A DNA stretch of 64,000 nucleotides, from contig NZ_MASN01000060.1 of assembly GCF_001861355.1 (NCBI RefSeq), positions 62,001 through 126,000 on the forward strand. The letters run 5' to 3'. The position numbers and the translations under genes were made by a program. Below, piece after piece: positions 1-64,000 of the stretch (positions within the stretch are counted from its first letter, which is position 1; the number at the start of each line of letters is the position of its first letter). The notes below the pieces were generated by a model that ran no database searches, was not told the DNA's origin, and saw only the letters and a program-made list of their open reading frames with translations. This stretch comes from Natrialba sp. SSL1 (GTDB lineage: Archaea > Halobacteriota > Halobacteria > Halobacteriales > Natrialbaceae).

Positions 1-1
1 A

Positions 2-763
2 CCCGAACTCGAGCCGACCGATACAGAGCAGCGACGGGTCGTGCTCTGTCCGGCCTGTAAGGAGCAGCTCGGAACGCTACTCGAGCCGCTGCTGGCTCGC
101 CTTCGTGGCGAACCGGCCGTGGAGGTCGACGGGGCCGCCAATCGGAGCGGCACTCACGCTGACGAGCGAAGTGAGGAGGGCAGTGAAGATGGAGACGAAA
201 GCGAGACCGAGAGCGAGGACCAGAGCGACGCTCCGTCCACAGCTCGCGGAAACGAAATTACGTTCGGCGACGCGGAGGCGGTCGAAACAGCAGCAACTTC
301 TGGAATCGAGACGGGAGAAACCGCAGGATCAGAGTCAGCGGCGACGCTTGAAGCAGACCGAGACCCGGAATCAAAATCAAAATCAGGATCAGGATCAGAA
401 CCAGCAACCAGTACCGATACGGAGCCAGCAGGCGAGTTGGAACCGGTTCCGGAGACGCAGCCAGCAACGAACGCGGACGCGGACGCGACATCGGACACCT
501 CGGCGACAACCGGAGAGACCAGGACAGACAGCGTCAGTACGGCCAGGAAAACCGACGAACCGTCGAAACCAAGCGTACCGCAGGCCTACCCCAAGGTCAT
601 CCGTCTCCTGCGCAACCGTGAGTTGCCGATGGACCGCACCGCCGTCGAATCGCTCGCTGCCGGCGCGTACGACCTCGAAGCCGAGCAGGCCGAGGCCATC
701 GTCGATCACGCACTCGAGAAGGAGGAGTTCACCGAACGGAGCGGGAAGCTTCACCGTGCCTGA
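2..763 (+). CDS. Partial CDS: acidic zinc-finger protein with C-terminal helical domain
   Basis: The frame is already open at the left edge (a GTG at 41 is the first possible start inside the window), so the gene is probably cut by the window boundary. Seen: a CPAC knuckle near the left end, which may be half of a zinc ribbon whose other half lies outside. A roughly 130-residue linker very rich in Glu, Ser, Thr and Asp follows. A compact C-terminal segment of about 60 residues (after QAYPKVIRLL) looks folded and helical. The function is not recognised. The disordered acidic linker is typical of haloarchaeal proteins. It ends 10 bp from the convergent hisB stop codon. Confidence 0.6.
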   Translation, partial: PELEPTDTEQRRVVLCPACKEQLGTLLEPLLARLRGEPAVEVDGAANRSGTHADERSEEGSEDGDESETESEDQSDAPSTARGNEITFGDAEAVETAATSGIETGETAGSESAATLEADRDPESKSKSGSGSEPATSTDTEPAGELEPVPETQPATNADADATSDTSATTGETRTDSVSTARKTDEPSKPSVPQAYPKVIRLLRNRELPMDRTAVESLAAGAYDLEAEQAEAIVDHALEKEEFTERSGKLHRA

Positions 764-773
764 GACATCCTGG

Positions 774-1373
774 CTACTCGGTCAACGTCCCCTTCGTACT
801 CGGCGCTCCCTCCCGGCGCTCGTCCACCCGCGTCGCATCGTCGAGTGACCGTGCCAGCGCCTTGAACAACGCCTCAGCCTCGTGGTGCGCGTTCTCGCCA
901 GTCACGCCTGCGTGCAGCGTCAACCCCGCGTTCATCGCCAGCGACTCCGCGAAGTGACGCGCCATGTCGCTCGTGAACTCGCCGATCTGATCCTGGGAAA
1001 ACGTCCCGTCGAAGTAAAAGCGCGGCCGCCCGCTTACGTCCACTACTACGTCCGCAACCGCCTCGTCCAGCGGTACCCGCCGATCCGCGTACCGGACGAT
1101 CCCCGCACGGTCACCGAGCGCCTCGTCGAACGCCGACCCGAGCACGATCGCCACGTCCTCCACCGTGTGATGATCGTCGATCTCGAGATCGCCGTCGCAC
1201 TCGAGTTCGAGGTCGAACAGGCCGTGGCGGGCGAAGGCGGTGAGCATGTGATCGAAGAAGCCGATACCGGTGTCGACGGTGGCCGAGCCGTCGCCGTCGA
1301 CGGTTAGCGTGCAGTCGATTTCCGTCTCGCCGGTGTCGCGCGTGACGGTGGCGCGACGCTCGCTCGTGGTCAT
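774..1373 (-). CDS. hisB: Imidazoleglycerol-phosphate dehydratase
   Basis: Histidine biosynthesis: dehydrates imidazole glycerol phosphate to imidazole acetol phosphate in the cytoplasm. The family's metal-binding motifs are present: DHM at 41-43, DHHTVED at 67-73 and HHEAE at 163-167. At 199 residues it is the normal length for a monofunctional archaeal HisB. The frame stays open upstream to 1664, but that extension is a low-complexity Ala/Thr/Leu stretch encoded by a 9-bp repeat, so the ATG at 1373 ([10 protein letters not shown]) is chosen. hisA lies 2.5 kb away on the same strand, with a small membrane protein and trkH, both on the opposite strand, between them. Confidence 0.95.
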
Positions 1374-1861
1374 GTGGAAGCGATTGCGCCCTCGGTACAA
1401 GGGGGTTGCGCTCGTGGCGAGCGTGTCGAGCGTAGCAGATGTCGCGAGTGTGGCGAGCGTGTTGAGACGAGGCAAGCACGACGAGTCTGCCACGTGGTCG
1501 CAGTCGGTTACGAGCGGGGATAGGCAATGTGTGTCGGTCGATGGCGCGAGGAACCGGAACTGGTATCTGCAGATGAGTGTCGACTCGCTCGACACGCGCG
1601 ACGGTATTGGGTGCCAAGAGAATCGGGACGAGCGCGGGTCGGGCAGAACGAGGGGCCTACTCACACCAGTGCGGACCGCTGGGGAACTGACGGATAAAAC
1701 GACCTTAGATTCGTTTGTAAAACGTCTCGTCCTATTTAGAAGAGTCTAAAATGATTGTTTCGGTGTCACTACGACCGTGAAACGGACCGAAATAGTGCCA
1801 ACCGTCGGGCGCTTATATGATACGTCCAGTGAATGTCGCTGATACGAAGAGGTGACCCGCG
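1374..1861. other. Intergenic region between hisB and a small membrane protein gene
   Basis: 488 bp without a convincing gene. It holds the 9-bp tandem repeat just upstream of hisB (1414-1467) and, near its right end, a TATA-like TTATATGA at about 1814-1821, some 40 bp before the ATG at 1862. The open frames here translate to low-complexity Ala/Val/Ser or Thr/Leu repeats and were not accepted. Confidence 0.5.
1414..1467. repeat. Six imperfect 9-bp tandem repeats (GTGGCGAGC type)
   Basis: Six consecutive 9-mers of the form GTGGCGAGC, GTGTCGAGC, GTAGCAGAT, GTCGCGAGT, GTGGCGAGC, GTGTTGAGA, starting 41 bp upstream of the hisB start codon. The period is a multiple of three, which keeps a spurious hisB extension open. 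No function is evident. Confidence 0.6.
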
Positions 1862-2146
1862 ATGTCTAACTCAACGCCCAGCCCCTCCCCACTTTCGAAC
1901 GAGTCCGTCCCCCCAGCGGGAACGGACGGCGACCAGCAGGCAGAGTCAGCGACGAACAGTGCCCGAAACGTCCTCAAGGGATCAACGCAGTTCCTGTGCT
2001 TCTGGACGGCGGTTGCGTTACCGTTTGTCTACCTCCCACTGCTGGCACAGGGACTCGGCGACCCGCGGGCAACGCTCATCTTCCTCGGGTTGCTCGGCAT
2101 CAACATCCTCACGCTGTACATCGGCCACGATTACAAGCGCAGATAA
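1862..2146 (+). CDS. Small membrane protein, function unknown
   Basis: 94 residues. The first ~38 are Ser/Pro/Glu-rich and probably cytoplasmic or disordered. Two hydrophobic segments follow (about 42-65 and 70-87), ending in the basic tail HDYKRR, so a two-helix membrane protein is expected. A TATA-like sequence lies about 40 bp upstream. It precedes trkH by 159 bp on the same strand, but no functional link can be drawn. I do not recognise a family. Confidence 0.7.
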   Translation: MSNSTPSPSPLSNESVPPAGTDGDQQAESATNSARNVLKGSTQFLCFWTAVALPFVYLPLLAQGLGDPRATLIFLGLLGINILTLYIGHDYKRR

Positions 2147-2305
2147 GTCAGCGCCAGCGCGTTTCGTCCCGGTTCTTGTCCACCTTGCTGTCTTGTTCCG
2201 TGTGGCTCTCCGAGAGTGGTCATTGAACACCCAGCACCACCGTCGCCGCTTGCGACACCTTCCGAACCGATTATTTCCCCCCGTATCCCAGATGTGACTA
2301 CTTGA

Positions 2306-3835
2306 ATGAGGATTCGCGTCGACTGGCGCTCGAGTTGTAGCCTCACCGGAACGGTGCTACGGTGGCTCTCGATCCCGCTCGCAGTGCCGGCGTTGCTCGC
2401 TGTACTCGACGGGAACGACCCGATTCCGTTCCTGGTCGCTATCGCCGTCGCGATTGCGAGTGGGCTGGCACTCGAGCAGTTGAGTGCTGACCGCGAACTC
2501 GGCCAGCGCGAGTCGTTCCTGATGGTCGCACTCACGTGGCTCGGGGTTGCGCTCGTCGGTGCGATCCCCTTCCTCTTCGCGGGAGCCGGCTCCGCCGGCG
2601 AATCCGCCTTTACCGGGCTCATCAACACTCCGATCAACGCCTTCTTCGAGAGCATGAGCGGGCTGACGACGACGGGGGCGACCGTCATGGAGACGTGGGA
2701 TTTCAACAATCAGCCGCGCTCGATCCTGCTGTGGCGACAGCTCATCCAGTGGCTCGGCGGGCTCGGGATCCTGATCGTCGCGATCGGGCTACTCTCGCAC
2801 CTGATGGTCGGTGGTGCACAGCTGATGGAAACCGAGAGTCAGACGCGAAACGTCCGCAAGCTTCGGCCGCATATCTCCGAGACGGCGCGGCTCATCTGGG
2901 GGCTGTACGTCGGGCTCACGCTCCTCGCCGTCGTCGTCTTCTACGGACTGCACCTCCTCGGAGTTGCGGACGAGATGAACCTGTTCAACGCAGTTTCACA
3001 CGCGCTGACGAGTGTGGCGACCGCCGGCTTCTCGCCGGAGGGAGACAGCATCGCCGCGTTCTCGCCGATCGTCCAGTGGTCGATCATCCCGTTCATGATC
3101 CTCGGTTCGACCAACTTCGTCCTCCTCTACTACATCACGCAGGGCGAGTTCGAGCGCCCGCTGCAGTCCGAAGAGCTCCGGTTCTACCTCGGTGCACTCG
3201 CTCTCTTTAGCGCGATCGTCGTCGGGATCCTCGCGTTCGATGCGGATCTCGACCTGGGTATCGAGCCGACGATCCGCCACGGCGTATTCAACGTCGTCTC
3301 GCTGGTGACGACGACCGGCTACGCGAGCATGGACTTCAACCAGTGGAGTACGGGCGCGAGGCACGTGCTATTCCTCTGTATGTTCATCGGCGGGATGGCC
3401 GGCAGTACCACCTGTTCGATCAAGTCGCTGCGCTGGCTGGTCGTCCTGAAGGCGTTCAAGCGAAACCTCTTCACGGCGATCCACCCCGAGGCAGTCCGCC
3501 CGCTCCGGGTCAGTGGCAGCGTCGTCGACGAGGAGACCGTCAACGACATCTTCGGCTACGTCCTGCTCGCCATCGTCATCTTCTTCGGCCTGACGATCCT
3601 GCTCGTCGTCGACGCCGCACGGGCCGGCACCGACGTCAGCGAGTTCGGCGCACTCGGGGCTGCGGCCTCGATCTTCATGAACATCGGTCCCGCGTTCGAA
3701 CTCGCCGGTCCGATGGGCAACTACAACGGCTTCTCTGCCTTTTCGCGCTCCGTCATGATCGTCATGATGTGGATCGGCCGGATCGAAATCGTTCCCGTCC
3801 TCGTCCTGCTGTTGCCGGCGTACTGGCGATCCTGA
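2306..3835 (+). CDS. trkH: TrkH/KtrB-type potassium uptake channel subunit
   Basis: Ion-conducting membrane subunit of a Trk/Ktr potassium uptake system, important for osmoadaptation by salt-in halophiles. The 509-residue protein has the fourfold pseudo-symmetric pore. The four selectivity-filter loops are visible as TTTGAT (121-126), SVATAGFS (236-243), TTTGYA (335-340) and NIGPAF (459-464), each with the key Gly. The second filter has the GF and the third the GY version. Transmembrane segments fill the rest. It normally needs a cytoplasmic NAD-binding TrkA/KtrA partner, and none is encoded next to it. The stop is 8 bp from the convergent hisA stop. Confidence 0.95.
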   Translation: MRIRVDWRSSCSLTGTVLRWLSIPLAVPALLAVLDGNDPIPFLVAIAVAIASGLALEQLSADRELGQRESFLMVALTWLGVALVGAIPFLFAGAGSAGESAFTGLINTPINAFFESMSGLTTTGATVMETWDFNNQPRSILLWRQLIQWLGGLGILIVAIGLLSHLMVGGAQLMETESQTRNVRKLRPHISETARLIWGLYVGLTLLAVVVFYGLHLLGVADEMNLFNAVSHALTSVATAGFSPEGDSIAAFSPIVQWSIIPFMILGSTNFVLLYYITQGEFERPLQSEELRFYLGALALFSAIVVGILAFDADLDLGIEPTIRHGVFNVVSLVTTTGYASMDFNQWSTGARHVLFLCMFIGGMAGSTTCSIKSLRWLVVLKAFKRNLFTAIHPEAVRPLRVSGSVVDEETVNDIFGYVLLAIVIFFGLTILLVVDAARAGTDVSEFGALGAAASIFMNIGPAFELAGPMGNYNGFSAFSRSVMIVMMWIGRIEIVPVLVLLLPAYWRS

Positions 3836-3843
3836 TCGGTCGG

Positions 3844-4653
3844 TTACTTGTCGTGGCTATCGTCACCATCGTCGCCAACCACAGCCTTCGCCTCCTCGAG
3901 CGTAAAATTCCCTTCGTACAGCGCGCTTCCGACCACGGCCGCCGCCGCACCCGCCTCCTCGAGTGCCCGGATATCTGCACGTGTCGCCACACCCCCGCTC
4001 GCGATCACCGGCACGTCCGTCGCCTCGACTAGTTCGCGGACCGGCTCCGTAGCCACGCCCTCGAGTTGCCCCTCCACGTCGACGTTGGTGAACAGGATTG
4101 CAGCAGCCCCGAGTTCCTCGTAGCGCTCGGCCGCTTCGACGGGCGAAACGCCGGCACCCTCGGTCCAGCCCTCGACGACGACCTCGCCGTCTTTCGCGTC
4201 GAGACTGACGATCACGCTGTCGGGGTGTGTCTCGCTGATTTCCGCAACGATATCGGGGTCCTCGACAGCTGCAGTGCCGAGGATTACCCGGTCGACGCCG
4301 CGGTCGAGTACGTCCCGCGCGTCCGCAGCCGTTCGAATCCCGCCGCCGAGCTGCGTCGGCACGTCGACGGACTCGAGTACGCTCTCGATCGCGGCAGCGT
4401 TCTCGCGCTCGCCGTCGAACGCGCCGTCGAGGTCGACGAGGTGGAGCGAGTCGGCACCGGCCTCGAGCCAGCGCTGTGCGGCGTCGACGGGGTCACCGTA
4501 GGTTTTCTCGGTGCCGCGCTCGCCCTGGACGAGCTGGACGACCTCGCCGTTTTGGATGTCGACGGCGGGGATGACGTCGAAGGTGGTGGGGTCGGTGGGG
4601 TCGGTAGGGCCACTCGAGTCCGTGTGAGAAGACGAGTCGTCTGCGTCAGTCAT
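3844..4653 (-). CDS. hisA: ProFAR isomerase
   Basis: 1-(5-phosphoribosyl)-5-[(5-phosphoribosylamino)methylideneamino]imidazole-4-carboxamide isomerase, a TIM-barrel enzyme of histidine synthesis. Both catalytic aspartates are in place: IPAVDIQNG near residue 33 and FTNVDVEGQ in the second half. The phosphate-binding loops GGGIRT and ASGGV are also present. The first ~25 residues are an acidic Ser/Thr/Asp-rich extension absent from bacterial HisA. ATG at 4653 (MTDADD) is preferred; an in-frame ATG at 4674 would add seven residues (MHPAHTR) of no family character. Confidence 0.95.
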   Translation of the reverse strand: MTDADDSSSHTDSSGPTDPTDPTTFDVIPAVDIQNGEVVQLVQGERGTEKTYGDPVDAAQRWLEAGADSLHLVDLDGAFDGERENAAAIESVLESVDVPTQLGGGIRTAADARDVLDRGVDRVILGTAAVEDPDIVAEISETHPDSVIVSLDAKDGEVVVEGWTEGAGVSPVEAAERYEELGAAAILFTNVDVEGQLEGVATEPVRELVEATDVPVIASGGVATRADIRALEEAGAAAAVVGSALYEGNFTLEEAKAVVGDDGDDSHDK

Positions 4654-4812
4654 ACGTGTGTGAGCGGGGTGCATCCGAGTAAAGGCGACGGTTTGCTGTT
4701 CTTCGACGAGCTGGATCGGTCTGCCACTCCTCGATGAGGCGAACCGGTTTGCTGGTCGGTACGTCGGATGGGGTGGTTAATGAGGCGGTGGGGAAAGCGT
4801 CCGGGGAGCATC

Positions 4813-4854
4813 GAGCGACGAGCGACGAACGACAAACGACGAACGACGAACGAC
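4813..4854. repeat. Six tandem 7-bp repeats (GAACGAC type)
   Basis: Six head-to-tail heptamers GAGCGAC, GAGCGAC, GAACGAC, AAACGAC, GAACGAC, GAACGAC in the divergent hisA / SLC13 intergenic region. A 7-bp period is not compatible with a conserved reading frame, which supports a non-coding assignment. It lies about 90 bp before the SLC13 start and could influence promoter spacing if copy number varies. Confidence 0.75.
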
Positions 4855-4944
4855 CATCGCCGAGAGACTGTTCACGAGCCGTGCAGAGGCGTTACGTACC
4901 GAGACGGTGTGGCTCACGGTGTGCTCGGCGCAGCGCTCACGGCG

Positions 4945-6789
4945 ATGCCGCTCCTCCAGGAGCCAGCGGCCCAGCCCGACCTGACGACGGAAATGCTCGT
5001 CGTCTTCGGGGTCGTCGGCCTCGCGCTCGTGCTCTTTCTGACCGAGCGGCTGCCGATCGACGTAACCGCGATCCTGTTGATCGTGGTGCTCGTCGTCCTC
5101 GAGCCCTGGACGGGAATCGATCCGGGAACCGGTATCTCGGGCTTTGCGAACGAGGCGACGATCACCGTGCTGGCGATGTTGATCCTGAGCGGCGGCGTCA
5201 GCCGAACCGGCGTCGTACAGGAGCTGGGGCGGCGAATGGCCGCCTTCGCAGGGACAAGTCTTCGGAAGCAACTCGTCGCGACTGTCGCCGCGACCAGTCC
5301 CGTCTCCGGCTTTCTGAACAACACACCCGTCGTCGCCCTGCTGGTCCCCGTCGTCACCGACGTGGCAAACCGCGGCAACACGTCGCCGTCGAAGCTCCTG
5401 ATTCCGCTCTCCTACGCCTCGCAGGTCGGCGGGATGCTCACCCTCATCGGCACGTCGACGAACATCCTCGCGAGCGACATCAGCGCCAGGCTCGGCGCGG
5501 AGTACGACGAACTGCACCGGTTCTCGATGTTCGAATTTACCCAGCTCGGCGTCATCGTCGTCGTGGTCGGCGCGCTCTACCTCATCTTCGTCGGGCACTA
5601 CCTCATCCCCGAGCGCGTGCCGCCGCGAGCGGACTATCTCGAGGAGTACGAGGTCGGCAGCTACGTCGCAGACGTCGCGATCGTTCCCGGCTCGCCGCTC
5701 GTCGGCGGCACCGTCGGTGATGCGAGCGATACGCTCGGCCCCGACATCGACATCGTACAGGTCGTCCGCGACCGCGGTCGTGCAGTCGCCCCGCGACAGG
5801 AACTCCCGCTCGACGAGGGCGACGTGCTCGTCGTCCGAACGAACCGCGAGGCGATCACCGCACTCGAGGACGCCCCGGGCGTCGAACCGGTCGGCCACCT
5901 CGGTCCGTCCGCGGATCTCTCGGCGACAGACACGGAAGGCGTGCTGACGGAACTCGTCGTCTCACTCGATTCACGACTCGTCGGTGACCGTCTCGATCCG
6001 GAGGCGTTTCGTGAGGAGTTCAACGCGGCCGTCCTCGGCCTACGGAGCCACGGCGAACTCGTCGGCGGCCGTATCGTCGGCACGCGCCTCGATGTCGGCG
6101 ACACGTTGCTCGTCCAGGCTCCCCCGGAAACCCTCGACCGACTCGCGAGCGGCGACGATGTCATCGTGGCCCGTGAACCGCCCCGTCCCGAGTACCGCGC
6201 CAGCAAGGCACCGATCGCGATTGCGATCATGGTTGGTGTCGTCGCCGTCGCTGCCCTAGAGATCTATCCGATTCTCATCTCGGCGCTTGCGGGCGTCGTC
6301 GCGATGGTCGTCACCGGTGTTCTCGAGCCAAAGGAACTGTACGACGCCGTCGAGTGGGACATCATTTTCTTGCTTGCCGGTGTGATTCCGCTCGGTATCG
6401 CCCTGGAGCAGACGGGTGCAGCAGCCTACCTCGCGTGGCTCGTCGTCTCGACAGCGGGCGTGTTGCCGACTATCGTCGTATTGTGGCTGTTCTACATCGT
6501 GACGGGGTTGATCACCGAACTGATCAGCAACAACGCGAGCGTCGTCCTGTTGATTCCGGTCGCGGCAGCGGCCGCGGCTGGTATCGGATCGAATCCGTTC
6601 GCGTTCGTGCTCGCAGTCACGTTCGCGGCCAGCACCGCGTTTCTGGGGCCGATCGGCTACCAGACGAACCTCTTTGTCTACGGACCCGGTGGCTACCGAT
6701 TTACGGATTACTTTCGCGTTGGCGCACCGCTCCAGTTGATTTTGTCGACTGTCACCGTCCTCGGCATCGCGTTTTTCTGGGGCATCTGA
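4945..6789 (+). CDS. SLC13/NhaD-type permease with tandem TrkA-C domains
   Basis: Sodium- or proton-coupled anion permease of the SLC13 (DASS) superfamily. Seen: an N-terminal hydrophobic block with the family's asparagine/threonine-rich loop SGFLNNTPVVAL and a second loop TLIGTSTNILAS. A soluble central region of roughly 190 residues carries two RCK-C/TrkA-C-like repeats (for example PGSPLVGGTVGD and DSRLVGDRLDPE). A second hydrophobic half contains ITELISNNASVVLL and GPIGYQTNLFVYGPGGY. The substrate may be sulfate, dicarboxylate or another anion and is not determinable. Start chosen at ATG 4945 (MPLLQEP). A GTG at 4921 or the ATG at 4768 are possible, but the latter runs through the heptamer repeat. 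Confidence 0.88.
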   Translation: MPLLQEPAAQPDLTTEMLVVFGVVGLALVLFLTERLPIDVTAILLIVVLVVLEPWTGIDPGTGISGFANEATITVLAMLILSGGVSRTGVVQELGRRMAAFAGTSLRKQLVATVAATSPVSGFLNNTPVVALLVPVVTDVANRGNTSPSKLLIPLSYASQVGGMLTLIGTSTNILASDISARLGAEYDELHRFSMFEFTQLGVIVVVVGALYLIFVGHYLIPERVPPRADYLEEYEVGSYVADVAIVPGSPLVGGTVGDASDTLGPDIDIVQVVRDRGRAVAPRQELPLDEGDVLVVRTNREAITALEDAPGVEPVGHLGPSADLSATDTEGVLTELVVSLDSRLVGDRLDPEAFREEFNAAVLGLRSHGELVGGRIVGTRLDVGDTLLVQAPPETLDRLASGDDVIVAREPPRPEYRASKAPIAIAIMVGVVAVAALEIYPILISALAGVVAMVVTGVLEPKELYDAVEWDIIFLLAGVIPLGIALEQTGAAAYLAWLVVSTAGVLPTIVVLWLFYIVTGLITELISNNASVVLLIPVAAAAAAGIGSNPFAFVLAVTFAASTAFLGPIGYQTNLFVYGPGGYRFTDYFRVGAPLQLILSTVTVLGIAFFWGI

Positions 6790-6860
6790 GATGAGACTGC
6801 TGGTACTCGAGTGGAAGAAATGCTACAGGCAGCATAGACGGGACAGAACGGGTCCAGTAC

Positions 6861-6869
6861 TTATTTTAT
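6861..6869 (+). promoter_or_regulatory. TATA box of the first PiT permease gene
   Basis: TTATTTTAT in an otherwise GC-rich context, centred 28 bp before the ATG at 6893. This predicts a leaderless or nearly leaderless transcript, and is one reason for choosing ATG 6893 over the open frame start at 6791. Confidence 0.6.
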
Positions 6870-6892
6870 CGGGATACTCGTATTTGTCGTCG

Positions 6893-8077
6893 ATGGTAGA
6901 AACGCTGCTCCTTGTCGGGATTGTTGCGTCTCTCTTCGTCGGGTTCAACATCGGGGGATCGTCGACGGGGATCACGTGGGGGCCGTCTGTCGGCGCTGGG
7001 ATCGTGACGAAGACAACCGCAGCGGCGATCATGACCGTGTTCGTGTTCCTCGGCGGCATAACGGTCGGCCAGGAGGTCATGGGAACGCTCAGTGAAGATA
7101 TTATCACAGTCGATCTCACGCTCTCCGCTGGTGTCGCCGTCCTCTTTTTCATCGGTCTCGGCATCCTCGTCGCCAACATCTTCGGCGTCCCCGTCCCGAC
7201 GTCGATGACGACCGTCGGTGCGATCGCCGGCCTCGGGCTTGCGACGGGAACACTCAACTACGAAATGATCGCCGAAATCATCTCCTGGTGGGTCGTTACG
7301 CCGATTATCGGCTTCTGGATCGGGGGCATTATCGGGCGGTATATCTACCCGTGGGTCAACCGGCGCGTCGATATCAAAAACTCACCGGGCCCACTTCTCA
7401 GCCTCGATCGGCAGGGCACAGTTCCGAAACCGGCGCTCGGCCCGAATACGACAACACAGGAACTCGCAACGACGGTCGTCGTCCTCATCATCGGCTGTTA
7501 CATGGCGTTCAGTGCCGGTGCGTCGAACGTCCCGAACGCCGCAGCACCGCTGGTCGGCGGCGACGACGGACTGGAAATGACCTACGCCGTTCTCCTCGCG
7601 ACCGCCGCCATCGGACTCGGCGGCTTTACCATCGCCCGACGCACCATGGACTCCGTTGGCGGCGAACTAAGCGATATCCCGCTGCTTGCAGCCCTGTTCG
7701 TCATGGTAACCGCCTCGACTATCACAACCACGCTCTCCTATATGGGCATTCCAATCAGCCTCGTGATGTCCACCGTCATGACGATCGTCGGCATCGGGTG
7801 GGGTCGAGCAACTCGTCCGGTGACCTTCCGCGAGGCCGTCACCCGCGACAGCGACGCCCAAGACCGCGAAATCGAACTAGGCGCAATCGTCGCCGAAGAG
7901 CAAGAGGGCGAACGGGCCCCAGCAATCGGTGAAGAGGAGTCCGAAGAGGTGCTCAACGCGGCCGACCTCTTCAACCCCCGCGCCGTCATCAAGTACATCT
8001 CGATGTGGATCATCGGCCCGTCGATGTCGACGCTGCTCGCCTACGGATTCTTTACGCTCTTCCCGGGCATTGCGTGA
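6893..8077 (+). CDS. PiT-family inorganic phosphate permease-like protein (paralogue 1)
   Basis: 394-residue integral membrane protein of the PiT (SLC20-like) family, with the two inverted signature repeats visible as GFNIGGSSTG near residue 17 and SAGASNVPNAAAP in the second half. Classical PiT proteins carry an Asp after the Asn in each signature (GxND); here the positions are Ile and Asn. An acidic cytoplasmic segment lies near residues 320-355. The start is set by the TATA box. A universal-stress gene follows 38 bp downstream and a second PiT paralogue 1.7 kb downstream, suggesting a transport and stress group. The phosphate specificity is inferred from the family only. Confidence 0.85.
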   Translation: MVETLLLVGIVASLFVGFNIGGSSTGITWGPSVGAGIVTKTTAAAIMTVFVFLGGITVGQEVMGTLSEDIITVDLTLSAGVAVLFFIGLGILVANIFGVPVPTSMTTVGAIAGLGLATGTLNYEMIAEIISWWVVTPIIGFWIGGIIGRYIYPWVNRRVDIKNSPGPLLSLDRQGTVPKPALGPNTTTQELATTVVVLIIGCYMAFSAGASNVPNAAAPLVGGDDGLEMTYAVLLATAAIGLGGFTIARRTMDSVGGELSDIPLLAALFVMVTASTITTTLSYMGIPISLVMSTVMTIVGIGWGRATRPVTFREAVTRDSDAQDREIELGAIVAEEQEGERAPAIGEEESEEVLNAADLFNPRAVIKYISMWIIGPSMSTLLAYGFFTLFPGIA

Positions 8078-8115
8078 AACGAGGTTCTTAGCCACTGGGT
8101 GTCGTAGTCACACGC

Positions 8116-8544
8116 ATGCTCTCAACAATCCTCGTGCCGATGGACGACTCCGACCAGGCAGGGCACGCACTCGAGTACGCCCTCGAAAATTTCCCCGAGG
8201 CCGATGTCACTATCCTGCACGTTGTTGGCGTTCCGTCGATGATGATGGGTGACGCAGTAAGTTTGACACTCGAGGACGACCTCAGTGAAGCGGCCGCAGG
8301 GCGCGCTGAGTCGGTGTTCGATCGGGCACACGAGATTGCCGACGAACGGGACCGGGAGATCACGACGGTCGTCGGGATTGGGCATCCGGCGCGAAATATT
8401 CTCAACCGTGCCGAGGAGTACGACACGATCGTTCTCGGGAGTCACGGCGAAGATAGGGATCGGGCAACACACCGGTTTCTTGTCGGGAACGTTGCCGAGA
8501 CAGTGTCAAAGCGGTCACCAGTTCCAGTGACGGTTGTCCGGTGA
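8116..8544 (+). CDS. UspA-type universal stress protein
   Basis: 142-residue single-domain UspA protein, probably ATP-binding. The N-terminal strand MLSTILVPMDDS carries the conserved Asp. The C-terminal motif GSHGEDRDRATHRFLVGNVAE follows the family pattern G-x2-G-x9-G-[ST/N]. It follows the PiT gene by 38 bp on the same strand and may be co-transcribed. In haloarchaea, Usp domains often sit beside transporters; a role in modulating the permease is inference only. Confidence 0.92.
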   Translation: MLSTILVPMDDSDQAGHALEYALENFPEADVTILHVVGVPSMMMGDAVSLTLEDDLSEAAAGRAESVFDRAHEIADERDREITTVVGIGHPARNILNRAEEYDTIVLGSHGEDRDRATHRFLVGNVAETVSKRSPVPVTVVR

Positions 8545-8610
8545 GCGAACGAAGTGAGTGAGAACTGCGGAACAGCGAACGGGACACAGCGTGGCCCGCG
8601 AGTGGGCTGT

Positions 8611-8647
8611 GCGATCAGTGTGTAAAGAGGTGCAGTGGCTACTATAG
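8611..8647 (+). repeat. Dispersed repeat, single copy of a half-element
   Basis: This 37-bp segment, ending TGCAGTGGCTACTATAG, recurs at 27393-27428 with about 30 of 36 bases identical. Here only one arm is clear, placed between the uspA stop and the convergent coiled-coil gene stop. At 27.3 kb it forms the right arm of a palindromic element. Confidence 0.6.
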
Positions 8648-8660
8648 AGCGGAGAGAGGG

Positions 8661-9509
8661 TTACGATTCCGACTCGTCTGCGGGTGGGTCGTCGGCGGCT
8701 GGCTCGTTGGGAGCGGACTCGTCTGTGGCTGACTCATCGCTAGAGGACCCGTCAGCGGCTGACTCATCGTCGACTGACTCGTTGTCAACCGATTCCTCGA
8801 TGAGCTCTTCGATCTCGTCCTCACGCAAACGACGGTCGACGCGCTCCTCGACGGCGTCGACTTTCGCCTGAACCTCACCAACCTGTTCTTCGACCGTTTG
8901 TTCGACCGTTTCGCCAACCGTTTGCTCGACCGTCTCACCGACGGTTTCCTCGACTGTCTCCTCGACGGTCGCCTGTACCTCTTCGACCTGCTCTTCGACC
9001 GTCTCACCAACCGTCTCTTCGACGGTTTCACCAACGGTTTCCTCGACAGTTTCCTCAACGGTTTCACCAACGGTTTCCTCGACAGTTTCCTCAACGGTTT
9101 CGCCGACCGTCTGTTCGACAGTTTCGCCAACCGTTTGCTCGACCGTCTCACCAACCGTCTCTTCGACGGTTTCTTCGACCTGTGCCTGTACCCCTTCGAC
9201 CTGCCGTTCGACCGTCTCATCGACCGTCTGCTCGAGGGTTTCTTCGACCGTCTCCTCAACTTGCGTCTGCACCACTTTGACTTCCTTTTCGACGGTTTCA
9301 CCGACCGTCTCCTCGACTGCCTGTGTCATCCAGTCCGGATCGAACCGCGCCATCTTCCAGACGACGTGGACGACGTAGGAGGCGAACACTCCCACACCGA
9401 ACGCGATTCCGATGTTCGTCTCGAGCGTCAGAATCAGGACGATCGAGAGCGCGATCAGCGCACCGTAAGCGAGGTCGACTGCAGCGTCGACACGAACCGG
9501 ATTTAGCAT
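8661..9509 (-). CDS. Membrane-anchored tetrapeptide-repeat (coiled-coil) protein
   Basis: 282 residues from ATG 9509 (MLNPVRVDAA). Residues ~10-55 hold two hydrophobic segments, predicted to anchor the protein. Residues ~65-210 are an almost uninterrupted four-residue repeat of the types VEET, VGET and VEQT. Two related blocks each contain a Gln-Val-Glu-x-Val-Gln-Ala phase shift. A short charged helix (VDAVEERVDRRLREDEIEELIEE region) and an Asp/Glu/Ser-rich disordered tail follow. The strict period 4 differs from a heptad and suggests an unusual helical rod or fibre projecting from the membrane. No enzymatic motif is present and the family is not recognised. Confidence 0.75.
   Translation of the reverse strand: MLNPVRVDAAVDLAYGALIALSIVLILTLETNIGIAFGVGVFASYVVHVVWKMARFDPDWMTQAVEETVGETVEKEVKVVQTQVEETVEETLEQTVDETVERQVEGVQAQVEETVEETVGETVEQTVGETVEQTVGETVEETVEETVGETVEETVEETVGETVEETVGETVEEQVEEVQATVEETVEETVGETVEQTVGETVEQTVEEQVGEVQAKVDAVEERVDRRLREDEIEELIEESVDNESVDDESAADGSSSDESATDESAPNEPAADDPPADESES
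8880..9290 (-). repeat. 12-bp-unit repeat tract coding the VEET/VGET array
   Basis: DNA within the coiled-coil gene consisting of degenerate 12-mers, such as GTTTCACCAACG and GTTTCCTCGACA on the plus strand, each coding one tetrapeptide. Several exact 24-36-bp repeats are present, so slippage or recombination could change copy number. Confidence 0.8.
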
Positions 9510-9771
9510 CGGGACGTAGCACCCGCCTCGGTTGCCCAACTCGAGTGTACTCGAGTTTCGATACGGTCCGGCCGTCGATGAAGCGACTTACACCGCCCTC
9601 CGCGACGTTCGATAGTAATCCGACGAGGACACATGTTATCCGAACGTATGGTGGCCGTCGTTGAAATTCTTTGCTTCGAAGTCCGATCGACGGCGGGCGA
9701 ATTGTATTCACGAACCGCTGGCGTCGACTGAATAGGACGACTTTTACGATCAGCTCACTTGAGTACACACT

Positions 9772-10995
9772 GTGACGGAAGTACTGCTTCTCGTAGGAAT
9801 CCTCGTTGCAATCTTCGTCGGCTACAACATCGGCGGCGCAACGACAGGGCCAGCGTTCGGACCGGCAGTGGGAGCGAACGTAATCACGAAGACGATGGCT
9901 GCGGCACTCATGTCGGTTTTCTTCTTTATCGGCGCGGCGACGATCGGCCCGCAGGTCGTCGACACGCTCGGGAACGAGCTCGTCCACGACACAGGGGTGT
10001 TTACCATGCGCTCGAACGTCGCCGTTCTCTTCTTCATCGGCGGCGCGCTGTTCGTCGGGAACTACGTCGGTGTCCCCGCCTCGACCTCGATGACTGCTGT
10101 TGGTGCAATCGCCGCACTCGGGCTTGCAACTGGCGAGCTCGCCTGGGACGTACTCGGCCAGATCGTTATCTGGTGGGTCGTTGCACCGATCATCGGCTTC
10201 TGGGTCGCCGGTGTGGTCGGCCGATACTTCTACCCGCAAATCAACGAGTGGGTCGCAATCGAGGCAAACCGCGACGGCCGGGAGATGATTACCGTCGACC
10301 GCTCGGGCGTCGTTCCGCGACTCCAGTTCGGCGACGATGCAGACCGCCGCGAGATCACGGGCGCGTTCGTCGTCGTGGGAATCGGCTGCCTGATGGGTTT
10401 TTCCTCCGGGACGAGCAATATCGCGAACGCGATTGCACCGATTTACGGTGCGGTCGACGGCACGAATACTGAACTCGCACTCGGCTCACTGGCGATCCCG
10501 TTTGGCATGCCCGCTTTGATCGTCATTGGATCCCTCGCCGTCGCAATCGGCTGTTTCACCATCGCGCGTCGAACGCTCGATACGCTCGGCAACGACATCA
10601 CGAACCTGCCGCTGACGGCAGCAATCGTCGTCGCCGTCATCAGTTCCGTGATTGTCGTCGCGCTCTCCTGGATCGGGATTCCCGCCAGCTTCGTCGTGAT
10701 CGCGACGATGAGCATTATCGGCCTCGGCTGGGGACGTGCTACCCGAACGACGACGCTCTCCGAAGTCAGAGCAGGCGAGGAAACACGCGTCTCTGTGGGT
10801 GCCCTCACCGCCGACGAGGAAGGCGAAGCACCCCCTGAAATCGGCGAAGAAGAACCCGAAGACATCCCCACGGCCTCCGATCTGTTCAACCCGTCGACGA
10901 CAGCCCGGGTCATCCTCATGCAGAACGTGGTCCCCGTCATCTCCACGGTCGGGGCCTTCCTTACGTTCCGATTTGTACCGCTATTCGGCTTCTAA
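9772..10995 (+). CDS. PiT-family inorganic phosphate permease-like protein (paralogue 2)
   Basis: 407-residue paralogue of the protein at 6893-8077, with the same topology. Signature repeats appear as GYNIGGATTG near residue 17 and SSGTSNIANAIAP in the second half, again without the classical Asp. The acidic loop before the last membrane segments (DEEGEAPPEIGEEEPED) is shared with paralogue 1. GTG start at 9772; an AT-rich CTTTTACGAT lies about 30 bp upstream. The IS200/IS605 element begins about 45 bp after its stop. Confidence 0.85.
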   Translation: MTEVLLLVGILVAIFVGYNIGGATTGPAFGPAVGANVITKTMAAALMSVFFFIGAATIGPQVVDTLGNELVHDTGVFTMRSNVAVLFFIGGALFVGNYVGVPASTSMTAVGAIAALGLATGELAWDVLGQIVIWWVVAPIIGFWVAGVVGRYFYPQINEWVAIEANRDGREMITVDRSGVVPRLQFGDDADRREITGAFVVVGIGCLMGFSSGTSNIANAIAPIYGAVDGTNTELALGSLAIPFGMPALIVIGSLAVAIGCFTIARRTLDTLGNDITNLPLTAAIVVAVISSVIVVALSWIGIPASFVVIATMSIIGLGWGRATRTTTLSEVRAGEETRVSVGALTADEEGEAPPEIGEEEPEDIPTASDLFNPSTTARVILMQNVVPVISTVGAFLTFRFVPLFGF

Positions 10996-11033
10996 CCGTG
11001 CAAATAATCGTTGGTGGATCCAAAAAGCAACAC

Positions 11034-11071
<38 letters not shown>

Positions 11072-11085
11072 CGTTGGGGGTTCGG

Positions 11086-12791
<1,706 letters not shown>

Positions 12792-12883
12792 CTATGCATA
12801 CTATAACGATCAAACACCTTGAATATTGCGTTGGAACCCCGTCTATACCATCGACGGTGGTTGAATACTGTTGGTCGGCTTCA

Positions 12884-12922
<39 letters not shown>

Positions 12923-12927
12923 CGTAA

Positions 12928-13617
12928 TCACCGCCCTGCAGACAGTGCTCCTGCATCCACACAGAGTTCCACAACGCGAGTACCGAGTTCACGAACCGAC
13001 TCCGGGGCCTCGGATGACACTTCCGGAAGGGTCCGAACCGGGCAGGCACACAGCCGTTCCAGTTCAGCGGGATTCGTCCGTTCGGCGACGGAGCGGGGCT
13101 GAGACGGGTATCGATTCAGTACGACCCCGACGACCGGCACGTCTCGCGCGCGGAGCGCCTCGACGGTCAGTGTCGTGTGGTTCAGCGTTCCCAGTCCGGG
13201 GCGGGAAACGATCAGCGTCGGGAACTCGAGTGCAGCGACGAGGTCGATGATTTCGCGTGGCGGGTCGGTCGAGAGCGGAACGCGGACGCCGCCGGCACCC
13301 TCGACCACGCCGATTGAAGCGGTCTCGAGTTCATGCTGGACGCCTTCGAGGAGTGAATCGAAGGCGAGTTCGTCGCCACTCCGTCGTGCCGCGACGGCCG
13401 GAGCGAGCGGTTCCTCGAAGGTTCGGAGCCGAGTGGCGGCCGAGTCGTCACCGCAGATCCGCTGGACGTACCCGGCGTCGTCGTCCGCCGGAAACCCGGT
13501 TTGGGCGGGCTTGATCGCTCGTGCGTTCCGTCCGCTGTGTCGGAGGTGTGCGACGAGTCCTGCCGTAACGACCGTTTTGCCGACGCCAGTGTCGGTACCG
13601 ACGACGGCGAGCGTCAC
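12928..13617 (-). CDS. bioD: Dethiobiotin synthetase
   Basis: ATP-dependent carboxylation and ring closure of 7,8-diaminopelargonate to dethiobiotin. The P-loop GTDTGVGKT is at residues 8-16, and VVEGAGGVRVPLS is the family's second nucleotide/substrate motif. 229 residues, normal length. Start is GTG 13617, overlapping the bioF stop by 4 bp (GTGA), which fits translational coupling at the end of the bio operon. The IS element begins about a dozen bases after its stop codon, so native downstream sequence has been displaced. Confidence 0.93.
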   Translation of the reverse strand: MTLAVVGTDTGVGKTVVTAGLVAHLRHSGRNARAIKPAQTGFPADDDAGYVQRICGDDSAATRLRTFEEPLAPAVAARRSGDELAFDSLLEGVQHELETASIGVVEGAGGVRVPLSTDPPREIIDLVAALEFPTLIVSRPGLGTLNHTTLTVEALRARDVPVVGVVLNRYPSQPRSVAERTNPAELERLCACPVRTLPEVSSEAPESVRELGTRVVELCVDAGALSAGR

Positions 13618-14819
13618 GGGCGACCCCCAGCCATGGGCGCTGCACCGAAGGCTGCCAGACACTGTTCGAGTTCGTCGTCAGTGTGTGTCGCTCGCGGTGC
13701 GAGCCGTATTCGACTCGTTCCGTCCGGCACTGTCGGTGGCCGTATCGCCGGTGCGGCGATACCGTGTGCTGCGAGTCGCTCCGCCAACGCAACTGCCTCC
13801 TCACGGTCGCCCACGAGTACCGGGAGGATGTGTGTCTCGCCCGCCACCTCGTAGCCGTGCGACTCGAGTCCCGTTCGCAATCGCTCGACAGCACGCCAGA
13901 GTGCCTCGCGCCGGTCTGGTGCGAGCGCCAGCGCGCGCTCGGCGGCAGTGGCTGCCGGTGGCGCAAGCCCGGTCGAAAACACGAACGAACGGGCGGCGTT
14001 GAGCAGGTACTCGATACACGACTGGGAACCTGCCACGAACCCGCCCTGTGAACCGAGCGCCTTCGAGAGCGTCCCGAGTTGGATCTGGACGCGGTCTGCA
14101 AGGTCACGCTCGCCAACAACGCCGCCGTCGTAGACGCCCGTGGCGTGGGCTTCGTCGACCATCACCCACGCTCCGTACTCCTCGGCGACATCACACAGTT
14201 CCTCGAGCGGGGCGATATCGCCGTCCATCGAGAAGACGGAATCGGTCACGACGAGCCACGATTCGTCTGCCGTTCCAGCGCCAGCCCGGTCGGCCATTCG
14301 TTCCGCCAGCGCGTCCGCGTTGCAGTGGTCGTAGACTTCGATAGCAGCTCCCGAGAGGCGTGCGCCGTCGATAATGCTCGCATGGTTGTACGCATCGGAG
14401 AAGATGACGTCCGGCGACAACGCGGTGATCGTTCCGACGTTCGCCGCGTAGCCCGACGAAAACACGAGCGCTCGCTCTGTGTTCTTCTCTGCTGCGAGAG
14501 TGCACTCGAGTGACCGGTGGGCTGGCGTGTCGCCCACGACGAGTCGCGACGCGCCGGCACCCGCTCCGACATCGCGAGCGCCGCGGGCTGCGGCGTCGAC
14601 GACCGCCGGGTCGCCCGCCAACCCGAGGTAATCGTTCGAGGAGAAGAGCACCTGCTCCTGTGCCGTCGCGAAATCGGCGGGCTCGCCCTTCGGGTCAGCA
14701 GCGACACGAGCGCGAGACGCGACGCTCTCGACCGGCGTGAGATCACGACGGAGACCCGCCTGCTCTCGCTCCTGAAGGCGCGCCTCGAGGTCGAACCCGC
14801 GAGAATCTTGCAGCGCCAT
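13614..14819 (-). CDS. bioF: 8-amino-7-oxononanoate synthase
   Basis: PLP-dependent condensation of pimeloyl-CoA (or pimeloyl-ACP) with alanine, the first committed step of biotin ring assembly. alpha-Oxoamine synthase motifs are seen: SSNDYLGLAG, FSSGYAANVG, MVDEAHATGVYD, and the PLP lysine in LGTLSKALGSQGG. 401 residues. Its ATG is 1 bp after the stop of the upstream oxidoreductase and its end overlaps bioD, so it lies inside one operon. Confidence 0.95.
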   Translation of the reverse strand: MALQDSRGFDLEARLQEREQAGLRRDLTPVESVASRARVAADPKGEPADFATAQEQVLFSSNDYLGLAGDPAVVDAAARGARDVGAGAGASRLVVGDTPAHRSLECTLAAEKNTERALVFSSGYAANVGTITALSPDVIFSDAYNHASIIDGARLSGAAIEVYDHCNADALAERMADRAGAGTADESWLVVTDSVFSMDGDIAPLEELCDVAEEYGAWVMVDEAHATGVYDGGVVGERDLADRVQIQLGTLSKALGSQGGFVAGSQSCIEYLLNAARSFVFSTGLAPPAATAAERALALAPDRREALWRAVERLRTGLESHGYEVAGETHILPVLVGDREEAVALAERLAAHGIAAPAIRPPTVPDGTSRIRLAPRATHTDDELEQCLAAFGAAPMAGGRP

Positions 14820-14820
14820 C

Positions 14821-15861
14821 TTAGAACTCGGGCAGCAACGCTGCCGGACCGAAGACGCCGTACTCGCCGTTCCGGTTTCGCCGAACGCCAGCCTTCAGAT
14901 AGCCGAGTGCCGGACCGTTGACGTTAGCCTCCATGCTGGTGGCGTCGTCGAGCTGGAACGTATTAGTGCCACGCTCACCGTCGAAGGTCGTCCCGGTCAC
15001 GCTCACCGTCGTGGTCGTCGGCTTCTCGTCGGATCGCACGTCGAGAATCCCACCGACCGTCACGTCCTCGGCGTCACAGATCCCTGCCCGCTCGAGGAGC
15101 ACGTCGTCGGCGTGTTCCATGTCGGTGAACTCGAGACGGCCGTCGTGATCGTCGATCACGCGCGTTATCTCCTCGTCGGACAGTTGGCGGGCAGTTTCGA
15201 GGTCGTAGTCGTCGAGGTGAGCGATATCCTCCCGGACGGTCCCACGGTTGTCCTCGTAGCCGGACTTGAGGCCGACGCCCCACCAGATATCGACTGCTTC
15301 GATGTCGACGAACGACTGGGCGGCGAGCGCGGCCGCACCGGTCAACAGGCCGGGCGTCGCGCCTGCGCCACAGATGAAGGTGATGCCGGTGTCGACGAAC
15401 GTGTCGCGGCGGTCCTCGAGCATGCCGATAACGCGAGAGCGTTTCAGCACGTCGACGAGCACCCCCTCGTACTCCGCTGCCGCAAATCGATCGGCGATAC
15501 GCGGGATGAAATCGTGTTCGAGGTTTGGAACCGCAATCACCACCGCATCGATACGATCGGCTGCAGCGATGATATCGTCGATCGGCGTCTCCGTCCGCTC
15601 AGCCTGTGACGAGGCCGCAACGCCGTTTCCCTCGCGGGAGTGGGTGGCCGACGTGGTGCCTGCAGTACTCGATTCCGCATCCGTGACCGACGACGCCGTC
15701 GCCGCGAGCAGCTCCCCCACGTCGAGCCCCTCGTGATCGATCGCAACGCCGTGGCGATCACACGCAGCAACGGGTGTCAACCCGTCTTTTGCCGTCGCGT
15801 ACTCGAGTGTTCGTCTGCCGATGCCACCGGTTCCAAGAACGGCGAATCGAATGTCGTGCAT
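14821..15861 (-). CDS. bioU: BioU-like NAD(P)-binding oxidoreductase (candidate diaminopelargonate synthase)
   Basis: 346 residues. Rossmann motif GTGGIG at 10-15, with a saccharopine/homoserine-dehydrogenase-like fold suggested throughout. Residues ~57-92 are a low-complexity insertion. No bioA occurs in the operon, and this gene lies between bioB and bioF, where the missing KAPA-to-DAPA step would be expected. In cyanobacteria BioU, a saccharopine-dehydrogenase-like suicide enzyme, does this step by donating a lysine amino group. Lys140 in VLVDVLKRSR is the plausible counterpart. The name rests on context and fold, not on alignment; otherwise it is an uncharacterised oxidoreductase. Confidence 0.6.
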   Translation of the reverse strand: MHDIRFAVLGTGGIGRRTLEYATAKDGLTPVAACDRHGVAIDHEGLDVGELLAATASSVTDAESSTAGTTSATHSREGNGVAASSQAERTETPIDDIIAAADRIDAVVIAVPNLEHDFIPRIADRFAAAEYEGVLVDVLKRSRVIGMLEDRRDTFVDTGITFICGAGATPGLLTGAAALAAQSFVDIEAVDIWWGVGLKSGYEDNRGTVREDIAHLDDYDLETARQLSDEEITRVIDDHDGRLEFTDMEHADDVLLERAGICDAEDVTVGGILDVRSDEKPTTTTVSVTGTTFDGERGTNTFQLDDATSMEANVNGPALGYLKAGVRRNRNGEYGVFGPAALLPEF

Positions 15862-15903
15862 GCGTAATTTGTGGGGTGTTTCAGTGTCGCAATCGTCTGT
15901 TGG

Positions 15904-17010
15904 TTACTCGCCCGACTCTGTTGGCGTCGTGCTCACTGCTGGCTCCGGGTCCGACTCCGCGGTTTCGTGCCGGGCCGTGACTGCTGCTGGATCGAAGTCG
16001 TTGACCGAACGGTTGGGCTCCAATCCGGCGCGTTGGATAATTTCGAGGTCGTCGCCGGGTGTTTGCCCGGTTGTAGTGAGGTAATCACCCGTCAGAATCC
16101 CGTCGGCACCTGCTTCGAAGGGGAGGTGTTGGTCGCCTTGCTCGAGGGCGACCTCGCGGCCACCGGTGAGTCGAACTCGTGCTGTGGGGTGGAGAAACCG
16201 GTAGACAGCGATGGTTTTGATGAGTTCGGTCGTCGAAATGGCCGCCCGATCGCGTTCTCCAAGCGGTGTTCCGTCGATGGGGTTGAGGACGTTGACCGGG
16301 AGCGAGGAGATGCCGATCTCCTGGAGTTCGATAGCCGCATCGACACGGTCGGTCGGCGATTCGCCCATACCGAGAATAACGCCGGCACAGAGGTCCATTC
16401 CTGCCTCCTTGGCGCGGTGCAGTGTGTGAAGCCGATCCTCGAACGTATGGGTCCCAATGATCTCGGGGAAGTATCGTCGGGAGGTCTCGATATTGTGGTT
16501 GTAGTGATTGACGCCCTCGGCCGCGAGGTCGTTTGCTTCCTCCCGTGTCAGTATCCCGAGCGAGGCGTCGACGGCGACGGCTGTCTCGTCGCGAACGAGG
16601 CGAATGGCTCGGATAACATCGGCCCACTCGTCGGGACGGGCCGTCTTCGAGACGCCCTTTTCGGCGACGACGATGCCAAACCGCTGTGCACCGTCGGCTT
16701 CAGCACGGTTTGCGGCTTCGAGTATCTCTTCGGGATCGAGGAAGCCGTAGGTGTCGATACCAGTGTCGAAGTGGGCCGACTGGGCACAGAAGCCACAGTC
16801 TTCGGCACAGTTGCCCGCCTTCGCGTTGACGATGCTACAGGCGTCGACCGTCCCGTCGGAGAAGTGCCGACGGACGAGGTCAGCACCGACCGCGAGCGCC
16901 TCGACGGGCTGAGCGAGCAAGGCGAGTCCGTCAGTTCGATCGAGGCGCACCCCGTCGAGTACGCGGCGGACTGCGTCGTCGACCGTTCGATTACCAGTTT
17001 CGTAAACCAC
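15904..17010 (-). CDS. bioB: Biotin synthase (radical SAM)
   Basis: Inserts sulfur into dethiobiotin. The radical-SAM cluster motif is CAEDCGFC. Other BioB hallmarks are the YNHNIETSRRYF loop and GMGES. 368 residues, with a short acidic tail beyond the core. Start is GTG 17010, positioned inside a 9-bp-arm palindrome and about 27 bp from a TATA-like box, so the transcript would be leaderless. First gene of the operon bioB, bioU-like, bioF, bioD; 42 bp separate it from the next gene. Confidence 0.95.
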   Translation of the reverse strand: MVYETGNRTVDDAVRRVLDGVRLDRTDGLALLAQPVEALAVGADLVRRHFSDGTVDACSIVNAKAGNCAEDCGFCAQSAHFDTGIDTYGFLDPEEILEAANRAEADGAQRFGIVVAEKGVSKTARPDEWADVIRAIRLVRDETAVAVDASLGILTREEANDLAAEGVNHYNHNIETSRRYFPEIIGTHTFEDRLHTLHRAKEAGMDLCAGVILGMGESPTDRVDAAIELQEIGISSLPVNVLNPIDGTPLGERDRAAISTTELIKTIAVYRFLHPTARVRLTGGREVALEQGDQHLPFEAGADGILTGDYLTTTGQTPGDDLEIIQRAGLEPNRSVNDFDPAAVTARHETAESDPEPAVSTTPTESGE

Positions 17011-17029
17011 GATTTTTATCGTGGTTGAC
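17002..17029 (-). promoter_or_regulatory. Candidate BirA-type biotin operator over the bioB start
   Basis: On the minus strand it reads GTCAACC, 14 bp, GGTTTAC, with a perfect 9-bp-arm inverted repeat AACCACGAT / ATCGTGGTT (4-bp spacer) in the middle. The half-sites match the known BirA operator form (E. coli GTAAACC ... GGTTTAC). It covers roughly -19 to +9 of the predicted start site, so a bound repressor would block transcription. No birA is in this window. Confidence 0.65.
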
Positions 17030-17033
17030 TAGG

Positions 17034-17041
17034 TGATAAAG
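17034..17041 (-). promoter_or_regulatory. TATA-like box of the biotin operon
   Basis: CTTTATCA on the minus strand, about 27 bp upstream of the GTG of bioB. It predicts initiation at or next to the start codon, within the palindromic operator. Confidence 0.5.
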
Positions 17042-17466
17042 ATACCGGGTATGTCGATCAGAAGAACGATGGTCGCAACTGACCAACCCACCACAGCCAG
17101 AGGGTACAAATCCTCTCAGCCGAGTTCCAGTGCGTGTTCTAGACAGACAGCGCATCCGACACACGCCGCATACGGATACAGGGAACACACCAACAGAGGC
17201 CGTACACGAATACAGGAAACACATCAACAGAGACCACACAAACAGAGACCAGCCATCCGGTCCTCATCCAGCACGTAGCACGCATCATCCCCTTTCGTGG
17301 TCAACGTCATCGGTCATGGGCAGCAATCGGAGGGTGGAACGACGTACGCGAGACGACTACCAACTGCGCTCTTGCAGATGAACTGTCCGCAAAACCGGTT
17401 TTGCGTAAAAGACCATTGAGAACGGAACAGCAAGGTATACCAGTACGGGACTCGAAGCGCCGGTTG
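17042..17466. other. Intergenic region upstream of the ferredoxin gene
   Basis: About 425 bp with no convincing gene. It holds a two-copy 33-bp direct repeat (17174-17240). The 17401 open frame before the ferredoxin ATG is an unlikely N-terminal extension, because the mature haloarchaeal ferredoxin begins PTVEYLN. Confidence 0.5.
17174..17240. repeat. Two-copy 33-bp direct repeat
   Basis: Copies at 17174-17206 and 17208-17240 (consensus GRATACAGG-RAACACAYCAACAGAG-RCC) with a partial third copy AACAGAGACC just after. Two and a bit adjacent units without spacers do not make a CRISPR. Function unknown. Confidence 0.6.
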
Positions 17467-17856
17467 ATGCCCACGGTAGAATACCTCAACTACGAAGTGC
17501 TGGACGACCAGGGTTGGGAAATGGATGACGATGACCTCTTCGAGAAAGCTGCAGACGCCGACTTCGGCGACGAAGACTACGGCACCCTCGAGGTCAACGA
17601 GGGCGAATACATCCTGGAAGCCGCCGAGGCACAGGGCTACGACTGGCCCTTCTCGTGCCGCGCCGGCGCCTGTGCAAATTGTGCAGCCATCGTCACGGAA
17701 GGCGAAATCCAGATGGACATGCAGCAGATCCTCTCGGACGAAGAGGTCGAGGAGAAGAACGTCCGCCTGACCTGCATCGGTTCCGCCGAGACTGAGGAGG
17801 TCAAGATCGTCTACAACGCAAAGCACCTCGACTACCTGCAGAACCGCGTCATTTAA
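17467..17856 (+). CDS. Halophilic plant-type [2Fe-2S] ferredoxin
   Basis: 129 residues, matching the length and sequence of the classic Halobacterium ferredoxin. It is the electron acceptor of haloarchaeal 2-oxoacid:ferredoxin oxidoreductases. Cluster ligands are Cys64, Cys69, Cys72 (CRAGACANC) and Cys103 (LTCIG). The N-terminal acidic insertion ([20 protein letters not shown]) is the halophile-specific domain. ATG 17467 ([10 protein letters not shown]) matches the known mature N-terminus after Met removal. Strongly acidic with C-terminal [10 protein letters not shown]. Confidence 0.97.
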
Positions 17857-18033
17857 ACACTCCCGCGGTTTGCCGTTCCGGCTCCGTTTTCACGTCTGTC
17901 CGTGGGACACTAACCCACCAATCGAGAGGGAATCCACTACTCGCTACTGGAAGGACCGGAACGACCGGCACGCGCAATTACCGGTGCCGGCTTATCGACT
18001 GCCCGGTTCAAAGAGGACGGCGTCGAGACGCGG

Positions 18034-19398
18034 TCAAGAGTCGACCTTCGCCTCGGCGAGCGTCTCGTACATCTCGTCGACCAGTTGGGTCGCTCGATCC
18101 GCGTCGCGGGCTTCGGCATAGACCCGAACCAGCGGCTCCGTTCCCGACGGGCGAGCGAGCACCCAGGCGTCGCCGTGATCGAGACGGTAGCCATCTCGCG
18201 TATTCAACTCCGCATCGGCTGCATGGGCATGGTTCGCCGCCGCATCGAGCATCGCATCGCGTTCGGCGGTCGACTCGTACTTGATATTGCGCCGAATATT
18301 CGCGTAGCCGTCGTACGGCGCAACGATCTCGCTCACCGGCTGTTCAGCAACCAACTCGAGGAACCGGGCTGCCGTGTAGGCCCCGTCTCGGGAGAGCCGG
18401 TAGTCCGGGAAGAAGATACCGCCGTTGCCCTCGCCAGCGATCGGAACGTGCTCGCCGGTGGCCTCGAGTTCCTCGATTCGCGTGATGATATTCGTCGAGC
18501 CGATCGGCGTGAGTTCGAGGTCTGCGCCCACGTTGGTCACCACGTCGACGAGGCGCTGCGAGACGTTGACTGCGGACACTGTGGTCTCGCCGGACTCGAG
18601 TTGGGCCGCGGCGAGGGCGGCCAGTGCCGCGTCGCCGGAGACGAACTCGCCGTGTTCGTCGAAGAAGATGGCGCGGTCGGCGTCGCCGTCGTGGGCGATG
18701 CCGATGTCGGCGTCGGTCGTCCGGACGAGACGGCCCAGATCCCCGAGATTGTCGGGGACTGGTTCGGGGTCACGGCCGGGGAACTTGCCGTCGGGCTGGC
18801 TGTTGACCGTGCGGACGCGACAGCCGAGTTCGCGGAAGAACTCGGGACTGGTGAGTGTGCCGGCACCGTGGCCGGGGTCGAGGGCGACGGTCAGGTCGGC
18901 GTCGGCGATCGTTTCGCGATCCGACGCGGCGAGCAACTCGTCGATGTATGCGTCGCGAACACCGTCGATCTCGCGGACGCGACCGGTTTCGTCCCACGGG
19001 GCGACGGCGAACTCGCCCGCGAGCAGCGTCTCCTCGACGGCTTCGAGGTCGGTGACGGCGAGTTCAACACCGTCGCTGCCGACGAGTTTGATGCCGTTGT
19101 ACTGTGGCGGATTGTGCGAGGCGGTGATGACGATGACGGGGACGCCCTCGCGTTCGGCGTACCCCTGTGCACCCGGCGTCGGGACGATTCCCAACCGGTC
19201 GACGTCGGTGCCCGTACTCGTCAGTCCGCTCGCTGCCGCATCGGCCAGCATCCGTCCCGTGTAGCGGGTGTCGCGAGCGATTGCGACCCGGTCCACCTGC
19301 CAGGCCGTGCCCGCCGCTTTGGCAACCCGCAGGACGAACGCCGGCGTCAACTCCTCGTTGGCGACGCCACGTGTCCCGCTCGATCCGAAGACTTCCAT
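18034..19398 (-). CDS. glmM: Phosphohexomutase (phosphoglucosamine/phosphomannomutase family)
   Basis: alpha-D-phosphohexomutase, 454 residues, with all four active-site loops. The catalytic phosphoserine is Ser94 in TASHNPPQYNG, the metal loop is HDGDADRAIF, the sugar-binding loop is GEGNGG, and the phosphate-binding loop is RPSGTEPLVRVY. Most likely converts glucosamine-6-P to glucosamine-1-P for UDP-GlcNAc, though mannose or glucose phosphates are possible because archaeal members are hard to tell apart. The gene symbol is therefore tentative. Divergent from the propeller gene at 19512. Confidence 0.85.
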   Translation of the reverse strand: MEVFGSSGTRGVANEELTPAFVLRVAKAAGTAWQVDRVAIARDTRYTGRMLADAAASGLTSTGTDVDRLGIVPTPGAQGYAEREGVPVIVITASHNPPQYNGIKLVGSDGVELAVTDLEAVEETLLAGEFAVAPWDETGRVREIDGVRDAYIDELLAASDRETIADADLTVALDPGHGAGTLTSPEFFRELGCRVRTVNSQPDGKFPGRDPEPVPDNLGDLGRLVRTTDADIGIAHDGDADRAIFFDEHGEFVSGDAALAALAAAQLESGETTVSAVNVSQRLVDVVTNVGADLELTPIGSTNIITRIEELEATGEHVPIAGEGNGGIFFPDYRLSRDGAYTAARFLELVAEQPVSEIVAPYDGYANIRRNIKYESTAERDAMLDAAANHAHAADAELNTRDGYRLDHGDAWVLARPSGTEPLVRVYAEARDADRATQLVDEMYETLAEAKVDS

Positions 19399-19511
19399 CG
19401 GTCGCTAGTCTGACGGGACCACCCAAAGGGATTCCGGAGCAGCGACGCAGTGTGAGCGACAGCACACGACGCCAGCGAAACGCTTTCGGCCCAGCCATCC
19501 AATCCAGACGT

Positions 19512-20588
19512 ATGGACTCTATCGAGGAAAAACGCGTCTTCGGCGACCGTGGCGGCGCGGTCCAGGCCTACGTCGCGAGTTCGATCGGCGTCGTCCGCGT
19601 CCACATCGCCGGCGATACCGTCGGCGAGTTCAGCCTCTGTGTGCGCTGTGACGCGCGCGACATCGCGACGACCCAGACCGGCCGCGTCGTCGTCGCAACT
19701 GACGAAGACGTTCGTGTAGAAGCGTACCCCGTCCACTCAGATGACGACGGCGACGAGAACACAGCCAGCGAGTTCAGCCTCAGAGACACCGGTTTCGGAC
19801 CCGCAACCGCAGTCGGCGTCACGGGATCGACGATCCTTGCCGCTGGTCCCGATGGTACCGTCCGCTTCCTGCAGGACGAGCGCGGCGACGATGGACAAGA
19901 CGGCTGGCGAGACAGCGACTGGCAGGAACTCGAGTTCGGTCCGAGCAACGGCAGCGGGCGAGACGACCGCCGCACCCCCACTTCGATCCGCGCAATCGAC
20001 GGCGACCTGCTCGCGACCGACGCCGGCGTCTACCGGCTTCGCGAGGCAGATAGAGCGTGGGTACTCGAGCACGCCGGCCTGACGGACGTTGTCGACGTCT
20101 CGGCGGCAGCGGTGCCGCTCGCGGCGACGGCGGACGGACTCTACAGGCTCGGAAACGGCTGGATGGAGGTTCTCGAGGGGGCCTTCGAAACGGTGACTGC
20201 GGATCCGCAGGCTGAACCGGGGCGGCTGTCGCGTGCACACGCTGTGACGACGACTGGGGCAGCCACGGCAGCGGGGACGGCGGAAACGGCTGCAGAGGCG
20301 AGGGGCGCGGAGACGACAGAAACGGACCTGTACGCGTTCGAAGACGGGGGCTGGGAGCAGGTGTCGGTCGAACGGGTCAACGAGAACATCGTCGATATCG
20401 GCTACGGCCCGCGAGCGACGTCCGAGCAGGAGGCAACGACAGGGCTCGAATCGGTCTACGCCGTCACCGAAAGCGGCACCGTCCTCGTCTCGACGACCGA
20501 ACCAGGTGAGGCTACCGCACCGGATAGGTGGCGACAGCGGTCGGTCGGCGTCACCGGTGTGACAGGGCTCGCCGTCCGCCCTGACTAA
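19512..20588 (+). CDS. HVO_0234-like beta-propeller protein
   Basis: 358 residues from ATG 19512 (MDSIEEKRVF). The frame opens earlier at 19167, but that part overlaps glmM and lacks protein character. Short repeated beta-strand units can be seen (GRVVVATDEDVRVEA, STILAAGPDGTVRFL, GDLLATDAGVYRLRE, ESVYAVTESGTVLVS), fitting a WD40-like propeller. A low-complexity Ala/Thr/Glu insertion lies near residues 245-275. The assignment to the haloarchaeal HVO_0234 family is from recollection. No catalytic residues are evident; a scaffold or binding role is inferred. Confidence 0.75.
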   Translation: MDSIEEKRVFGDRGGAVQAYVASSIGVVRVHIAGDTVGEFSLCVRCDARDIATTQTGRVVVATDEDVRVEAYPVHSDDDGDENTASEFSLRDTGFGPATAVGVTGSTILAAGPDGTVRFLQDERGDDGQDGWRDSDWQELEFGPSNGSGRDDRRTPTSIRAIDGDLLATDAGVYRLREADRAWVLEHAGLTDVVDVSAAAVPLAATADGLYRLGNGWMEVLEGAFETVTADPQAEPGRLSRAHAVTTTGAATAAGTAETAAEARGAETTETDLYAFEDGGWEQVSVERVNENIVDIGYGPRATSEQEATTGLESVYAVTESGTVLVSTTEPGEATAPDRWRQRSVGVTGVTGLAVRPD

Positions 20589-20684
20589 GACGAGTTGGTC
20601 CGGAGACAGGACAACAACGGTAGCCGAAACCGATCGGCAGATCTAGCGGAAGCTTGACTATCCGTGACTGTCTGGGTCTGGACC

Positions 20685-21242
20685 ATGAGCGACCTTCCGC
20701 GCCGCCGGCTCCTGGCACTCGGTGGCACCGCACTGACAGGCGCGATCGCCGGCTGTTCCAGCAGCGCGAACGAAGACGACCCGAACGGAAACGACGACGA
20801 AACGGACGGAAACGGAGACGAGGACGACACCGATCCGAGCGGTGAGAACGGGAACGGAGACGGGGACGAGACCAGCACAGACACCGCTGACAGCACCGTC
20901 CTCGGCGACATCGCCGTCGAAAACCTGAGCGGCTCCGACCACACGGTCAACGTCATACTCGAGTTCGACGGCGAAATCGAGCACTGGTCGACCCACGAGT
21001 TGAGTGCCGGCGACGGTGCAACCCTCGACCGCGACTGGGACGACGACGCAGGCGAGTTCCGCGTGATTTTGCGACTCGACGACGGCGATCCGGTGCAGGA
21101 TACCGCCACGTCCTGGAACGAGCCAGATTGTCTCAATCTGTTGGTGACGATCAATCGCAACGGTGAGCTGACGACGCACGCCGATACGAACAGCGGGCCG
21201 TGTGGCGACGGCGACGCCGATTTCGACGAGGGCGACGAGTAA
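20685..21242 (+). CDS. Tat-exported lipoprotein, function unknown
   Basis: 185 residues. The signal has twin arginines (PRRRLLALGG) and the lipobox IAGC, so export by Tat and lipidation at the Cys near residue 24 are expected. About 45 residues of Asp/Asn/Gly/Glu-rich linker follow, then an Ig-like beta domain (NVILEFDGEIEHWSTHEL and following) with two cysteines near the end. ATG 20685 is chosen over GTG 20664, because the extra residues would precede the Arg pair without benefit. Confidence 0.8.
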   Translation: MSDLPRRRLLALGGTALTGAIAGCSSSANEDDPNGNDDETDGNGDEDDTDPSGENGNGDGDETSTDTADSTVLGDIAVENLSGSDHTVNVILEFDGEIEHWSTHELSAGDGATLDRDWDDDAGEFRVILRLDDGDPVQDTATSWNEPDCLNLLVTINRNGELTTHADTNSGPCGDGDADFDEGDE

Positions 21243-21389
21243 CTGGTCAGCGACTCACAGAGACCCAGAACTCGCGGGGGAGTAACGTCGAGGGACAGTC
21301 CCACTGGTTCCCGACAGGTCGACACGGACCGAGAACTCGCAACGGACAGGAACGAAAACTGGTTTACGCCCCATCCTGTGGTGTCGAGT

Positions 21390-22265
21390 ATGATCATCAG
21401 CGGAGCCGCCTCCCAGGCGCTCGCCGCCGCGCTCGCACGCGAACTCGAGGAGCCACTCGCCAGAGCCGAGTACGACCGTTTCCCGGATGGGGAACTGCTC
21501 GCTACCGTCCCTGATCTGGCCGACAGCGACGGTATCGGTGACACCGACCGCGCCATCATCGTCGCCTCCACCGTCTCGAGCGACGCCCACCTCGAACTGC
21601 TCCAGCTCCAGGACGCCGCCCGCGAAGCCGGCGTCTCGGAGGTCGTCACCGTCCTCCCCTACATGGGCTACGCTCGCCAGGACAAGGCGTTCGAGGCCGG
21701 CCACCCGATTTCGGCTCGCACTGTCGCACGGGCCATCTCGAGTACCACCGACCGCGTCCTCACCGTCACCCCACACGAGGAAGCGGTCTGTGAGTTCTTC
21801 GAGCCGACGGCGACGGCCGTCGACGCGGCGGACCGCCTCGCGGAACCGTTGCCCGACAACCTCGTTGATCCGGTTTTTCTCTCCCCCGACGCGGGTGCGA
21901 TCGACCTCGCCGAGACGGTTCGGGATGCCTACGGCGATGGAGCAGGCGAGACGGACTACTTCGAGAAGGTGCGCCACTCCGGCACGGAGGTCGAGATCAC
22001 CCCGAGCGACGTAGACGTGGCCGGCCGCGACGTCGTCGTCGCCGACGACATCATCGCGACGGGGTCGACGATGAGCGAAGCCGTCGGCGTCCTGCAAGAG
22101 CGCGGCGTCGGCCGCGTCTTCGTCACGTGCGTCCACCCGCTGCTCGCGAGCAACGCGGTCACGAAGCTCTCCCAGGCCGGCGTGGAAGCGATCTACGGGA
22201 CGGATACGATCGAACGCCAGCAGAGCGCGGTCTCGGTCGCGCCGTCGATCGCCGCCCACTTCTGA
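21390..22265 (+). CDS. prs: Ribose-phosphate pyrophosphokinase
   Basis: Makes PRPP from ribose-5-phosphate and ATP for purine, pyrimidine, histidine and tryptophan synthesis. 291 residues from ATG 21390. The PRPP-binding loop is VVVADDIIATGSTMSEA. The N-terminal half has the FPDGELL motif and the flexible-loop region YMGYARQDKAFEAGHPISAR. The shorter class typical of archaea. Monocistronic in appearance; ileS lies convergent downstream. Confidence 0.95.
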   Translation: MIISGAASQALAAALARELEEPLARAEYDRFPDGELLATVPDLADSDGIGDTDRAIIVASTVSSDAHLELLQLQDAAREAGVSEVVTVLPYMGYARQDKAFEAGHPISARTVARAISSTTDRVLTVTPHEEAVCEFFEPTATAVDAADRLAEPLPDNLVDPVFLSPDAGAIDLAETVRDAYGDGAGETDYFEKVRHSGTEVEITPSDVDVAGRDVVVADDIIATGSTMSEAVGVLQERGVGRVFVTCVHPLLASNAVTKLSQAGVEAIYGTDTIERQQSAVSVAPSIAAHF

Positions 22266-22397
22266 GGGCTGTCGGTACTCGAGTGCACGATCTGATTCTT
22301 GCCGATCGAGCCGCCCAGCGTGGCGGCTGTTCGGTGATTGAAACGGGAGAGAACCGCAGCGATCGTTCGGAGACGAAATCCGAGAGAATAGTAGCAG

Positions 22398-22452
22398 TCA
22401 GTCCGACGCTTCCGGCGCTGCCAACGACTCGATTGCAATCTCGGCATCCACC
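22398..22452 (-). pseudogene. Duplicated fragment of the ileS 3' end
   Basis: Translates on the minus strand to a 14-residue match of the ileS C-terminus (EIAIESLAAPEASD versus EIAIESLAVPEASE), stop codon included. About 40 of 50 bases are identical to 22541-22600. It has no start and no more upstream similarity, so it is a partial tandem duplication left downstream of ileS. Confidence 0.65.
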
Positions 22453-22509
22453 TTTTTCCGCTCGAGTTCGGTCGCTCCACTCCCTCCCTCTCGCGCAAAA
22501 ATCTGGACC

Positions 22510-22537
22510 AAAAATACCGCTTCGCGAAGCGAAGCGG
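22510..22537 (-). terminator. Hairpin plus T-run after ileS
   Basis: Transcribed on the minus strand: CCGCTTCG, a 5-nt loop, CGAAGCGG, then GTATTTTTGG, starting 3 bp beyond the ileS stop codon. A stem followed by five U residues is a plausible terminator; archaea mainly need the U tract. Confidence 0.55.
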
Positions 22538-22540
22538 CGC

Positions 22541-25500
22541 TTATTCAGACGCTTCCGGCACTGCCAGCGACTCGATCGCAATCTCAATCGCCACGCCTTC
22601 GACTTCCCACTCCTTGCGGTGACCATCGTCGACAGCGTCGCCGCCGAACTCGTCCGCACGAACCTCCTCGCGGATCAGGTCCGCACGCTCGTCGACCAGC
22701 GAGGCAACGCGGTCGTCCGCAATGTCGAGCTCCAGCGCGATGCGCTCCTCGACATTTAAGTCGAGGTCCTTGCGCATCTCCTGTACCCGGCGAATGACCT
22801 CGCGGGCGTACCCCTCGCTCTCGATATCGTCGGTGAGCGAGGCGTCGACGTACGCAACCCCGCGGTCGTCGCCGTTCAGCCCGAAGGCCGTGCCGGCGAC
22901 ACCCTCCGGCGTCTGGGTGACGAACGAGACCATTTCGTCGGTGATCTCCTCGCCGGACTCGAGTACGTCCTCCACAGCCGCTGCGATCGACTCGAGCGTC
23001 GGCTCGTCGATTCGGGCCTCGTTGAGCGCGTTCATGACCTGGCCGGCGCGGTCGCCGAACGTGGGTCCGAGTTCGCTCATGTCCGCTTCGGCGCTGTAGT
23101 TCAGTTCGCCCCAGCGGTCGTCAGGCGAGACGAGTTCGATCTCTCGGGCGTTGAGGCGATCCTCGAGCAGTGGCGTGTGGCGCTCGACAGCTTCGACAAC
23201 GCGCTGGTCGTCGGCTGCGACGACGACGCGCGGGACCGGCCAGCGCAGTTTGCGGCCGGCCTGCTGACGGGCGTTCGCGCCGGCTTCCTCGATGGCGCGA
23301 AGGAATGCGACGTCCTCCTCGAGTTGCTCGTCGACGAACGTCTCGTCGACTTCGGGCCAGTCGCACATGTGGACGGTGTCATGTTCGGCGTCGTCGGTGA
23401 GCGTGCCGTAGATTTCCTCGCTGATGAACGGCGCGTAGGGGGCGAGCAGCGCGACGGTTTCGCGGAGGACGCGGTAGATGGTCGCGTAGGCGGCTTCCTT
23501 GGAGGCGCTGTCCTCCTCTTCCCACATGCGTTCGCGGACGGCTTGCACGTAGAATCGAGAAACGTCCTCGACGACGAAGTCGATGAGTGTGTTGAGGGCC
23601 TTGTCCTGGCGACGTTCCTCGAAGTGTGCGGTCATCTCGTCCTTGGTGGACTGCAGGCGGGCGAGGACCCATTCGTCGATGAGTTCGAGATCCTCCGCAA
23701 CGTCTTCGACGGTCGTCGCCCGCGGATCAAAGTCGTCCAGTCGCATGTACGGCAGCGGGAACCGGAAGACGTTCCACAGGGTTCGCAGGTGGTTCTCCAT
23801 CGTCTGCATGCCCTCCCAGGAGAAGCGCATGTCGTCGCCCTGCGGGTTGTTCGACAGCAAGAACGCGCGCATCACGTCCCGGCCGTGGCGGTCGATGGCC
23901 TCGTGAGGATCGACCAGAATGTCCTTGGACTTGGACATTGCGCGGCCGTCGGGCATGAGCGCGTGGCCGTGCATGAGGACCTCTTCGTATGGGATCTCGC
24001 CGAGTGCGGCGGTGCCCATGCCGAGCTGGGACCAGAACCAGCCGCGGGTCTGGTCGTGGGCCTCGAGGATGAAGTCCGCGGGCCAGAGGTCGTCGAACTG
24101 GCTGTCGTCCGAGGGGTAGTTGAGGGTGCCCCAGGAGGCGACCGAAGAGTCGAGCCAGACGTCGAACACGTCGGGCACTCGGGTGTAGGTGGTGCCGTCC
24201 TCGGTGATGGTGAGGTCGTCGACGGTGTCCTTGTGGAGGTCGACCGTATCGACGTCGATATCCTGATCGACGCGTTCGACGAGTTCCTCGCGGTCGCCGA
24301 TGACGATCATGTCCTCATCGTCGTCGCGGTTTTCGGGGGTCCAAACGGGCAGCGGGATGCCCCAGTAGCGCTGTCGGGAGACGTTCCAGTCGGGAGCCTC
24401 CTCGACGAAGTCGCGGAACCGGTTGTCTCGCGCCCAATCGGGGTGCCACTGGCTGTCCTCGATGTTCTCGAGGAGTTCGTCCTTGACGTCCGTGATCGTG
24501 ATGAACCACTGGTCGGTAACGATCTGGATAATGCCCGTATCACAGCGCCAGCAGTGTCCGTAACTGTGGGTGACCGTCTCGGAGGCGAGCAGCGCGCCGT
24601 TGTCCTCGAGATCGGCCGTGATCTCTGGGTCTGCGTCCTTGACGAATTCGCCTTCGTACTTGCCGGCCTCCTCGGTGTAGACGCCGTCGCCGTCGACGGG
24701 ACAGAAGATCGGGAAGCCAAGCTCCGTTCCGCGCTCGAAGTCCTCCTCACCGTGACCCGGTGCGGAGTGAACGAGGCCGGTACCGTCGCCGCCCGTGTCC
24801 ACGTAGTCGGCGGCGTAGACCTCGTGGGAACCCTCGGCGTCGACGTTGTCTGGCACTTCCTCGGCGAGTGGGTGCTCGTACGCCCAGCCGATCATGTCCT
24901 CGCCGGAGACCTCCTCGACGACCTCGTAGTCGTCGTAGCGGCCCGTCTTCAGCACGGCCTCGTGTTTGGCCTCGGCGACGTACAGCAGTTCCTCCTCGCC
25001 GTCCTTCTCCGCGCGGACGCCGACGTAGTCGCCATCCTCGTCGACCGCGACGAAGGTGTTCGCCGGGATGGTCCACGGCGTCGTCGTCCAGATGACGATC
25101 GAGCCCTCGCGGTCTTCGAGGTCGAACTTCACGTAAATCGAGGGGTCCTCGACGTCCTCGTACTCGACCTCGTTGTTCGCGATTGCCGTCTCACACCGCG
25201 GACACTGCGAGATCGAGCGGTGGCCCTTCTCGACTAAGCCGCGCTCTGCGGCCTTCGAGAAGCCCCACCAGGCTGCCTCCATGTACTCGGGGCTAACCGT
25301 CCGGTAGGGGTTCTCCCAGTCCATCCAGACACCGAAGTCCTGGAAGTCAGACTGGAGGCCCTCGAGTTGCTCGTCTGCGTACTCCTTGCAGGCCTCGATG
25401 AAGTTCTCCTCACCGTACTCCTCGATGTCCTTCTTGTTCTCGAAGCCGAGTTGGCCCTCGACGCGGGTCTCGATCGGGAGTCCGTGCATGTCGTAGCCTG

Positions 25501-25753
25501 GCCGGTCGGTGACGTCGTAGCCCTGCATCCGGTGGAAACGGATATAGACGTCCTTGAGGGACTTGTTCCAGGTGGTCCCCATGTGTGCCGAGCCCGACGT
25601 GTACGGCGGGCCGTCGACAAAGAAGAACGATTCACCGTCCGATCGGTGCTCGACAGTTTGCTCGTAGGCATCGACGTCGTCCCAGTAGTCGAACACCCGT
25701 TGCTCGACGGCCTCGGGGTCGTACTGGTCGTCGACCTCGCTAAACCTGCTCAT
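22541..25753 (-). CDS. ileS: Isoleucyl-tRNA synthetase
   Basis: Class I aminoacyl-tRNA synthetase, 1070 residues, of the eukaryote/archaea-like type. The HIGH-equivalent is SGSAHMGTTWNK near residue 55 and the KMSKS loop is GRAMSKSKDILVDP. A CP1 editing domain lies between them (VIWTTTPWTIPANTF and DYVDTGGDGTGLVHSAPGHGEEDF, with the conserved Asp). The zinc knuckle CPRCETA is present and the anticodon-binding alpha-helical domain follows. Strongly acidic. Long antisense open frames (for example 23177-25237 plus) are mirror images of its codon bias. Confidence 0.98.
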   Translation of the reverse strand: MSRFSEVDDQYDPEAVEQRVFDYWDDVDAYEQTVEHRSDGESFFFVDGPPYTSGSAHMGTTWNKSLKDVYIRFHRMQGYDVTDRPGYDMHGLPIETRVEGQLGFENKKDIEEYGEENFIEACKEYADEQLEGLQSDFQDFGVWMDWENPYRTVSPEYMEAAWWGFSKAAERGLVEKGHRSISQCPRCETAIANNEVEYEDVEDPSIYVKFDLEDREGSIVIWTTTPWTIPANTFVAVDEDGDYVGVRAEKDGEEELLYVAEAKHEAVLKTGRYDDYEVVEEVSGEDMIGWAYEHPLAEEVPDNVDAEGSHEVYAADYVDTGGDGTGLVHSAPGHGEEDFERGTELGFPIFCPVDGDGVYTEEAGKYEGEFVKDADPEITADLEDNGALLASETVTHSYGHCWRCDTGIIQIVTDQWFITITDVKDELLENIEDSQWHPDWARDNRFRDFVEEAPDWNVSRQRYWGIPLPVWTPENRDDDEDMIVIGDREELVERVDQDIDVDTVDLHKDTVDDLTITEDGTTYTRVPDVFDVWLDSSVASWGTLNYPSDDSQFDDLWPADFILEAHDQTRGWFWSQLGMGTAALGEIPYEEVLMHGHALMPDGRAMSKSKDILVDPHEAIDRHGRDVMRAFLLSNNPQGDDMRFSWEGMQTMENHLRTLWNVFRFPLPYMRLDDFDPRATTVEDVAEDLELIDEWVLARLQSTKDEMTAHFEERRQDKALNTLIDFVVEDVSRFYVQAVRERMWEEEDSASKEAAYATIYRVLRETVALLAPYAPFISEEIYGTLTDDAEHDTVHMCDWPEVDETFVDEQLEEDVAFLRAIEEAGANARQQAGRKLRWPVPRVVVAADDQRVVEAVERHTPLLEDRLNAREIELVSPDDRWGELNYSAEADMSELGPTFGDRAGQVMNALNEARIDEPTLESIAAAVEDVLESGEEITDEMVSFVTQTPEGVAGTAFGLNGDDRGVAYVDASLTDDIESEGYAREVIRRVQEMRKDLDLNVEERIALELDIADDRVASLVDERADLIREEVRADEFGGDAVDDGHRKEWEVEGVAIEIAIESLAVPEASE

Positions 25754-25974
25754 ACCTCACGTAATTGCCTGGGATGGTAAAGAGGAATCGATATTGCAGG
25801 TCAGTAGATGGATGGCAGGGCGGTCAGCAAATAGCCAGAATCGGTAACAGTGCAGAACAGTGCAGACACAGGCGGTGACGGCGCGGAACGATGACGGCAT
25901 TGTGTACGTGACCGCGAGAACAACGCCGGCGGTTCGACACGCCTATCGGTTAGAGATCAAACAGGTATACAGAG

Positions 25975-26238
25975 ATGCTTACGGCTCGCGATGCGATCGG
26001 ATTGCTGTTCGACCGAGAAGTAGCGAAACTCGCCGCTATCGTGGCCACCGGCTGGTGGATGATCTGGACGGGGGTCGGATCGACGAACTGGATCGAGTTT
26101 TCGGGTGTCGTGCGCGGACTCGACGACTTGCTCACCGTACTTGCCGTCCTCGTCGGCGCGATACTCGTGTTCGGCGGAACACTCGCGCTACTGGTCAAAC
26201 TCGTTTACGACGCAGTTATCCTCGCTAACGCGAACTAG
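25975..26238 (+). CDS. Small two-helix membrane protein
   Basis: 87 residues. Two hydrophobic segments (about 16-32 with WWMIW, and 52-76) are joined by a short loop, with a charged N-terminus (MLTARDAIGLLFDREVAK). ATG 25975 sits close after an AT-rich stretch (GTTAGAGATCAAACAGG). Not recognised; the neighbour at 26259 on the opposite strand also encodes a two-helix protein, only 20 bp away. Confidence 0.65.
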   Translation: MLTARDAIGLLFDREVAKLAAIVATGWWMIWTGVGSTNWIEFSGVVRGLDDLLTVLAVLVGAILVFGGTLALLVKLVYDAVILANAN

Positions 26239-26258
26239 CGCGTTCGACACCGCGCGGT

Positions 26259-26486
26259 CTACTGTCCGCGAACCGTCCCGAGTACCTTCTGATACCCGAG
26301 TCCGTAAACGCCCGCATAGAGCATGACCCCGCCAATCGCGGCGAGCCACAGCGCGACCATCGTCTCCCCCGAACCGAAGTGCTGGAAACTCGCATACTCG
26401 GCAGCAGCGCCAGCAATCGTGAGCGCGCCGGCAGCAACGGTGTAGAACAGCAGTGACAGTGATTCCGCGAACAGTTCTGAAGCCAT
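26259..26486 (-). CDS. Small two-helix membrane protein
   Basis: 75 residues with hydrophobic segments at about 10-30 and 42-65, and a basic/polar tail GYQKVLGTVRGQ. Clean ATG at 26486. Convergent with the preceding gene. No family recognised; composition (Ala, Gly, Leu, aromatic residues at helix ends) is that of a genuine membrane protein rather than a shadow frame. Confidence 0.65.
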   Translation of the reverse strand: MASELFAESLSLLFYTVAAGALTIAGAAAEYASFQHFGSGETMVALWLAAIGGVMLYAGVYGLGYQKVLGTVRGQ

Positions 26487-26610
26487 TGAGTGCGGTAAGA
26501 CACCCGAGAAAGGTAAACTTGTTCCCCCGCGAACAACAGATCATGGGGAATTGGTTAGATCGCTGATCCGGCCCGCCTATACCTGTTGAGACCCAACCTC
26601 GGAACAGATC

Positions 26611-27342
26611 GTGCCCGCTTCCGACCCTCCATTCCCCGACTCCCGAAACGTCATCGAACCGGGTTGCCAGCGGTGTCCGGCACTCGCCGAACACCGCACC
26701 TGCATCTCGTGGGGCACCGGGCCACTCGACGCCGACGTGCTCGTCATCGGCGAAGCTCCCGGCTCCGGTAATCCCGACGCCGACGACTGGCAGGGCGGCA
26801 ACTGGACCGGCAAGGCCTACACCTCACGCCACTCCGGTCGTCGCATCCGACGCATGGTCGAGCGCATCGGCTACGGCGACGACACCTACTACACCAACGC
26901 CGTGAAGTGCTTCCCGGCGAGCGAGGAGTCACGCTCCGCGACAGCGAACGGTGAAACCGCGGGCACCGAAACCCCACGCACCGAGGAACTCCCGAGTAAC
27001 CGCGAGCCCACACCAGTAGAGCGGGCGAACTGTCGAACACACCTCCGCACCGAGGTCGAGACACTCGAGCCGGCCGTGTTACTCGCGACGGGAAAGCACG
27101 CGACGAAATCGGTGCTGGCAGCCGAGGAGCGAGAGCTGGACGGCTTCATCGAGACGGTACTCGAGCCGGTGCGCTGTGAGCGACTCGAGACGTGGCTCGT
27201 GCCGATCCTGCATCCGTCCTATCAGGACGTGTGGATCGGCCGACTGGGGTACGAGCCGGAGGAGTATCTCGCGGCGATTCAGGAGACAGTCGACGACTGC
27301 GTTGAACGCGGGCTGCCGTCGCAGACAGCGGGAGACGGGTGA
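26611..27342 (+). CDS. Uracil-DNA glycosylase family protein (family 4-like, Fe-S)
   Basis: DNA repair: probable removal of uracil or another deaminated base. 243 residues. Four cysteines fit the family 4 [4Fe-4S] pattern: Cys19, Cys22 (GCQRC), Cys101 (AVKCFP) and Cys142 (NCRTHL). The active-site loop is GEAPGSGN (48-55) and the C-terminal loop is HPSYQ. Between the last two cysteines are ~40 residues, of which about 25 are a disordered insertion (SRSATANGETAGT and following) not found in typical members. GTG start at 26611. Confidence 0.85.
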   Translation: MPASDPPFPDSRNVIEPGCQRCPALAEHRTCISWGTGPLDADVLVIGEAPGSGNPDADDWQGGNWTGKAYTSRHSGRRIRRMVERIGYGDDTYYTNAVKCFPASEESRSATANGETAGTETPRTEELPSNREPTPVERANCRTHLRTEVETLEPAVLLATGKHATKSVLAAEERELDGFIETVLEPVRCERLETWLVPILHPSYQDVWIGRLGYEPEEYLAAIQETVDDCVERGLPSQTAGDG

Positions 27343-27343
27343 G

Positions 27344-27430
27344 CTATAGTAGCCAGTGCAAGTCAATGCACACATGATCACCAGCCTGTTCGGCGATCAG
27401 TGTGTAAATAGTTGCAGTTGTTACTATAAA
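27344..27430. repeat. Palindromic dispersed element (about 87 bp)
   Basis: Imperfect inverted repeat directly after the UDG stop codon: left arm from CTATAGTAGCCAGTGCA, right arm ending TGCAGTTGTTACTATA, about 34 bp each around a ~20-bp centre. The right arm is 30/36 identical to 8611-8647. Two copies in 64 kb suggest a multi-copy, non-coding, MITE-like or REP-like element. No transposase is inside. Confidence 0.6.
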
Positions 27431-27492
27431 CAGCGAAACGAAGATAGCGCAACGAGGACGGCCCACGGCTCACCCTCAACGATCATCGACGG

Positions 27493-27657
27493 TCAGACAG
27501 AGCCAGTGAGCATAAAGTAGACGAACGTAAAGAAGGCGAACCAGAGCAGCGTTCTGAGGAAGAGTTTGCTATAGATGTCCTTGATCGGCGCCATCGCGTG
27601 GAACTGCCGCTCGGCGCGAAACAGTCGTTGCAGTGGCGTCTCATCTCGATCGCTCAT
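27493..27657 (-). CDS. 54-residue single-helix membrane protein
   Basis: A short gene: ATG at 27657, TGA at 27493-27495. The N-terminal half is charged (MSDRDETPLQRLFRAERQ) and cytoplasmic in character. The C-terminal half (from KLFLRTLLWFAFF) is one aromatic-rich transmembrane helix ending GSV. The sharp polar/hydrophobic partition and clean start argue for a real gene. Function unknown. Confidence 0.6.
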   Translation of the reverse strand: MSDRDETPLQRLFRAERQFHAMAPIKDIYSKLFLRTLLWFAFFTFVYFMLTGSV

Positions 27658-27826
27658 GGCAGTACGTGAGCGATAGGCACGGTCGATAGTTACCTGTTCC
27701 GGAGGCGACTGCCGCAGTTCGGTACTCGAGACGACCGAACCTAATCAAACCTAACTCAATCAAACCAAGCCCAACCCACCCGACCCAGCGGTAACCTTCT
27801 TACCGCGAGCCGACACACAGTGGCGT

Positions 27827-28246
27827 ATGAGCACGATCTTCACCCAGATCGTCGAGGGAGAGATTCCCGCCCGAATCGTGTACGAAGACGAAACTACGGT
27901 CGCCTTCCTCGACGCAAATCCGCTGGCACCGGGGCACACGCTCGTGATCCCGAAGGACGAGTACGAGCGGCTGAACGACGTTCCGGCGGATGTCGCGACG
28001 GATCTCTACGACACGATCCACCGAATGGTCCCCGCCGTCGAGGACGCCGTCAACGCCGACGCGACGACCGTCGCGTTCAACAACGGCGAGGTGGCCGGCC
28101 AGGAGGTTCCCCACGTCCACTGTCACATCGTCCCGCGCTTCGAGGGCGACGGTGGCGGCCCTATCCACGCTGTCGCGGGCGAGGCACCCGATCTGGACGA
28201 CGACGAACTCGACGCGATTGCGGCGGATATCGAGTCCGAGGCCTGA
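27827..28246 (+). CDS. HIT-family nucleotide hydrolase
   Basis: 139-residue histidine-triad protein; hydrolyses or transfers nucleotidyl groups (adenosine phosphoramidate-type substrates). The triad is HVHCHIVPRFEGD, and the N-terminal signature is IFTQIVEGEIPARIVYEDE with LDANPLAPGHTLVIPK. Length and motifs match the HinT branch. ATG 27827. Confidence 0.95.
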   Translation: MSTIFTQIVEGEIPARIVYEDETTVAFLDANPLAPGHTLVIPKDEYERLNDVPADVATDLYDTIHRMVPAVEDAVNADATTVAFNNGEVAGQEVPHVHCHIVPRFEGDGGGPIHAVAGEAPDLDDDELDAIAADIESEA

Positions 28247-28396
28247 ATCCGGGTCAACCCACCTGAACAGGAGCCACCGTACCAAGAGTCGCGTGAACAG
28301 GAGTCACGTGAACAGAAGCGGGACACTACAACCGACCACCCCTACGTACCCAGCGCCCGTGACCCTTTTCTCACTCCAGCGTAACTCTCGGCACAG

Positions 28397-28711
28397 ATGA
28401 GCACCCTCGACCGGCTTCGGACTCGCATCGGCGAGTTGCCGATCTCAATTCCGGCGGTACTCGAGTTAGCCAGCGTCTGCATCTGTATCGGGTTGTTCGT
28501 GGGGACGTTCGTGGCGCTTGCGAGTGGGATTCCGGGGGCAGAGAGTGGTGCGGCTGGGGCGGGTGGAGCAGCTGACGCGGCGGGCGCGGGCGATACAATC
28601 GGCGGGAGCGGCGGAGCAGAGCTGCTGTGGCTCGGGATCATCGCCGTTGGCGCTGCGTTCGTGGTCTTCTGGACGGCGCTGGTTCCGGTTGTTGAGCGGG
28701 TGTACTACTAA
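28397..28711 (+). CDS. Small two-helix membrane protein with Gly/Ala-rich loop
   Basis: 104 residues. Hydrophobic segments at about 18-42 and 77-96 are separated by a loop almost wholly Ala, Gly, Asp and Ser (GAESGAAGAGGAADAAGAGD). Ends in PVVERVYY. Not recognised; the ATG is the only good start. Confidence 0.65.
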   Translation: MSTLDRLRTRIGELPISIPAVLELASVCICIGLFVGTFVALASGIPGAESGAAGAGGAADAAGAGDTIGGSGGAELLWLGIIAVGAAFVVFWTALVPVVERVYY

Positions 28712-28865
28712 CTCCTGAACGGTGGGTTTTGGTAAATCGCCATACGGTACCGAGTTGAGCCGGCACAACGAGGGAGGTGAAGCTGAAAACGGCGGATGGT
28801 TCACGTCCAAAATTTCCCGCTTCACCGGGACGGTCGTGTCGTTGGCTCGACCATCCTGCAGACGG

Positions 28866-29687
28866 TCACTCTTGAGCACCTCTCTCACCCCACTTCGAGC
28901 GAAGCGCCGGGGGAACCAGCCACGCGGCGAATCCGTCGGGATCGGCCGCTCGTTCGGCTCGGTGTTGGGCCCACTCGAGGACGGTCAAGAGAAGGAAGAA
29001 CCCGCCGATGAGCGTCGCCAGCCCGATTCGGTCCGCAGCCGACTGTGACGCCACCGCCAACGTGAACAGACCGACGATGACGAACGTCAGGAACAACCCG
29101 ATTACCCCGGGAACGAGCACCAGGAGCAGGCGAACCGGATACTCAAGGACCGTTACGGGAGACAGGTCCGTATATCGACGTGGACGGAAGTAGTTCCGGT
29201 AGACGTAGATGAGATGGGAGCCGACGATCGTCAGCGCGGTTCCGAACACGGCTGGCTCTCGAAACGCCGAGAGCCACGCCGGGAAGGTGTCGTGTGCCTC
29301 GTGTCCGCCGACGAGTGTGTCACCGATTGCGACGAAGAGAAAGCCGGCGACCAGCAACGACGGCACGATCACGCGGAGACTCCGCAGATAGACCGGCGGT
29401 AACGGTCCAGGGAGCGGAACCGTTGGCAGGGAACTCAGATAGCCGTCGTCGGACCCGACGACGACAGGGGTGACGTCCCGATCCTCGGTCTGCATCTCCT
29501 GCTGAGCAAACAGCGCACAGCCACAGTAGACGACGACCAGCGTTAGTATCTCGAACAGGTACAGTACGAAGACGAGCGTATGCAACAGGTCGAACCAGAC
29601 GATCCCCACGATCGGCAACGCGTTCCCGACGAGTATTGGAGCGAACTCCCGAAGATCATCCTCGTTCGCTCGTCGCCCGTCGATCAT
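28866..29687 (-). CDS. Polytopic membrane protein (DUF6498-like)
   Basis: 273 residues with about six predicted membrane segments, including two near the N-terminus (LVGNALPIVGIVWFDLLHTL and LFEILTLVVVYCGCALFA) and a C-terminal pair before WAQHRAERAA. The arrangement resembles the haloarchaeal DUF6498 family, from recollection. No catalytic motif is seen. Confidence 0.7.
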   Translation of the reverse strand: MIDGRRANEDDLREFAPILVGNALPIVGIVWFDLLHTLVFVLYLFEILTLVVVYCGCALFAQQEMQTEDRDVTPVVVGSDDGYLSSLPTVPLPGPLPPVYLRSLRVIVPSLLVAGFLFVAIGDTLVGGHEAHDTFPAWLSAFREPAVFGTALTIVGSHLIYVYRNYFRPRRYTDLSPVTVLEYPVRLLLVLVPGVIGLFLTFVIVGLFTLAVASQSAADRIGLATLIGGFFLLLTVLEWAQHRAERAADPDGFAAWLVPPALRSKWGERGAQE

Positions 29688-29985
29688 CGCTCAGTCGAGC
29701 GGAGGGACGATCGTCATATCAACCTTCCGAACGATAGTCGAAACACGATCTACCGAGCGACTGGATGTGGATAATCAGCGGAGGACCCTCTGGGGAAGGA
29801 TCGCCTTCGGACACGGTTGGCAGCAATGACGCGAGAAGATGAGTGAAGAAGACGTGAGACCGCTCATCAAGTATTGTAAGTACCGTTCCACCGATCACGC
29901 GCATAACGCACGGATCGATGTAACTCGAACATGCTGTGGGCTAGGCAAACCCGACGACCAATGGCGATTCACCACGACCGGGCGA
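29688..29985. other. Intergenic region, nothing coding supported
   Basis: 298 bp between two minus-strand genes. Plus-strand (29839) and minus-strand (29719-29904) open frames exist, but their composition (mixed His, Cys, Arg, no halophilic acidity) looks non-coding. Less GC-rich than its surroundings. Confidence 0.45.
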
Positions 29986-31044
29986 TTAGAAGAGGCCGAG
30001 CACGCCGAACAGCAGATCACCGTAGAGCACCGCGAGCAGCATGCCGAGGAAGATGGGCACCAGAAACGGCGTCCCGGGTGAGATCCAGACTGTCTCCTTC
30101 GTGGTGATCGTCTCGAGTCCGGCGCGCAGTTGCTCGGGCGTCGTGCCGTAGGCTGTCCCCTCGATGTCCTCGAGGAACGCGTCGGCTCCCCAGGGGTCGT
30201 CCGTGGTCGTTTCGGGCGGTACGTCTTCGATCGGCTCGGACGGCTCGCTTTCGGTTACGATGTCGTCTTCGTTCTCAGATACCGCCGCACTGACACCGCC
30301 GTCCGTTTCGACCGTAACGGCACCGTCAGTCGGCGGATTCGGCTCCGCGGGAAGCGTCGCGGGGTCGCGATAGTGCTCGGGGTCCGCGCGGAGTTCCTCG
30401 AGTGTGCACCCTCGCCAGCGGAGGTACATCCGCAGAGCGTCGAGGTCGAGTCCGCGGCTGGTGGTGCCGTTTGGCTCCTCCATCAGCCAGCCGGGCGTTT
30501 CGGGGAGCCGTTCCCAGGAAATCGGCCAGCCGAGGAACATCTCCCGTCGAATCCGACCCGATGCGGCGTTTCGGACCGCCAGCAGGAACGGAATCGCGAG
30601 CGCGACGATGACGGCGTTCGTCAGGATCGTGAACGAGAACGTGCCGATCGGTGTCTCCACGAGCGGGAACGCCCACGAGCCGATGGTGTACGACGGCAGC
30701 GTCGGGAACAACAGGGCGAGCACGAGCAACGCCTTCGCGTCGGCACCGCCGAAGCCGCCGAACCACCAGAAGAGGTACGCGATCGGGACGACAAGCCCCA
30801 GGCTCACCGTCGCCGGCACGACGAACTCGTAACTGAACTGGTGGGACCAGCCGACGGGGCCCGCGTGCCAGGCGAGCCAGCCGTCCCAGACGAGTAAGAT
30901 CGCGCCGAGAACGGTGAGCGGAATCCAGACGGTACTCGAGACGCGCCTCGTTTTGATGTCGCGAACGGCGGTCCAGGCGAAGACGGGGATGGCGAGGAGC
31001 CGGAGGAGGTCGGGCCCCGTCGCCGAGATGAACGCGAGTGACAC
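29986..31044 (-). CDS. pibD: Type IV prepilin/archaellin signal peptidase
   Basis: A24-type aspartic peptidase that cleaves class III signal peptides of archaellins and pilins at the membrane. The two catalytic aspartates lie in AVRDIKTRRV and in GGFGGADAK (GxGD motif). Multiple membrane helices. A long soluble acidic region in the second half (about residues 180-330) precedes a final hydrophobic C-terminus. GTG 31044 gives MSLAFISATGPDLLRLL at the usual family N-terminus; ATG 31122 would add 26 residues lacking family character. Confidence 0.85.
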   Translation of the reverse strand: MSLAFISATGPDLLRLLAIPVFAWTAVRDIKTRRVSSTVWIPLTVLGAILLVWDGWLAWHAGPVGWSHQFSYEFVVPATVSLGLVVPIAYLFWWFGGFGGADAKALLVLALLFPTLPSYTIGSWAFPLVETPIGTFSFTILTNAVIVALAIPFLLAVRNAASGRIRREMFLGWPISWERLPETPGWLMEEPNGTTSRGLDLDALRMYLRWRGCTLEELRADPEHYRDPATLPAEPNPPTDGAVTVETDGGVSAAVSENEDDIVTESEPSEPIEDVPPETTTDDPWGADAFLEDIEGTAYGTTPEQLRAGLETITTKETVWISPGTPFLVPIFLGMLLAVLYGDLLFGVLGLF

Positions 31045-31233
31045 GGTCGTGGTGGGTGTGGACGGCGCGGTACCGTTATGGTTTCGGCCTCCGGCAGGCA
31101 CAGTGGTGTTCACTGGGGTCACGACTGGACGGGCCGCGAGCGTGCGTTAGCCGCCAGCGTGTCACGTCAACGGTCTCGGCAAGACGGACGAAGTGCAGAA
31201 GGATTTTCACTGCTGCGTTCACAGTGGCGATAG

Positions 31234-31983
31234 ATGAGTTACGTCCGCATCGCCGTCCTGAACGCGGCTCACGAGGACGCGAACACGACGCGAAATTTCC
31301 GGCGCGAACTCGACGCCTCCCTGGCCGAGTTCGACGTTACGGACGGCGAGCTCCCGACGCACTTCGAGTTCGACGCACTCGTCGTCACTGGCTCGCGATC
31401 GTCTGTGTATTGGGATGAAGAGTGGATCGACGCTACGAAGGAGTGGGTGAGCGAGGCGCTCAGTCGAGACCTGCCTGCGCTTGGCATCTGTTGGGGGCAC
31501 CAGCTACTGGCCGACGTGCTCGGCGGTACCGTCGAGGATATGGGGTCCTACGAGGTGGGCTACAGCGAAATCGAACACCACGGCGACTCGCGGCTGTTTG
31601 AGGGCATTTCCCAGTCGTTCACGGCCTTCACCAGCCACGCCGACGAGGTCTCGGCACTCCCACCCGGCGCGACGCCGCTCGCCGAGAATCACTACTCGAA
31701 TCACGGCTTCCGAAAGGACCGCGTCTTCGGCGTCCAGTTCCACCCCGAGTACGACCAGAAAACCGCTCGCGAACTCGTCCAGCGCAAGGATATAGATGAG
31801 GACCGGCGCGACGCTGTCCTCGCGGAGATCACCGACGAGAACTACGCGGCCGCCTGCGAGGCGAAACTCGTCTTCGAGAACTTCCTCGAGTACGTCCACG
31901 AGCTGACTACTGAAGAATCACAGACAGCGAGTGCAACGAACGACGATGGAAACAGCTCAGAACCGGTCGGACACTCCGACTAA
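31234..31983 (+). CDS. Class I glutamine amidotransferase-like protein
   Basis: 249 residues. The nucleophile elbow is GICWGHQ (Cys near 91) and the catalytic His-Glu is VQFHPEYD, forming a full Cys-His-Glu triad. It is a stand-alone domain of the GuaA-N/YfeJ group, not fused to a synthetase. It could hydrolyse glutamine or a gamma-glutamyl compound; the partner is unknown. The last ~25 residues are an acidic, Ser/Thr-rich tail. Confidence 0.85.
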   Translation: MSYVRIAVLNAAHEDANTTRNFRRELDASLAEFDVTDGELPTHFEFDALVVTGSRSSVYWDEEWIDATKEWVSEALSRDLPALGICWGHQLLADVLGGTVEDMGSYEVGYSEIEHHGDSRLFEGISQSFTAFTSHADEVSALPPGATPLAENHYSNHGFRKDRVFGVQFHPEYDQKTARELVQRKDIDEDRRDAVLAEITDENYAAACEAKLVFENFLEYVHELTTEESQTASATNDDGNSSEPVGHSD

Positions 31984-32042
31984 CCACCAGCTCACACGGA
32001 GCAGTCCGCCACGACCAAGAGAGGCGACGACAGCGTGAGCGA

Positions 32043-32630
32043 CTAACGACGAAGCTGCCGCCACCACTGTTTGATCCGGCGACGAATTCGAATTACTCGA
32101 GTACGTCCACGTCCGTTCCCAATCATCCACCGTTTGAGGACTGATCCGCTGTCCGCTGTGCTGTCTCCCGGAGTTCCATCCTCGTCCCCGTCTTCCGCCG
32201 CCTCCTGCTGCGCCTCGAGAAGCCGCTCGTACTGCGTGATGAGCTCCTGTTGCTGGTCGGTGCGCGACTCGAGTTCGGTCTGCAGTGCAGCGATCTGTGC
32301 GCGGAGGCGAGTGCGTTCGAGCCGGACGGGCGTCGGTCGCGTTGCGCTCGTTCCGGCGAATTTTGCAGCGATCGGTGACGAAGCCTGTGCAGAGGGGTGG
32401 GGGAGGGTGTCTGTGCGGGCGGTGCGAGTAGCTCCCGTGGCGTCGGTTTCAGTGTCGGTGTCCGTGTGGGTGGGGGAATCAGTATCAGTATCAGAATCGG
32501 TATCGGTAGCCGCCTCAGCGACGGCGGTGGTCTCCGAATTACACGTAAAACTAACGACGACTGATCGATCACGGGCACGAGAGCCGGCGTGGGGGTCGGA
32601 CTGGGAGTCGGAACGGTGCTCGACGGACAT
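32043..32630 (-). CDS. Coiled-coil protein with TD repeats, function unknown
   Basis: 195 residues from ATG 32630 (MSVEHRSDSQ). A TDTDSDTDTD-type tract lies near residues 45-65. A predicted coiled coil (RLERTRLRAQIAALQTELES and onward) and a strongly basic C-terminus (RGRTRVIRIRRRIKQWWRQLRR), which could bind nucleic acid or membrane, follow. The open frame continues to 32774, but the extension is not protein-like. Unrecognised. Confidence 0.55.
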   Translation of the reverse strand: MSVEHRSDSQSDPHAGSRARDRSVVVSFTCNSETTAVAEAATDTDSDTDTDSPTHTDTDTETDATGATRTARTDTLPHPSAQASSPIAAKFAGTSATRPTPVRLERTRLRAQIAALQTELESRTDQQQELITQYERLLEAQQEAAEDGDEDGTPGDSTADSGSVLKRWMIGNGRGRTRVIRIRRRIKQWWRQLRR

Positions 32631-32793
32631 GGGCGACACACACCTACATCGGACGCCTACAAAAGCGTCAGTCAGTCGGGCGTCAGACAGGTTTAACGGC
32701 CTTCGACTTCGAGCGCCGTTGATCGAGCGGGCGATGTTCGATTCAGTGGGACGCGCGCGTCCCCCTCGAATCAACCGCGTCGAGAAATCCGAC

Positions 32794-34062
32794 TCAGAGG
32801 TGGTCGAGAACGCCCGCAGTCTCGGCCGGCACCGGCTCTGGCTCGCGACCCGCAGCGGCCGCCGCGTCGGGGTCCTTGAGCAGGTGGCCCGTCGTCAGGC
32901 AGGCGACGCGTTCGTCTTCGGTGACGATACCCTCATTCCGGAGCTTTCGCAGTCCCGCGACGGAGGCTGCAGAGGCCGGCTCGACGCCGATCCCCTCGCC
33001 TGCGAGGTCGCGCTGGGCCTCGGTGATCTCCTCGTCGGTAACCGAAATCGCGGTGCCGCCGGTTTCCCGAATCCCCGGCAGCGCCTTCGGCGCGTTGACC
33101 GGGTTCCCGATTCGGATCGCCGTCGCGCGCGTCTCCACGTCGTCCCAGCGGCGGACCTCGTCCGCGCCGTTCTCGATCGCTTCGACCATCGGGGCCGCGC
33201 CCTCGGCTTGCACGCCGACCAGCTTCGGAACGTCGTCCGTATCGAGTGCCCCCGCCTGCACGAGTTCGCGGAAGGCCTTGTACAGCGCCGACGTGTTGCC
33301 GGCGTTTCCGACCGGGAGCACGATCCGGTCCGGAACAGTGTCGTAGTCCGCGAGGAAGCCCTCCAGAATCTCGAGCCCGATGGTCTTCTGGCCCTCGAGT
33401 CGGAACGGGTTCAGCGAGTTTAGCAGATAGGCCTCCCCTTGCCCAGCTAACTCCTGGACGATGTCGAGGCAAGCGTCGAAGTTGCCGTCGACCTCCAGAA
33501 TGCGTGCGCCGTGGAGGCTTGCCTGGGCGACCTTTCCGGCGGCGACCTTGCCCGCGGGGAGGAGCACCAGCGTCTCCATCCCGCCGCGGGAGCCGTAGGC
33601 TGCAAGCGCGGCGCTCGTGTTGCCCGTCGAGGCGCAGGCCAGCCGATCGACGCCGAGTTTCCTCGCGGCGGCGACGCCGACGGTCATCCCGCGGTCCTTG
33701 AACGACCCCGTCGGGTTCATCCCCTCGTGTTTGATCCGCAGCGCCTCGAGTCCCAGGTCAGCTTCAAGGCTGGGAACTTCGTACAGCGGCGTCGCACCCT
33801 CCTGGATCGAGACGCCCGACGGGAGCGGGAGCGCGTCGGCGTAGCGCCAGACGCCCTGGTCGGGGTCTTCGGCGTCCGCGAAGTCCTCGAACGTCGGCAG
33901 GTCGTCGTAACGCACCTCGAGCAGGCCGTCGCACTCGTCGCAGGTGTAGCGGACGTCCGCGAACGGCGCGAACGTCTCGCCGCACGCGATGCACTCGAGC
34001 CAGACACCGTCCGCGGCGTCGGCGGGCGCTGCCGGCTGGTCGGCAGAGAGACTGAGACTCAT
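32794..34062 (-). CDS. thrC: Threonine synthase
   Basis: PLP-dependent conversion of O-phosphohomoserine to threonine. The PLP lysine is in NPTGSFKDRG and the Gly-rich phosphate loop is LPVGNAGNTSAL. An N-terminal zinc ribbon (CIACG...CDECDG) is typical of archaeal ThrC. 422 residues from ATG 34062. The C-terminal ~20 residues are disordered. Confidence 0.95.
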   Translation of the reverse strand: MSLSLSADQPAAPADAADGVWLECIACGETFAPFADVRYTCDECDGLLEVRYDDLPTFEDFADAEDPDQGVWRYADALPLPSGVSIQEGATPLYEVPSLEADLGLEALRIKHEGMNPTGSFKDRGMTVGVAAARKLGVDRLACASTGNTSAALAAYGSRGGMETLVLLPAGKVAAGKVAQASLHGARILEVDGNFDACLDIVQELAGQGEAYLLNSLNPFRLEGQKTIGLEILEGFLADYDTVPDRIVLPVGNAGNTSALYKAFRELVQAGALDTDDVPKLVGVQAEGAAPMVEAIENGADEVRRWDDVETRATAIRIGNPVNAPKALPGIRETGGTAISVTDEEITEAQRDLAGEGIGVEPASAASVAGLRKLRNEGIVTEDERVACLTTGHLLKDPDAAAAAGREPEPVPAETAGVLDHL

Positions 34063-34240
34063 TATCGTTCTGTCCGTCGGGAAGGGGGCGACCGGCAAAA
34101 AGGGCGTGGATACGGCAGATACCCGCGGAGTAGCGCTGCTCGCGGATCGCTGTCTCCGAAAATGGTCGCCCGTGCCACTCGTGTGGCGACGGCGATCGTG
34201 CGCTGTACCGCTGTCGTGCCCGAATCTGTGAGCAATCCCC

Positions 34241-34318
34241 CTACATCAGGATGAGTCCCATCAACATCGCGGGACCGATCAGCATGATGAACACTGCGAG
34301 TAGCAGTTTGAATGACAT
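34241..34318 (-). CDS. 25-residue hydrophobic peptide (putative)
   Basis: ATG 34318, TAG 34241-34243. The product is a single membrane-spanning peptide starting MSFKLLLAVFIMLIGP and ending GLILM. A TATA-like TTATGTATT lies about 30 bp upstream on the minus strand. It sits in a 396-bp gap (34063-34458) that otherwise contains nothing coding. A tiny membrane protein is plausible but unproven. Confidence 0.4.
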   Translation of the reverse strand: MSFKLLLAVFIMLIGPAMLMGLILM

Positions 34319-34458
34319 GCTGATCAAACGTGATACCGTTCCAATACATAACGATTTCTGATCGTTCACGACGGTGGCAGCGGCATCGAGCAGGAAATAC
34401 CGTATTGTGGCAGGAAAATCAGCAGTTGACTCGAGTTGGGTCGGGATCTGGAGTGGTG

Positions 34459-35454
34459 CTACTCGAGTAGCCAGTGCAACAGCGCCTTCTGGGCGTGCAG
34501 GCGATTTTCAGCCTGATCGAAGACGATCGACTGGTCGCTCTCGATTGCCTCGTCTGTGATCTCCTCGCCGCGGTGGGCCGGCAGACAGTGCATCACCGAC
34601 GCGTCGGGGGCGTGTGCGAGCAGGTCCGAACAGACCTGGAAACCCTCGAAGGCGTCCATACGAACGTCGCGTTCGTCCTCCTGGCCCATGCTGATCCAGA
34701 CGTCGGTGTAGATGATGTCGGCGTCCGTGACCGCCTCGACGGGGTCGTGCGTGACCGTCGGGTCGCCGCCGAGTTCTTGCGCCCGGTCGATGACTGCGTC
34801 GTCCATGCCGTAGCCCTCTGGCGTCGCGACGGTGACGTCTATGTCGGTCATCGCAGCGCCGATGACGAACGACTGGCCGACGTTGTTGCCGTCGCCGACC
34901 CAGGCCACCGAGACGTCCTCGAAGCCGCCCATCTCCTCGCGAATCGTCAGCAGATCCGCGAGCGTCTGGCAGGGGTGGGCGTCGTCGGTGAGCCCGTTGA
35001 TGATCGGGACCGACGAGTACTCCGCGAGTACCTCGATGTTCTCGTGTTTGAACACGCGCGCCATCACGGCGTCGACGTACCGCGAGAGCGTGCGCGAGGT
35101 GTCCTTCAGCGGCTCGCCGCGGCCGAGCTGGATGTCGTCCTCGCCGAGGAAGACGGCGTGCCCGCCGAGTTGCGTCATTCCCGTCTCGAAGGAGACGCGC
35201 GTGCGTGTACTCGGCTTCTGGAAGATCATCCCGAGCGTCTGGCCGGAGAGTGCCTCGTGGGCCGTCCCCTCCTGCTGGGCTCGCTTGAACTCCGCCGCTC
35301 GAACGAGAACCGTGAGCAGTTCCTCGTGCGAGAGGTCGTCGATCTCGAGGAAGTGCCTCGGCTGCGATGCGTCCGTCTGCGAGTCGGGGATGTTCGAATC
35401 CGTGTCTGTATCCGTATCCGTATCTGTGTCTGTCTCTGTATCTGCGTCTATCAT
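34459..35454 (-). CDS. argF: Ornithine carbamoyltransferase
   Basis: Transfers carbamoyl phosphate to ornithine, giving citrulline. Carbamoyl-phosphate motif KPSTRTRVSFE; ornithine-site motif VMHCLPAHRGEE; HPCQTLADL also present. 331 residues, of which the first ~32 are a Thr/Asp repeat tail (TETDTDTDTD) encoded by a hexanucleotide microsatellite. Last gene of the argW-argF operon; its ATG overlaps the argE stop by one base (TGATG). Confidence 0.95.
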   Translation of the reverse strand: MIDADTETDTDTDTDTDTDSNIPDSQTDASQPRHFLEIDDLSHEELLTVLVRAAEFKRAQQEGTAHEALSGQTLGMIFQKPSTRTRVSFETGMTQLGGHAVFLGEDDIQLGRGEPLKDTSRTLSRYVDAVMARVFKHENIEVLAEYSSVPIINGLTDDAHPCQTLADLLTIREEMGGFEDVSVAWVGDGNNVGQSFVIGAAMTDIDVTVATPEGYGMDDAVIDRAQELGGDPTVTHDPVEAVTDADIIYTDVWISMGQEDERDVRMDAFEGFQVCSDLLAHAPDASVMHCLPAHRGEEITDEAIESDQSIVFDQAENRLHAQKALLHWLLE

Positions 35455-36656
35455 CAGTCCTCACCTCCAGTAAGCGTCATCGCGACGCGGCTCAGCACCG
35501 CGACGGACCGGTCGAACTCGGCGAGCGAGAGGCGCTCGTCGGGCGCGTGATCGAGGTCGGAGTTGCCGGGGCCGTAGGTCGCCATCGGACACTCCCACGC
35601 GCCGGCGTACAGATTCATGTCGCTGGTCCCGGTCTTGCGCAGAAGCCGTGGCTCGCCGTCCTCGTTGCGGATCGCCGCGCGGAACGCGCGAGCGACCTCG
35701 GTGCGCGGGCTCTCCATCACCGGCGGAATCGGTTCGGCCCACGAGACGGTGCCGCACTCGAGTTCGGCCTCTGCAGTCTCGCGGACGGTCTCGATGTCGA
35801 GCGCGGGCGGGACCCGAAGCTGGGCGTCGAGGGTGACCTCGACGGAGAGGCCGTCGTCGGTGACGCCGCCGTCGATGGCGACGGGTTTTGTGGTGACGCG
35901 CTCGAAGACCGGCACTTCGCCGGCTTTGCCGGCTTCGTCTCGTCGGTCCGATGGACCGACGCCATCATCACTGTCGAACGCCGATTCGACGCGCGTCCAC
36001 CAGTTCGTCGCGTGCTGAATCGCGTTCGGTTCGGGATGAGAGGTGTGGCCGGACTCGCTGGTCGCGACGTAGGTTCCCGAGAGGAAGCCGCGGTAGCCAA
36101 GCGTGATGCCCGTCGTTCCGCTCGGTTCGCCGTTGACGACGGCGTCAGGTGCCTCGCGGTCCGCGACGAGGTGGCGTGCGCCGCGCGAGTTGGTCTCTTC
36201 GCCGACGACGCCGACGAACGAGACGCCGGTGCGAACCGCGGCTGCGGCCATGGCGGCCAGCGGCCCCGTTGCGTCGACGCTGCCGCGGCCCCAGAGGATA
36301 TCTTCGCCGGTCTCCTCGGCAACCTCAGCCTCGACGTCGGCCTCGTCCGCGGGCTCGACTTCGACCGGAATCTCACCGGGCACGGTGTCGATGTGCGAGG
36401 TGAGCAACACCGAGTCGTCAGCCGGTGCGCGCACGTTGCCGACGTCGTCGAGCCAGACCTCGCGGTCGTAGGTTTCGAAGAACTCGACGAGGCACTCAGC
36501 GGCCGCACGCTCCTCGTCCGAGGGTGACGGCGTCGAAACGAGGTCGATCAGCAGTTGGCGGGCGTCGTCGGTCGAGACGGCCGTAGCGTCGGTGTCGGTG
36601 TCGGCGTCGGCATCTGAGTCAGCGTCGGTATCGCAATCCGTCATCGTCGAACTCAT
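35454..36656 (-). CDS. argE: [LysW]-ornithine/lysine hydrolase
   Basis: M20-family zinc peptidase that releases ornithine (or lysine) from the LysW/ArgW carrier protein. Metal-site motifs: LLTSHIDTVPG (His-x-Asp), WGRGSVDATGP (Asp bridge), VGEETNSRGA (Glu-Glu), and GTSDMNLYAG toward the end. The N-terminus is a DTD-rich extension of ~25 residues. Overlaps argD by 4 bp (ATGA). Equivalent to LysK; in the haloarchaeal pathway arginine is the expected main product. Confidence 0.88.
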   Translation of the reverse strand: MSSTMTDCDTDADSDADADTDTDATAVSTDDARQLLIDLVSTPSPSDEERAAAECLVEFFETYDREVWLDDVGNVRAPADDSVLLTSHIDTVPGEIPVEVEPADEADVEAEVAEETGEDILWGRGSVDATGPLAAMAAAAVRTGVSFVGVVGEETNSRGARHLVADREAPDAVVNGEPSGTTGITLGYRGFLSGTYVATSESGHTSHPEPNAIQHATNWWTRVESAFDSDDGVGPSDRRDEAGKAGEVPVFERVTTKPVAIDGGVTDDGLSVEVTLDAQLRVPPALDIETVRETAEAELECGTVSWAEPIPPVMESPRTEVARAFRAAIRNEDGEPRLLRKTGTSDMNLYAGAWECPMATYGPGNSDLDHAPDERLSLAEFDRSVAVLSRVAMTLTGGED

Positions 36657-37807
36657 GACTCCGCCTGCGCCTCTGCTTCGGGCGCGAGCACGTCCGCGAG
36701 TGCCGTCACAACCTGGTCTCCGGCCGCCTCGTCGATCACGAGCGGCGGCAGCAGGCGAACGACCGAACGCCCGGCCGGCAGCGCGAGAATCTGGTGCTCG
36801 AGTGCGAGGTCGCGAAGCACGCCGTTCGCCCCGCGTTTCACCTCGACACCGAGCATGAGGCCCTCGCCGCGAACGTCCCGAATCGGCACGTCGAGCGCAG
36901 CGAGCTCGTCCTGCAGGTAACCGCCGATTTCGGCGGCGTTCCCCGGCAGATCCTCCTCGACAACTACGTCGAGGGTGGCGTTCGCTGCAGCCGAAACGAG
37001 GGGGTTGCCCGAGAACGTCGAGCCGTGTGGGCCCGCCGACTCGGCGATCCAGTCCGCACAGAGCGTCGCACCCATCGGAAGCCCGCTCGCGATGCCCTTC
37101 GCGGTCGTCAGGATGTCGGGCGTCACGCCGGAGCCCTCGCAGGCCCAGAACTCGCCCGTACGGCCGATTCCGGTCTGGATTTCGTCGAAGATCAGCGCGG
37201 TGTCGGTCGCCTCGGTGACCTCGCGCGCCGTCTCGAGGTAATCCTGTGGCGCAGGGTGAATCCCACCCTCGCCCTGGATCGGTTCGAGGATCACCGCCGC
37301 GGTGTCGTCGGCGACGGCGGACTCGAGTTCCACTGCATCACCGTAGGTGACGAACTCGACGTGCTCCTCGAGCAACGGCTCGAAGGACTTCTTGTACTTG
37401 GGTTTCCAGGTCGCAGAGAGCGTTCCCGCGGTGCGGCCGTGGAAGGCGCGCTTGGCGGCAACGATTTTCGTGCCGTCGGTGGCGCTCCGGGCGAACTTCA
37501 GCGCGGCCTCGTTGGCCTCGGTGCCGGAGTTACAGAGCCAGACGTTTTCGATGCCGTCGGGTGCGAGCGCCCCCAGTTTCTCGTGGAGATCAGCACGCGC
37601 CTGAACGGGATAGGAACCCTGCACGTACAGCAGGTCGCCGGCCTGCTCCTGGACTGCCTCGACCACGTCCGGATGGCAGTGGCCGGTCGGTGTACAGGCG
37701 TAGCTCGCGCCGAAATCCAGATATTCCGTGCCGTTCTCGGCGGTGAGCGTCGCGCCCTCGCCGGTTGCGATGCTGATCGGTTTTTCGGAGAAGACGAATC
37801 CGCTCAT
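36653..37807 (-). CDS. argD: [LysW]-glutamate-semialdehyde / acetylornithine-type aminotransferase
   Basis: Class III PLP aminotransferase, 384 residues, acting on carrier-bound glutamate semialdehyde (LysJ/ArgD family). The PLP lysine is in TTAKGIASGLPMGA. CNSGTEANEAALKFAR and LIFDEIQTGIGRTG are diagnostic. Overlaps argB and argE by 4 bp on each side, so translational coupling is likely. Confidence 0.92.
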   Translation of the reverse strand: MSGFVFSEKPISIATGEGATLTAENGTEYLDFGASYACTPTGHCHPDVVEAVQEQAGDLLYVQGSYPVQARADLHEKLGALAPDGIENVWLCNSGTEANEAALKFARSATDGTKIVAAKRAFHGRTAGTLSATWKPKYKKSFEPLLEEHVEFVTYGDAVELESAVADDTAAVILEPIQGEGGIHPAPQDYLETAREVTEATDTALIFDEIQTGIGRTGEFWACEGSGVTPDILTTAKGIASGLPMGATLCADWIAESAGPHGSTFSGNPLVSAAANATLDVVVEEDLPGNAAEIGGYLQDELAALDVPIRDVRGEGLMLGVEVKRGANGVLRDLALEHQILALPAGRSVVRLLPPLVIDEAAGDQVVTALADVLAPEAEAQAES

Positions 37808-38736
37808 TGTGTTGCCTCCGTTGCTGTCGTGTCCGCATCGGCTGTCTCGGTGTCACCGAGCACGCCGGGCTCGAGTGTCGTTCCCTCGCCTGCGAGCGCA
37901 CTCGTGATCGGGTCGTCCGCGTTCGCCGACGCGACCGTGACCGAGGTCGCACCGCCTTCCAGAGCCTCCTCGGCGGCCATGACCTTCTTCGTCATGAACC
38001 CCTCCGCGGCTGTCTTGACGGTCTCGAACGCTTCGGGCGTCGCAGCTGCGTCTATCTTCGTCGACTCGTCGTCGGGGTCCTCGTAGATGCCCGAGACGTC
38101 CGTCAGGACGACCAGGTGGGCCTCGAGTGCCCCCGCAATTGCGGCGGCCGCGCGGTCCGCGTCGGCGTTAACAGCCGTGTACCCACCGTCTCGCGAGCCC
38201 TGCTCGCTCGAGTTATCCGCGGAACGTCGTTCCGCGCTCTCTTTTTCGCGTCCGAGAACAGGAACCGAGACGACCGGCGTATAGCCGCCCGCGAGGATCG
38301 TCTCGAGTAGGTCCGCGTTCACGGACTCGATCGTGCCCGAGTGATCGCCACGCAAAATCTTCTTCCTTCCGTCCTCCTTGACGCGAACCGCGGACTTGCG
38401 CTTGCCCTCGAGCAGTTTGCCGTCAGTGCCCGAGAGACCCACGGCGTTCACGCCCTCGTTGTGCAGACTCTCGACCAGATCGGTGTTGAGCTTGCCGGGC
38501 ATGACCATCTTGAAGACGTTCATGGTGTCTTCGTCCGTAAAGCGGCCGACGACGCCACCGGGCGTCTCGACGTAGGTTGGGTCCTGGCCGAGGTCCTCGA
38601 GTGTCTCGTCGACGGCGGTCGACCCGCCGTGGGTGAGGACGACGTCCTCCCCGTCTTCGACGAGAGAGGCGACATCCGCGAGCGCACCTTCGGGGTCGAC
38701 GGCGCGTGCGCCGCCGATCTTGACAACGACCGTCAT
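37804..38736 (-). CDS. argB: [LysW]-glutamate/aminoadipate kinase
   Basis: Amino acid kinase of the LysZ/ArgB type, phosphorylating the side-chain carboxylate of the carrier-bound amino acid. N-terminal MTVVVKIGGARA, LTHGGS, and the second nucleotide loop VVLTDVSGIYEDP are seen. An insertion of ~22 charged residues (GREKESAERRSADNSSEQGS) and a ~25-residue acidic tail make it longer (310) than usual. 1 bp after argC. Confidence 0.92.
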   Translation of the reverse strand: MTVVVKIGGARAVDPEGALADVASLVEDGEDVVLTHGGSTAVDETLEDLGQDPTYVETPGGVVGRFTDEDTMNVFKMVMPGKLNTDLVESLHNEGVNAVGLSGTDGKLLEGKRKSAVRVKEDGRKKILRGDHSGTIESVNADLLETILAGGYTPVVSVPVLGREKESAERRSADNSSEQGSRDGGYTAVNADADRAAAAIAGALEAHLVVLTDVSGIYEDPDDESTKIDAAATPEAFETVKTAAEGFMTKKVMAAEEALEGGATSVTVASANADDPITSALAGEGTTLEPGVLGDTETADADTTATEATQ

Positions 38737-38737
38737 C

Positions 38738-39820
38738 TCAGGGCGCCCCCACGGGATGCAGTCCCGTGAACTCGAGTCCGGCCGTTTCCTCGAAGCCGAG
38801 GGCGACGTTCGCGGCGTGGACCGCCTGCCCCGCCGAGCCCTTCATCATGTTGTCGATCGCCGAGAAGACGACGACGCGCTTGTTCGACGGATCGAGTTCG
38901 AAGCCGACCTCCGCGAGGTTCGTCCCCGCGACGGACTTGGGCTCCGGATAGCGGTAGACGCCGGAGCCGCCCGCGGCCATGCGGACGAACGGCTCGTCCT
39001 CGTAGCAGCCGCGGTACGCCTTCCAGAGGTCACCCTTCGAGACGGGCGAACTGGGGAAGACGTGACTCGTCGCGCTCGCGCCGCGGACCATGTCCACGGC
39101 GTGGCAGGTGAACGCCACCGAAGTGCCGAGGAACTGCTCGATTTCGGCCTCGTGGCGGTGGCCCATCGGCGCGTAGGGGCGGACAACACCCGAACGCTCA
39201 GGGTGGCTCGAAGCCTCGCCCCCGCCCGCGCCGCCCTCGGAGGAGCCGACCTTCACGTCGACGACGATCTGCTCCCCGCCCTCCAGAATGTCGTGCTCGA
39301 ACAGCGGGTACAGCCCGAGGATGGTGGCGGTGGCGTTACAACCGCCGCCCGCGATGAGTTCGGCCCCCGCGAGGTTCTCGCGGTTGATTTCGGGCAGTGC
39401 GTACTCCGCTTTCTCCAGGTACTCCGGCGCGTCGTGGCCGTCGTACCACTCGACGTACTGCTCTTCGGTGTCGAGGCGGAAGTCCGCCGAGAGATCCACA
39501 ACCGTATCCGCGACCTCGAAGAAGTCGTCTACCTGCCCCATCGAGACGCCGTGTGGCGTCGCGGCGAACAGAACGTCGACGCTCTCCAGGTCCTCGGGTT
39601 CGGTAAAGCGCAGGTCCGTCCCGCGAAGTGGCGGGTGGACGGAGCCGACGCTCTTGCCGGCCTTCGAGCGGCTGGTGACCTCCGCGATCTCGAAGTTCGG
39701 GTGACCGGCGAGCAACCGCAGGAGTTCGCCGCCGGTGAAGCCGCTGCCGCCGATGACGGTCGCGGTGACGGTCTCGGCGGACGCGTCTGCGCTTGCATCG
39801 ACGTCGGTGCCGACCGCCAT
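38738..39820 (-). CDS. argC: [LysW]-glutamyl/aminoadipyl-phosphate reductase
   Basis: NADPH-dependent reductase, LysY/ArgC family. The nucleotide loop is IGGSGFTGGELLRLL and the catalytic Cys is in AGGGCNATATI. The His of the active site is in PYAPMGHRHEAEI. 360 residues with a ~15-residue acidic leader and a short Gly/Ser/Glu insertion (SSEGGAGGGEASS). Start overlaps the argX stop by one base. Confidence 0.94.
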   Translation of the reverse strand: MAVGTDVDASADASAETVTATVIGGSGFTGGELLRLLAGHPNFEIAEVTSRSKAGKSVGSVHPPLRGTDLRFTEPEDLESVDVLFAATPHGVSMGQVDDFFEVADTVVDLSADFRLDTEEQYVEWYDGHDAPEYLEKAEYALPEINRENLAGAELIAGGGCNATATILGLYPLFEHDILEGGEQIVVDVKVGSSEGGAGGGEASSHPERSGVVRPYAPMGHRHEAEIEQFLGTSVAFTCHAVDMVRGASATSHVFPSSPVSKGDLWKAYRGCYEDEPFVRMAAGGSGVYRYPEPKSVAGTNLAEVGFELDPSNKRVVVFSAIDNMMKGSAGQAVHAANVALGFEETAGLEFTGLHPVGAP

Positions 39821-40710
39821 CAGAACGTCACCTCGAGTTCGGTCCCGCTAGCGTCTGCCTTCTGGGCTTTCTCCTCGAGCCAGTCGACAACAGTGCCGGC
39901 GACGTCGGTTTCGACGGCGTCGTTGAGCGCCTTGAACTCGACGGTATGGTTGACCTCGTGGACGGTATACCCATCTGCGGTTTCCATGAGGTCTACACCG
40001 AGCAGGCCGCCGCCGACCGCATCGCTGGCCTTCTGCACGAGTTTCTTCGCCTCGTCGTCGAGTTCGAAGACATCAGTCTCGGCCCCTTTCGCGGCGTTCG
40101 TGATCCAGTGATCCGACGAGCGAACCATCGCCGCGACGGGCTCACCGTCGACCGCGAGCACACGGATGTCGCGACCTGGTTTCTCGACGAACTCCTGCAC
40201 GTAGAACACCTTGTGCTCGTAGTGACCGAGCGTCGCCTTGTGCTCGAGAATCGCCTCCGCAGCGTCGGGCGAGTCGATCTTGGCCATCAGGCGACCCCAC
40301 GATCCCACGACGGGTTTGAGGACGCAGGGGTAGCCGAACTCCTCGATGGCCTCCATGGCCGTTTCCTTCGTGAAGGCGACCTTCGTTTCGGGCGTGGGCA
40401 CGCCGGCCTTCTCGAGTGCGAGACTGTTCTTGACCTTGTCCGCGCAAACGTCCGCGGTCTCGTGGCTGTTGACCACGGGGATGCCGTACGCGTCGAAGAA
40501 CTGCGTCGCGTACAGACTGCGGCTCGTGGCGAGACAGCGGTCGACGACGATATCGAGGTCCGCGAACTCGTCCGCGGCCTCGCTAATGTCGAACGACTGT
40601 TTGCGGACGTCAATCTTGGTGACCTCGTGGCCGCGCTCGCGAAGCTCGGTCAGGAGGAGCTTTTCGTCCTTGCGGATCCGGGAGTAGAGGATTCCTATTT
40701 GCAAGGTCAC
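39820..40710 (-). CDS. argX: Glutamate-[LysW] ligase ArgX/LysX
   Basis: ATP-grasp ligase that attaches glutamate (ArgX) or aminoadipate (LysX) to the C-terminal Glu of the carrier ArgW. 296 residues. ATP-grasp landmarks are CVLKPVVGSWGR, YVQEFVEKPGRDIRV and the metal site VDLM...HEVNHTVEFK. GTG start at 40710 overlaps the argW stop by 4 bp (GTGA). Arginine rather than lysine is favoured because argG, argH and argF are in the same locus. Confidence 0.92.
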   Translation of the reverse strand: MTLQIGILYSRIRKDEKLLLTELRERGHEVTKIDVRKQSFDISEAADEFADLDIVVDRCLATSRSLYATQFFDAYGIPVVNSHETADVCADKVKNSLALEKAGVPTPETKVAFTKETAMEAIEEFGYPCVLKPVVGSWGRLMAKIDSPDAAEAILEHKATLGHYEHKVFYVQEFVEKPGRDIRVLAVDGEPVAAMVRSSDHWITNAAKGAETDVFELDDEAKKLVQKASDAVGGGLLGVDLMETADGYTVHEVNHTVEFKALNDAVETDVAGTVVDWLEEKAQKADASGTELEVTF

Positions 40711-40871
40711 TCACCCCAGTCCTCTTCGAGCTCCGGGGCTCGCTCGAGGACTGGCGGCGCGGTGTCGACGACTTCCAGCTCGGCTCCGCAGGTCGTACAG
40801 TCAACAATCTCTCCAGCTTCCAGATCGTCGTGCAGGGAGACTTCCGCCCCACACTCGACGCATTCTGTCAT
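40707..40871 (-). CDS. argW: Amino-group carrier protein LysW/ArgW
   Basis: 54-residue carrier to which the pathway intermediates stay attached. Two zinc-binding pairs, CVECG and CTTCG, frame an acidic zinc-ribbon fold. The C-terminus is exactly the conserved EDWGE, whose last Glu is the attachment point. First gene of the argW-argX-argC-argB-argD-argE-argF operon, with an ATTTAAG box about 30 bp upstream. Confidence 0.96.
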   Translation of the reverse strand: MTECVECGAEVSLHDDLEAGEIVDCTTCGAELEVVDTAPPVLERAPELEEDWGE

Positions 40872-40899
40872 TGTATCTTGACCTGGGAACCAGACACCC

Positions 40900-40906
40900 T
40901 TAAATC
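40900..40906 (-). promoter_or_regulatory. TATA box of the argW operon
   Basis: ATTTAAG on the minus strand, about 30 bp before the argW ATG. The same heptamer occurs at the same distance before argG, so the two arginine units may share basal control. The transcript would have almost no leader. Confidence 0.55.
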
Positions 40907-41026
40907 CACCGAATATAACAGAGTAATTATATAACCATACACTACGCTAACGGCACCAAAGTACTATTTTCCCGCATATTTTGTTCTGTGTGTCACAGAT
41001 GTTATGTATTGTCCCCGGACGGGGAC

Positions 41027-41062
41027 GGCAGTCGCGGCAGTCGCGGCAGTCGCGACACTCGC
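41027..41062. repeat. 9-bp tandem repeat GGCAGTCGC (3 exact + 1 variant)
   Basis: Three exact 9-mers and a diverged fourth (GACACTCGC) in the argH-argW gap. A 36-codon plus-strand frame (41004-41114) crosses it and runs 10 bp into argH antisense. It reads Ala-Val-Ala repeats and is not accepted as a gene. Confidence 0.6.
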
Positions 41063-41104
41063 AGTGATCGCACCAGCCACGACTCCGACCAGAACACTAG
41101 CCAC

Positions 41105-42652
41105 TCAGACATAGTCGTTCACCTCCTCGCGCAGCGCCGCGTGCGCCGCATCGAGCTCATCCACGAGCTCCGTATGCACCGTCTCGTCGGACCCGATTGC
41201 ATCGCGAGCGTACTCGAGTTGATCTGCCACCGCATCGGGTGCCGGCCCGCCCTGGGAGTCGCGGCTCGCGACGCTCTGGGCGGGGTCGAGCGCGTCGGTG
41301 ACGGCGTCGGGGTCGACGTAGGTTGCGAGCGGTTCGCCGAGGACGTCCTCGGCGGCGGCGTCGAGTGCGTCGTAGTCGGCTCCTTGTTCCGCCGCTTGGT
41401 TCACGGTGTTACCGTTCGCCTGTTCCGCGGCGCGTTGCGCCGCGCTCGCGACTAGCTCGTGTGCGGTACGGAACGGAATCCCGTTCGCAGCGAGCAGGTC
41501 CGCAACGCCGGTCGCCGTCGAGAAGCCCGCGCCGGCCTCCGCTTCGAGCGCCTCCTCGTTCCAGTCGGCTGTCGCAACCGCGCCCGCGGCGACCTCGCTG
41601 GCCTCGGTCACCGAGTCGACGGCGTCCCAGGCGTGTGTCGTCGCGCGCTGCAGGTCGCGGTTGTACGCGCGGGGCAGTCCCTTGAGCGTCGTCGTCAATC
41701 CCTGAACGTTCCCGGCCGCGTCGCCCGCGACCGCGCGGACGAGTTCGAGCGTGTCGGGGTTCTTCTTCTGGGGCATGATCGACGACGTCGAGGAGTAGTC
41801 GTCCGCGAGGTCGACGAAGCCGCGGTTCGCGAAGATAATGAGGTCCTCCGCGATGCCGGACAGCGTCGTCGCATGCGTCGACAGCGCCTGCGTCGTCTCG
41901 AGCAGGAAGTCCCGACTCGAGGAGGCGTCCATCGAGTTCTCGATGACGCTGTCGAACCCGAGTAGATCGGCTGTGTACTCGCGGTCGATATCGAACGTGG
42001 TGCCCGCGAACGCCGCGCCGCCGAGTGGCGACTGGTTGAGACGCGCGTAGGCGTCGAGCAGGCGTTCGGTGTCGCGGCGGACGGCACCCTCGTAGGAGAG
42101 TGCCCAGTGGGCGACCGTCGTCGGCTGGGCGGGCTGAAGGTGCGTGTAGCCCGGCATCACCGTCTCTGTGTGTTCGCTCGCAACCTCCGCGAGCGACTCA
42201 CGAAGTGCGAGCGTTGTCTCGATGGCGTCCAGCACGTCCTCGCGCAGGCGGTAGCGAATGCAGGTCGCGACCTCGTCGTTGCGCGAGCGCGCGGTGTGCA
42301 TCTTGCCGCCTTCCTCGCCGACCTGGTCGATGACGGCCGTCTCGATGGCTTCGTGGACGTCCTCGCCGTCGGGGAGCGAGCCGTGGCCCTCAACCTCGAT
42401 CGCGTCGAGCGCGGTCAGGATCTCGCCTGCCGTTTCGTCGTCGACGATATCCTGCACCGCGAGCATGAGGACGTGTGCGCGATCGATTTCGAGGTCAGCC
42501 TCGAAGATCCGTTCGTCGGCCGCAAGCGAGGAGAGGAAGCTCCGGGCGGGGCCGCCGCTGAAGCGGTCTCGCCGGACGACGCCCGATGCGTCGCCGCCGA
42601 TGTCGCCGCCATCAGTTCTGCCAGCATCGCCGTGAGCACTCTCCTCGGTCAT
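41105..42652 (-). CDS. argH: Argininosuccinate lyase
   Basis: Last step of arginine synthesis, cleaving argininosuccinate to arginine and fumarate. Superfamily signature SSIMPQKKNPD (catalytic Ser loop). TARSRNDEVAT and the catalytic His in PGYTHLQPAQPTT are also present. 515 residues, with an N-terminal acidic leader of ~25 and a Gly/Asp/Ala-rich region near 440-470 as haloarchaeal additions. Starts 2 bp after argG. Confidence 0.95.
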   Translation of the reverse strand: MTEESAHGDAGRTDGGDIGGDASGVVRRDRFSGGPARSFLSSLAADERIFEADLEIDRAHVLMLAVQDIVDDETAGEILTALDAIEVEGHGSLPDGEDVHEAIETAVIDQVGEEGGKMHTARSRNDEVATCIRYRLREDVLDAIETTLALRESLAEVASEHTETVMPGYTHLQPAQPTTVAHWALSYEGAVRRDTERLLDAYARLNQSPLGGAAFAGTTFDIDREYTADLLGFDSVIENSMDASSSRDFLLETTQALSTHATTLSGIAEDLIIFANRGFVDLADDYSSTSSIMPQKKNPDTLELVRAVAGDAAGNVQGLTTTLKGLPRAYNRDLQRATTHAWDAVDSVTEASEVAAGAVATADWNEEALEAEAGAGFSTATGVADLLAANGIPFRTAHELVASAAQRAAEQANGNTVNQAAEQGADYDALDAAAEDVLGEPLATYVDPDAVTDALDPAQSVASRDSQGGPAPDAVADQLEYARDAIGSDETVHTELVDELDAAHAALREEVNDYV

Positions 42653-42654
42653 GA

Positions 42655-43884
42655 CTACTCCTCGCCTCCGTCCGTTGCGAGTTCGACCTCCGTCGCGTCC
42701 TCACTGTCGTCGGTCGTGACCGAGTTCGCGAGACGGCGCTGGAAGCCGTGGTACTTCGCGACGCCAGTGGCGTCTTCCTGAGCGATCTTGCCGACCGTCT
42801 CCGTATCGAAGGAGGCGTGTTCGGCCGAGTACGCGGCGTACTCGCTGTCGCGGCCAACTGGGCGGGCCTTGCCGCCCTCGAAGCGGATCGTGACCGTGCC
42901 GGTGACGCGCTGCTGGGTCTCAGTGATGAAGCCCTCGAGTGCACCCACGAGTGGCGCGTCGACGAGGCCCTCGTAGCCCTTCTTCGACCACTTCTGGTCG
43001 ATCAGCTGCTTGAACTCGCGTTCCTCCTGGGTGAGGACGAGTCCTTCGAGTGCCTCGTGGGCGTTGAGCAGCGTCGTCGCGGCGGGGTGTTCGTAATTTT
43101 CACGCACTTTGAGACCGAGCATGCGGTCTTCCATCGAGTCCGTGCGGCCGACGCCGTAGGAGCCGGCGAGCTCGTTTAGGTACTCGATCAGTGCAACGGG
43201 CTCGTACTCCTCGCCGTCGATCGCGACGGGGTAGCCCTGCTCGAAGGTGAGCTCGATCTCCTCGGTCTCGCCGGACGGCTCGTCCGTCCAGTTGTAGATT
43301 TCAGTCGAGGGAACGTAGCTCGGGTCCTCGAGTTCGTCGCCCTCGACGGAGCGACTCCAGAGGTTGGTGTCGACGGACCAGTCGCCCCCGCTGCCGCCCT
43401 CGACGGGGAGCTCTTTCTCTGCGGCGTACTCCTGTTCCCACTCGCGGGTGAGACCGAGTTCACGCACGGGCGCGATGACTTCCAGATCGGAGTCGCGCCA
43501 GACGGCCTCGAAACGGAGCTGGTCGTTCCCTTTGCCCGTACAGCCGTGGGCAATGCCGGTACAGTCCTGTTCTTCGGCGACGTCGAGAATCGCCTCGGCG
43601 ATCACTGGACGCGCGAGCGCCGTCCCGAGCGGGTAGCCCTGGTAGGTCGCGTTCGCGCGGACGCTATCGAAACAGAGGTCGGCGAACTCGTCTTTGGCGT
43701 CGACGACGTAGTGGTCGAGATCGAGCGCTTCGGCAGTCTCTTCTGCCTCTTCGAACTCCGAGGCTGGTTGACCGACGTCGACAGTGACGCCGATGACTTC
43801 ATCGTATCCGTACTCTTCCTCGAGCAGCGGGACGCAAACAGTCGTGTCAAGTCCGCCCGAGAACGCAAGTGCAACGCGTGTCAT
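42655..43884 (-). CDS. argG: Argininosuccinate synthase
   Basis: ATP-dependent ligation of citrulline and aspartate. The N-type ATP pyrophosphatase loop is ALAFSGGLDTTVC at residues 5-17. HGCTGKGNDQLRFE and the citrulline-binding region SVDTNLWSRSVEG are present. 409 residues including an acidic C-terminal tail. First gene of the argG-argH unit, with ATTTAAG box upstream. Confidence 0.96.
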   Translation of the reverse strand: MTRVALAFSGGLDTTVCVPLLEEEYGYDEVIGVTVDVGQPASEFEEAEETAEALDLDHYVVDAKDEFADLCFDSVRANATYQGYPLGTALARPVIAEAILDVAEEQDCTGIAHGCTGKGNDQLRFEAVWRDSDLEVIAPVRELGLTREWEQEYAAEKELPVEGGSGGDWSVDTNLWSRSVEGDELEDPSYVPSTEIYNWTDEPSGETEEIELTFEQGYPVAIDGEEYEPVALIEYLNELAGSYGVGRTDSMEDRMLGLKVRENYEHPAATTLLNAHEALEGLVLTQEEREFKQLIDQKWSKKGYEGLVDAPLVGALEGFITETQQRVTGTVTIRFEGGKARPVGRDSEYAAYSAEHASFDTETVGKIAQEDATGVAKYHGFQRRLANSVTTDDSEDATEVELATDGGEE

Positions 43885-43910
43885 ATCGTATCCGAATCAA
43901 CCCGATGGAC

Positions 43911-43920
43911 GTACTTAAAT
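43911..43920 (-). promoter_or_regulatory. TATA box of argG-argH
   Basis: ATTTAAGTAC on the minus strand, about 30 bp upstream of the argG ATG; predicts a short or absent leader. Confidence 0.55.
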
Positions 43921-44305
43921 TTCACTATCTAAAGTTCTGAAAATTAGTGGTAGAGCGGACGCTAACCAGGAAAATAGGTAATACCTATCGAGTTTGTAAA
44001 CAGTCGGGGACGGGGGATAAGGGATAGAATGGGCTCAAAGGCCCGGTCGCGGTCGTCGTGGTCGCGGCGAGACAGCCCCGCCGGTCCCGAAGGAAGCGAA
44101 CGCAGGTGCGGGTCCGGCAGACTGCGTCATTGTACACCTGTACGAACGTGAGTCGTATTAAACCCTCGTGTCGGGCAAATGTTGCACGAACGAGCCGACC
44201 GGCGACGATGGCGCTACGGGTAGAGAGAGAGAGAGAGAACGGCTACAGGGACAAAACAGCGAACCGCAACAGGCAAAATACAGCCCTCAATCCCACGTCT
44301 CGTCT
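43921..44305. other. Intergenic region, no gene seen
   Basis: About 385 bp between two minus-strand genes. Contains a short (GA)n run (about 44224-44237) and AT-richer stretches near 43930-44000. The plus-strand frame crossing its right half (44058-44927) is a shadow of the gene at 44306-45610. Confidence 0.45.
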
Positions 44306-45610
44306 CTACTCCTCGTCTTCCTCAGGCAACGCCAGCACGTTCTCCCGACCGATCCGGAAGACATCGATCTCGTCGTCCTCGCGCAGACCACCGACGACCT
44401 GGCTCGTCTTGGCCTCGGTCCACTCGAGTTCCGAGACGACCTGTTGCTGTTTGATGCGCCCGCCGTGTGTCTCGAGCAGTCGGAGGACGCGCTCTTCGTT
44501 GCTCAGTAGTTCGGGTGGTGGGCCGTTTGACACCGCGTCGTTGGGTCCAGTGGTGTCGGCGTTTCCGGCTGCGCCGGCGTCCGTGGCTGGTGCTGGATCA
44601 GACGACGCTGGTGGAGGTCCACCAGTGAGGGTGTCAGTATCGGTGGTGTCGTCAGCTGCTCCAGCGGGTGGCGTAGCCGTCTCGCTTCGGCGTTTGTACC
44701 ACCAACCACCTGCCCCAGCAGCAGCCAGCACACCGAGTGCGATACCGACGATGAGCCACGGCATTGCAGGGCCGTCCTCGGCGTCGGTCGGCTCCGTTTC
44801 GTTATCGCCGTTCTCTATCATGACGATCCAGGGCTGGCCCTCCATGAACTCCGTCTCGCCGCCGTTCCAGCGGATCGAGTCCTCACGCGGATCGTCAGGG
44901 GCAGGTTCGACATCGTTGATGACGTAGCCCTCCGGGGGGAACACCTGCAGTGAACGCCCTTCGACGAGGGTGAAGTCGACGAGTGCGTCGCCGGCCTCCA
45001 TCTGATTCAGTTCGACGTAGGCGAACGAGGACCACTCGAAGGAGAAGGTCACGTGACCGAGCTCCTGCGGTGTCGAACTGGTGTCCGTCGTGACGGAGCC
45101 ACTCGAAATCGACATCTCGCGTTCGGTTTCGTTCTCGCCGTCGGCGCGGATCGAATCCCAGTCCTGGAGTTCGTACTCGACGTACGCCTCGGGATTCGCC
45201 TCGACATCCTCTCGGAGCTGTTCCCACTCTTCGGATTCGGCGTCTTCGAACCGGTAGTCGACGGTGAACATCGCCGAGCGGTTCTCGTAGAGCGAGATGC
45301 TGATGTGGACGTCGGTTGCGTTGTCGAGTTGGCCGACCTCGGCGGGTTCTGGGACGTCTTCGTCAGCTTCGCCATCGTCGGCGCCGTCATCATCCTCGCC
45401 GGTCTCGTCATCGTTTTCCTGTACCAGCAGCTGTCCGTGCTCGGCACCCTGCATCCCGAGCTGGTCGTCGTCGTGTACGCTCTGGAACGCCTGTGTTGTC
45501 CCGGAATCAGCATCCGCCACCACAGCGACCGGAACGGACCAGACGACGGCAAGCACACACCCAACGACGATGAGTCCGCACACCAGGGCCCGCAGCCCCC
45601 TTCCGTCCAT
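44306..45610 (-). CDS. Membrane-anchored protein with cytoplasmic winged-helix domain
   Basis: 434 residues. A signal/anchor helix (about 10-35) is followed by an acidic linker and an extracellular beta-rich domain (about 95-270, with VHISISLYENRSAMFTVDY and FPPEGYVINDVEPAPDDP). A second membrane helix follows at about 285-307 (WLIVGIALGVLAAAGAGGWW), then a Pro/Thr linker. The C-terminal winged helix is about 370-430 (LLSNEERVLRLLETHGGRIK...SELEWTEAKTSQVVGGL). The topology suggests an envelope sensor that regulates transcription directly from the membrane. Family relationship to haloarchaeal membrane HTH proteins is by architecture. Confidence 0.75.
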   Translation of the reverse strand: MDGRGLRALVCGLIVVGCVLAVVWSVPVAVVADADSGTTQAFQSVHDDDQLGMQGAEHGQLLVQENDDETGEDDDGADDGEADEDVPEPAEVGQLDNATDVHISISLYENRSAMFTVDYRFEDAESEEWEQLREDVEANPEAYVEYELQDWDSIRADGENETEREMSISSGSVTTDTSSTPQELGHVTFSFEWSSFAYVELNQMEAGDALVDFTLVEGRSLQVFPPEGYVINDVEPAPDDPREDSIRWNGGETEFMEGQPWIVMIENGDNETEPTDAEDGPAMPWLIVGIALGVLAAAGAGGWWYKRRSETATPPAGAADDTTDTDTLTGGPPPASSDPAPATDAGAAGNADTTGPNDAVSNGPPPELLSNEERVLRLLETHGGRIKQQQVVSELEWTEAKTSQVVGGLREDDEIDVFRIGRENVLALPEEDEE

Positions 45611-45696
45611 TACCTACAACTGCCGGTGCCGACTAAATAGGTCTTTCCGACCGCGGTAGCGGAGTCCTTTTCAAACTGGTAACCCAAGACGAATGT

Positions 45697-45882
45697 ATGA
45701 ACGACTCACGCGGCGCGCTCGACGTCGAGACGCTCCTGAAGATCATCCTCGTTCTGGTGGCCGTCCTCCTCGTCATCGAGATCCTCAGCGCGTTGATTAG
45801 CGGCATTATCGGCCTGCTGCAGCCGCTAGTCATGCTCGCGATTCTCGTGCTCATCGTGCTGTGGCTGCTCGACCGACTGTAG
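45697..45882 (+). CDS. 61-residue two-helix membrane protein
   Basis: Charged N-terminus MNDSRGALDVETLLK, then two adjoining hydrophobic segments (about 15-35 and 38-58) and C-terminal LLDRL. Clean ATG. Short, but composition is convincingly that of a membrane protein. Function unknown. Confidence 0.65.
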   Translation: MNDSRGALDVETLLKIILVLVAVLLVIEILSALISGIIGLLQPLVMLAILVLIVLWLLDRL

Positions 45883-45979
45883 GAATGTAGCCGCCACCCG
45901 CCCGTTTGGCACCAGATCACACAATACAACCGCCAACACAACCCTCAAGCAACTGCCGTAACTACACCCGGCTACTCGC

Positions 45980-46480
45980 GTGTACAGCGTCAACGTCCCC
46001 GTTCCCGGCCGCGTCCGCCAGCTCGCCGACCAGCTCTATCCCAGCCTCGTCGGCTTCGAGACCGTCCGCGAGGATCACTCCTGTCTCCTCAAACGGCTCG
46101 GCGAGGCCCCACACGTCTCCCAGCTTCAGCGTCGCGCCCACCGTGCACTCGAGGGCGCGCCCGCCGTCGAGGCTCAGATCACGGGGATCGACTACTTCGA
46201 AGACCCGCCACTGGGTTCTGCGCCCGTCGTGTATCTGGCCGTCGAGAGCCCCGGACTCGAGTCGATCCACGGGCAGCTCCTCGCGGAGTTCGACTGCGTC
46301 GAGGGACTCGAGGGCGACGACTACGTACCACACGTGACCCTCGCGCGCGGTGGTAACCTCGAGACGGCACAGCAACTGGCCGACCGCGACATCGAACCAG
46401 TGACCTGGACAGTGACCGAACTCGAGTTCTGGGACGGTGCGTACAAGCTCCCTGTGAGTCGGGTGTCGTTGCCAGCCTGA
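45980..46480 (+). CDS. 2'-5' RNA ligase / 2H phosphoesterase-like protein
   Basis: 166 residues, 2H phosphoesterase fold (RNA cyclic-phosphate hydrolysis or ligation). The second HxT motif is intact (HVTLARG, His118-Thr120). The first position reads His33-Ser-Cys (DHSCLLKRLG), so the Thr is replaced by Cys. GTG start at 45980 fits the family N-terminus MYSVNVPVPG. Activity is uncertain given the altered first motif. Confidence 0.75.
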   Translation: MYSVNVPVPGRVRQLADQLYPSLVGFETVREDHSCLLKRLGEAPHVSQLQRRAHRALEGAPAVEAQITGIDYFEDPPLGSAPVVYLAVESPGLESIHGQLLAEFDCVEGLEGDDYVPHVTLARGGNLETAQQLADRDIEPVTWTVTELEFWDGAYKLPVSRVSLPA

Positions 46481-46529
46481 GTGGGAGACGGCCAGAAGTT
46501 ATTCAGCCCTGGTCACGAGTTGCGTGAGT

Positions 46530-46880
46530 ATGAACCGACGGTCTATCCTGGCGCTGTTCGCAACAGTGCCGCTTGCCGGCTGTAGCAGCCTCCTTGGCGG
46601 TGGCGTCGACGCGTCGCTCGGCGAGGACGAAATCGTCGAATTCGACTCGGATGCAGGCTCCGAACTGACAGTGAGCGTCGAGGTCGAGGAGGTCTTCCCG
46701 CTCGACAACGACTCGGATCTCGAGCGAGAGGGAGTTGGCTTCCGACTCGATCACACCGAGAACGGCATCGTCGAGACGCGCACGATCGAGGACGAGGAGA
46801 CGTTCGAGGTGACGGTTGAGGACGACGGCACCCACGCTGTCATGCTGATCGGCGGCGAGGGTCACGTCACGATCGAGTGA
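46530..46880 (+). CDS. Small Tat lipoprotein
   Basis: 116 residues. Signal MNRRSILALFATVPLAGCSS has the twin Arg and the lipobox LAGC, so lipidation at Cys18 is expected. The rest is a small acidic beta domain (SELTVSVEVEEVFPL, TFEVTVEDDGTHAVMLIGGEGHV). ATG 46530 preferred to GTG 46524. Its last 30 bp, stop included, are repeated immediately downstream. Confidence 0.75.
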   Translation: MNRRSILALFATVPLAGCSSLLGGGVDASLGEDEIVEFDSDAGSELTVSVEVEEVFPLDNDSDLEREGVGFRLDHTENGIVETRTIEDEETFEVTVEDDGTHAVMLIGGEGHVTIE

Positions 46881-46912
46881 TTGGCGGCGAAGGTCACGTC
46901 ACGATCGAGTGA
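46851..46912 (+). repeat. 32-bp tandem duplication over a stop codon
   Basis: GGCGGCGAGGGTCACGTCAC and the following ten bases up to the stop (46851-46880) recur at 46883-46912 with one mismatch in 30. The second copy lies outside the gene, so the duplication left the protein unchanged. Confidence 0.8.
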
Positions 46913-46936
46913 CCGACCAGCCAGAAACAGTACTGC

Positions 46937-49108
46937 TCAGGGTGCGGGCGCGTCGCCGTCGTAGCAGTCGTGGTCGCCGTAGAAGTTGAGCATCGCGAAC
47001 TTGAGTTTTTCCGGGCCGATATCGAGCAGTTCCTCGCGTTCTTCGTGCGGGAAAGTGCTGTTGACGCTGTACTTGCCGAGATCCGACTTTGCTTGCTTCG
47101 AGTACCGTCTGTCGAGCAGCGCGCGGACGCCAACGTCCTCGGGCGAGCGGATGACGCGTCCGAGTGCCTGCCTCGTCTTGCGAACGGTCGGAATTTCGAC
47201 GGCGTAGCGCCAGCCCGTCTCGGTGCCGTCGAACGCCGCGTCGTAGGCCTCCTGGACCGCCTCGGCACGGTCGTCCAGATGCGGGTACGGCACGCCGACG
47301 ACGAGCACCGTCTGTGCATCGTCGCCGTCGAAGCTCACCCCCTCCGCCAGCGTTCCCCACAGCGAGGTACAGAGAACGGCCCCATCGTCGGCGATGAACT
47401 CCTGTCGAAGCTCCTCGACCGACTGTCCCGGTTCGTCGAGATAGACCGTCACGTTCGAGCGGGACTCGAGTCGCTCCGCGTATCGGTTCGCCTCGCCGTA
47501 GTTCGGGAAGAAGGCGAGCGTGTTGCCGGGCGTCATGCGGACGGCGTCGTGGATGGTTTCCGTAACGTCCTCCTGCACCGCAGGGTCGTCCCGGTCCGAG
47601 GAGAACAGCGGCGGCGTCTCGACGGCGTAGGTTCGGCGATTGTCCGCAGGGAACTGCAGCCCGTAGGCCATCGTCACCGGCGTCTCGAGTCCGAGCACGT
47701 CCTCGGTCACGTCGAAGGGTTGCAAGGTCGCGCTCATGAGCACCGTCGCGGAAACCTCCTCGAACAGTTGTCCCGTCACCTGCCGTGGTAGACACGAGTA
47801 GATCTCCGCGCGACCGTAGACCTCGTCCGTCCCCGCGTCGCGGGTGACGGAGACGACGGGGTACAGCCCCTCCTTCGAACCCTCGTTCATCCACGCGCTA
47901 ACGAACGCGGCGGCCTGCAGGGTCTGACACTCCGTTCTGGTCGCGGTTTCTCCCTCGCGGTAGGCCTCCTCGTATTCTGCATCCAGTTCCTGACCGAGTT
48001 TCATCGCGGCCTCGAGATCCTCCTGAATGCCGCGACCCTCGTAGCGCTGGAGGAACTCGAGTGTCAGGTCGTCGCGACGGCCCTCGTTCGCGATGGGAAC
48101 GTCGTCCCAGTTCTCGCCGATGCGTTCGCGCTCGCCGAAGCCGAAGGAGTCCTCGTACGTTTCGACGAGCGCGCGGTGGAACGCGGAGAGGGCGTTGACG
48201 GCGTCTTCCGCACGCGGGTCGTCAGCGTCCGCGAGTTCGTCGAGTGCGGACTCGAACGTCCGCTCGGAGCAGGTACGGGTGGCGTGCTCGCGGGCGGCGT
48301 CCTCGACGTTGTGGGCCTCGTCGAAGACGGCGATGACGTCCTCGGGATCACGGCCCAGCCAGCGGAAGAACTGCTCTCGAATCGTCGAATCCAGCAGGTG
48401 GTGGTAGTTACAGACGACTAGGTCGACGCCCTCGATCCCCTCCTTCAGCAGTTCGTAGCCACAGAGGTGGCGCTGCTCTGCGTACTCGTAGATTTCGTCG
48501 GGCGTGCGCACGTCCTCGAAGAGCCAGCCGAAGAACTCGTCGGTGTCTTCGGTCAGGTTGTTCCGGTAGTAGTCACAGACGTTCTGGTCTTCCAGATCGT
48601 CGAGGCGCTCCTCGATGGACTCGAGTTCATCCATCACCGCGGAGCGGGCGTCGGCCGCGCCGCCGTCGCCCTGTTGGCTTTCCTCCAGGAGTTCGCGTTG
48701 GCGGCGCTCGAGTTGCTGTTTGTCCTGTTCGGCGTCGACGACGGCGCGGGTGTTGTCCCGCAGGGTCTGACACTCCTCGTAGCCGACGTCGATGTGACAC
48801 ATCGAGCCCTTTCCCTTGAAAACGACGGCGCGGATGGGTTCCTCGCGGGTGATCGCGCGTGCCTCGGCGATGAACTGGCGCATCTGCTGGTGGACGTTCG
48901 TCGTGATGACGACCGTCTTGTCCTCCTCGCGGGCGACCTCCAGGGCGGGAACGAGCGACGAGAGGGTCTTGCCGGTCCCGCAGGCTCCCTCGAAGAGGAC
49001 GTTTTGTCCGCGCACGAGCGCGTTGTGGATGCGGTCCATGGCCTCGCGCTGGTTCTCGTACGGCTGATCGTACGGGAAAAAGCGCATGTACCCGGCTGTC
49101 TCGGACAC
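46937..49108 (-). CDS. XPD/Rad3/DinG-type ATP-dependent DNA helicase
   Basis: 723-residue SF2 helicase for DNA repair or processing. Walker A GACGTGKT (41-48), DEAH box VFDEAHN (263-266), motif VI QALGRVIRSPED. Four cysteines in the first domain (Cys104, Cys113, Cys178, Cys216) fit the [4Fe-4S] cluster of XPD. Between Cys113 and Cys178 lies a charged coiled-coil insertion (about 125-175). Could be the haloarchaeal XPD-like or a DinG-like enzyme. An internal Met at residue 8 is an alternative start. Confidence 0.92.
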   Translation of the reverse strand: MSETAGYMRFFPYDQPYENQREAMDRIHNALVRGQNVLFEGACGTGKTLSSLVPALEVAREEDKTVVITTNVHQQMRQFIAEARAITREEPIRAVVFKGKGSMCHIDVGYEECQTLRDNTRAVVDAEQDKQQLERRQRELLEESQQGDGGAADARSAVMDELESIEERLDDLEDQNVCDYYRNNLTEDTDEFFGWLFEDVRTPDEIYEYAEQRHLCGYELLKEGIEGVDLVVCNYHHLLDSTIREQFFRWLGRDPEDVIAVFDEAHNVEDAAREHATRTCSERTFESALDELADADDPRAEDAVNALSAFHRALVETYEDSFGFGERERIGENWDDVPIANEGRRDDLTLEFLQRYEGRGIQEDLEAAMKLGQELDAEYEEAYREGETATRTECQTLQAAAFVSAWMNEGSKEGLYPVVSVTRDAGTDEVYGRAEIYSCLPRQVTGQLFEEVSATVLMSATLQPFDVTEDVLGLETPVTMAYGLQFPADNRRTYAVETPPLFSSDRDDPAVQEDVTETIHDAVRMTPGNTLAFFPNYGEANRYAERLESRSNVTVYLDEPGQSVEELRQEFIADDGAVLCTSLWGTLAEGVSFDGDDAQTVLVVGVPYPHLDDRAEAVQEAYDAAFDGTETGWRYAVEIPTVRKTRQALGRVIRSPEDVGVRALLDRRYSKQAKSDLGKYSVNSTFPHEEREELLDIGPEKLKFAMLNFYGDHDCYDGDAPAP

Positions 49109-49236
49109 GATACGTGATTGGTTCCCGCTCCGATAAAAGGATTCGTCTCAGCCAGGGACGGCTATCGGTCACACCACACGAGAAGACAAGAAAATGGTAG
49201 CACCCACCACAGCCAGCACCTGCGCGCTACAGCGCC

Positions 49237-49680
49237 ATGTACGTCCCACCCTTCGAGTCGACCATGTCCATTCCCGGATACCGATCCAGTGACACCGCAG
49301 AGTTCGCACTCGAGTTCGGCGGCGCTCGCGCGGCCGTCGTCGCGAGTGATGTACCGGACGGGTTTGGCGTCGACGACAGCGTGCGCCGCTCGCCGACGGA
49401 CATCCCTGCAGACGCGCTCGCGGAACCGGTCGAACTGGTCGGACTGGACGGCCTTGCCGGGGTGAGTGCGATGCGGCTCGAAGTCGACTACGACCCGAAA
49501 GGATTGCCGCCGGGTGCGAGTCCGATGGACGTGGCCGTTGCCGTGGAGACAGAGGCGGGCTGGGAGACGCTCGATTCCACCGTTGATCTGGCGGCAACGA
49601 CGGTGACAGCGGTGCTGAACGAGCGGCCGCCGGGGTCGACGATCGTGGCGGTGTACGACGACGGCGACGGCGGGCGCTAA
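49237..49680 (+). CDS. Hypothetical protein
   Basis: 147 residues, acidic, with alternating beta-like segments (TAEFALEFGGARAAVV, SAMRLEVDYDPKGLPP, MDVAVAVETEAGWETLD) and a Gly/Asp tail. Start may be ATG 49237 or ATG 49264 (MSIPGYRSSD). No motif recognised. Halophilic composition supports a real gene. Confidence 0.55.
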   Translation: MYVPPFESTMSIPGYRSSDTAEFALEFGGARAAVVASDVPDGFGVDDSVRRSPTDIPADALAEPVELVGLDGLAGVSAMRLEVDYDPKGLPPGASPMDVAVAVETEAGWETLDSTVDLAATTVTAVLNERPPGSTIVAVYDDGDGGR

Positions 49681-49783
49681 GTCGTGAGCGAGCGCGCACA
49701 CCAAGGAGCCGGCAGGCCCAGCGGAGTCGAACGGACTCAACGGAGTCGAAAGGAACGTCCCGCGTGCGGGTGAAAGTGCAGCC

Positions 49784-50329
49784 ATGATCGCGATTTTTTC
49801 GGACACGCACAGCAACAGCGGCCACGAACTAACCGACGAGGCGCTGCGCGCAGCGCGCGAGGCAGACACCGTCATCCACGCCGGTGACTTCACGAGCACG
49901 GTCGCACTCGAGTCGTTCCAGCGCGAGTGTGACACCCTCTTTGCAGTACACGGCAACGCGGACAGCGCCGCGGTTCGCGATCGGCTCCCAACGGCACGCG
50001 TCGTCGAGACAGGCGGCGTCCGGTTCGCCGTCACCCACCGCCGCGACGGCGGCGAGATGGGACTCGCGATGTTCGGCCGCTCGCGCGACGCCGACGTCGT
50101 CGTCTCGGGCCACACCCACCGACCGACGGTGATCGAAACCGAGGACTGTCTGCTGCTCAATCCTGGCAGTCACGCCCAGCCCCGTGGGAATCGGCCGGGG
50201 TTCGTCGTCCTCGAGGAGACGGACAACGGTGACGATGGCGGTGACGGCGACGGCGACGACCCAAAACTCACCGGCGAACTACGCCAACCAGACGGAACGG
50301 TACTCGAGTCGATCGTCGTCTCGCCGTAG
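49784..50329 (+). CDS. YfcE/MJ0936-type metallophosphoesterase
   Basis: 181-residue phosphodiesterase of the calcineurin-like superfamily. Metal ligands are seen in FSDTHS (Asp7, His9), HAGDF, VHGNAD, THR and SGHTHRPT. An acidic Gly/Asp insertion (DNGDDGGDGDGDD) lies near the C-terminus. The physiological substrate is unknown. Confidence 0.88.
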   Translation: MIAIFSDTHSNSGHELTDEALRAAREADTVIHAGDFTSTVALESFQRECDTLFAVHGNADSAAVRDRLPTARVVETGGVRFAVTHRRDGGEMGLAMFGRSRDADVVVSGHTHRPTVIETEDCLLLNPGSHAQPRGNRPGFVVLEETDNGDDGGDGDGDDPKLTGELRQPDGTVLESIVVSP

Positions 50330-50786
50330 TGCAGTAGCAGCGACGACGATACTAGTCAGGGGACACTCGACGTGGAGACGTACGTGTGAGTGCGAGGACG
50401 AATAGGCACGGTGGAGGACGGCGAGTGCGCCAGCGGGGTGGCGACCGGTGATAGGTGGTGGATGGGGGAGGGCAGTGGGGGGAGGCAGCGAGTGACCAGC
50501 GGGGAATGGGCGGGCAACCGATGGTCAGGGGATGTGAGGGGGGCGATCGTGGGGGGATGATCGGATCGTCCTCGAGTACACGACGCCGAGCCGTTGGCGG
50601 CGTGATCGAGGCGCATCTACACCAATGGCCGGTAGTTAGTTATAGGCAGCGTAAGGTGAAAAAGCGGTTTTAGTGACAAACAGGATCGCCTCACAGTGGT
50701 GCTGACCGGCCGATAAGCTTCGAATAAGGAGTATAGTGTCGAGTACACCGTGTCGAGTCCAGTGAACGAGACCCCCATCGCCGAAA
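50330..50786. other. G-rich intergenic region
   Basis: 457 bp with no accepted gene. Between 50464 and 50557 the plus strand carries many runs of three to six G (for example GGGGGAGGGCAGTGGGGGG), giving quadruplex-forming potential. The 50455-50673 open frame is a by-product of this composition. Confidence 0.5.
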
Positions 50787-50787
50787 G

Positions 50788-50795
50788 GTATATTT
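50788..50795 (+). promoter_or_regulatory. TATA box of the class III aminotransferase gene
   Basis: GTATATTT; expected transcription start about 25-30 bp downstream (near 50818), just before the operator-like palindrome. This favours ATG 50845 over ATG 50812 or TTG 50794. Confidence 0.6.
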
Positions 50796-50820
50796 GAGAC
50801 GCGAATCCTTGATGCTAGAA

Positions 50821-50838
50821 CCGGAAGTACATTTCCGG
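50821..50838 (+). promoter_or_regulatory. NrpR-type operator candidate, site 1
   Basis: CCGGAAGTACATTTCCGG: 6-bp arms, 6-bp spacer. Its core GGAA-N6-TTCC is exactly the consensus published for NrpR in Methanococcus. It starts 33 bp after the TATA box and ends 6 bp before the start codon of the gene that precedes an nrpR homologue. Confidence 0.65.
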
Positions 50839-50844
50839 GATTTG

Positions 50845-52245
50845 ATGACCGAGCCAGAACGACCATCCGACACGTCGGCGGCGGAGTTACTCGCGAGCGA
50901 GCACGAACAGTACCAGGAGCAAACACCGGGCTCAGCGGCGCTTGCCGAGGACCTGGGAGAGCTGGTCCCCGCAGGCGTTTGCAGTACGTATCGTGCGTAC
51001 GACCCGTATCCCGTTCACGCCGAGCGAGCGACGGGAACGAGGATTCACGACGTCGACGGGAACGAGTACCTGGACTTCGCGCTGAACAACGGGACTCAGC
51101 TCGTCGGGCACACGCATCCAGCACTGTCCGAAGCGACCAAAGAGCAGATCGACGACGGGACGCTGTACACGCGACCGAGTGATCTCATCCAGTTCGCAGC
51201 ACAGCCACTCATCGACCGCTGGGAGGCGATCGAACAGGTCCGGTTTACGAACAGCGGCACCGAATCGGTGATGCACTCGATGCGCCTCGCACGGGCGGCG
51301 ACCGGCCGCGAGAAGATCATCCGGATGGAAGGCGCGTACCACGGCGCACACGATCCAGCCCTCGTGAGCAAGATGCCGCCGCTCGACGAGGCCGGACCGG
51401 CCGACGATCCAACGCCGATCAGGGAGTCCCGTGGAATACCGGAGTCTGTCCCAGAGAACATCCTCCTGGCGCAGTACAACGACGCGGAGAGCGTCGAGCG
51501 ACTGCTCCGCGCCCACGAGGACGAGGTTGCGGGGATTCTCGTCGAACCGGCCTGCTTCAATCTCGGCGTCGTCGAACCGGAAGATGGTTTCCTCCATCGG
51601 CTGCGCGAACTGGCCGACGAGTTCGGTGCCGTCCTGATCTTCGACGAAGTCAAGACCGGCGCGAAGATCGCACCCGGCGGCGGGGCCGAGTACTACGGCG
51701 TCCAGCCGGATCTAGTCGCGCTCGCGAAGGCGATCGGCGGCGGCTATCCCGTCGGCGCGTTCGGTGGCAAGCGAGAACTCATGGAACTGGTCGCGGCTGA
51801 TCTCGAGAAGGGCGTCGCGACCGGGGCGGCACACTACGGCACCTACAACGGGAACCCGCTCTCGCTGCGCGCGGTCGGTGTCACGCTGCGGGAGATCCTC
51901 ACGGACGACGCATACGATCACGTCACCGAACTCTCCGAACGCCTGGCGGACGGCTACCGCGACGTGATGGCCGACGCCGACATCGACGGCTACGTCGTCA
52001 CCGCAGGGTCACAGGGAATGGTGTACTTCACCGACGAGCGCGTGCGAACGTTCCGCGACTGGGAACACGTCGACGAGGAACTCCACGAGGCCTACTGGTT
52101 CGGGATGCTCAACCGCGGCGTCATCCCCCACCCGCACGACGCCTCCCAGCAGTGGACGATCAGCGTCCAGCATACGGCAGACGACATTGCTGCACACATC
52201 GACGCCTTCGCGGATCTCGCCACGCATTTATCCGCTGCACAGTAG
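50845..52245 (+). CDS. Class III aminotransferase (GSA-aminomutase-like)
   Basis: 466 residues from ATG 50845. PLP enzyme of the aminotransferase class III fold, closest in look to glutamate-1-semialdehyde aminomutases and omega-amino-acid transaminases. Motifs: TNSGTESVMHSMRLAR, MEGAYHGAHD, LIFDEVKTG and the PLP lysine in LALAKAIGGGYPVGAFGG region. Ten bases separate it from the NrpR-family gene, forming a two-gene operon. In context it could transaminate a terminal amine (putrescine, aminobutyrate or similar). A true hemL function is less likely here, since no other tetrapyrrole gene is nearby. Confidence 0.8.
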   Translation: MTEPERPSDTSAAELLASEHEQYQEQTPGSAALAEDLGELVPAGVCSTYRAYDPYPVHAERATGTRIHDVDGNEYLDFALNNGTQLVGHTHPALSEATKEQIDDGTLYTRPSDLIQFAAQPLIDRWEAIEQVRFTNSGTESVMHSMRLARAATGREKIIRMEGAYHGAHDPALVSKMPPLDEAGPADDPTPIRESRGIPESVPENILLAQYNDAESVERLLRAHEDEVAGILVEPACFNLGVVEPEDGFLHRLRELADEFGAVLIFDEVKTGAKIAPGGGAEYYGVQPDLVALAKAIGGGYPVGAFGGKRELMELVAADLEKGVATGAAHYGTYNGNPLSLRAVGVTLREILTDDAYDHVTELSERLADGYRDVMADADIDGYVVTAGSQGMVYFTDERVRTFRDWEHVDEELHEAYWFGMLNRGVIPHPHDASQQWTISVQHTADDIAAHIDAFADLATHLSAAQ

Positions 52246-52255
52246 GTATCGAACG

Positions 52256-53254
52256 ATGACGAGCGATCCGGATCGACGAACGTACGATATTCTCCGCCTG
52301 CTCGCGGCCCACGAACCCGTTGGGAGCGTCCACCTGACCAACCATCTCCGCGAGCGGGGATACTCCATCACCGAGCGAACGGTCCGGCTCACACTCGCAG
52401 ACCTCGATGACGCCGGCTTGACCGAAAAAGCGGGCGGAAAGGGAAGGCGGCTAACAGTTGCCGGCCGTGCAGAGCTCGACCGCGGCGGCGTCAGTGGCCG
52501 CGTCGAACAGGTCCGTGAGCGACTCGCAGACCTGACAAGCCGTGTGACGTACAACCCAGAGACCGACGACGGAGACGTTGTCGTGGGTACCGTTACCGTG
52601 CCGGCGGCGAACCGATCGGACGTCGAGGCGATCATCGCGGCGATCGACAACTCACCGCTAGGACCAGCCGCGACAGCAGTCGAGTCGGTCGAGCGCGACG
52701 GCGAGGAGTTCCTCGAGATCGCCGCGCCCTCGAGTGTAACGATCGACGGCGTATTGCTCAACGAAGGGATCGACACCGATCTCGAGACGACTGGTGTCGT
52801 CGAGTACCACGCGGAGCCGGAGAGCGTCCCCTACGATGATCCGGAGCCGGCCGCCCACGGCGGTGCGATCAGGCGGTTCACCGACGTGATCGGAGACGAG
52901 CGAGCGACGGTCGACATGGTATCACTGTTGATAGAGGCGCGTCGAACGACGGTCGGCTCGGCGCTTGCGGGTGAGCCAGGGCTTCTCGTCGCCGACAATC
53001 GCGAGTTTCCGCTTGCAAAGTACGACCGCGCACACGAACTCGCAGTCGCCACTCGCCGCCAACTCGGCGGTGTGATCGACGTACGGCGGCCGCGCGAGCC
53101 CGGTCCGTTCCCGTGGGATGAACCGGGCTGGGCGTTCGCCTCGCTGACGTGCGTCGGTCTCTCCGAGTGTCTCATCGCCCGTTGCGTCGAGGAAGGAATC
53201 GCGACGGAGTGGGAAACGCTGTCACGGGTTCACGATCGAACGGATCTAAAATAG
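52256..53254 (+). CDS. NrpR-family transcriptional regulator (copy 1)
   Basis: 332 residues. The N-terminal winged helix is about 5-72 (RRTYDILRLLAAHEPVGSVHL...TVRLTLADLDDAGLTEK...GRRLTVAGRAEL), the RNase R-type wing used by NrpR. A single NrpR (DUF128) effector domain follows (about 90-325), with APSSVTIDGVLLNEG as a shared landmark with copy 2. In methanogens NrpR represses nitrogen genes and is released by 2-oxoglutarate. Operon with the aminotransferase upstream. Paralogue at 58827-59957. Confidence 0.85.
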   Translation: MTSDPDRRTYDILRLLAAHEPVGSVHLTNHLRERGYSITERTVRLTLADLDDAGLTEKAGGKGRRLTVAGRAELDRGGVSGRVEQVRERLADLTSRVTYNPETDDGDVVVGTVTVPAANRSDVEAIIAAIDNSPLGPAATAVESVERDGEEFLEIAAPSSVTIDGVLLNEGIDTDLETTGVVEYHAEPESVPYDDPEPAAHGGAIRRFTDVIGDERATVDMVSLLIEARRTTVGSALAGEPGLLVADNREFPLAKYDRAHELAVATRRQLGGVIDVRRPREPGPFPWDEPGWAFASLTCVGLSECLIARCVEEGIATEWETLSRVHDRTDLK

Positions 53255-53396
53255 GCTGACACCTTCATTCTACTCTCGAATGGAGTTGGACCACAAAATA
53301 TCGGATCGTCTCATCATCTGGTAAGTCATTTAAAATAACACGAGAGGAGTGGGCAACAGTGTCGCTAAGAGACACGTCACCACGCACTGTGGGAAG

Positions 53397-53404
53397 TTTT
53401 ATGT
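53397..53404 (+). promoter_or_regulatory. TATA box of the ABC transporter operon
   Basis: TTTTATGT, 36 bp before the operator-like palindrome at 53433; start site expected near 53427. Confidence 0.5.
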
Positions 53405-53432
53405 AGAGATAGCAAGCATACGTGGAGTAGGT

Positions 53433-53446
53433 GGCAATTGTATGCC
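53433..53446 (+). promoter_or_regulatory. NrpR-type operator candidate, site 2
   Basis: GGCAATTGTATGCC, i.e. GGCA-N6-TGCC, overlapping the start codon of the binding-protein gene. Preceded by GGT as in site 3. Confidence 0.5.
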
Positions 53447-54545
53447 AGCAGAAAACACGCACGGGAGACGGACGTTCCTTCGATCGACGGCGGCAGCGGG
53501 GAGTGTCGCCGCCCTCGGAGGGCTCGCAGGCTGTACAGGAATGCTCGACGGCGGGGATGACACGCTGACCGTTGCGGTCTACGGCGGTGTGTTCCAGGAT
53601 GTCATGGACGAGGAACTCTTCGCTCCGTTCGAAGAGGAAACCGACATCAGCGTCGAGTCAGAGGCACAACCAACATCCGAGGAAGCGCTCACGCAGTACG
53701 AGAACGCCGTCGGTGCCGGCGACGCGCCAGTCGACGTCGCAATTATGGCACAGACCGGTGTCCTTCAGGGACTGAACTCGGATCTGTGGCACATCTGGGA
53801 CGACGACGAGTTCGAGAATCTCGAGTACATCAGCGACGACCTCGTCGGCGAGGCCGACGGCGGTATCTCGAGTATCGGCGCGCTGTCGTGGTACATCAAC
53901 CTCGTCCAGAACACGGACGTCATCGAGGAGCCAGTTGACTCCTGGGAGGCGCTCTGGGATGAGGAGTACGAGGACACGCTCGGCCTGCTCGGGTACGCGT
54001 CGAACTCGTTCCTGCTCGAGGTTACCGCAGAAGTGCACTTCGACGGCCAGGACATTCTCGACGACCGCGACGGCGTCGAGGAAGTGTTCGAGGAACTCGA
54101 GGGCGTCACTGATCAGGCCAACTTCTGGTACGAGAACGAAGCGGAGTTCCAGCAGCGTCTCCGAGACGGTGAAGTGCCGGCAGGGATGCTCTACAGTGAC
54201 ATTACGCGCGTCATGCAGGACGACGGCGCGCCGGTCCAGTCGAACTTCGTCCAGGAAGGGTCGATCCTCGACTCCGGGCTTTGGGTCACACTCGAGACGT
54301 CCGACCTCAAGGAGGAGGCGCGCGAGTTTATCGACTACGCGAGTCAGCCCTCGGTGCAGGACGAACTGGCACAGGGACTGTACACGAGTCCGACGGTCGA
54401 GCGCGAGTACTCCGAGATCGACGACGACTTCTATGAGGAAATCGCCGGACCAGGACCGGACGAAGCGATCACGCCCAAGTACGAACTCTACGTCGAGGAA
54501 GAAGACTGGGTTAGTGAGCGCTGGGAACAGTTCATCATCGGCTAA
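53442..54545 (+). CDS. ABC importer substrate-binding lipoprotein (PotD-like)
   Basis: 367 residues from ATG 53442. Tat signal RRTFLRSTAAAGS with lipobox LAGC, then a spacer and a family 1-type periplasmic-binding fold (LTVAVYGGVFQDVMDEELFA, GALSWYINLVQNTDVIEEPV, WEALWDEEY). It resembles spermidine/putrescine binding proteins, though thiamine or iron-type proteins share the fold. Gene order (binding protein, ATPase, fused permeases, amidase) supports an organic nitrogen ligand. Confidence 0.85.
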   Translation: MPAENTHGRRTFLRSTAAAGSVAALGGLAGCTGMLDGGDDTLTVAVYGGVFQDVMDEELFAPFEEETDISVESEAQPTSEEALTQYENAVGAGDAPVDVAIMAQTGVLQGLNSDLWHIWDDDEFENLEYISDDLVGEADGGISSIGALSWYINLVQNTDVIEEPVDSWEALWDEEYEDTLGLLGYASNSFLLEVTAEVHFDGQDILDDRDGVEEVFEELEGVTDQANFWYENEAEFQQRLRDGEVPAGMLYSDITRVMQDDGAPVQSNFVQEGSILDSGLWVTLETSDLKEEAREFIDYASQPSVQDELAQGLYTSPTVEREYSEIDDDFYEEIAGPGPDEAITPKYELYVEEEDWVSERWEQFIIG

Positions 54546-54570
54546 GTCAATCGATCTAATCTAATTGTTC

Positions 54571-55683
54571 ATGAGTGGAATTTCACTTGCAGGAGTAAAG
54601 AAACGGTATCCGGGTGGCGTCCTCGCAGTCAAAGGTGTCGATATCGATATCGAGAGCGGCGAGTTCGTAACGCTCGTCGGCCCGTCTGGCTGTGGCAAGA
54701 CGACGACCCTCCGAACGATCGCCGGGTTCGAGACGCCGACGGACGGGAGTGTCCACATCGACGGGAACGAGGTCACCGACGCGCCACCGTACGAGCGAGA
54801 CACCGGGATGGTCTTCCAGGACTTCGCGCTGTTCCCGCACATGACCATTCACGAGAATATCGCCTACGGGATGGAGGCCTCGGGTGACTACACCACCGAG
54901 GAGATCGACGCCCGCGTCGAGGAAATGCTCGAACTCGTCGAACTACCCGGGGTAGGCGACCGCACGCCAGACCAGCTCTCGGGCGGCCAACAGCAGCGTA
55001 TCGCGCTCGCACGTGCACTCGCACCGCGACCGAAGGCGCTGTTGCTCGACGAGCCGCTTGCGAGCCTCGACAAGCAACTGCGCGAGCAGATGCAGGTCGA
55101 ACTACGCCGCATTCAACAGGAAATCGGGATCACGACCGTCTTCGTCACGCACAATCAGGAAGAGGCGCTGACGATGTCGGACCGTCTGGCAGTGATGAAC
55201 GACGGCAAGTTCGAACAGGTCGGTCCGCCGGAAGAGGTGTACAACGACCCTGATTCGCGCTTCGTCGCGGACTTCCTCGGAACGGCAAACATCTTCGACG
55301 GGACCGTCTCGGCGGTCGAGAACAACTACGCGATGGTCGACTGCGACGACGTCTCCGTACAGGCTGCGGTACAGAACGGCGTCTCGGCCGGCGACGACAC
55401 TTCGGTCGTCATCCGTCCGGAGCGGTTCCGGTTCGACGACGGGACCGCCGGCAACGCCGGTGCAGCCAGCGCAGACGGCGGCACGAACGCCGGCGGGATG
55501 ACCGTCTTCGAGGGAGAGATTACCTTCAAGCGACACCTCGGCAGTAGCGTCGAATTCCATCTCGAAACCGACAGCGGCCGCGAAATCACCGTCGTTCGGC
55601 GAAGCGGGATGGACAAACGAGGCCCCGGAGACCGAGTGGCGGTCTCCGTCGCGGCCGACGACTGTCGACTCGTGGAGGCATAG
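54571..55683 (+). CDS. ABC importer ATPase (PotA-like)
   Basis: 370 residues from ATG 54571. Walker A GPSGCGKTTT, Q-loop FQDFALFPH, signature LSGGQQQR, Walker B ALLLDEPLASLD, H-loop FVTHNQ. A C-terminal TOBE-type domain (about 240-370) contains a Gly/Ala-rich loop. Of the CUT/spermidine importer class. Directly followed by the permease ATG. Confidence 0.93.
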   Translation: MSGISLAGVKKRYPGGVLAVKGVDIDIESGEFVTLVGPSGCGKTTTLRTIAGFETPTDGSVHIDGNEVTDAPPYERDTGMVFQDFALFPHMTIHENIAYGMEASGDYTTEEIDARVEEMLELVELPGVGDRTPDQLSGGQQQRIALARALAPRPKALLLDEPLASLDKQLREQMQVELRRIQQEIGITTVFVTHNQEEALTMSDRLAVMNDGKFEQVGPPEEVYNDPDSRFVADFLGTANIFDGTVSAVENNYAMVDCDDVSVQAAVQNGVSAGDDTSVVIRPERFRFDDGTAGNAGAASADGGTNAGGMTVFEGEITFKRHLGSSVEFHLETDSGREITVVRRSGMDKRGPGDRVAVSVAADDCRLVEA

Positions 55684-57663
55684 ATGGGTTCCGATACCGA
55701 CACCAGCGCCGACACTGACACCACCCCCGCCACCGAGGCTGCTCCCGAACTCGCAGCCGACGGTGGAACAGCGACGGGTAGTGACACCGCAAGCGGGGAC
55801 GATGCCGGGCGTGCGGGCCTGAAAGCGAGAGCGAAGTGGTACGCACTGTCGTATCCGCTGTTCTGGCTCGTCGCCGTCTTCTTCGTCCCGCTGTGTCTGC
55901 TGTTCGTCTTCAGCTTCTGGGTGAACATTCCCGGCGGACAGTACGAATTCGGGTTCACGTTCGAGAACTACCTCCGCTTCGTCAGTGTCGACTTCACGTC
56001 GTCCTGGCCGTTCATCGAGCCCGGACTCTATCTCAGCCAGATGTGGCTGACGATCGAACTGGCGCTCGTGACAGCCGTCTTCTCGCTGCTGCTTGGCTAT
56101 CCGATCGCGTACTACCTCGCACGGATGGACCGACCGTGGCTGCGTAGCCTGCTGCTTATCACCATCATCTCGTCGCTGTGGGTGACGTACGTCATCCGCG
56201 CGTACGCCTGGCAGGTCATCCTGGCCTCCGGCGGCGTCCTGAGTTCGATCGGCGTTGCGACCGGAATTCTCTCCGAGCCGCAGTCGTTCTATCCGGGCTA
56301 CTGGGGACTGGTCGTCGGCATGGTGTACGTCTTCCTGCCGTTCATGATCCTCACGCTCTACAGCAGCATCCGGAATATCGACGGCGAACTGCTCGAGGCC
56401 TCGAAGAACCTCGGTGCGGGGTCGGTGAAGACGTTCCGCCGTGTGACGCTCCCACTCTCGAAGAACGGGATCACGAGCGGCATGGCGCTCGTCTTCATCC
56501 TCGCGCTCGGCTCGTACGTGCTGCCACGACTGCTCGGTAGCTCCGCCGAACGGACGCTGCCGGTGCTGATCGAACAGCAGATCATGAGCGAGAGTAACTA
56601 CCCGTTCGCCGCCGCGATGAGTATCGGCCTGATCCTCGTCGTGATCGTGTTCCTCTGGGCGCTCATCCGCATGACGAACGTCACCGCGGGCAGCCTCGGT
56701 GGGAACGAAGAGGTCGCGACCGACGGCGGCTCCCAGCAACCCGGCTCGACGGGATCCAGCCCGTTCGCGAAGGTTCGTGGCGGGTTCGGTAGCGCCGCGT
56801 CGGCAATCGGGCTCACCGCCGTCGCCGGTCAGATCGGGAGCGCAATCGACTCGGTCGTCACACGCGTCGACGCCAAAACGCGCGAATCGGTGATCTGGGT
56901 AACGTTCCGTGCGTACGTCGCGGCAGCGATGGCGTTTATCGCCGTTCCGATCGCGATCATCATCGCCGTCTCGTTCACTCCTGAACAGTTCCTGACGTTC
57001 CCACCGGGTGGGTTCTCCATGCAGTGGTACGTCGAGTTCTTCACGAGTGAATCGTGGATGGTGGCGTTGGTCAACAGCTTCGCCATCGCAGGGGCCGCAG
57101 CACTCCTGAGTACGACGATCGGCGGCGGACTCGCCTTCGCTCTCGACCGATTCGACTACAAGTGGAGTTCGATCTACGGCACCTTTGGTGTGCTACCGAT
57201 CCTCGTGCCGCCGGTGATCATCGGGGTCGCGTTCCTGGTGTTCTTCCTCGAGCTCGGCATCGCCGGCTCGCGGACGAGCATCATCGTCGCACACGGGATC
57301 TTCTACGCACCGTTCCCGTTCATCCTGATCTCACAGGGGCTCGACGAGATTGACCGAACCTACGAGGAGGCCGCGATGAACCTCGGCGCATCGTCGCTGC
57401 GAACGCTGCGAACCATCACGTACCCGCTCATCCGAGCGAACGTGATCTCGGGTGCGCTGTTCGCGTTCATCCTCTCGTTGAACGAGTACATCATCGCGTG
57501 GCTGCTGTCGCTGTTCCTCGTCAACACCATTCCGATCGAGATCTTCAACTCGCTTCGGTACGGCTACTCGCCGACCATCGCGGCCGCCAGTGTGGTCTTC
57601 ATCGCCCTCACTGTGGTCGTGATGACGGCGATTGACCGCTTCTCCGGAGGGATCTGGGAGTAA
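55684..57663 (+). CDS. Fused two-domain ABC permease (PotB-PotC-like)
   Basis: 659 residues, about twice the length of one permease. A disordered 45-residue DT-rich leader precedes domain 1 (about 50-335) with EAA loop LLEASKNLGAGSVKTFRRV. A Gly/Ser/amphipathic linker (about 340-400) leads to domain 2 (about 405-655) with EAA loop YEEAAMNLGASSLRTLRTI. Each domain has about six helices. The two permease subunits are usually separate proteins in polyamine importers. No internal stop or frameshift: the fusion is by open reading frame. Confidence 0.88.
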   Translation: MGSDTDTSADTDTTPATEAAPELAADGGTATGSDTASGDDAGRAGLKARAKWYALSYPLFWLVAVFFVPLCLLFVFSFWVNIPGGQYEFGFTFENYLRFVSVDFTSSWPFIEPGLYLSQMWLTIELALVTAVFSLLLGYPIAYYLARMDRPWLRSLLLITIISSLWVTYVIRAYAWQVILASGGVLSSIGVATGILSEPQSFYPGYWGLVVGMVYVFLPFMILTLYSSIRNIDGELLEASKNLGAGSVKTFRRVTLPLSKNGITSGMALVFILALGSYVLPRLLGSSAERTLPVLIEQQIMSESNYPFAAAMSIGLILVVIVFLWALIRMTNVTAGSLGGNEEVATDGGSQQPGSTGSSPFAKVRGGFGSAASAIGLTAVAGQIGSAIDSVVTRVDAKTRESVIWVTFRAYVAAAMAFIAVPIAIIIAVSFTPEQFLTFPPGGFSMQWYVEFFTSESWMVALVNSFAIAGAAALLSTTIGGGLAFALDRFDYKWSSIYGTFGVLPILVPPVIIGVAFLVFFLELGIAGSRTSIIVAHGIFYAPFPFILISQGLDEIDRTYEEAAMNLGASSLRTLRTITYPLIRANVISGALFAFILSLNEYIIAWLLSLFLVNTIPIEIFNSLRYGYSPTIAAASVVFIALTVVVMTAIDRFSGGIWE

Positions 57664-58613
57664 TGACCGATGCGGGTTCGGGTTCGGGTGTAGACTCGGA
57701 TACCAAACCGGGCTCGGCCGCGGACGCACCGGCGGCCGCTACCGACGCGCGGATCGTCGTCGCACAGACGAAACCCGCGTTCGGCGAGGTCGAGCGCAAC
57801 CGCGAGCACACGGTCGCACTCGTCCGTGAGCACGCGACCGCCGATCTGATCGTCCTCCCCGAACTCGCAACCTCAGGCTACGTCTTCGAATCGGAAGCCG
57901 AACTCGCTGCGATGGCCGAACCGCGCGACGGCGAGACGGCCGACGCGTGGGCCGCTGTCGCAGCCGAGACGGACACCTGGATCGTCGGCGGCTTTCCCGA
58001 AGCCGTGGACGGGGACGTCGATGCAGATACAGACGTAACCACGGACACAGACACAACCGACGCAAACGACCGATACTACAACAGCGCCCTCGTCGTCTCA
58101 CCGAACGGCGTCGAGGCCGTCTACCGAAAGCTCCACCTCTGGAACGAGGAGCATCGCTGGTTCACCGCCGGCGACGAGGTGACGGTCGTCGACACACCGT
58201 TCGGCCGACTCGGGGTCCAGATCTGCAACGATCTCTGGTTTCCCGAACTGACGGTGACGCAGGCGAAAGCGGGCGTCGACCTCGTCGCCGTCCCGACCAA
58301 CTGGGTCCCCGGTCCCGCAGACGGGACCCGACCCGGCGGCTGGACGATCGGCGCACATCAGGCGCTCGCCCACGCGAACGCGAACCGCGTTTTCATGGCC
58401 TGTGCAGACCGCGCAGGAACGGAACGCGGCGTCACGTTCGAAGGCCAGAGCGTTATCCTCGATCCGAACGGCCTCCCGCTCGCCGGCCCGGCACCAGTCG
58501 ACGGCGAGCACGCGCTCACGACGGCGTGTGACCTCACTCGAGCGCGCAACAAGGAACTCACACCGTACGACGACGCACTCGCATCGCGTCGTCCCGAGCA
58601 CTACGACTGGTAA
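57663..58613 (+). CDS. Nitrilase-superfamily amidohydrolase
   Basis: 316 residues. Catalytic triad visible: Glu67 (LPELATSGY), Lys156 (YRKLHLW), Cys188 (QICNDLWFPE). The first ~27 residues and a TD-repeat loop (about 115-135) are disordered. The family cleaves C-N bonds of N-carbamoylputrescine, 2-oxoacid omega-amides, ureido acids and others. Co-encoded with the importer: its ATG overlaps the permease stop by one base (TAATG), so it likely acts on the imported compound or a product of it. Confidence 0.85.
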   Translation: MTDAGSGSGVDSDTKPGSAADAPAAATDARIVVAQTKPAFGEVERNREHTVALVREHATADLIVLPELATSGYVFESEAELAAMAEPRDGETADAWAAVAAETDTWIVGGFPEAVDGDVDADTDVTTDTDTTDANDRYYNSALVVSPNGVEAVYRKLHLWNEEHRWFTAGDEVTVVDTPFGRLGVQICNDLWFPELTVTQAKAGVDLVAVPTNWVPGPADGTRPGGWTIGAHQALAHANANRVFMACADRAGTERGVTFEGQSVILDPNGLPLAGPAPVDGEHALTTACDLTRARNKELTPYDDALASRRPEHYDW

Positions 58614-58826
58614 CACCCAACACTCGAGCGCGGCGACACCCACGACCACTCAGAGGCACCCCGTGTCGCCGTGACGATTATGTACGTACTCGAGTACCGA
58701 GTACTGAGTCTCGAGTGCCGACTCCCGTTTTTCCAGTCTGTGAGTGTGATTACGCACAGCCAGAGACAGGACAGTGAACGGAGTCGAGCAGCGCTGAACT
58801 GGCTGGGTACGGAAAATAGCGCCGTC

Positions 58827-59957
58827 TCAATCGTCGAGCGGTGCTGGAACCACTGTCTCGATCGGCTCGAACGTGCTCCGTTCGGCCGTGCCGTACAACG
58901 TATCCCACTCGGTTGTGATGTCGTACTCGCTCAGCGCTGAGAGCAGCAGTTCGCCGGCACCGACGTAGGTCAACGAGCCAAAGGCCCATGCGGAACTGCC
59001 GTTCGGAAGCTTGTCCTGTTCGCGGGGCCGCCGAAAGTCCAGCACGCCACCGATCGCGTCGCGGCTCGCAACCGCGAGGTCGCGGGCCTCCTCGTACCGG
59101 TTGATCGGGAACTGTCGACCGTCGCCGACCAGCAGTCCGGGTCCCTCGCCCTCGAGAACGCTCCGAACGTCGGTACGCCCCGACTCGATCAACAGCGAAA
59201 TAACGTCGATCGACGACCCCTCGCCGTTGATAACGTCCACGTAGCGAACGATTCGGCCGCCGCTCTGGATGTCGACGTCCGGGTCATGGCTCTCAGTTCC
59301 GCTTGCGGGCTGGCTCTTGGTTTCAGTCTCGCCGGTGCCATCCCCGTCCCCGTCCCCGTTCCCATCCTCATCCCCATCCAATCGCTGCGACACCGCAACC
59401 GGCTCGTACTCGAGTAACCCTGCCGTCGCAAGATCCGCGTTGACCCCGTGAGCGAGCAGCACGCCATCGAGGGTGATGCTCGAGGGGACGAGCAGGCGAA
59501 CGTCGCCGGGTTCGCTCTCGGCGCTGTCCTCGAGTGCGATCGGGATCGGGCCGAGCGGGAGGGACTCGAGTGAGGCGACGAGATCGAGTGCCTCATCGAC
59601 GGCGTCTTCGTCGAGGTAGGCGGCCGAGGCAACGAGTGCGCCGGTGTCCTCGAGCGGGTCGTAGCTGACGCGGCTAGTGAGGGCGGCGATGCGGGCGCGG
59701 ATCTGTTCGAGGCGGCTGCTGACGTCGCCCTGTTCGAGTTCGTCGCGGCCGCGCTGTGTCAGGCGCCGTCCCTGGCCGGGGACTTTCTCCGTGAGCCCGA
59801 GGTCGTCGAGTTCGGAGAGTGTGAGCCGGATCGTCCGGTCTTTGATGTCGTAGCCGTGGAGCTGCATGAGTTCGACGAGTTGGATGCTGCCGATCGGGCT
59901 GTGGCGGTCGACGAGTCGAAGGAGGTCGTACGTCCGTCTATCGAGCTCCGGAGCCAT
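58827..59957 (-). CDS. NrpR-family transcriptional regulator (copy 2)
   Basis: 376 residues. Same architecture as copy 1: winged helix about 5-75 (RRTYDLLRLVDRHSPIGSIQL...GRRLTQRGRDEL) and one NrpR domain (VPSSITLDGVLLAHGVN). It has a long Asp/Gly/Thr-rich insertion (about 195-230, DGDEDGNGDGDGDGTG). It is encoded on the opposite strand between the importer operon and the ureohydrolase operon. Paralogy suggests hetero- or antagonistic regulation of the island. Own promoter has no clear palindrome. Confidence 0.82.
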   Translation of the reverse strand: MAPELDRRTYDLLRLVDRHSPIGSIQLVELMQLHGYDIKDRTIRLTLSELDDLGLTEKVPGQGRRLTQRGRDELEQGDVSSRLEQIRARIAALTSRVSYDPLEDTGALVASAAYLDEDAVDEALDLVASLESLPLGPIPIALEDSAESEPGDVRLLVPSSITLDGVLLAHGVNADLATAGLLEYEPVAVSQRLDGDEDGNGDGDGDGTGETETKSQPASGTESHDPDVDIQSGGRIVRYVDVINGEGSSIDVISLLIESGRTDVRSVLEGEGPGLLVGDGRQFPINRYEEARDLAVASRDAIGGVLDFRRPREQDKLPNGSSAWAFGSLTYVGAGELLLSALSEYDITTEWDTLYGTAERSTFEPIETVVPAPLDD

Positions 59958-60116
59958 TCAGAGGATAGTGGATGAGGGAGACCACCAAGCTTTGGGTTCG
60001 GGTTGGTTTTGGGGGGAGACACTGGCATCGAACAGGAGTCAGTTCGAGCCTGGGTCACCCCGTATGTGTTCGGGAAGAGTGGTTGTGTTTGGGTGCTGTC
60101 CGCACGCGGTGCGTAA
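59958..60116. other. Divergent intergenic region between NrpR copy 2 and the ureohydrolase operon
   Basis: Non-coding; no clear palindrome or TATA box for the minus-strand regulator was found. The plus-strand promoter begins at about 60117. Confidence 0.4.
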
Positions 60117-60124
60117 CCTTATTA
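60117..60124 (+). promoter_or_regulatory. TATA-like box of the ureohydrolase operon
   Basis: CCTTATTA, 32 bp before the 14-bp palindrome at 60149; initiation expected near 60147. Confidence 0.5.
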
Positions 60125-60148
60125 GTGCTGTCGCGAAACGAATAGGGT

Positions 60149-60162
60149 GGCAACTAGTTGCC
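60149..60162 (+). promoter_or_regulatory. NrpR-type operator candidate, site 3
   Basis: GGCAACTAGTTGCC, a perfect 14-bp palindrome of the GGCA-N6-TGCC form. Spacing from the TATA box (32 bp) matches sites 1 and 2 (33 and 36 bp). It ends 13 bp before the ATG of the 35-codon ORF. Confidence 0.6.
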
Positions 60163-60175
60163 GGGATGTATTAGA

Positions 60176-60283
60176 ATGACACTCGATCTCTCGCAGTCGC
60201 GAGCAGTCGGAACAGTGACAGGGGATGCTTCGCAATCGACCGCGCTGGCTGGCAGTCAGCAACTCGAGGTGGATACCCGATGA
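60176..60283 (+). CDS. 35-residue ORF, putative leader or small protein
   Basis: ATG 60176 to TGA 60281-60283; the stop overlaps the ureohydrolase ATG as ATGA, the coupling arrangement used by this genome's operons. The product (MTLDLSQSRAVGTVTG...) is polar, Ser/Gln/Thr-rich with no membrane segment. It lies correctly placed behind a promoter and operator. A leader peptide or short partner protein is possible; coding status is unproven. Confidence 0.4.
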   Translation: MTLDLSQSRAVGTVTGDASQSTALAGSQQLEVDTR

Positions 60284-61284
60284 GCGACCAGCATCCCGCG
60301 GCCGCGTTCCGAGAGTCAGTTGAGGGAGCGAACGTGGAACTCGCGTATGCTGGTCCGAAGACGTTCCTGAAGGGGGAGATGCGGGATGTCGGTGACGTCT
60401 CCGACGTCGACGCGGCAACGTTTGGCGTCCCCTACGACGGTGCGGTCTCGAACCGACCGGGTGCGCGCTACGGCCCCCAGGCCATCCGGCGCGCAAGCGG
60501 TTGGTGGGCGTATCTCTCCGACTACAAGGGCGGACTCACGAACATGCAGACCGGGAAGCAGGTGAACTTCGACGATCTCAGCGTCGCTGACTGTGGTGAC
60601 GCACCGATCTTCCCGATGGACAGCGAGACGACCGCCGAGAGCATCGCCGCACACATGGCGACGGTCTCATCGCAGACGTTCCCCGTTATGCTCGGCGGCG
60701 ACCACTACTGTACGTTCCCAGCTCTCCGCGGGTTCGCGGAGGGTGCCGAACACGACGACGTCGGCTTCGTCCAGATCGACGCCCACACCGACACCACCTC
60801 CGAGAGTCCCGTCTTCGGCACGGACTTCCACGGCTCGAGTACGGCGCTGATCGCAGACTCCGAGTACACCGACTACGAGCACGTCAGCCAGGTCGGCATC
60901 CGCGGCTACGAATCTCCCGAATTCTTCGAGTTCGCCGAGGAAACCGGACTCAATCTCTACACGATGCGCGACGTCGAAGACCAGGGCATCACGTCGGTCG
61001 TCGCCGACGCGGTCGCCGCCGCGGCCGAGGGAACCGACGCGGTCTACGTCTCCTTCGATATCGATGCCGTCGATCCGAGCGTCGCGCCGGGAACCGGCAC
61101 TCCTGTGCCAGGCGGACTGACCCCACACCAGGCGCTCAAGACGATGGAAGTGCTCGGCGAGACCGACGACGTCGGCGCGGTCGACATGATGGAGGTTGCA
61201 CCCCGGTACGACTCCGACGAGGGCACCCAGCGACTCGCCTCCTACCTGCTCGTGACGCTACTCGAGCGCAAATTCGCGGAGTGA
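60280..61284 (+). CDS. Agmatinase-type ureohydrolase
   Basis: 334-residue Mn-dependent ureohydrolase. All six metal ligands are present: His142 (GGDHY), Asp167, His169, Asp171 (DAHTD), Asp260 and Asp262 (FDIDAVDP). Releases urea from a guanidino compound; agmatine, guanidinobutyrate, arginine or a related substrate cannot be distinguished from sequence. The first ~35 residues and the WWAYLSDYKGG region probably shape the substrate pocket. 4 bp before the next gene, an aminotransferase, on the same transcript. Confidence 0.85.
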   Translation: MSDQHPAAAFRESVEGANVELAYAGPKTFLKGEMRDVGDVSDVDAATFGVPYDGAVSNRPGARYGPQAIRRASGWWAYLSDYKGGLTNMQTGKQVNFDDLSVADCGDAPIFPMDSETTAESIAAHMATVSSQTFPVMLGGDHYCTFPALRGFAEGAEHDDVGFVQIDAHTDTTSESPVFGTDFHGSSTALIADSEYTDYEHVSQVGIRGYESPEFFEFAEETGLNLYTMRDVEDQGITSVVADAVAAAAEGTDAVYVSFDIDAVDPSVAPGTGTPVPGGLTPHQALKTMEVLGETDDVGAVDMMEVAPRYDSDEGTQRLASYLLVTLLERKFAE

Positions 61285-61288
61285 TACA

Positions 61289-62461
61289 ATGACACGAACA
61301 CCCGATTTCGACGACGGTGCAATCGGCAGTTCCCGAACCTCGGGCGTCGCCGAGTCGGTCATCCGCGAGATGACTCGCGAGGCGATCGACCGCGGCGCGA
61401 TCAACCTCTCACAGGGGATTCCCGACGAGGACGAGACACCACCCGAGATCAAGGCCGCCGCTCAGGAGGCGATCGAGACCGACAGCCAGTACACGATCAC
61501 CTGGGGGCTGCCCGAACTGCGCGACGCCGTCGCCGAGCGCTACGCCGAGTGGAAGGGCGTCGAGTACGACCCCGAAACCGAGGTCACGATCACCAGCGGC
61601 ACCAGCGAGGCCATCATGTCGACGATGCTCTCGCTTGCCGGCCCCGGCGACGAGGTCATCTACTTCGAACCCGTCTACGAGAGCTACATCCCCGCGAGCC
61701 AGTTCGCGGGCGCGAGCGCCGTTCCTATCGACATCACTGACGGCCTCGGTATCGACTTCGAGGCACTCGAAGCAGCGGCCGAGAACGCCCGGATCATCGT
61801 GCTCAACACCCCGATGAATCCGACGGGGAAGGTGTTCACGCGCGAGGAACTCGAGCGCATCGAGGAACTCGTCTTCGAACACGACCTGATCGTGCTCACC
61901 GACGAGATCTACGAGCACATCGTCTACACCGACGACTATATCAGTCCGGTCGAGGTCGGCGACCTCGCCGACCGGACCATCGTCTGTACGGGCATGTCGA
62001 AGACGTTCAGCGTCACCGGCTGGCGCGTCGGCTTCTGTCTCGCACCCGAGTACCTCTCGAAGGAACTCCGGAAGATCCACGACTACACGAGCATCTGCGC
62101 GCCGACGCCGTTCCAGAAGGCCGGCGTCGAAGCGCTCGAGCTACCCGACTCGTACTACCAGGAGCTCTCGGATTCCTACGAAGAGCGACGCGACATCCTC
62201 TACGACGGGCTGCAGGAAGCGGGCCTCGACCCGGTCAAACCAGACGGCGCGTACTACATTCTAACGCGATATCCGACCGACGAGGACGACATCGAGTTCT
62301 GTTACCGGCTCATCCGCGAGGCCGGCGTCGCCGCCGTCCCGGGCAGTAGCTTCTACACGGACCCCGACGCCGACTCGGACTGGGTCCGGTTCACCTTCTC
62401 GCGCAACGAGGAGACGATTCGCGAGGCGGTCGACCGGCTCGTCGAGAACCGCTGGTGGTAG
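61289..62461 (+). CDS. Class I/II PLP aminotransferase
   Basis: 390-residue fold type I aminotransferase of the kynurenine/glutamine-transaminase and aromatic/aspartate branch. Motifs: NLSQGIPDEDETP, GTSEAIMSTML, VLNTPMNPTGKVF, LTDEIYEHIVY and the PLP lysine in TGMSKTFSVTGWRVGF. Four bases after the ureohydrolase. It may remove the alpha-amino group of the imported compound, or of glutamine, producing an omega-amide for the island's nitrilase-type amidase. Confidence 0.85.
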   Translation: MTRTPDFDDGAIGSSRTSGVAESVIREMTREAIDRGAINLSQGIPDEDETPPEIKAAAQEAIETDSQYTITWGLPELRDAVAERYAEWKGVEYDPETEVTITSGTSEAIMSTMLSLAGPGDEVIYFEPVYESYIPASQFAGASAVPIDITDGLGIDFEALEAAAENARIIVLNTPMNPTGKVFTREELERIEELVFEHDLIVLTDEIYEHIVYTDDYISPVEVGDLADRTIVCTGMSKTFSVTGWRVGFCLAPEYLSKELRKIHDYTSICAPTPFQKAGVEALELPDSYYQELSDSYEERRDILYDGLQEAGLDPVKPDGAYYILTRYPTDEDDIEFCYRLIREAGVAAVPGSSFYTDPDADSDWVRFTFSRNEETIREAVDRLVENRWW

Positions 62462-62643
62462 TCACCGGCGACTGATACGGATTGCTGTAACGATTTACCG
62501 GTGCAACCGCCGCACGGATCGCGGGTGTGCCGGAAATGACTTACAGTAAACCGTATGAATCGCTACACTGACGCCGACCGTCGACCGCTCGAAGCCGGCG
62601 AACGTCGAAACGACTTTGCACACCCGGGCTGTACCCCGCGCGT

Positions 62644-62772
62644 ATGCTCGGCTTCATCCCTGACGACCCCGTCATCATCGCCATCGTCGTAATCCTGCTT
62701 TCGCTCATCTTCTTTACCTACCTGCTGCTCCGGCGGACGGTACTCGAGTTCCGCGATGGAATGGGCCGGTAG
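62644..62772 (+). CDS. 42-residue single-helix membrane protein
   Basis: ATG 62644, TAG 62770-62772. MLGFIPDDP then a strong transmembrane helix (VIIAIVVILLSLIFFTYLLL) and a charged tail RRTVLEFRDGMGR. Codon choice is halophilic and the polar/hydrophobic division is clean, supporting a real small membrane protein. Function unknown. Confidence 0.6.
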   Translation: MLGFIPDDPVIIAIVVILLSLIFFTYLLLRRTVLEFRDGMGR

Positions 62773-62878
62773 CCAGCGCGACAGCGTCCATCCCAAAGCA
62801 ACCACGAATTACAACGCAAAAGTCAGAGGGAGCGCCGCGTCCGTCGTCAGTGACGGCCTGAAATCAGACAGAGCCGCC

Positions 62879-63892
62879 TCAGAACGCCGCCTCGATCCGC
62901 TCGAGTGCCGCTTCGACATCGTCCGCCGACACATCGCGGTGCGTACAGAACCGAACCGTCGTCGGGCCGAACGCCGTCGCCAGCACGTCCTGCTCTTCTA
63001 AGGACTCGAGTACCGCCTCCGTGTCGAGCCCGGTACCAGCAACGTCCGCGAGGACGATGTTCGTCTCCGGCGCTTGCACGTCGAAGCCGTCGATCTCGTC
63101 CAGCCCGTTCGCGAGCGCGCGGGCGTTCTCGTGATCCGTTGCGAGTGACTCGACGTTCTCGAGTGCACAGAGTGCTGGGCCGGCGATGATGCCGGCCTGG
63201 CGCATGCCACCGCCGAGGAGCTTGCGGGTGCGACGGGCCTCCTCGATGAACGCCTCGGAGCCGGCGAGCATCGAGCCGACCGGCGCGCCGAGGCCCTTCG
63301 AGAGCGAGACCATGACGGTGTCGACCGGATCGACGATTTCGGCGACGGGAACGTCGAGCGCCGTCGCGGCGTTGAACACGCGCGCGCCGTCGAGATGGAC
63401 GGGGACGTCGTTCTCGTGGGCCGCCTCGGCTGCGGCAGCGATCTTTTCGGGGTCGATCGCGAGGCCGCCGCGGGCGTTGTGGGTGTTCTCGAGACAGAGC
63501 AGGCCGGTGCCGGGTCGGTGGAGTTCCTCCTCGACGAGGCCGGCCTCGACCTGTTCTGGCGTCGGGACGCCCCGGCCGGTGTCGAGCATCCGCACCTGCA
63601 GGCCGGCGAGGTCTGCAAAGCCCCCGAGTTCGTACTTCACGACGTGGCTCTTGCGGTCTGCGAGCACCTCCTGCCCGCGTTCGGTGTGGACGCGACCGGC
63701 GATCTGATTCGCCATCGTGCCCGTTGGACAGTACATCGCTGCCTCGGTGCCGAGCCGTGCAGCGACGCGGGACTCGAGTTCGGCCACAGTCGGGTCCTCG
63801 CGGTAGACGTCGTCGCCGACCTCGGCGTCTCGGGCAGCCTCGCGCATTCGATCGTCGGGTGTCGTCACGGTATCCGAGCGAAAGTCGATCAT
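62879..63892 (-). CDS. ltaE: Low-specificity L-threonine aldolase family protein
   Basis: PLP-dependent beta-elimination of threonine/allo-threonine to glycine and acetaldehyde. Starts at ATG 63892 with the family N-terminus MIDFRSDTVTTPDD. PLP lysine in MVSLSKGLGAPVGSM; HLDGARVFNAA and GGGMRQAGI are conserved. 337 residues. The open frame to 63931 adds 13 residues of no family character. The 108 bp beyond to the window end hold nothing else. Confidence 0.9.
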   Translation of the reverse strand: MIDFRSDTVTTPDDRMREAARDAEVGDDVYREDPTVAELESRVAARLGTEAAMYCPTGTMANQIAGRVHTERGQEVLADRKSHVVKYELGGFADLAGLQVRMLDTGRGVPTPEQVEAGLVEEELHRPGTGLLCLENTHNARGGLAIDPEKIAAAAEAAHENDVPVHLDGARVFNAATALDVPVAEIVDPVDTVMVSLSKGLGAPVGSMLAGSEAFIEEARRTRKLLGGGMRQAGIIAGPALCALENVESLATDHENARALANGLDEIDGFDVQAPETNIVLADVAGTGLDTEAVLESLEEQDVLATAFGPTTVRFCTHRDVSADDVEAALERIEAAF

Positions 63893-64000
63893 GCGACGCA
63901 GTTGCCGGTCGCCGGCAAAGAACGCTGGCATGTGCGGGCGGTCAGCCAGAGAGTCTCATACTCGGACACCCGTACGCCGTATCGGTGATCATAGTATTGT

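Follow-up and report, generated by a model that had tools for sequence, protein, structure and literature searches.

What does the short sequence that straddles the start codon of bioB in Natrialba sp. SSL1 do? An earlier note, made from the DNA alone, took it for an operator of the BirA type that overlaps this start codon. The window, i.e., the whole stretch of 64,000 nucleotides that was analysed, carries the following features around this site:

17036..17040, minus strand: TATA-like box TTTAT, -30 to -26 from the bioB start codon
17002..17029, minus strand: predicted BirA operator GTCAACC-N14-GGTTTAC, from its exact sequence and its conservation
17023..17029, minus strand: left half-site GTCAACC, -19 to -13 from the start codon, upstream of the presumed transcription start
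17002..17008, minus strand: right half-site GGTTTAC, made of the third base of the GTG start and codons 2-3 of bioB
15904..17010, minus strand: bioB, biotin synthase, with a GTG start; TIGR00433 above cut-off at 342.9 bits; Pfam Radical_SAM and BATS
14821..15861, minus strand: bioU, suicide-type stand-in for BioA; NF047886 at E 2.4e-92 and 309 bits (cut-off 600); PDB 6ir4 (Slr0355 protein) at E 2.3e-77
13614..14819, minus strand: bioF, 8-amino-7-oxononanoate synthase; TIGR00858 at 404 bits (cut-off 426)
12928..13662, minus strand: bioD, dethiobiotin synthase; TIGR00347 above cut-off at 127 bits

The operon thus reads bioB, bioU, bioF, bioD, and its BioB shares 96% identity with the Natrialba hulunbeirensis protein. 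Of 80 named haloarchaeal bioB loci, 56 show this gene order; in the others, some or all of the neighbours went undetected within the DNA examined. No bioA is present in the operon and a homologue of BioU, a suicide enzyme known from cyanobacteria, takes its place (we take Slr0355, 6ir4, to be BioU itself). BioU was found in 63 of the 80 haloarchaeal loci.

Read from 17029 to 17002, the minus strand gives GTCAACC-ACGATAAAAATCGT-GGTTTAC, in exact agreement with the sequence and coordinates first put forward. The half-site bases agree with GTAAACC and GGTTTAC at 13 of 14 positions, the sole departure being a C for an A in the left half. Two further claims about the site held: its right half is the GGTTTAC of E. 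coli, and its spacing falls within the 14 or 15 bp used to recognise BirA operators, whose consensus is quoted as TTGTAAACC-[N14/15]-GGTTTACAA (PMC545781). The same C is found in the delta-proteobacterial sites of Geobacter and Desulfuromonas, which read GTcAACC-[N14]- (PMC545781). The GTG start of bioB occupies 17010-17008 and codons 1-3 are GTG GTT TAC, codon 2 encoding Val and codon 3 Tyr.

Upstream, TTTATC lies at 17040-17035 and 5 bp separate it from the left half-site, the distance that had been proposed. In Haloferax volcanii, the haloarchaeal TATA motif is TTWT and 72% of transcripts are leaderless (PMC4983044). Because TTTAT stands at -30 to -26, and following the promoter rules of that study, we infer that transcription begins at about the start codon; the bioB transcript would then be leaderless and the operator would cover its start. 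The suggestion that the site sits over the transcription start is supported to this extent, the start point itself being a prediction from the TATA box and haloarchaeal promoter rules.

The site also contains the perfect inverted repeat with 9-bp arms that had been pointed out in it, AACCACGAT-N4-ATCGTGGTT. Its existence stood, its significance did not: such repeats, with loops of 0-10, are common in themselves (n = 16 in the 64-kb window), and the complete palindrome was seen only in the studied genome and its two nearest Natrialba relatives, other genera keeping just the half-sites. Across 80 bioB sites, the complementarity of the inner pairs is what column composition predicts, and the palindrome was rejected as a conserved signal on that ground. 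On the sequences compared, it is a peculiarity of Natrialba, and the element that rises above chance is the bipartite half-site motif rather than the palindrome.

These observations bear on whether the site could act in RNA, as an attenuator or a translation-blocking stem in the bioB mRNA. The palindrome, if transcribed, would fold in the studied genome (-15.2 kcal/mol, z -2.9). However, the TATA box puts the start at about the start codon, which would leave the left arm untranscribed, and from the GTG on there is no such stem; moreover, the inner stem is not preserved in other genera, its pairing being what the column composition predicts. A search of Rfam gave no match for an RNA element. 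We regard a hairpin as very improbable.

The bipartite motif is rare. Without mismatches, GTNAACC-N14-GGTTNAC has a single occurrence in the genome (4.58 Mb), at the start of bioB; with at most one mismatch it occurs at five places, two of which are the starts of bioB and bioY. Surroundings were read for two of the remaining three matches and showed enoyl-CoA hydratase/MaoC-like and methyltransferase-like genes; with no recognisable biotin genes there, all three were taken as chance matches and not as members of a regulon. A one-mismatch relative of the motif lies in the window at 28777-28804 (GTGAACC-N14-GCTTCAC) and was taken as chance.

Conservation of the site at bioB was followed across the order. 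The two half-sites keep their position in 82 of 83 haloarchaeal bioB genes, and N14 separates them in 81 of these 82; the one gene that departs (L272) has a left half decayed to GTTAATC. The earlier note had named orthologous bioB promoters without the palindrome as a ground for abandoning its reading, and what these promoters keep is the pair of half-sites. In the 80 named loci, four bases of the left half (G, A, A and C at -19, -16, -15 and -14) and six of the right half (G, G, T, T, A and C) never vary, and the bases between the halves are largely free. TTTAT at -30 to -26 is conserved as well, with an invariant T at -28.

The right half coincides with codons 2-3, and in all relatives the GGTTTAC bases lie within coding sequence. 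It is possible to imagine that they are kept for the N-terminus of BioB (Met-Val-Tyr) or for translation of a leaderless mRNA. The 80 named loci came partly from a peptide seed containing MVYETGN; because one search seed thus included the BioB N-terminus, we repeated the codon test on the order-wide sample of 83 bioB genes, found with the whole BioB protein and without an N-terminal seed. All 83 genes use GTT as codon 2, whereas GTT makes up 6.3% of the other Val codons in bioB, and Val at position 10 is mostly encoded by GTC. Codon 3 is mostly TAC and otherwise GAC (5), AAC (1) or CAC (1), so that residue 3 switches to Asp, Asn or His solely through NAC codons that preserve GGTTNAC; codons 4 to 8 vary synonymously. 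The left half, which lies upstream of the gene, is equally conserved, and the non-coding sites at bioY share the motif. Constraint on protein or translation is therefore a very unlikely reason for the conservation of GGTTTAC. Since codon 2 is always GTT, the simple reading of codons 2-3 is that DNA rather than protein is constrained, and protein selection alone does not give this pattern.

In a separate observation, the bioB start codon is GTG in 71 of 82 haloarchaeal genes; among leaderless mRNAs of Haloferax volcanii, GUG starts account for 6 to 9% (PMC4983044). The preference for GTG may belong to an extended operator, or it may keep expression low. We consider it probable that BirA binding, rather than BioB function, determines codons 2-3 of haloarchaeal bioB, and perhaps the GTG preference too, residue 3 thus being limited to the NAC-encoded Tyr, Asp, Asn and His. 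If so, a repressor site straddling a leaderless start codon would have fixed a protein N-terminus across a whole archaeal order.

A BirA operator calls for a BirA able to bind DNA, and the earlier note would have given up its reading had the N-terminal helix-turn-helix (HTH) been missing. The birA gene of the studied genome (L001:1177-2154, minus strand) encodes HTH PF08279 (HTH_11) at residues 22-64 (E 1.2e-12), BPL at 105-218, and BPL_C; its alignment with E. coli BirA (1bia) spans residues 20-306 and so takes in the HTH. With an N-terminal HTH fused to the ligase, the protein belongs to BirA group II. A point against the reading is that haloarchaeal BirA scores 54 bits on TIGR00122 (birA_repr_reg), under the cut-off of 70. 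A second BPL-family match in the genome was considered as a second BirA and rejected; it is a lipoate ligase. BirA matches are present in 184 of 194 haloarchaeal genomes, and among the best matches listed the alignments begin at query residues 1-14 and thus include the HTH. Two haloarchaea of one genus (G018, G041) have an extra HTH-less biotin ligase beside the HTH-type BirA (query residues 86/89-323, 46-47% identity). In one non-haloarchaeal family (G201, G210, G219, G225), a second biotin-ligase domain without HTH lies in frames of 724 to 813 aa, possibly as part of a fusion protein.

The proposed scan of the genome for the pattern at other biotin genes turned up a second site at bioY; birA has none. 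The sole other well-placed near-match in the genome belongs to the biotin-uptake operon bioY-bioM, where GGAAACC-N14-GGTTTAC stands just upstream of bioY and a gene for an ECF-type ATPase (bioM) comes next. No sign of birA autoregulation was found, the best position weight matrix scores at 30 birA starts being at or below -1.9.

The site at bioY recurs throughout the order. A strong N14 site was found in 29 of 30 haloarchaeal bioY loci, none of which prefers another spacing, with best scores of 13.9-28.4 against a shuffle maximum of 5.4; the lone exception among the 30 (L168 / L295, in G032) has no convincing operator though BirA is present. Of the 116 strict matches listed for 194 haloarchaeal genomes, 51 fall at bioB, all with an identical offset, and 62 at bioY (49 assigned by coordinates and 13 by tblastn), 113 in all; three lie elsewhere. 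Reading the pattern backwards, as a control, gave about five matches. Chance similarity, to which the 16 perfect repeats of the window and the three one-mismatch matches away from recognisable biotin genes (two surroundings read) would lend some colour, has next to no probability in our judgement: position and spacing are fixed in 81 of 83 bioB genes order-wide, strict matches concentrate at two types of gene, and this conservation across genomes already refutes it.

The relative L294 (G056, same genus) is without bioB, yet it keeps birA and bioY with an identical operator, GGAAACCGAAGTTTTGATCACGGTTTAC. Natrialba magadii is reported to be a biotin auxotroph with bioYMN (PMC3403918), and the gene content of L294 fits that report.

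Sites and BirA disappear together. Ten haloarchaeal genomes lack BirA, and they have neither a strict site nor bioY, a co-absence with a probability of 2.4e-5 if the genomes were independent. No bioB keeping GTT-TAC was found in these BirA-less haloarchaea, given that they show no strict site. Beyond the order, 14 loci were checked in other families of the phylum; each carries the motif at bioY, and birA is adjacent in 13. In one locus outside the order (L251), the end of the site adjoins the bioY start codon.

This distribution helps to decide which protein would use the site. HTH regulators are numerous in haloarchaea, so that an operator for another regulator that also senses biotin status (e.g., of the Lrp, TrmB or ArsR type) might be envisaged; expression of bioB, bioF and bioD drops jointly in an Lsm mutant of Haloferax mediterranei (PMC10779274), an indication that other inputs exist. 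Nevertheless, half-sites and spacing agree with the BirA consensus, the site is missing wherever BirA is missing, and its place in relatives outside the order is between birA and bioY. Another regulator is unlikely, although less so than the hairpin, the coding constraint or chance.

We propose that the element is a BirA operator, with a probability of roughly 0.9, on which BirA loaded with biotinyl-AMP would cover the transcription start and repress bioB-bioU-bioF-bioD. The reading first offered for this locus is supported by the HTH in BirA, by a site in 82 of 83 bioB genes and by the second site at bioY; these, together with the co-occurrence with BirA, are properties of the genomes themselves. 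That BirA binds here, that biotinyl-AMP takes part and that occlusion represses transcription we infer by carrying over the established BirA mechanism, including binding as found in B. subtilis (PMC4016012), to an archaeal promoter; the leaderless start is likewise predicted. BirA would act both as biotin-protein ligase and as repressor. With plentiful biotin, biotinyl-5'-AMP would be made and BirA would dimerise, the HTH domain of each partner binding one of the half-sites, GTCAACC and GGTTTAC, 14 bp apart. The dimer would span from just past the TATA box, over the presumed transcription start, to codon 3, and RNA polymerase would be blocked from the leaderless bioB-bioU-bioF-bioD transcript. 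With scarce biotin, unmodified carboxylases would consume biotinyl-AMP, BirA would depart and synthesis would be switched on; uptake through bioY-bioM would likewise be switched on, via the second operator. The literature that we searched holds no binding or expression findings for any haloarchaeal BirA.

Taken together, these data suggest that a bacterial-type vitamin switch, its DNA words nearly unchanged, extends over an archaeal order with eukaryote-like TATA/TFB promoters. The predicted regulon is compact (bioB-bioU-bioF-bioD and bioY-bioM) and testable in genetically tractable haloarchaea. It may also illustrate clearly how an operator can constrain the coding sequence that it overlaps, and it cautions that conservation of a protein N-terminus may reflect a signal in the DNA.

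Much of this has precedents. BirA regulon signals were reportedly predicted in Bacteria and Archaea by Rodionov, Mironov and Gelfand in 2002 (Genome Res 12:1507), the title claiming Archaea. BirA signals in archaea had thus been predicted by 2002, and the newer point would be that the operator dictates the N-terminal codons of BioB. Our literature search, incomplete in coverage, brought up no description of an order-wide haloarchaeal regulon of bioB-bioU-bioF-bioD and bioY-bioM, nor of a site whose overlap with the start of bioB is invariable and would set codons 2-3, and we make no claim of priority. The haloarchaeal sites resemble the known BirA regulon signal in their GTNAACC and GGTTNAC halves, spacing of 14, location at bioB and bioY and HTH-type BirA, and also in a birA that is not autoregulated, as in several bacteria. 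At bioB they differ from it in overlapping the start codon, in the leaderless transcript that we predict and in the TATA/BRE promoter.

In E. coli, the bioO operator lies between two divergent sigma-70 promoters; here, there is one archaeal promoter and the site lies over the start codon. The two systems share the right half GGTTTAC and, judging by the 1bia alignment, a bifunctional HTH-ligase. Haloarchaea are not alone in having a site that overlaps a coding start: the bioB site of Desulfovibrio vulgaris is at position +6 (PMC545781). In B. subtilis, BirA has operators at bioW, yuiG and yhfU and its binding needs biotin and ATP; these operators differ from that of E. coli in sequence and spacing (PMC4016012). 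Sequence and spacing also set them apart from the haloarchaeal sites, as does a bacterial promoter, but in B. subtilis, as predicted here from sequence, one BirA controls several operons for biotin synthesis and uptake.

Follow-up and report, generated by a model that had tools for sequence, protein, structure and literature searches.

Gene content of the island

The window, i.e., the whole 64,000-nucleotide stretch of Natrialba sp. SSL1 DNA that was analysed, contains nine clustered genes, which are listed in Table 1 together with a short leader ORF and three predicted operators. The original prediction had described this cluster as a set of aminotransferases, two NrpR-family regulators, an importer with fused permeases, an amidase, and a ureohydrolase, and each of these was confirmed by ORF analysis and Pfam/NCBIfam searches. 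The tight spacing was likewise found as described, with 10 bp between AT3 and nrpA, a 1-bp overlap of the permease and nitrilase genes, and 4 bp between the ureohydrolase and AT1 genes; nrpB is divergent from the ureohydrolase unit. The Glu-Lys-Cys triad claimed for the nitrilase is present (E67, K156, and C188; invariant in 15 homologues), as are the six metal ligands of the ureohydrolase (H142; D167, H169, and D171; D260 and D262; invariant in 25 homologues). The HTH_12 and NRD domains of NrpA and NrpB score above the Pfam cut-offs. For AT3, a start at 50845 is probably to be preferred over 50812 because the operator falls within the longer ORF; the start of SBP at 53442 is likely.

Table 1. 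Genes and predicted regulatory sites of the island (positions within the window)
Feature	Position	Strand	Remarks
Predicted operator before AT3	50821..50838		CCGGAA-N6-TTCCGG with GGAA-N6-TTCC as core; TATAT element 34 bp upstream
AT3, class III aminotransferase	50845..52245	+	ORF open from 50812; PF00202, 194.5 bits
NrpA, NrpR-family regulator	52256..53254	+	Winged helix (HTH_12) and one NRD (NRD1_2); PF01995, 79.1 bits; PF08461, 47.6 bits
Predicted operator overlapping SBP start codon	53430..53447		GGTGGCA-N6-TGCCR; 35 bp downstream of TTTAT
SBP, PotD-like solute-binding protein	53442..54545	+	Probable TAT-exported lipoprotein; PF13416 (SBP_bac_8), 87.6 bits
ABC importer ATPase, PotA/PhnT2-like	54571..55683	+	PF00005, TOBE_2
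Fused PotB-PotC-type permease	55684..57663	+	Two BPD_transp_1 stretches
NIT, nitrilase-superfamily amidase (CN_hydrolase)	57663..58613	+	PF00795, 136.3 bits
NrpB, second NrpR-family regulator	58827..59957	-	HTH_12 and NRD1_2; PF01995, 71.7 bits; PF08461, 43 bits
Predicted operator between nrpB and ureohydrolase	60146..60163		GGTGGCA-N6-TGCCR; 30 bp downstream of TTATT
Leader ORF, 35 codons	60176..60283	+	Stop overlaps UREH start (ATGA)
UREH, binuclear-metal ureohydrolase (Arginase family)	60280..61284	+	PF00491, 256.5 bits
AT1, class I aminotransferase	61289..62461	+	PF00155, 235.9 bits

The SBP translation features an RR motif and a lipobox, and its PDB matches are weak ones to PotD, GABA-binding, and agropine-binding proteins. 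The NCBIfam models listed for the ATPase all remained below their cut-offs, as did those for the permease, whose N-terminal half is PotB-like and C-terminal half PotC-like. AT3 falls into the glutamate-1-semialdehyde/β-amino-acid transaminase branch; its nearest NCBIfam models, GntE (363.8) and PRK00062 (357.6), stayed below cut-off, and its nearest PDB entries are glutamate-1-semialdehyde aminomutases. AT1 lies near the YbdL/glutamine-aminotransferase/KAT group, with PDB matches to Rv0858c, the Thermus glutamine aminotransferase, and YbdL.

Conservation of gene order

Gene order, whose comparison the original prediction had proposed, proved to be conserved across genera and families. All nine genes occur in the same order in the window and in 13 of the 80 further haloarchaeal loci that were fetched (L016 to L021, L023, L026, L027, L029, L030, L089, and L096), one batch of 20 fetched loci containing no complete set; the order is not due to chance. 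In L018, the nitrilase was matched in two pieces only, and L027, L029, and L030 carry an extra aminotransferase gene, AT3b, between nrpB and the ureohydrolase gene. Partial sets lack AT3 and nrpA (L022, L024, and L025), lack AT1 (L028), have a truncated ureohydrolase (L053), or comprise the first half only (L092). In genome G222, the two halves are located on separate contigs (L091/L092). The nitrilase gene travels with AT3 and the importer, and AT1 with the ureohydrolase gene; as a counterexample, L112, which is devoid of NrpR and AT3, retains nitrilase, importer, ureohydrolase, and AT1 in one locus. A ureohydrolase gene lies at most 10 kb from the importer SBP gene in 21 of the 24 SBP-bearing genomes, and this linkage is also seen in other architectures (L048, L049, L113, L119, L120, and L123).

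As judged by its position, the leader ORF may be what is left of a class III aminotransferase gene, AT3b, that has been lost. Leaders at the same place in L022, L023, and L026 match the AT3b N terminus with 43 to 53% identity; the window's own leader, too eroded, gave no match to it.

Clade and possible substrate of the ureohydrolase

UREH is positioned within a haloarchaeal clade (support, 97/99) that lacks the guanidinase residues. Its AlphaFold model (pLDDT, 82.9) displays the arginase-superfamily fold, with Z scores of 28 to 36 among the matches listed. The position of the known capping loop is taken in UREH by an enlarged loop, WWAYLSxYKGG (residues 75 to 85), which makes this region 8 to 9 residues longer and features conserved W, Y, and K residues. 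Our best guess for the substrate, a tentative one, is 4-guanidinobutyrate, which would be cleaved to GABA and urea. In Haloterrigena turkmenica, an AT3b-ureohydrolase pair adjoins a gene annotated as NAD-dependent succinate-semialdehyde dehydrogenase, in a locus without NrpR; AT3b scored 361 bits against a GABA-transaminase model, below the cut-off of 507. Since no urease was detected in the host by PF00449, the urea may be released unused.

Agmatine comes second as a substrate and is, in our estimation, unlikely. According to this alternative, UREH would be an agmatinase forming putrescine and urea, the PotD-type importer would take up agmatine or polyamines, and the route would continue with two transaminations and two aldehyde oxidations. 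UREH passes the TIGR01230 agmatinase equivalog cut-off, if barely (177.4 versus 174.3 bits), which favours agmatine, and the similarity of the importer to PotD, PotA, and PotB-C, the aldehyde dehydrogenase genes beside AT3b-ureohydrolase or ureohydrolase genes in other haloarchaea (L045, L086, and L105), and plasmid records naming UREH "agmatinase family protein" or "speB" point the same way. The agmatinase subfamily model PRK02190 was missed (211.8 versus 302). It is, however, another paralogue of the genome, own_L005, that groups with 3pzl/3lhl (support, 100/99), entries that are agmatinases by annotation only, in a tree that does not contain E. coli SpeB, whereas UREH belongs to the separate haloarchaeal clade; the succinate-semialdehyde dehydrogenase neighbour is compatible with either route. 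That UREH acts on another guanidino compound is, in our estimation, about as unlikely.

Predicted operators

The site at 50821..50838 probably controls the AT3-nrpA operon. Its core is identical to the published methanogen NrpR operator consensus, GGAA-N6-TTCC (PMC2723118; PMC4335013), and was present, scored as motif presence, in 17/17 AT3 promoters; the 4.58-Mb genome contains no other exact match to its extended form. At importer and ureohydrolase promoters, GGAA-N6-TTCC is mostly replaced by GGCA-N6-TGCC. This second core is located at the start codon, in the same position, in 20/20 importer (SBP) promoters of NrpR-bearing island loci, whereas none of eight SBP loci without NrpR has a core site there, and the extended sequence GGTGGCA-N6-TGCCR has two exact matches in the genome, i.e., the SBP start and the nrpB-ureohydrolase gap. 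Exact palindromic sites were found in 35/45 ureohydrolase units with NrpR versus 3/21 without (Fisher, 1.6e-6, kinship not corrected); with one mismatch allowed, these numbers become 45/45, ten of them having one-mismatch sites only, versus 4/21. L052 was left out of this count, its upstream sequence being missing, and two of the 35 exact sites (L035 and L091) are of a type other than GGCA. In dinucleotide shuffles, on average 0.07 AT3, 0.03 SBP, and 0.13 nrpB-ureohydrolase regions contained a site, compared with observed values of 10/17 (the regions then being shorter), 17/17, and 23/36, respectively. A TATA-like element is positioned 20 to 40 bp upstream of the site in 15/17 AT3 promoters, 15/20 SBP promoters, and 12/35 ureohydrolase units. 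No site was found in L112, whose genome is devoid of NrpR, and SSF and cyclase genes, which are often linked, are mostly without the motif (present in 1/9 and 1/15).

A pairing of NrpB with the GGCA sites is suggested by L022, L024, and L025, which lack NrpA and AT3 and have kept GGCA sites; counter to a strict assignment of NrpB to GGCA and NrpA to GGAA, L036, L038, L041, and L043 have both site types and NrpB only.

Distribution and probable role of the NrpR proteins

A profile of 27 NrpA homologues matched NrpR MJ0159 (3nek) at 1.3e-8, the single NrpA sequence only at 0.44. NrpA and NrpB are the only NRD-family matches in the genome. NrpR is present in 37/342 haloarchaeal genomes, and in 37/37 of these it lies no more than about 8 kb from a UREH ortholog, which in one case (G073) is a fragment only. 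Every NrpR match examined among the 342 genomes sits in one of the two modules of the island, and 0/5 regions upstream of amt and four glutamine-synthetase-like (glnA-like) genes in the window's genome contain the operator. The original prediction had invoked NrpR as a general, 2-oxoglutarate-sensing nitrogen repressor, a role that these results do not support. That NrpA and NrpB have retained it, the island being one of several targets, is quite improbable: although the NRD domain and the GGAA-N6-TTCC operator are kept, exact extended sites are confined to the island. On sequence grounds, the two proteins are NrpR-like in structure and operator and, by the glnA/amt test, not general nitrogen regulators; with the exact extended matches limited to this cluster and no site at amt or glnA-like genes, NrpR looks like a local switch for one pathway. 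According to one haloarchaeal study, non-methanogenic haloarchaea have not conserved a master NrpR (PMC6801745).

Discussion

The locus is likely to be a haloarchaeal guanidino-compound catabolic island whose NrpR-family repressors have specialised on this single pathway. The linkage of regulator and ureohydrolase, the gene order, and the conserved palindromic promoter sites support this reading, and the synteny and predicted NrpR-type operators support the core of the original prediction, namely that a guanidino compound is imported and broken down by an island that NrpR-type proteins control. It is improbable that UREH is instead a GdmH-like nickel guanidine hydrolase, or that it acts on another small, e.g., methylated, guanidine, with the island scavenging free guanidine. 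The best PDB sequence matches of UREH are indeed the guanidinases 7esr/7oi1 and 9fek, and its best structural matches are metformin hydrolase (Z, 35.7) and guanidinase (35.4); agmatinase and guanidinopropionase score about 32. However, Thr97 and Trp305, described as the guanidine-specificity residues of GdmH (Synechocystis numbering; PMC11410670), are replaced by Ser57 and Thr274, the latter invariant in 25 homologues, and UREH and GdmH are placed apart in the tree. The ten island and neighbour proteins scanned include no HypA/HypB-type nickel chaperone. Least probable is the suggestion, also part of the original prediction, that AT1 and the nitrilase form a glutamine-transaminase/ω-amidase pair, the ureohydrolase feeding in parallel: AT1 resembles glutamine aminotransferase/KAT, an amidase is present, and both genes are kept in L112 without AT3, but the nitrilase has archaeal nitrilases as its nearest PDB entries and scores lower with Nit2 (113 versus 42 bits), the two genes belong to different modules, which are on separate contigs in G222, and the nitrilase module of L092 stands without AT1.

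For the guanidino-compound island, we propose that NrpB would have two GGCA-N6-TGCC targets, one at the SBP-ABC-permease-nitrilase (importer) operon and one in the gap that separates nrpB from the ureohydrolase-AT1 unit, while NrpA would bind GGAA-N6-TTCC ahead of its own AT3-nrpA operon, each repressor blocking the basal promoter until an effector, either 2-oxoglutarate or the nutrient itself, frees it. The PotD-type ABC system would then bring in the guanidino compound, the amidase would trim an amide where needed, the ureohydrolase would free urea, and the transaminases would hand on the amine that is left to a 2-oxo acid. A bolder version, which we lean slightly against, denies NrpR any global role in Halobacteriales: after duplication, the family would have gained a second operator code, GGCA in addition to GGAA, and would have been propagated solely as a switch dedicated to a ureohydrolase catabolon. 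The enzyme of that catabolon would represent a new ureohydrolase subfamily, set apart by a larger, aromatic capping loop and by a guanidino substrate not yet described. The analysis locates the haloarchaeal NrpR homologues, their probable binding sites, and their apparent role as local switches. Two paralogues with two operators constitute a natural experiment on how an archaeal repressor shifts its DNA and ligand specificity, and the unassigned importer and the ureohydrolase group, the latter now named agmatinase in records, are marked as candidate guanidino-nitrogen genes of hypersaline habitats.

Compared with known enzymes, UREH resembles GdmH and metformin hydrolase, with GdmH giving the highest PDB sequence score, metformin hydrolase and guanidinase the highest structural Z, and the N-terminal YAGxxTFxK stretch being similar; it differs in the guanidine-specificity residues. 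With GbuA and human GDAH it shares the ureohydrolase family, the metal ligands, and, in a relative, the GABA-transaminase-like and succinate-semialdehyde dehydrogenase neighbours; it differs in its separate clade. The capping residue Arg72 of GbuA may contact the guanidinobutyrate carboxylate from the neighbouring subunit (PMC9772407), and M161 is given as a specificity residue (PMC10833137); in UREH, no Arg aligns with Arg72, the loop there being enlarged and aromatic, and Val178 occupies the Met161 position in the alignment. The importer corresponds to PotABCD in protein families and gene order, and differs in its fused permeases, its scores below the PotA/B/C/D cut-offs, and its linkage to a ureohydrolase. 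In methanogens, NrpR is described as the master repressor of nitrogen metabolism, and its regulon in Methanococcus maripaludis comprises nif, glnA, and glnK-amtB. The island shares with that system the winged-helix and NRD family and the GGAA-N6-TTCC sites; it differs in that exact extended sites occur only within the putative guanidino-compound island and no sites occur at amt or glnA-like genes, and in having two paralogues and a second type of site, GGCA-N6-TGCC.

Organization and conservation of the island

Open reading frame calls and Pfam and NCBIfam scans bear out the gene list, coordinates, and spacings of the original prediction. Genes for a class III aminotransferase (AT3), the NrpR-family regulator NrpA, the solute-binding protein (SBP) of a PotD-like ABC importer, its ABC subunit, a fused permease, and a nitrilase-superfamily amidase point in the same direction and are followed by the oppositely oriented gene of a second NrpR-family regulator, NrpB; divergent from it lie those for the ureohydrolase UREH and a class I aminotransferase (AT1). 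NrpA and NrpB are the only proteins with an NRD domain (PF01995) in the genome (4.58 Mb, 99.5% complete), which carries five arginase-family genes. Elsewhere in this genome (contig C4, 91514-135804), a stretch of under 45 kb contains two arginase-family paralogues along with two glutamine-synthetase-like genes, perhaps representing a polyamine region.

UREH orthologs of at least 63% identity and nearly full length are found in 34 of 121 genomes of the family, that of the window included. Synteny beyond the strain, the check named with the original prediction, is present: the nine-gene order is shared by the window and 13 of 80 other loci, which were fetched by place and do not span all 66 ortholog-bearing genomes; these and the following counts are uncorrected for kinship, and gene-linkage counts are given without a chance rate. 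Three of the 13 loci have an additional aminotransferase gene, AT3b, ahead of UREH, which by model comparison encodes a GABA/acetylornithine-type class III enzyme; at locus L018, the nitrilase was matched in pieces only. Many other haloarchaea share a core in which NrpB adjoins UREH or is divergent from it, frequently accompanied by AT3b. In genome G222, AT3, NrpA, the importer genes, and the nitrilase are located on one contig near urease genes and NrpB-AT3b-UREH on another, which argues that the island is made up of two modules. UREH orthologs of at least 63% identity also occur on 18 plasmid records, all predicted to be non-mobilizable, one of which (Natrinema versiforme) carries the complete island. 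In genome G073 (L053:7412-8400), NrpB and UREH were matched partially at their junction, with 98 UREH residues left, representing either a decayed copy or an assembly error.

Judged by its position, the leader ORF in the window (see table) is probably an eroded class III aminotransferase gene. The leader ORFs of L022, L023, and L026 are longer remnants with 43 to 53% identity to the AT3b N terminus; because they still match it, AT3b was probably lost in the window, with AT1 or AT3 taking over.

Additional features at the island in the window
Feature	Position	Strand	Remarks
Leader ORF	60176-60283		35 codons; overlaps UREH start (ATGA)
Threonine-aldolase-family gene	62879-63931	-	GntG subfamily model, 371 bits

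Linkage of NrpR-type regulators and ureohydrolase

Among 342 genomes of the order, 37 contain PF01995 (Pfam matches at E 0.001, which more divergent homologues may escape). In all 37, comprising 18 of the window's family and 19 of other families, a UREH ortholog lies no more than about 8 kb from an NrpR-type gene, mostly adjacent to it, the ortholog of G073 being a fragment. An additional NrpA gene in L092 is located near urease, not UREH. UREH orthologs of at least 62% identity occur in 66 of the 342 genomes, 30 of them without an NrpR match. The control genome of Haloferax volcanii gave zero PF01995 matches; according to a passage in a paper on this species, conservation of a master NrpR does not extend to non-methanogenic haloarchaea (PMC6801745).

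Putative NrpR operators at island promoters

Palindromic sites recur at the island promoters. GGAA-N6-TTCC, the published NrpR consensus of Methanococcus maripaludis (PMC2723118), which has also been described in front of nitrogen genes of Methanobacterium formicicum (PMC4335013), is found before or over the start of AT3 at all 17 of 17 loci. GGCA-N6-TGCC covers the SBP start codon in all 20 NrpR-bearing island loci and lies at -179 in a 21st with a more distant SBP (L100); in loci without NrpR, no start-codon site was found (0/8), with some site further up in two (L049 and L124). At the UREH unit, 35 of 45 loci with NrpR have an exact palindrome (33 of the GGCA type), compared with 3 of 21 without (Fisher 1.6e-6, uncorrected for kinship); with one mismatch allowed, the numbers are 45/45 versus 4/21, likewise uncorrected. 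Here, "without" means none in the locus, the genomes of L123, L124, and L125 (G266, G209, and G282) having NrpR elsewhere. This count takes 67 of 81 loci (80 fetched plus the window), outside of which are L048 to L051, L054, L055, and L119 to L123 (paralogues below 62% identity), L053 (truncated), and L092 and L124 (no ureohydrolase); the 45 plus 21 comparison also omits L052, with 22 usable bases. Dinucleotide shuffles yielded means of 0.07 AT3, 0.03 SBP, and 0.13 NrpB-UREH regions, versus 10/17 (regions cut too short), 17/17, and 23/36 observed in the same regions.

A TATA-like element is located 24 to 36 bp upstream of the site in 15/17 AT3 and 15/20 SBP promoters, so these sites should cover the transcription start, a repressor-like placement; at UREH-unit sites, such an element at 20 to 40 bp was found in only 12 of 35. 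Near AT1, the motif occurs in 5 of 20 cases, by position within the ureohydrolase coding sequence. A gene for a sodium:solute symporter (SSF) and one for a PF04199 cyclase-family hydrolase are repeated neighbors of NrpB-UREH in loci without the ABC importer (L036, L041, L043, L086, L088, L091, L098, and L105); the motif is absent from their promoters except in L091, the overall counts being 1/9 SSF and 1/15 cyclase promoters.

The distribution of the two site types favors NrpB acting on GGCA, which leaves GGAA to NrpA, since L022, L024, and L025, which have NrpB and lack NrpA and AT3 in the locus, retain GGCA sites, and L112 has neither NrpR nor sites. Two of the former genomes (G064 and G039) contain a single NrpR match each. 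Outside this scheme are L036, L038, L041, and L043 (NrpB only), with both site types near nrpB, and L091, with the GGAA type at AT3b. The winged-helix region differs between the paralogues (ITERTVR versus IKDRTIR).

Predicted substrate of the ureohydrolase and possible catabolic route

The six metal ligands of UREH are invariant in 25 homologues. Guanidinases top the sequence searches, and metformin hydrolase and guanidinase the structural comparison, in which the top rows differ by at most 1 Z, giving no choice of substrate; guanidinobutyrase is outside the rows listed, so the ranking has no bearing on it. A guanidine hydrolase, as the top PDB matches would suggest, is weakened as a reading by the specificity residues: guanidine specificity is said to be set by Thr97 and Trp305 (PMC11410670), and UREH has Ser57 and Thr274 at these positions. 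A tree that included seven PDB references places UREH together with some haloarchaeal paralogues in one clade (97/99) and puts a different paralogue from the same genome with the annotated agmatinases 3pzl and 3lhl. Where Arg72 of GbuA (PMC9772407) and Trp68 of E. coli agmatinase (PMC8125230) cap the neighboring active site, UREH has 8 to 9 more loop residues than the references do, and its W75, Y78, S80, and K83 are conserved without exception across 25 homologues. The TIGR01230 agmatinase cut-off is narrowly exceeded (177.4 versus 174.3). Taken together, residues, clade, loop, and score lead us to expect a guanidino compound as the substrate.

Of the 342 genomes, 24 encode SBP relatives (E 1e-50 or better), 21 of them, G073 included, with a ureohydrolase within 10 kb; the exceptions are G222 (urease nearby), G206 (fragmented assembly), and G209. 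This importer type also occurs in other architectures, accompanied by two or three ureohydrolases (L048, L049, L113, L119, L120, and L123) and in some cases also by amidases and a biuret-hydrolase-like gene. In L048 (1993-14882), L049, and L123, all without NrpR in the locus, the permeases of a related importer are split, and two ureohydrolases and biuret-amidohydrolase-like hydrolase(s) flank it; L048 and L049 also have an amidase. This arrangement is possibly a second guanidino or biuret-type catabolic cluster.

In Haloterrigena turkmenica, AT3b-UREH adjoins an annotated succinate-semialdehyde dehydrogenase gene, with no NrpR, and aldehyde dehydrogenase genes lie beside some other AT3b-UREH or UREH copies. 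These neighbors fit a route from 4-guanidinobutyrate via GABA to succinate semialdehyde.

As for a coupling to urease, this enzyme (PF00449) is encoded by 90 of 342 genomes: 21 of the 66 with a UREH ortholog and 69 of the 276 without, giving no clear global link. Urease does lie within 15 kb of the importer gene in 4 of 24 importer-bearing genomes (G222, G142, G266, and G068). The window's genome has a marginal match of 22.9 bits, far below the 163.8 bits of a true urease. In G222, the urease genes are close to the AT3-NrpA-importer-nitrilase module (L092:12981-18394).

Guanitoxin-like biosynthesis, in line with the NCBIfam names of AT3 (GntE, best), AT1 (GntC, fourth), and the neighboring aldolase (GntG, best), was rejected: neither AT3 nor AT1 reaches the equivalog cut-off, the GntG model describes a broad subfamily of aldolases, and in the neighbor scan no genus but the window's has the aldolase gene next to the island.

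Comparison with known NrpR systems

The island is real, conserved, and more specific than originally supposed. Synteny, UREH-NrpR linkage, and operator motifs support the predicted guanidino-compound island with NrpR-type control; a guanidino-compound island is very likely, and NrpR control of it is well supported by sequence. RefSeq-derived tables already name its genes (e.g., "NrpR regulatory domain-containing protein" and "agmatinase"); its function is without prior report as far as our searches reach. Titles and abstract openings of the literature matches listed contain no report of the island or of haloarchaeal NrpR function, and NrpR, agmatin, nitrilase, and guanidino are all absent from the main text of the N. 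magadii genome paper (PMC3403918).

General nitrogen control by NrpR is not supported. The window's genome contains one exact match to the extended GGAA pattern and two to the extended GGCA pattern, all within the island; as the patterns were derived from island sites, this shows their specificity without being an independent discovery. No operator was found in this genome before amt or the four glutamine-synthetase-like genes, whereas in M. maripaludis the site is described at nif, glnA, and glnK-amtB (PMC2723118).
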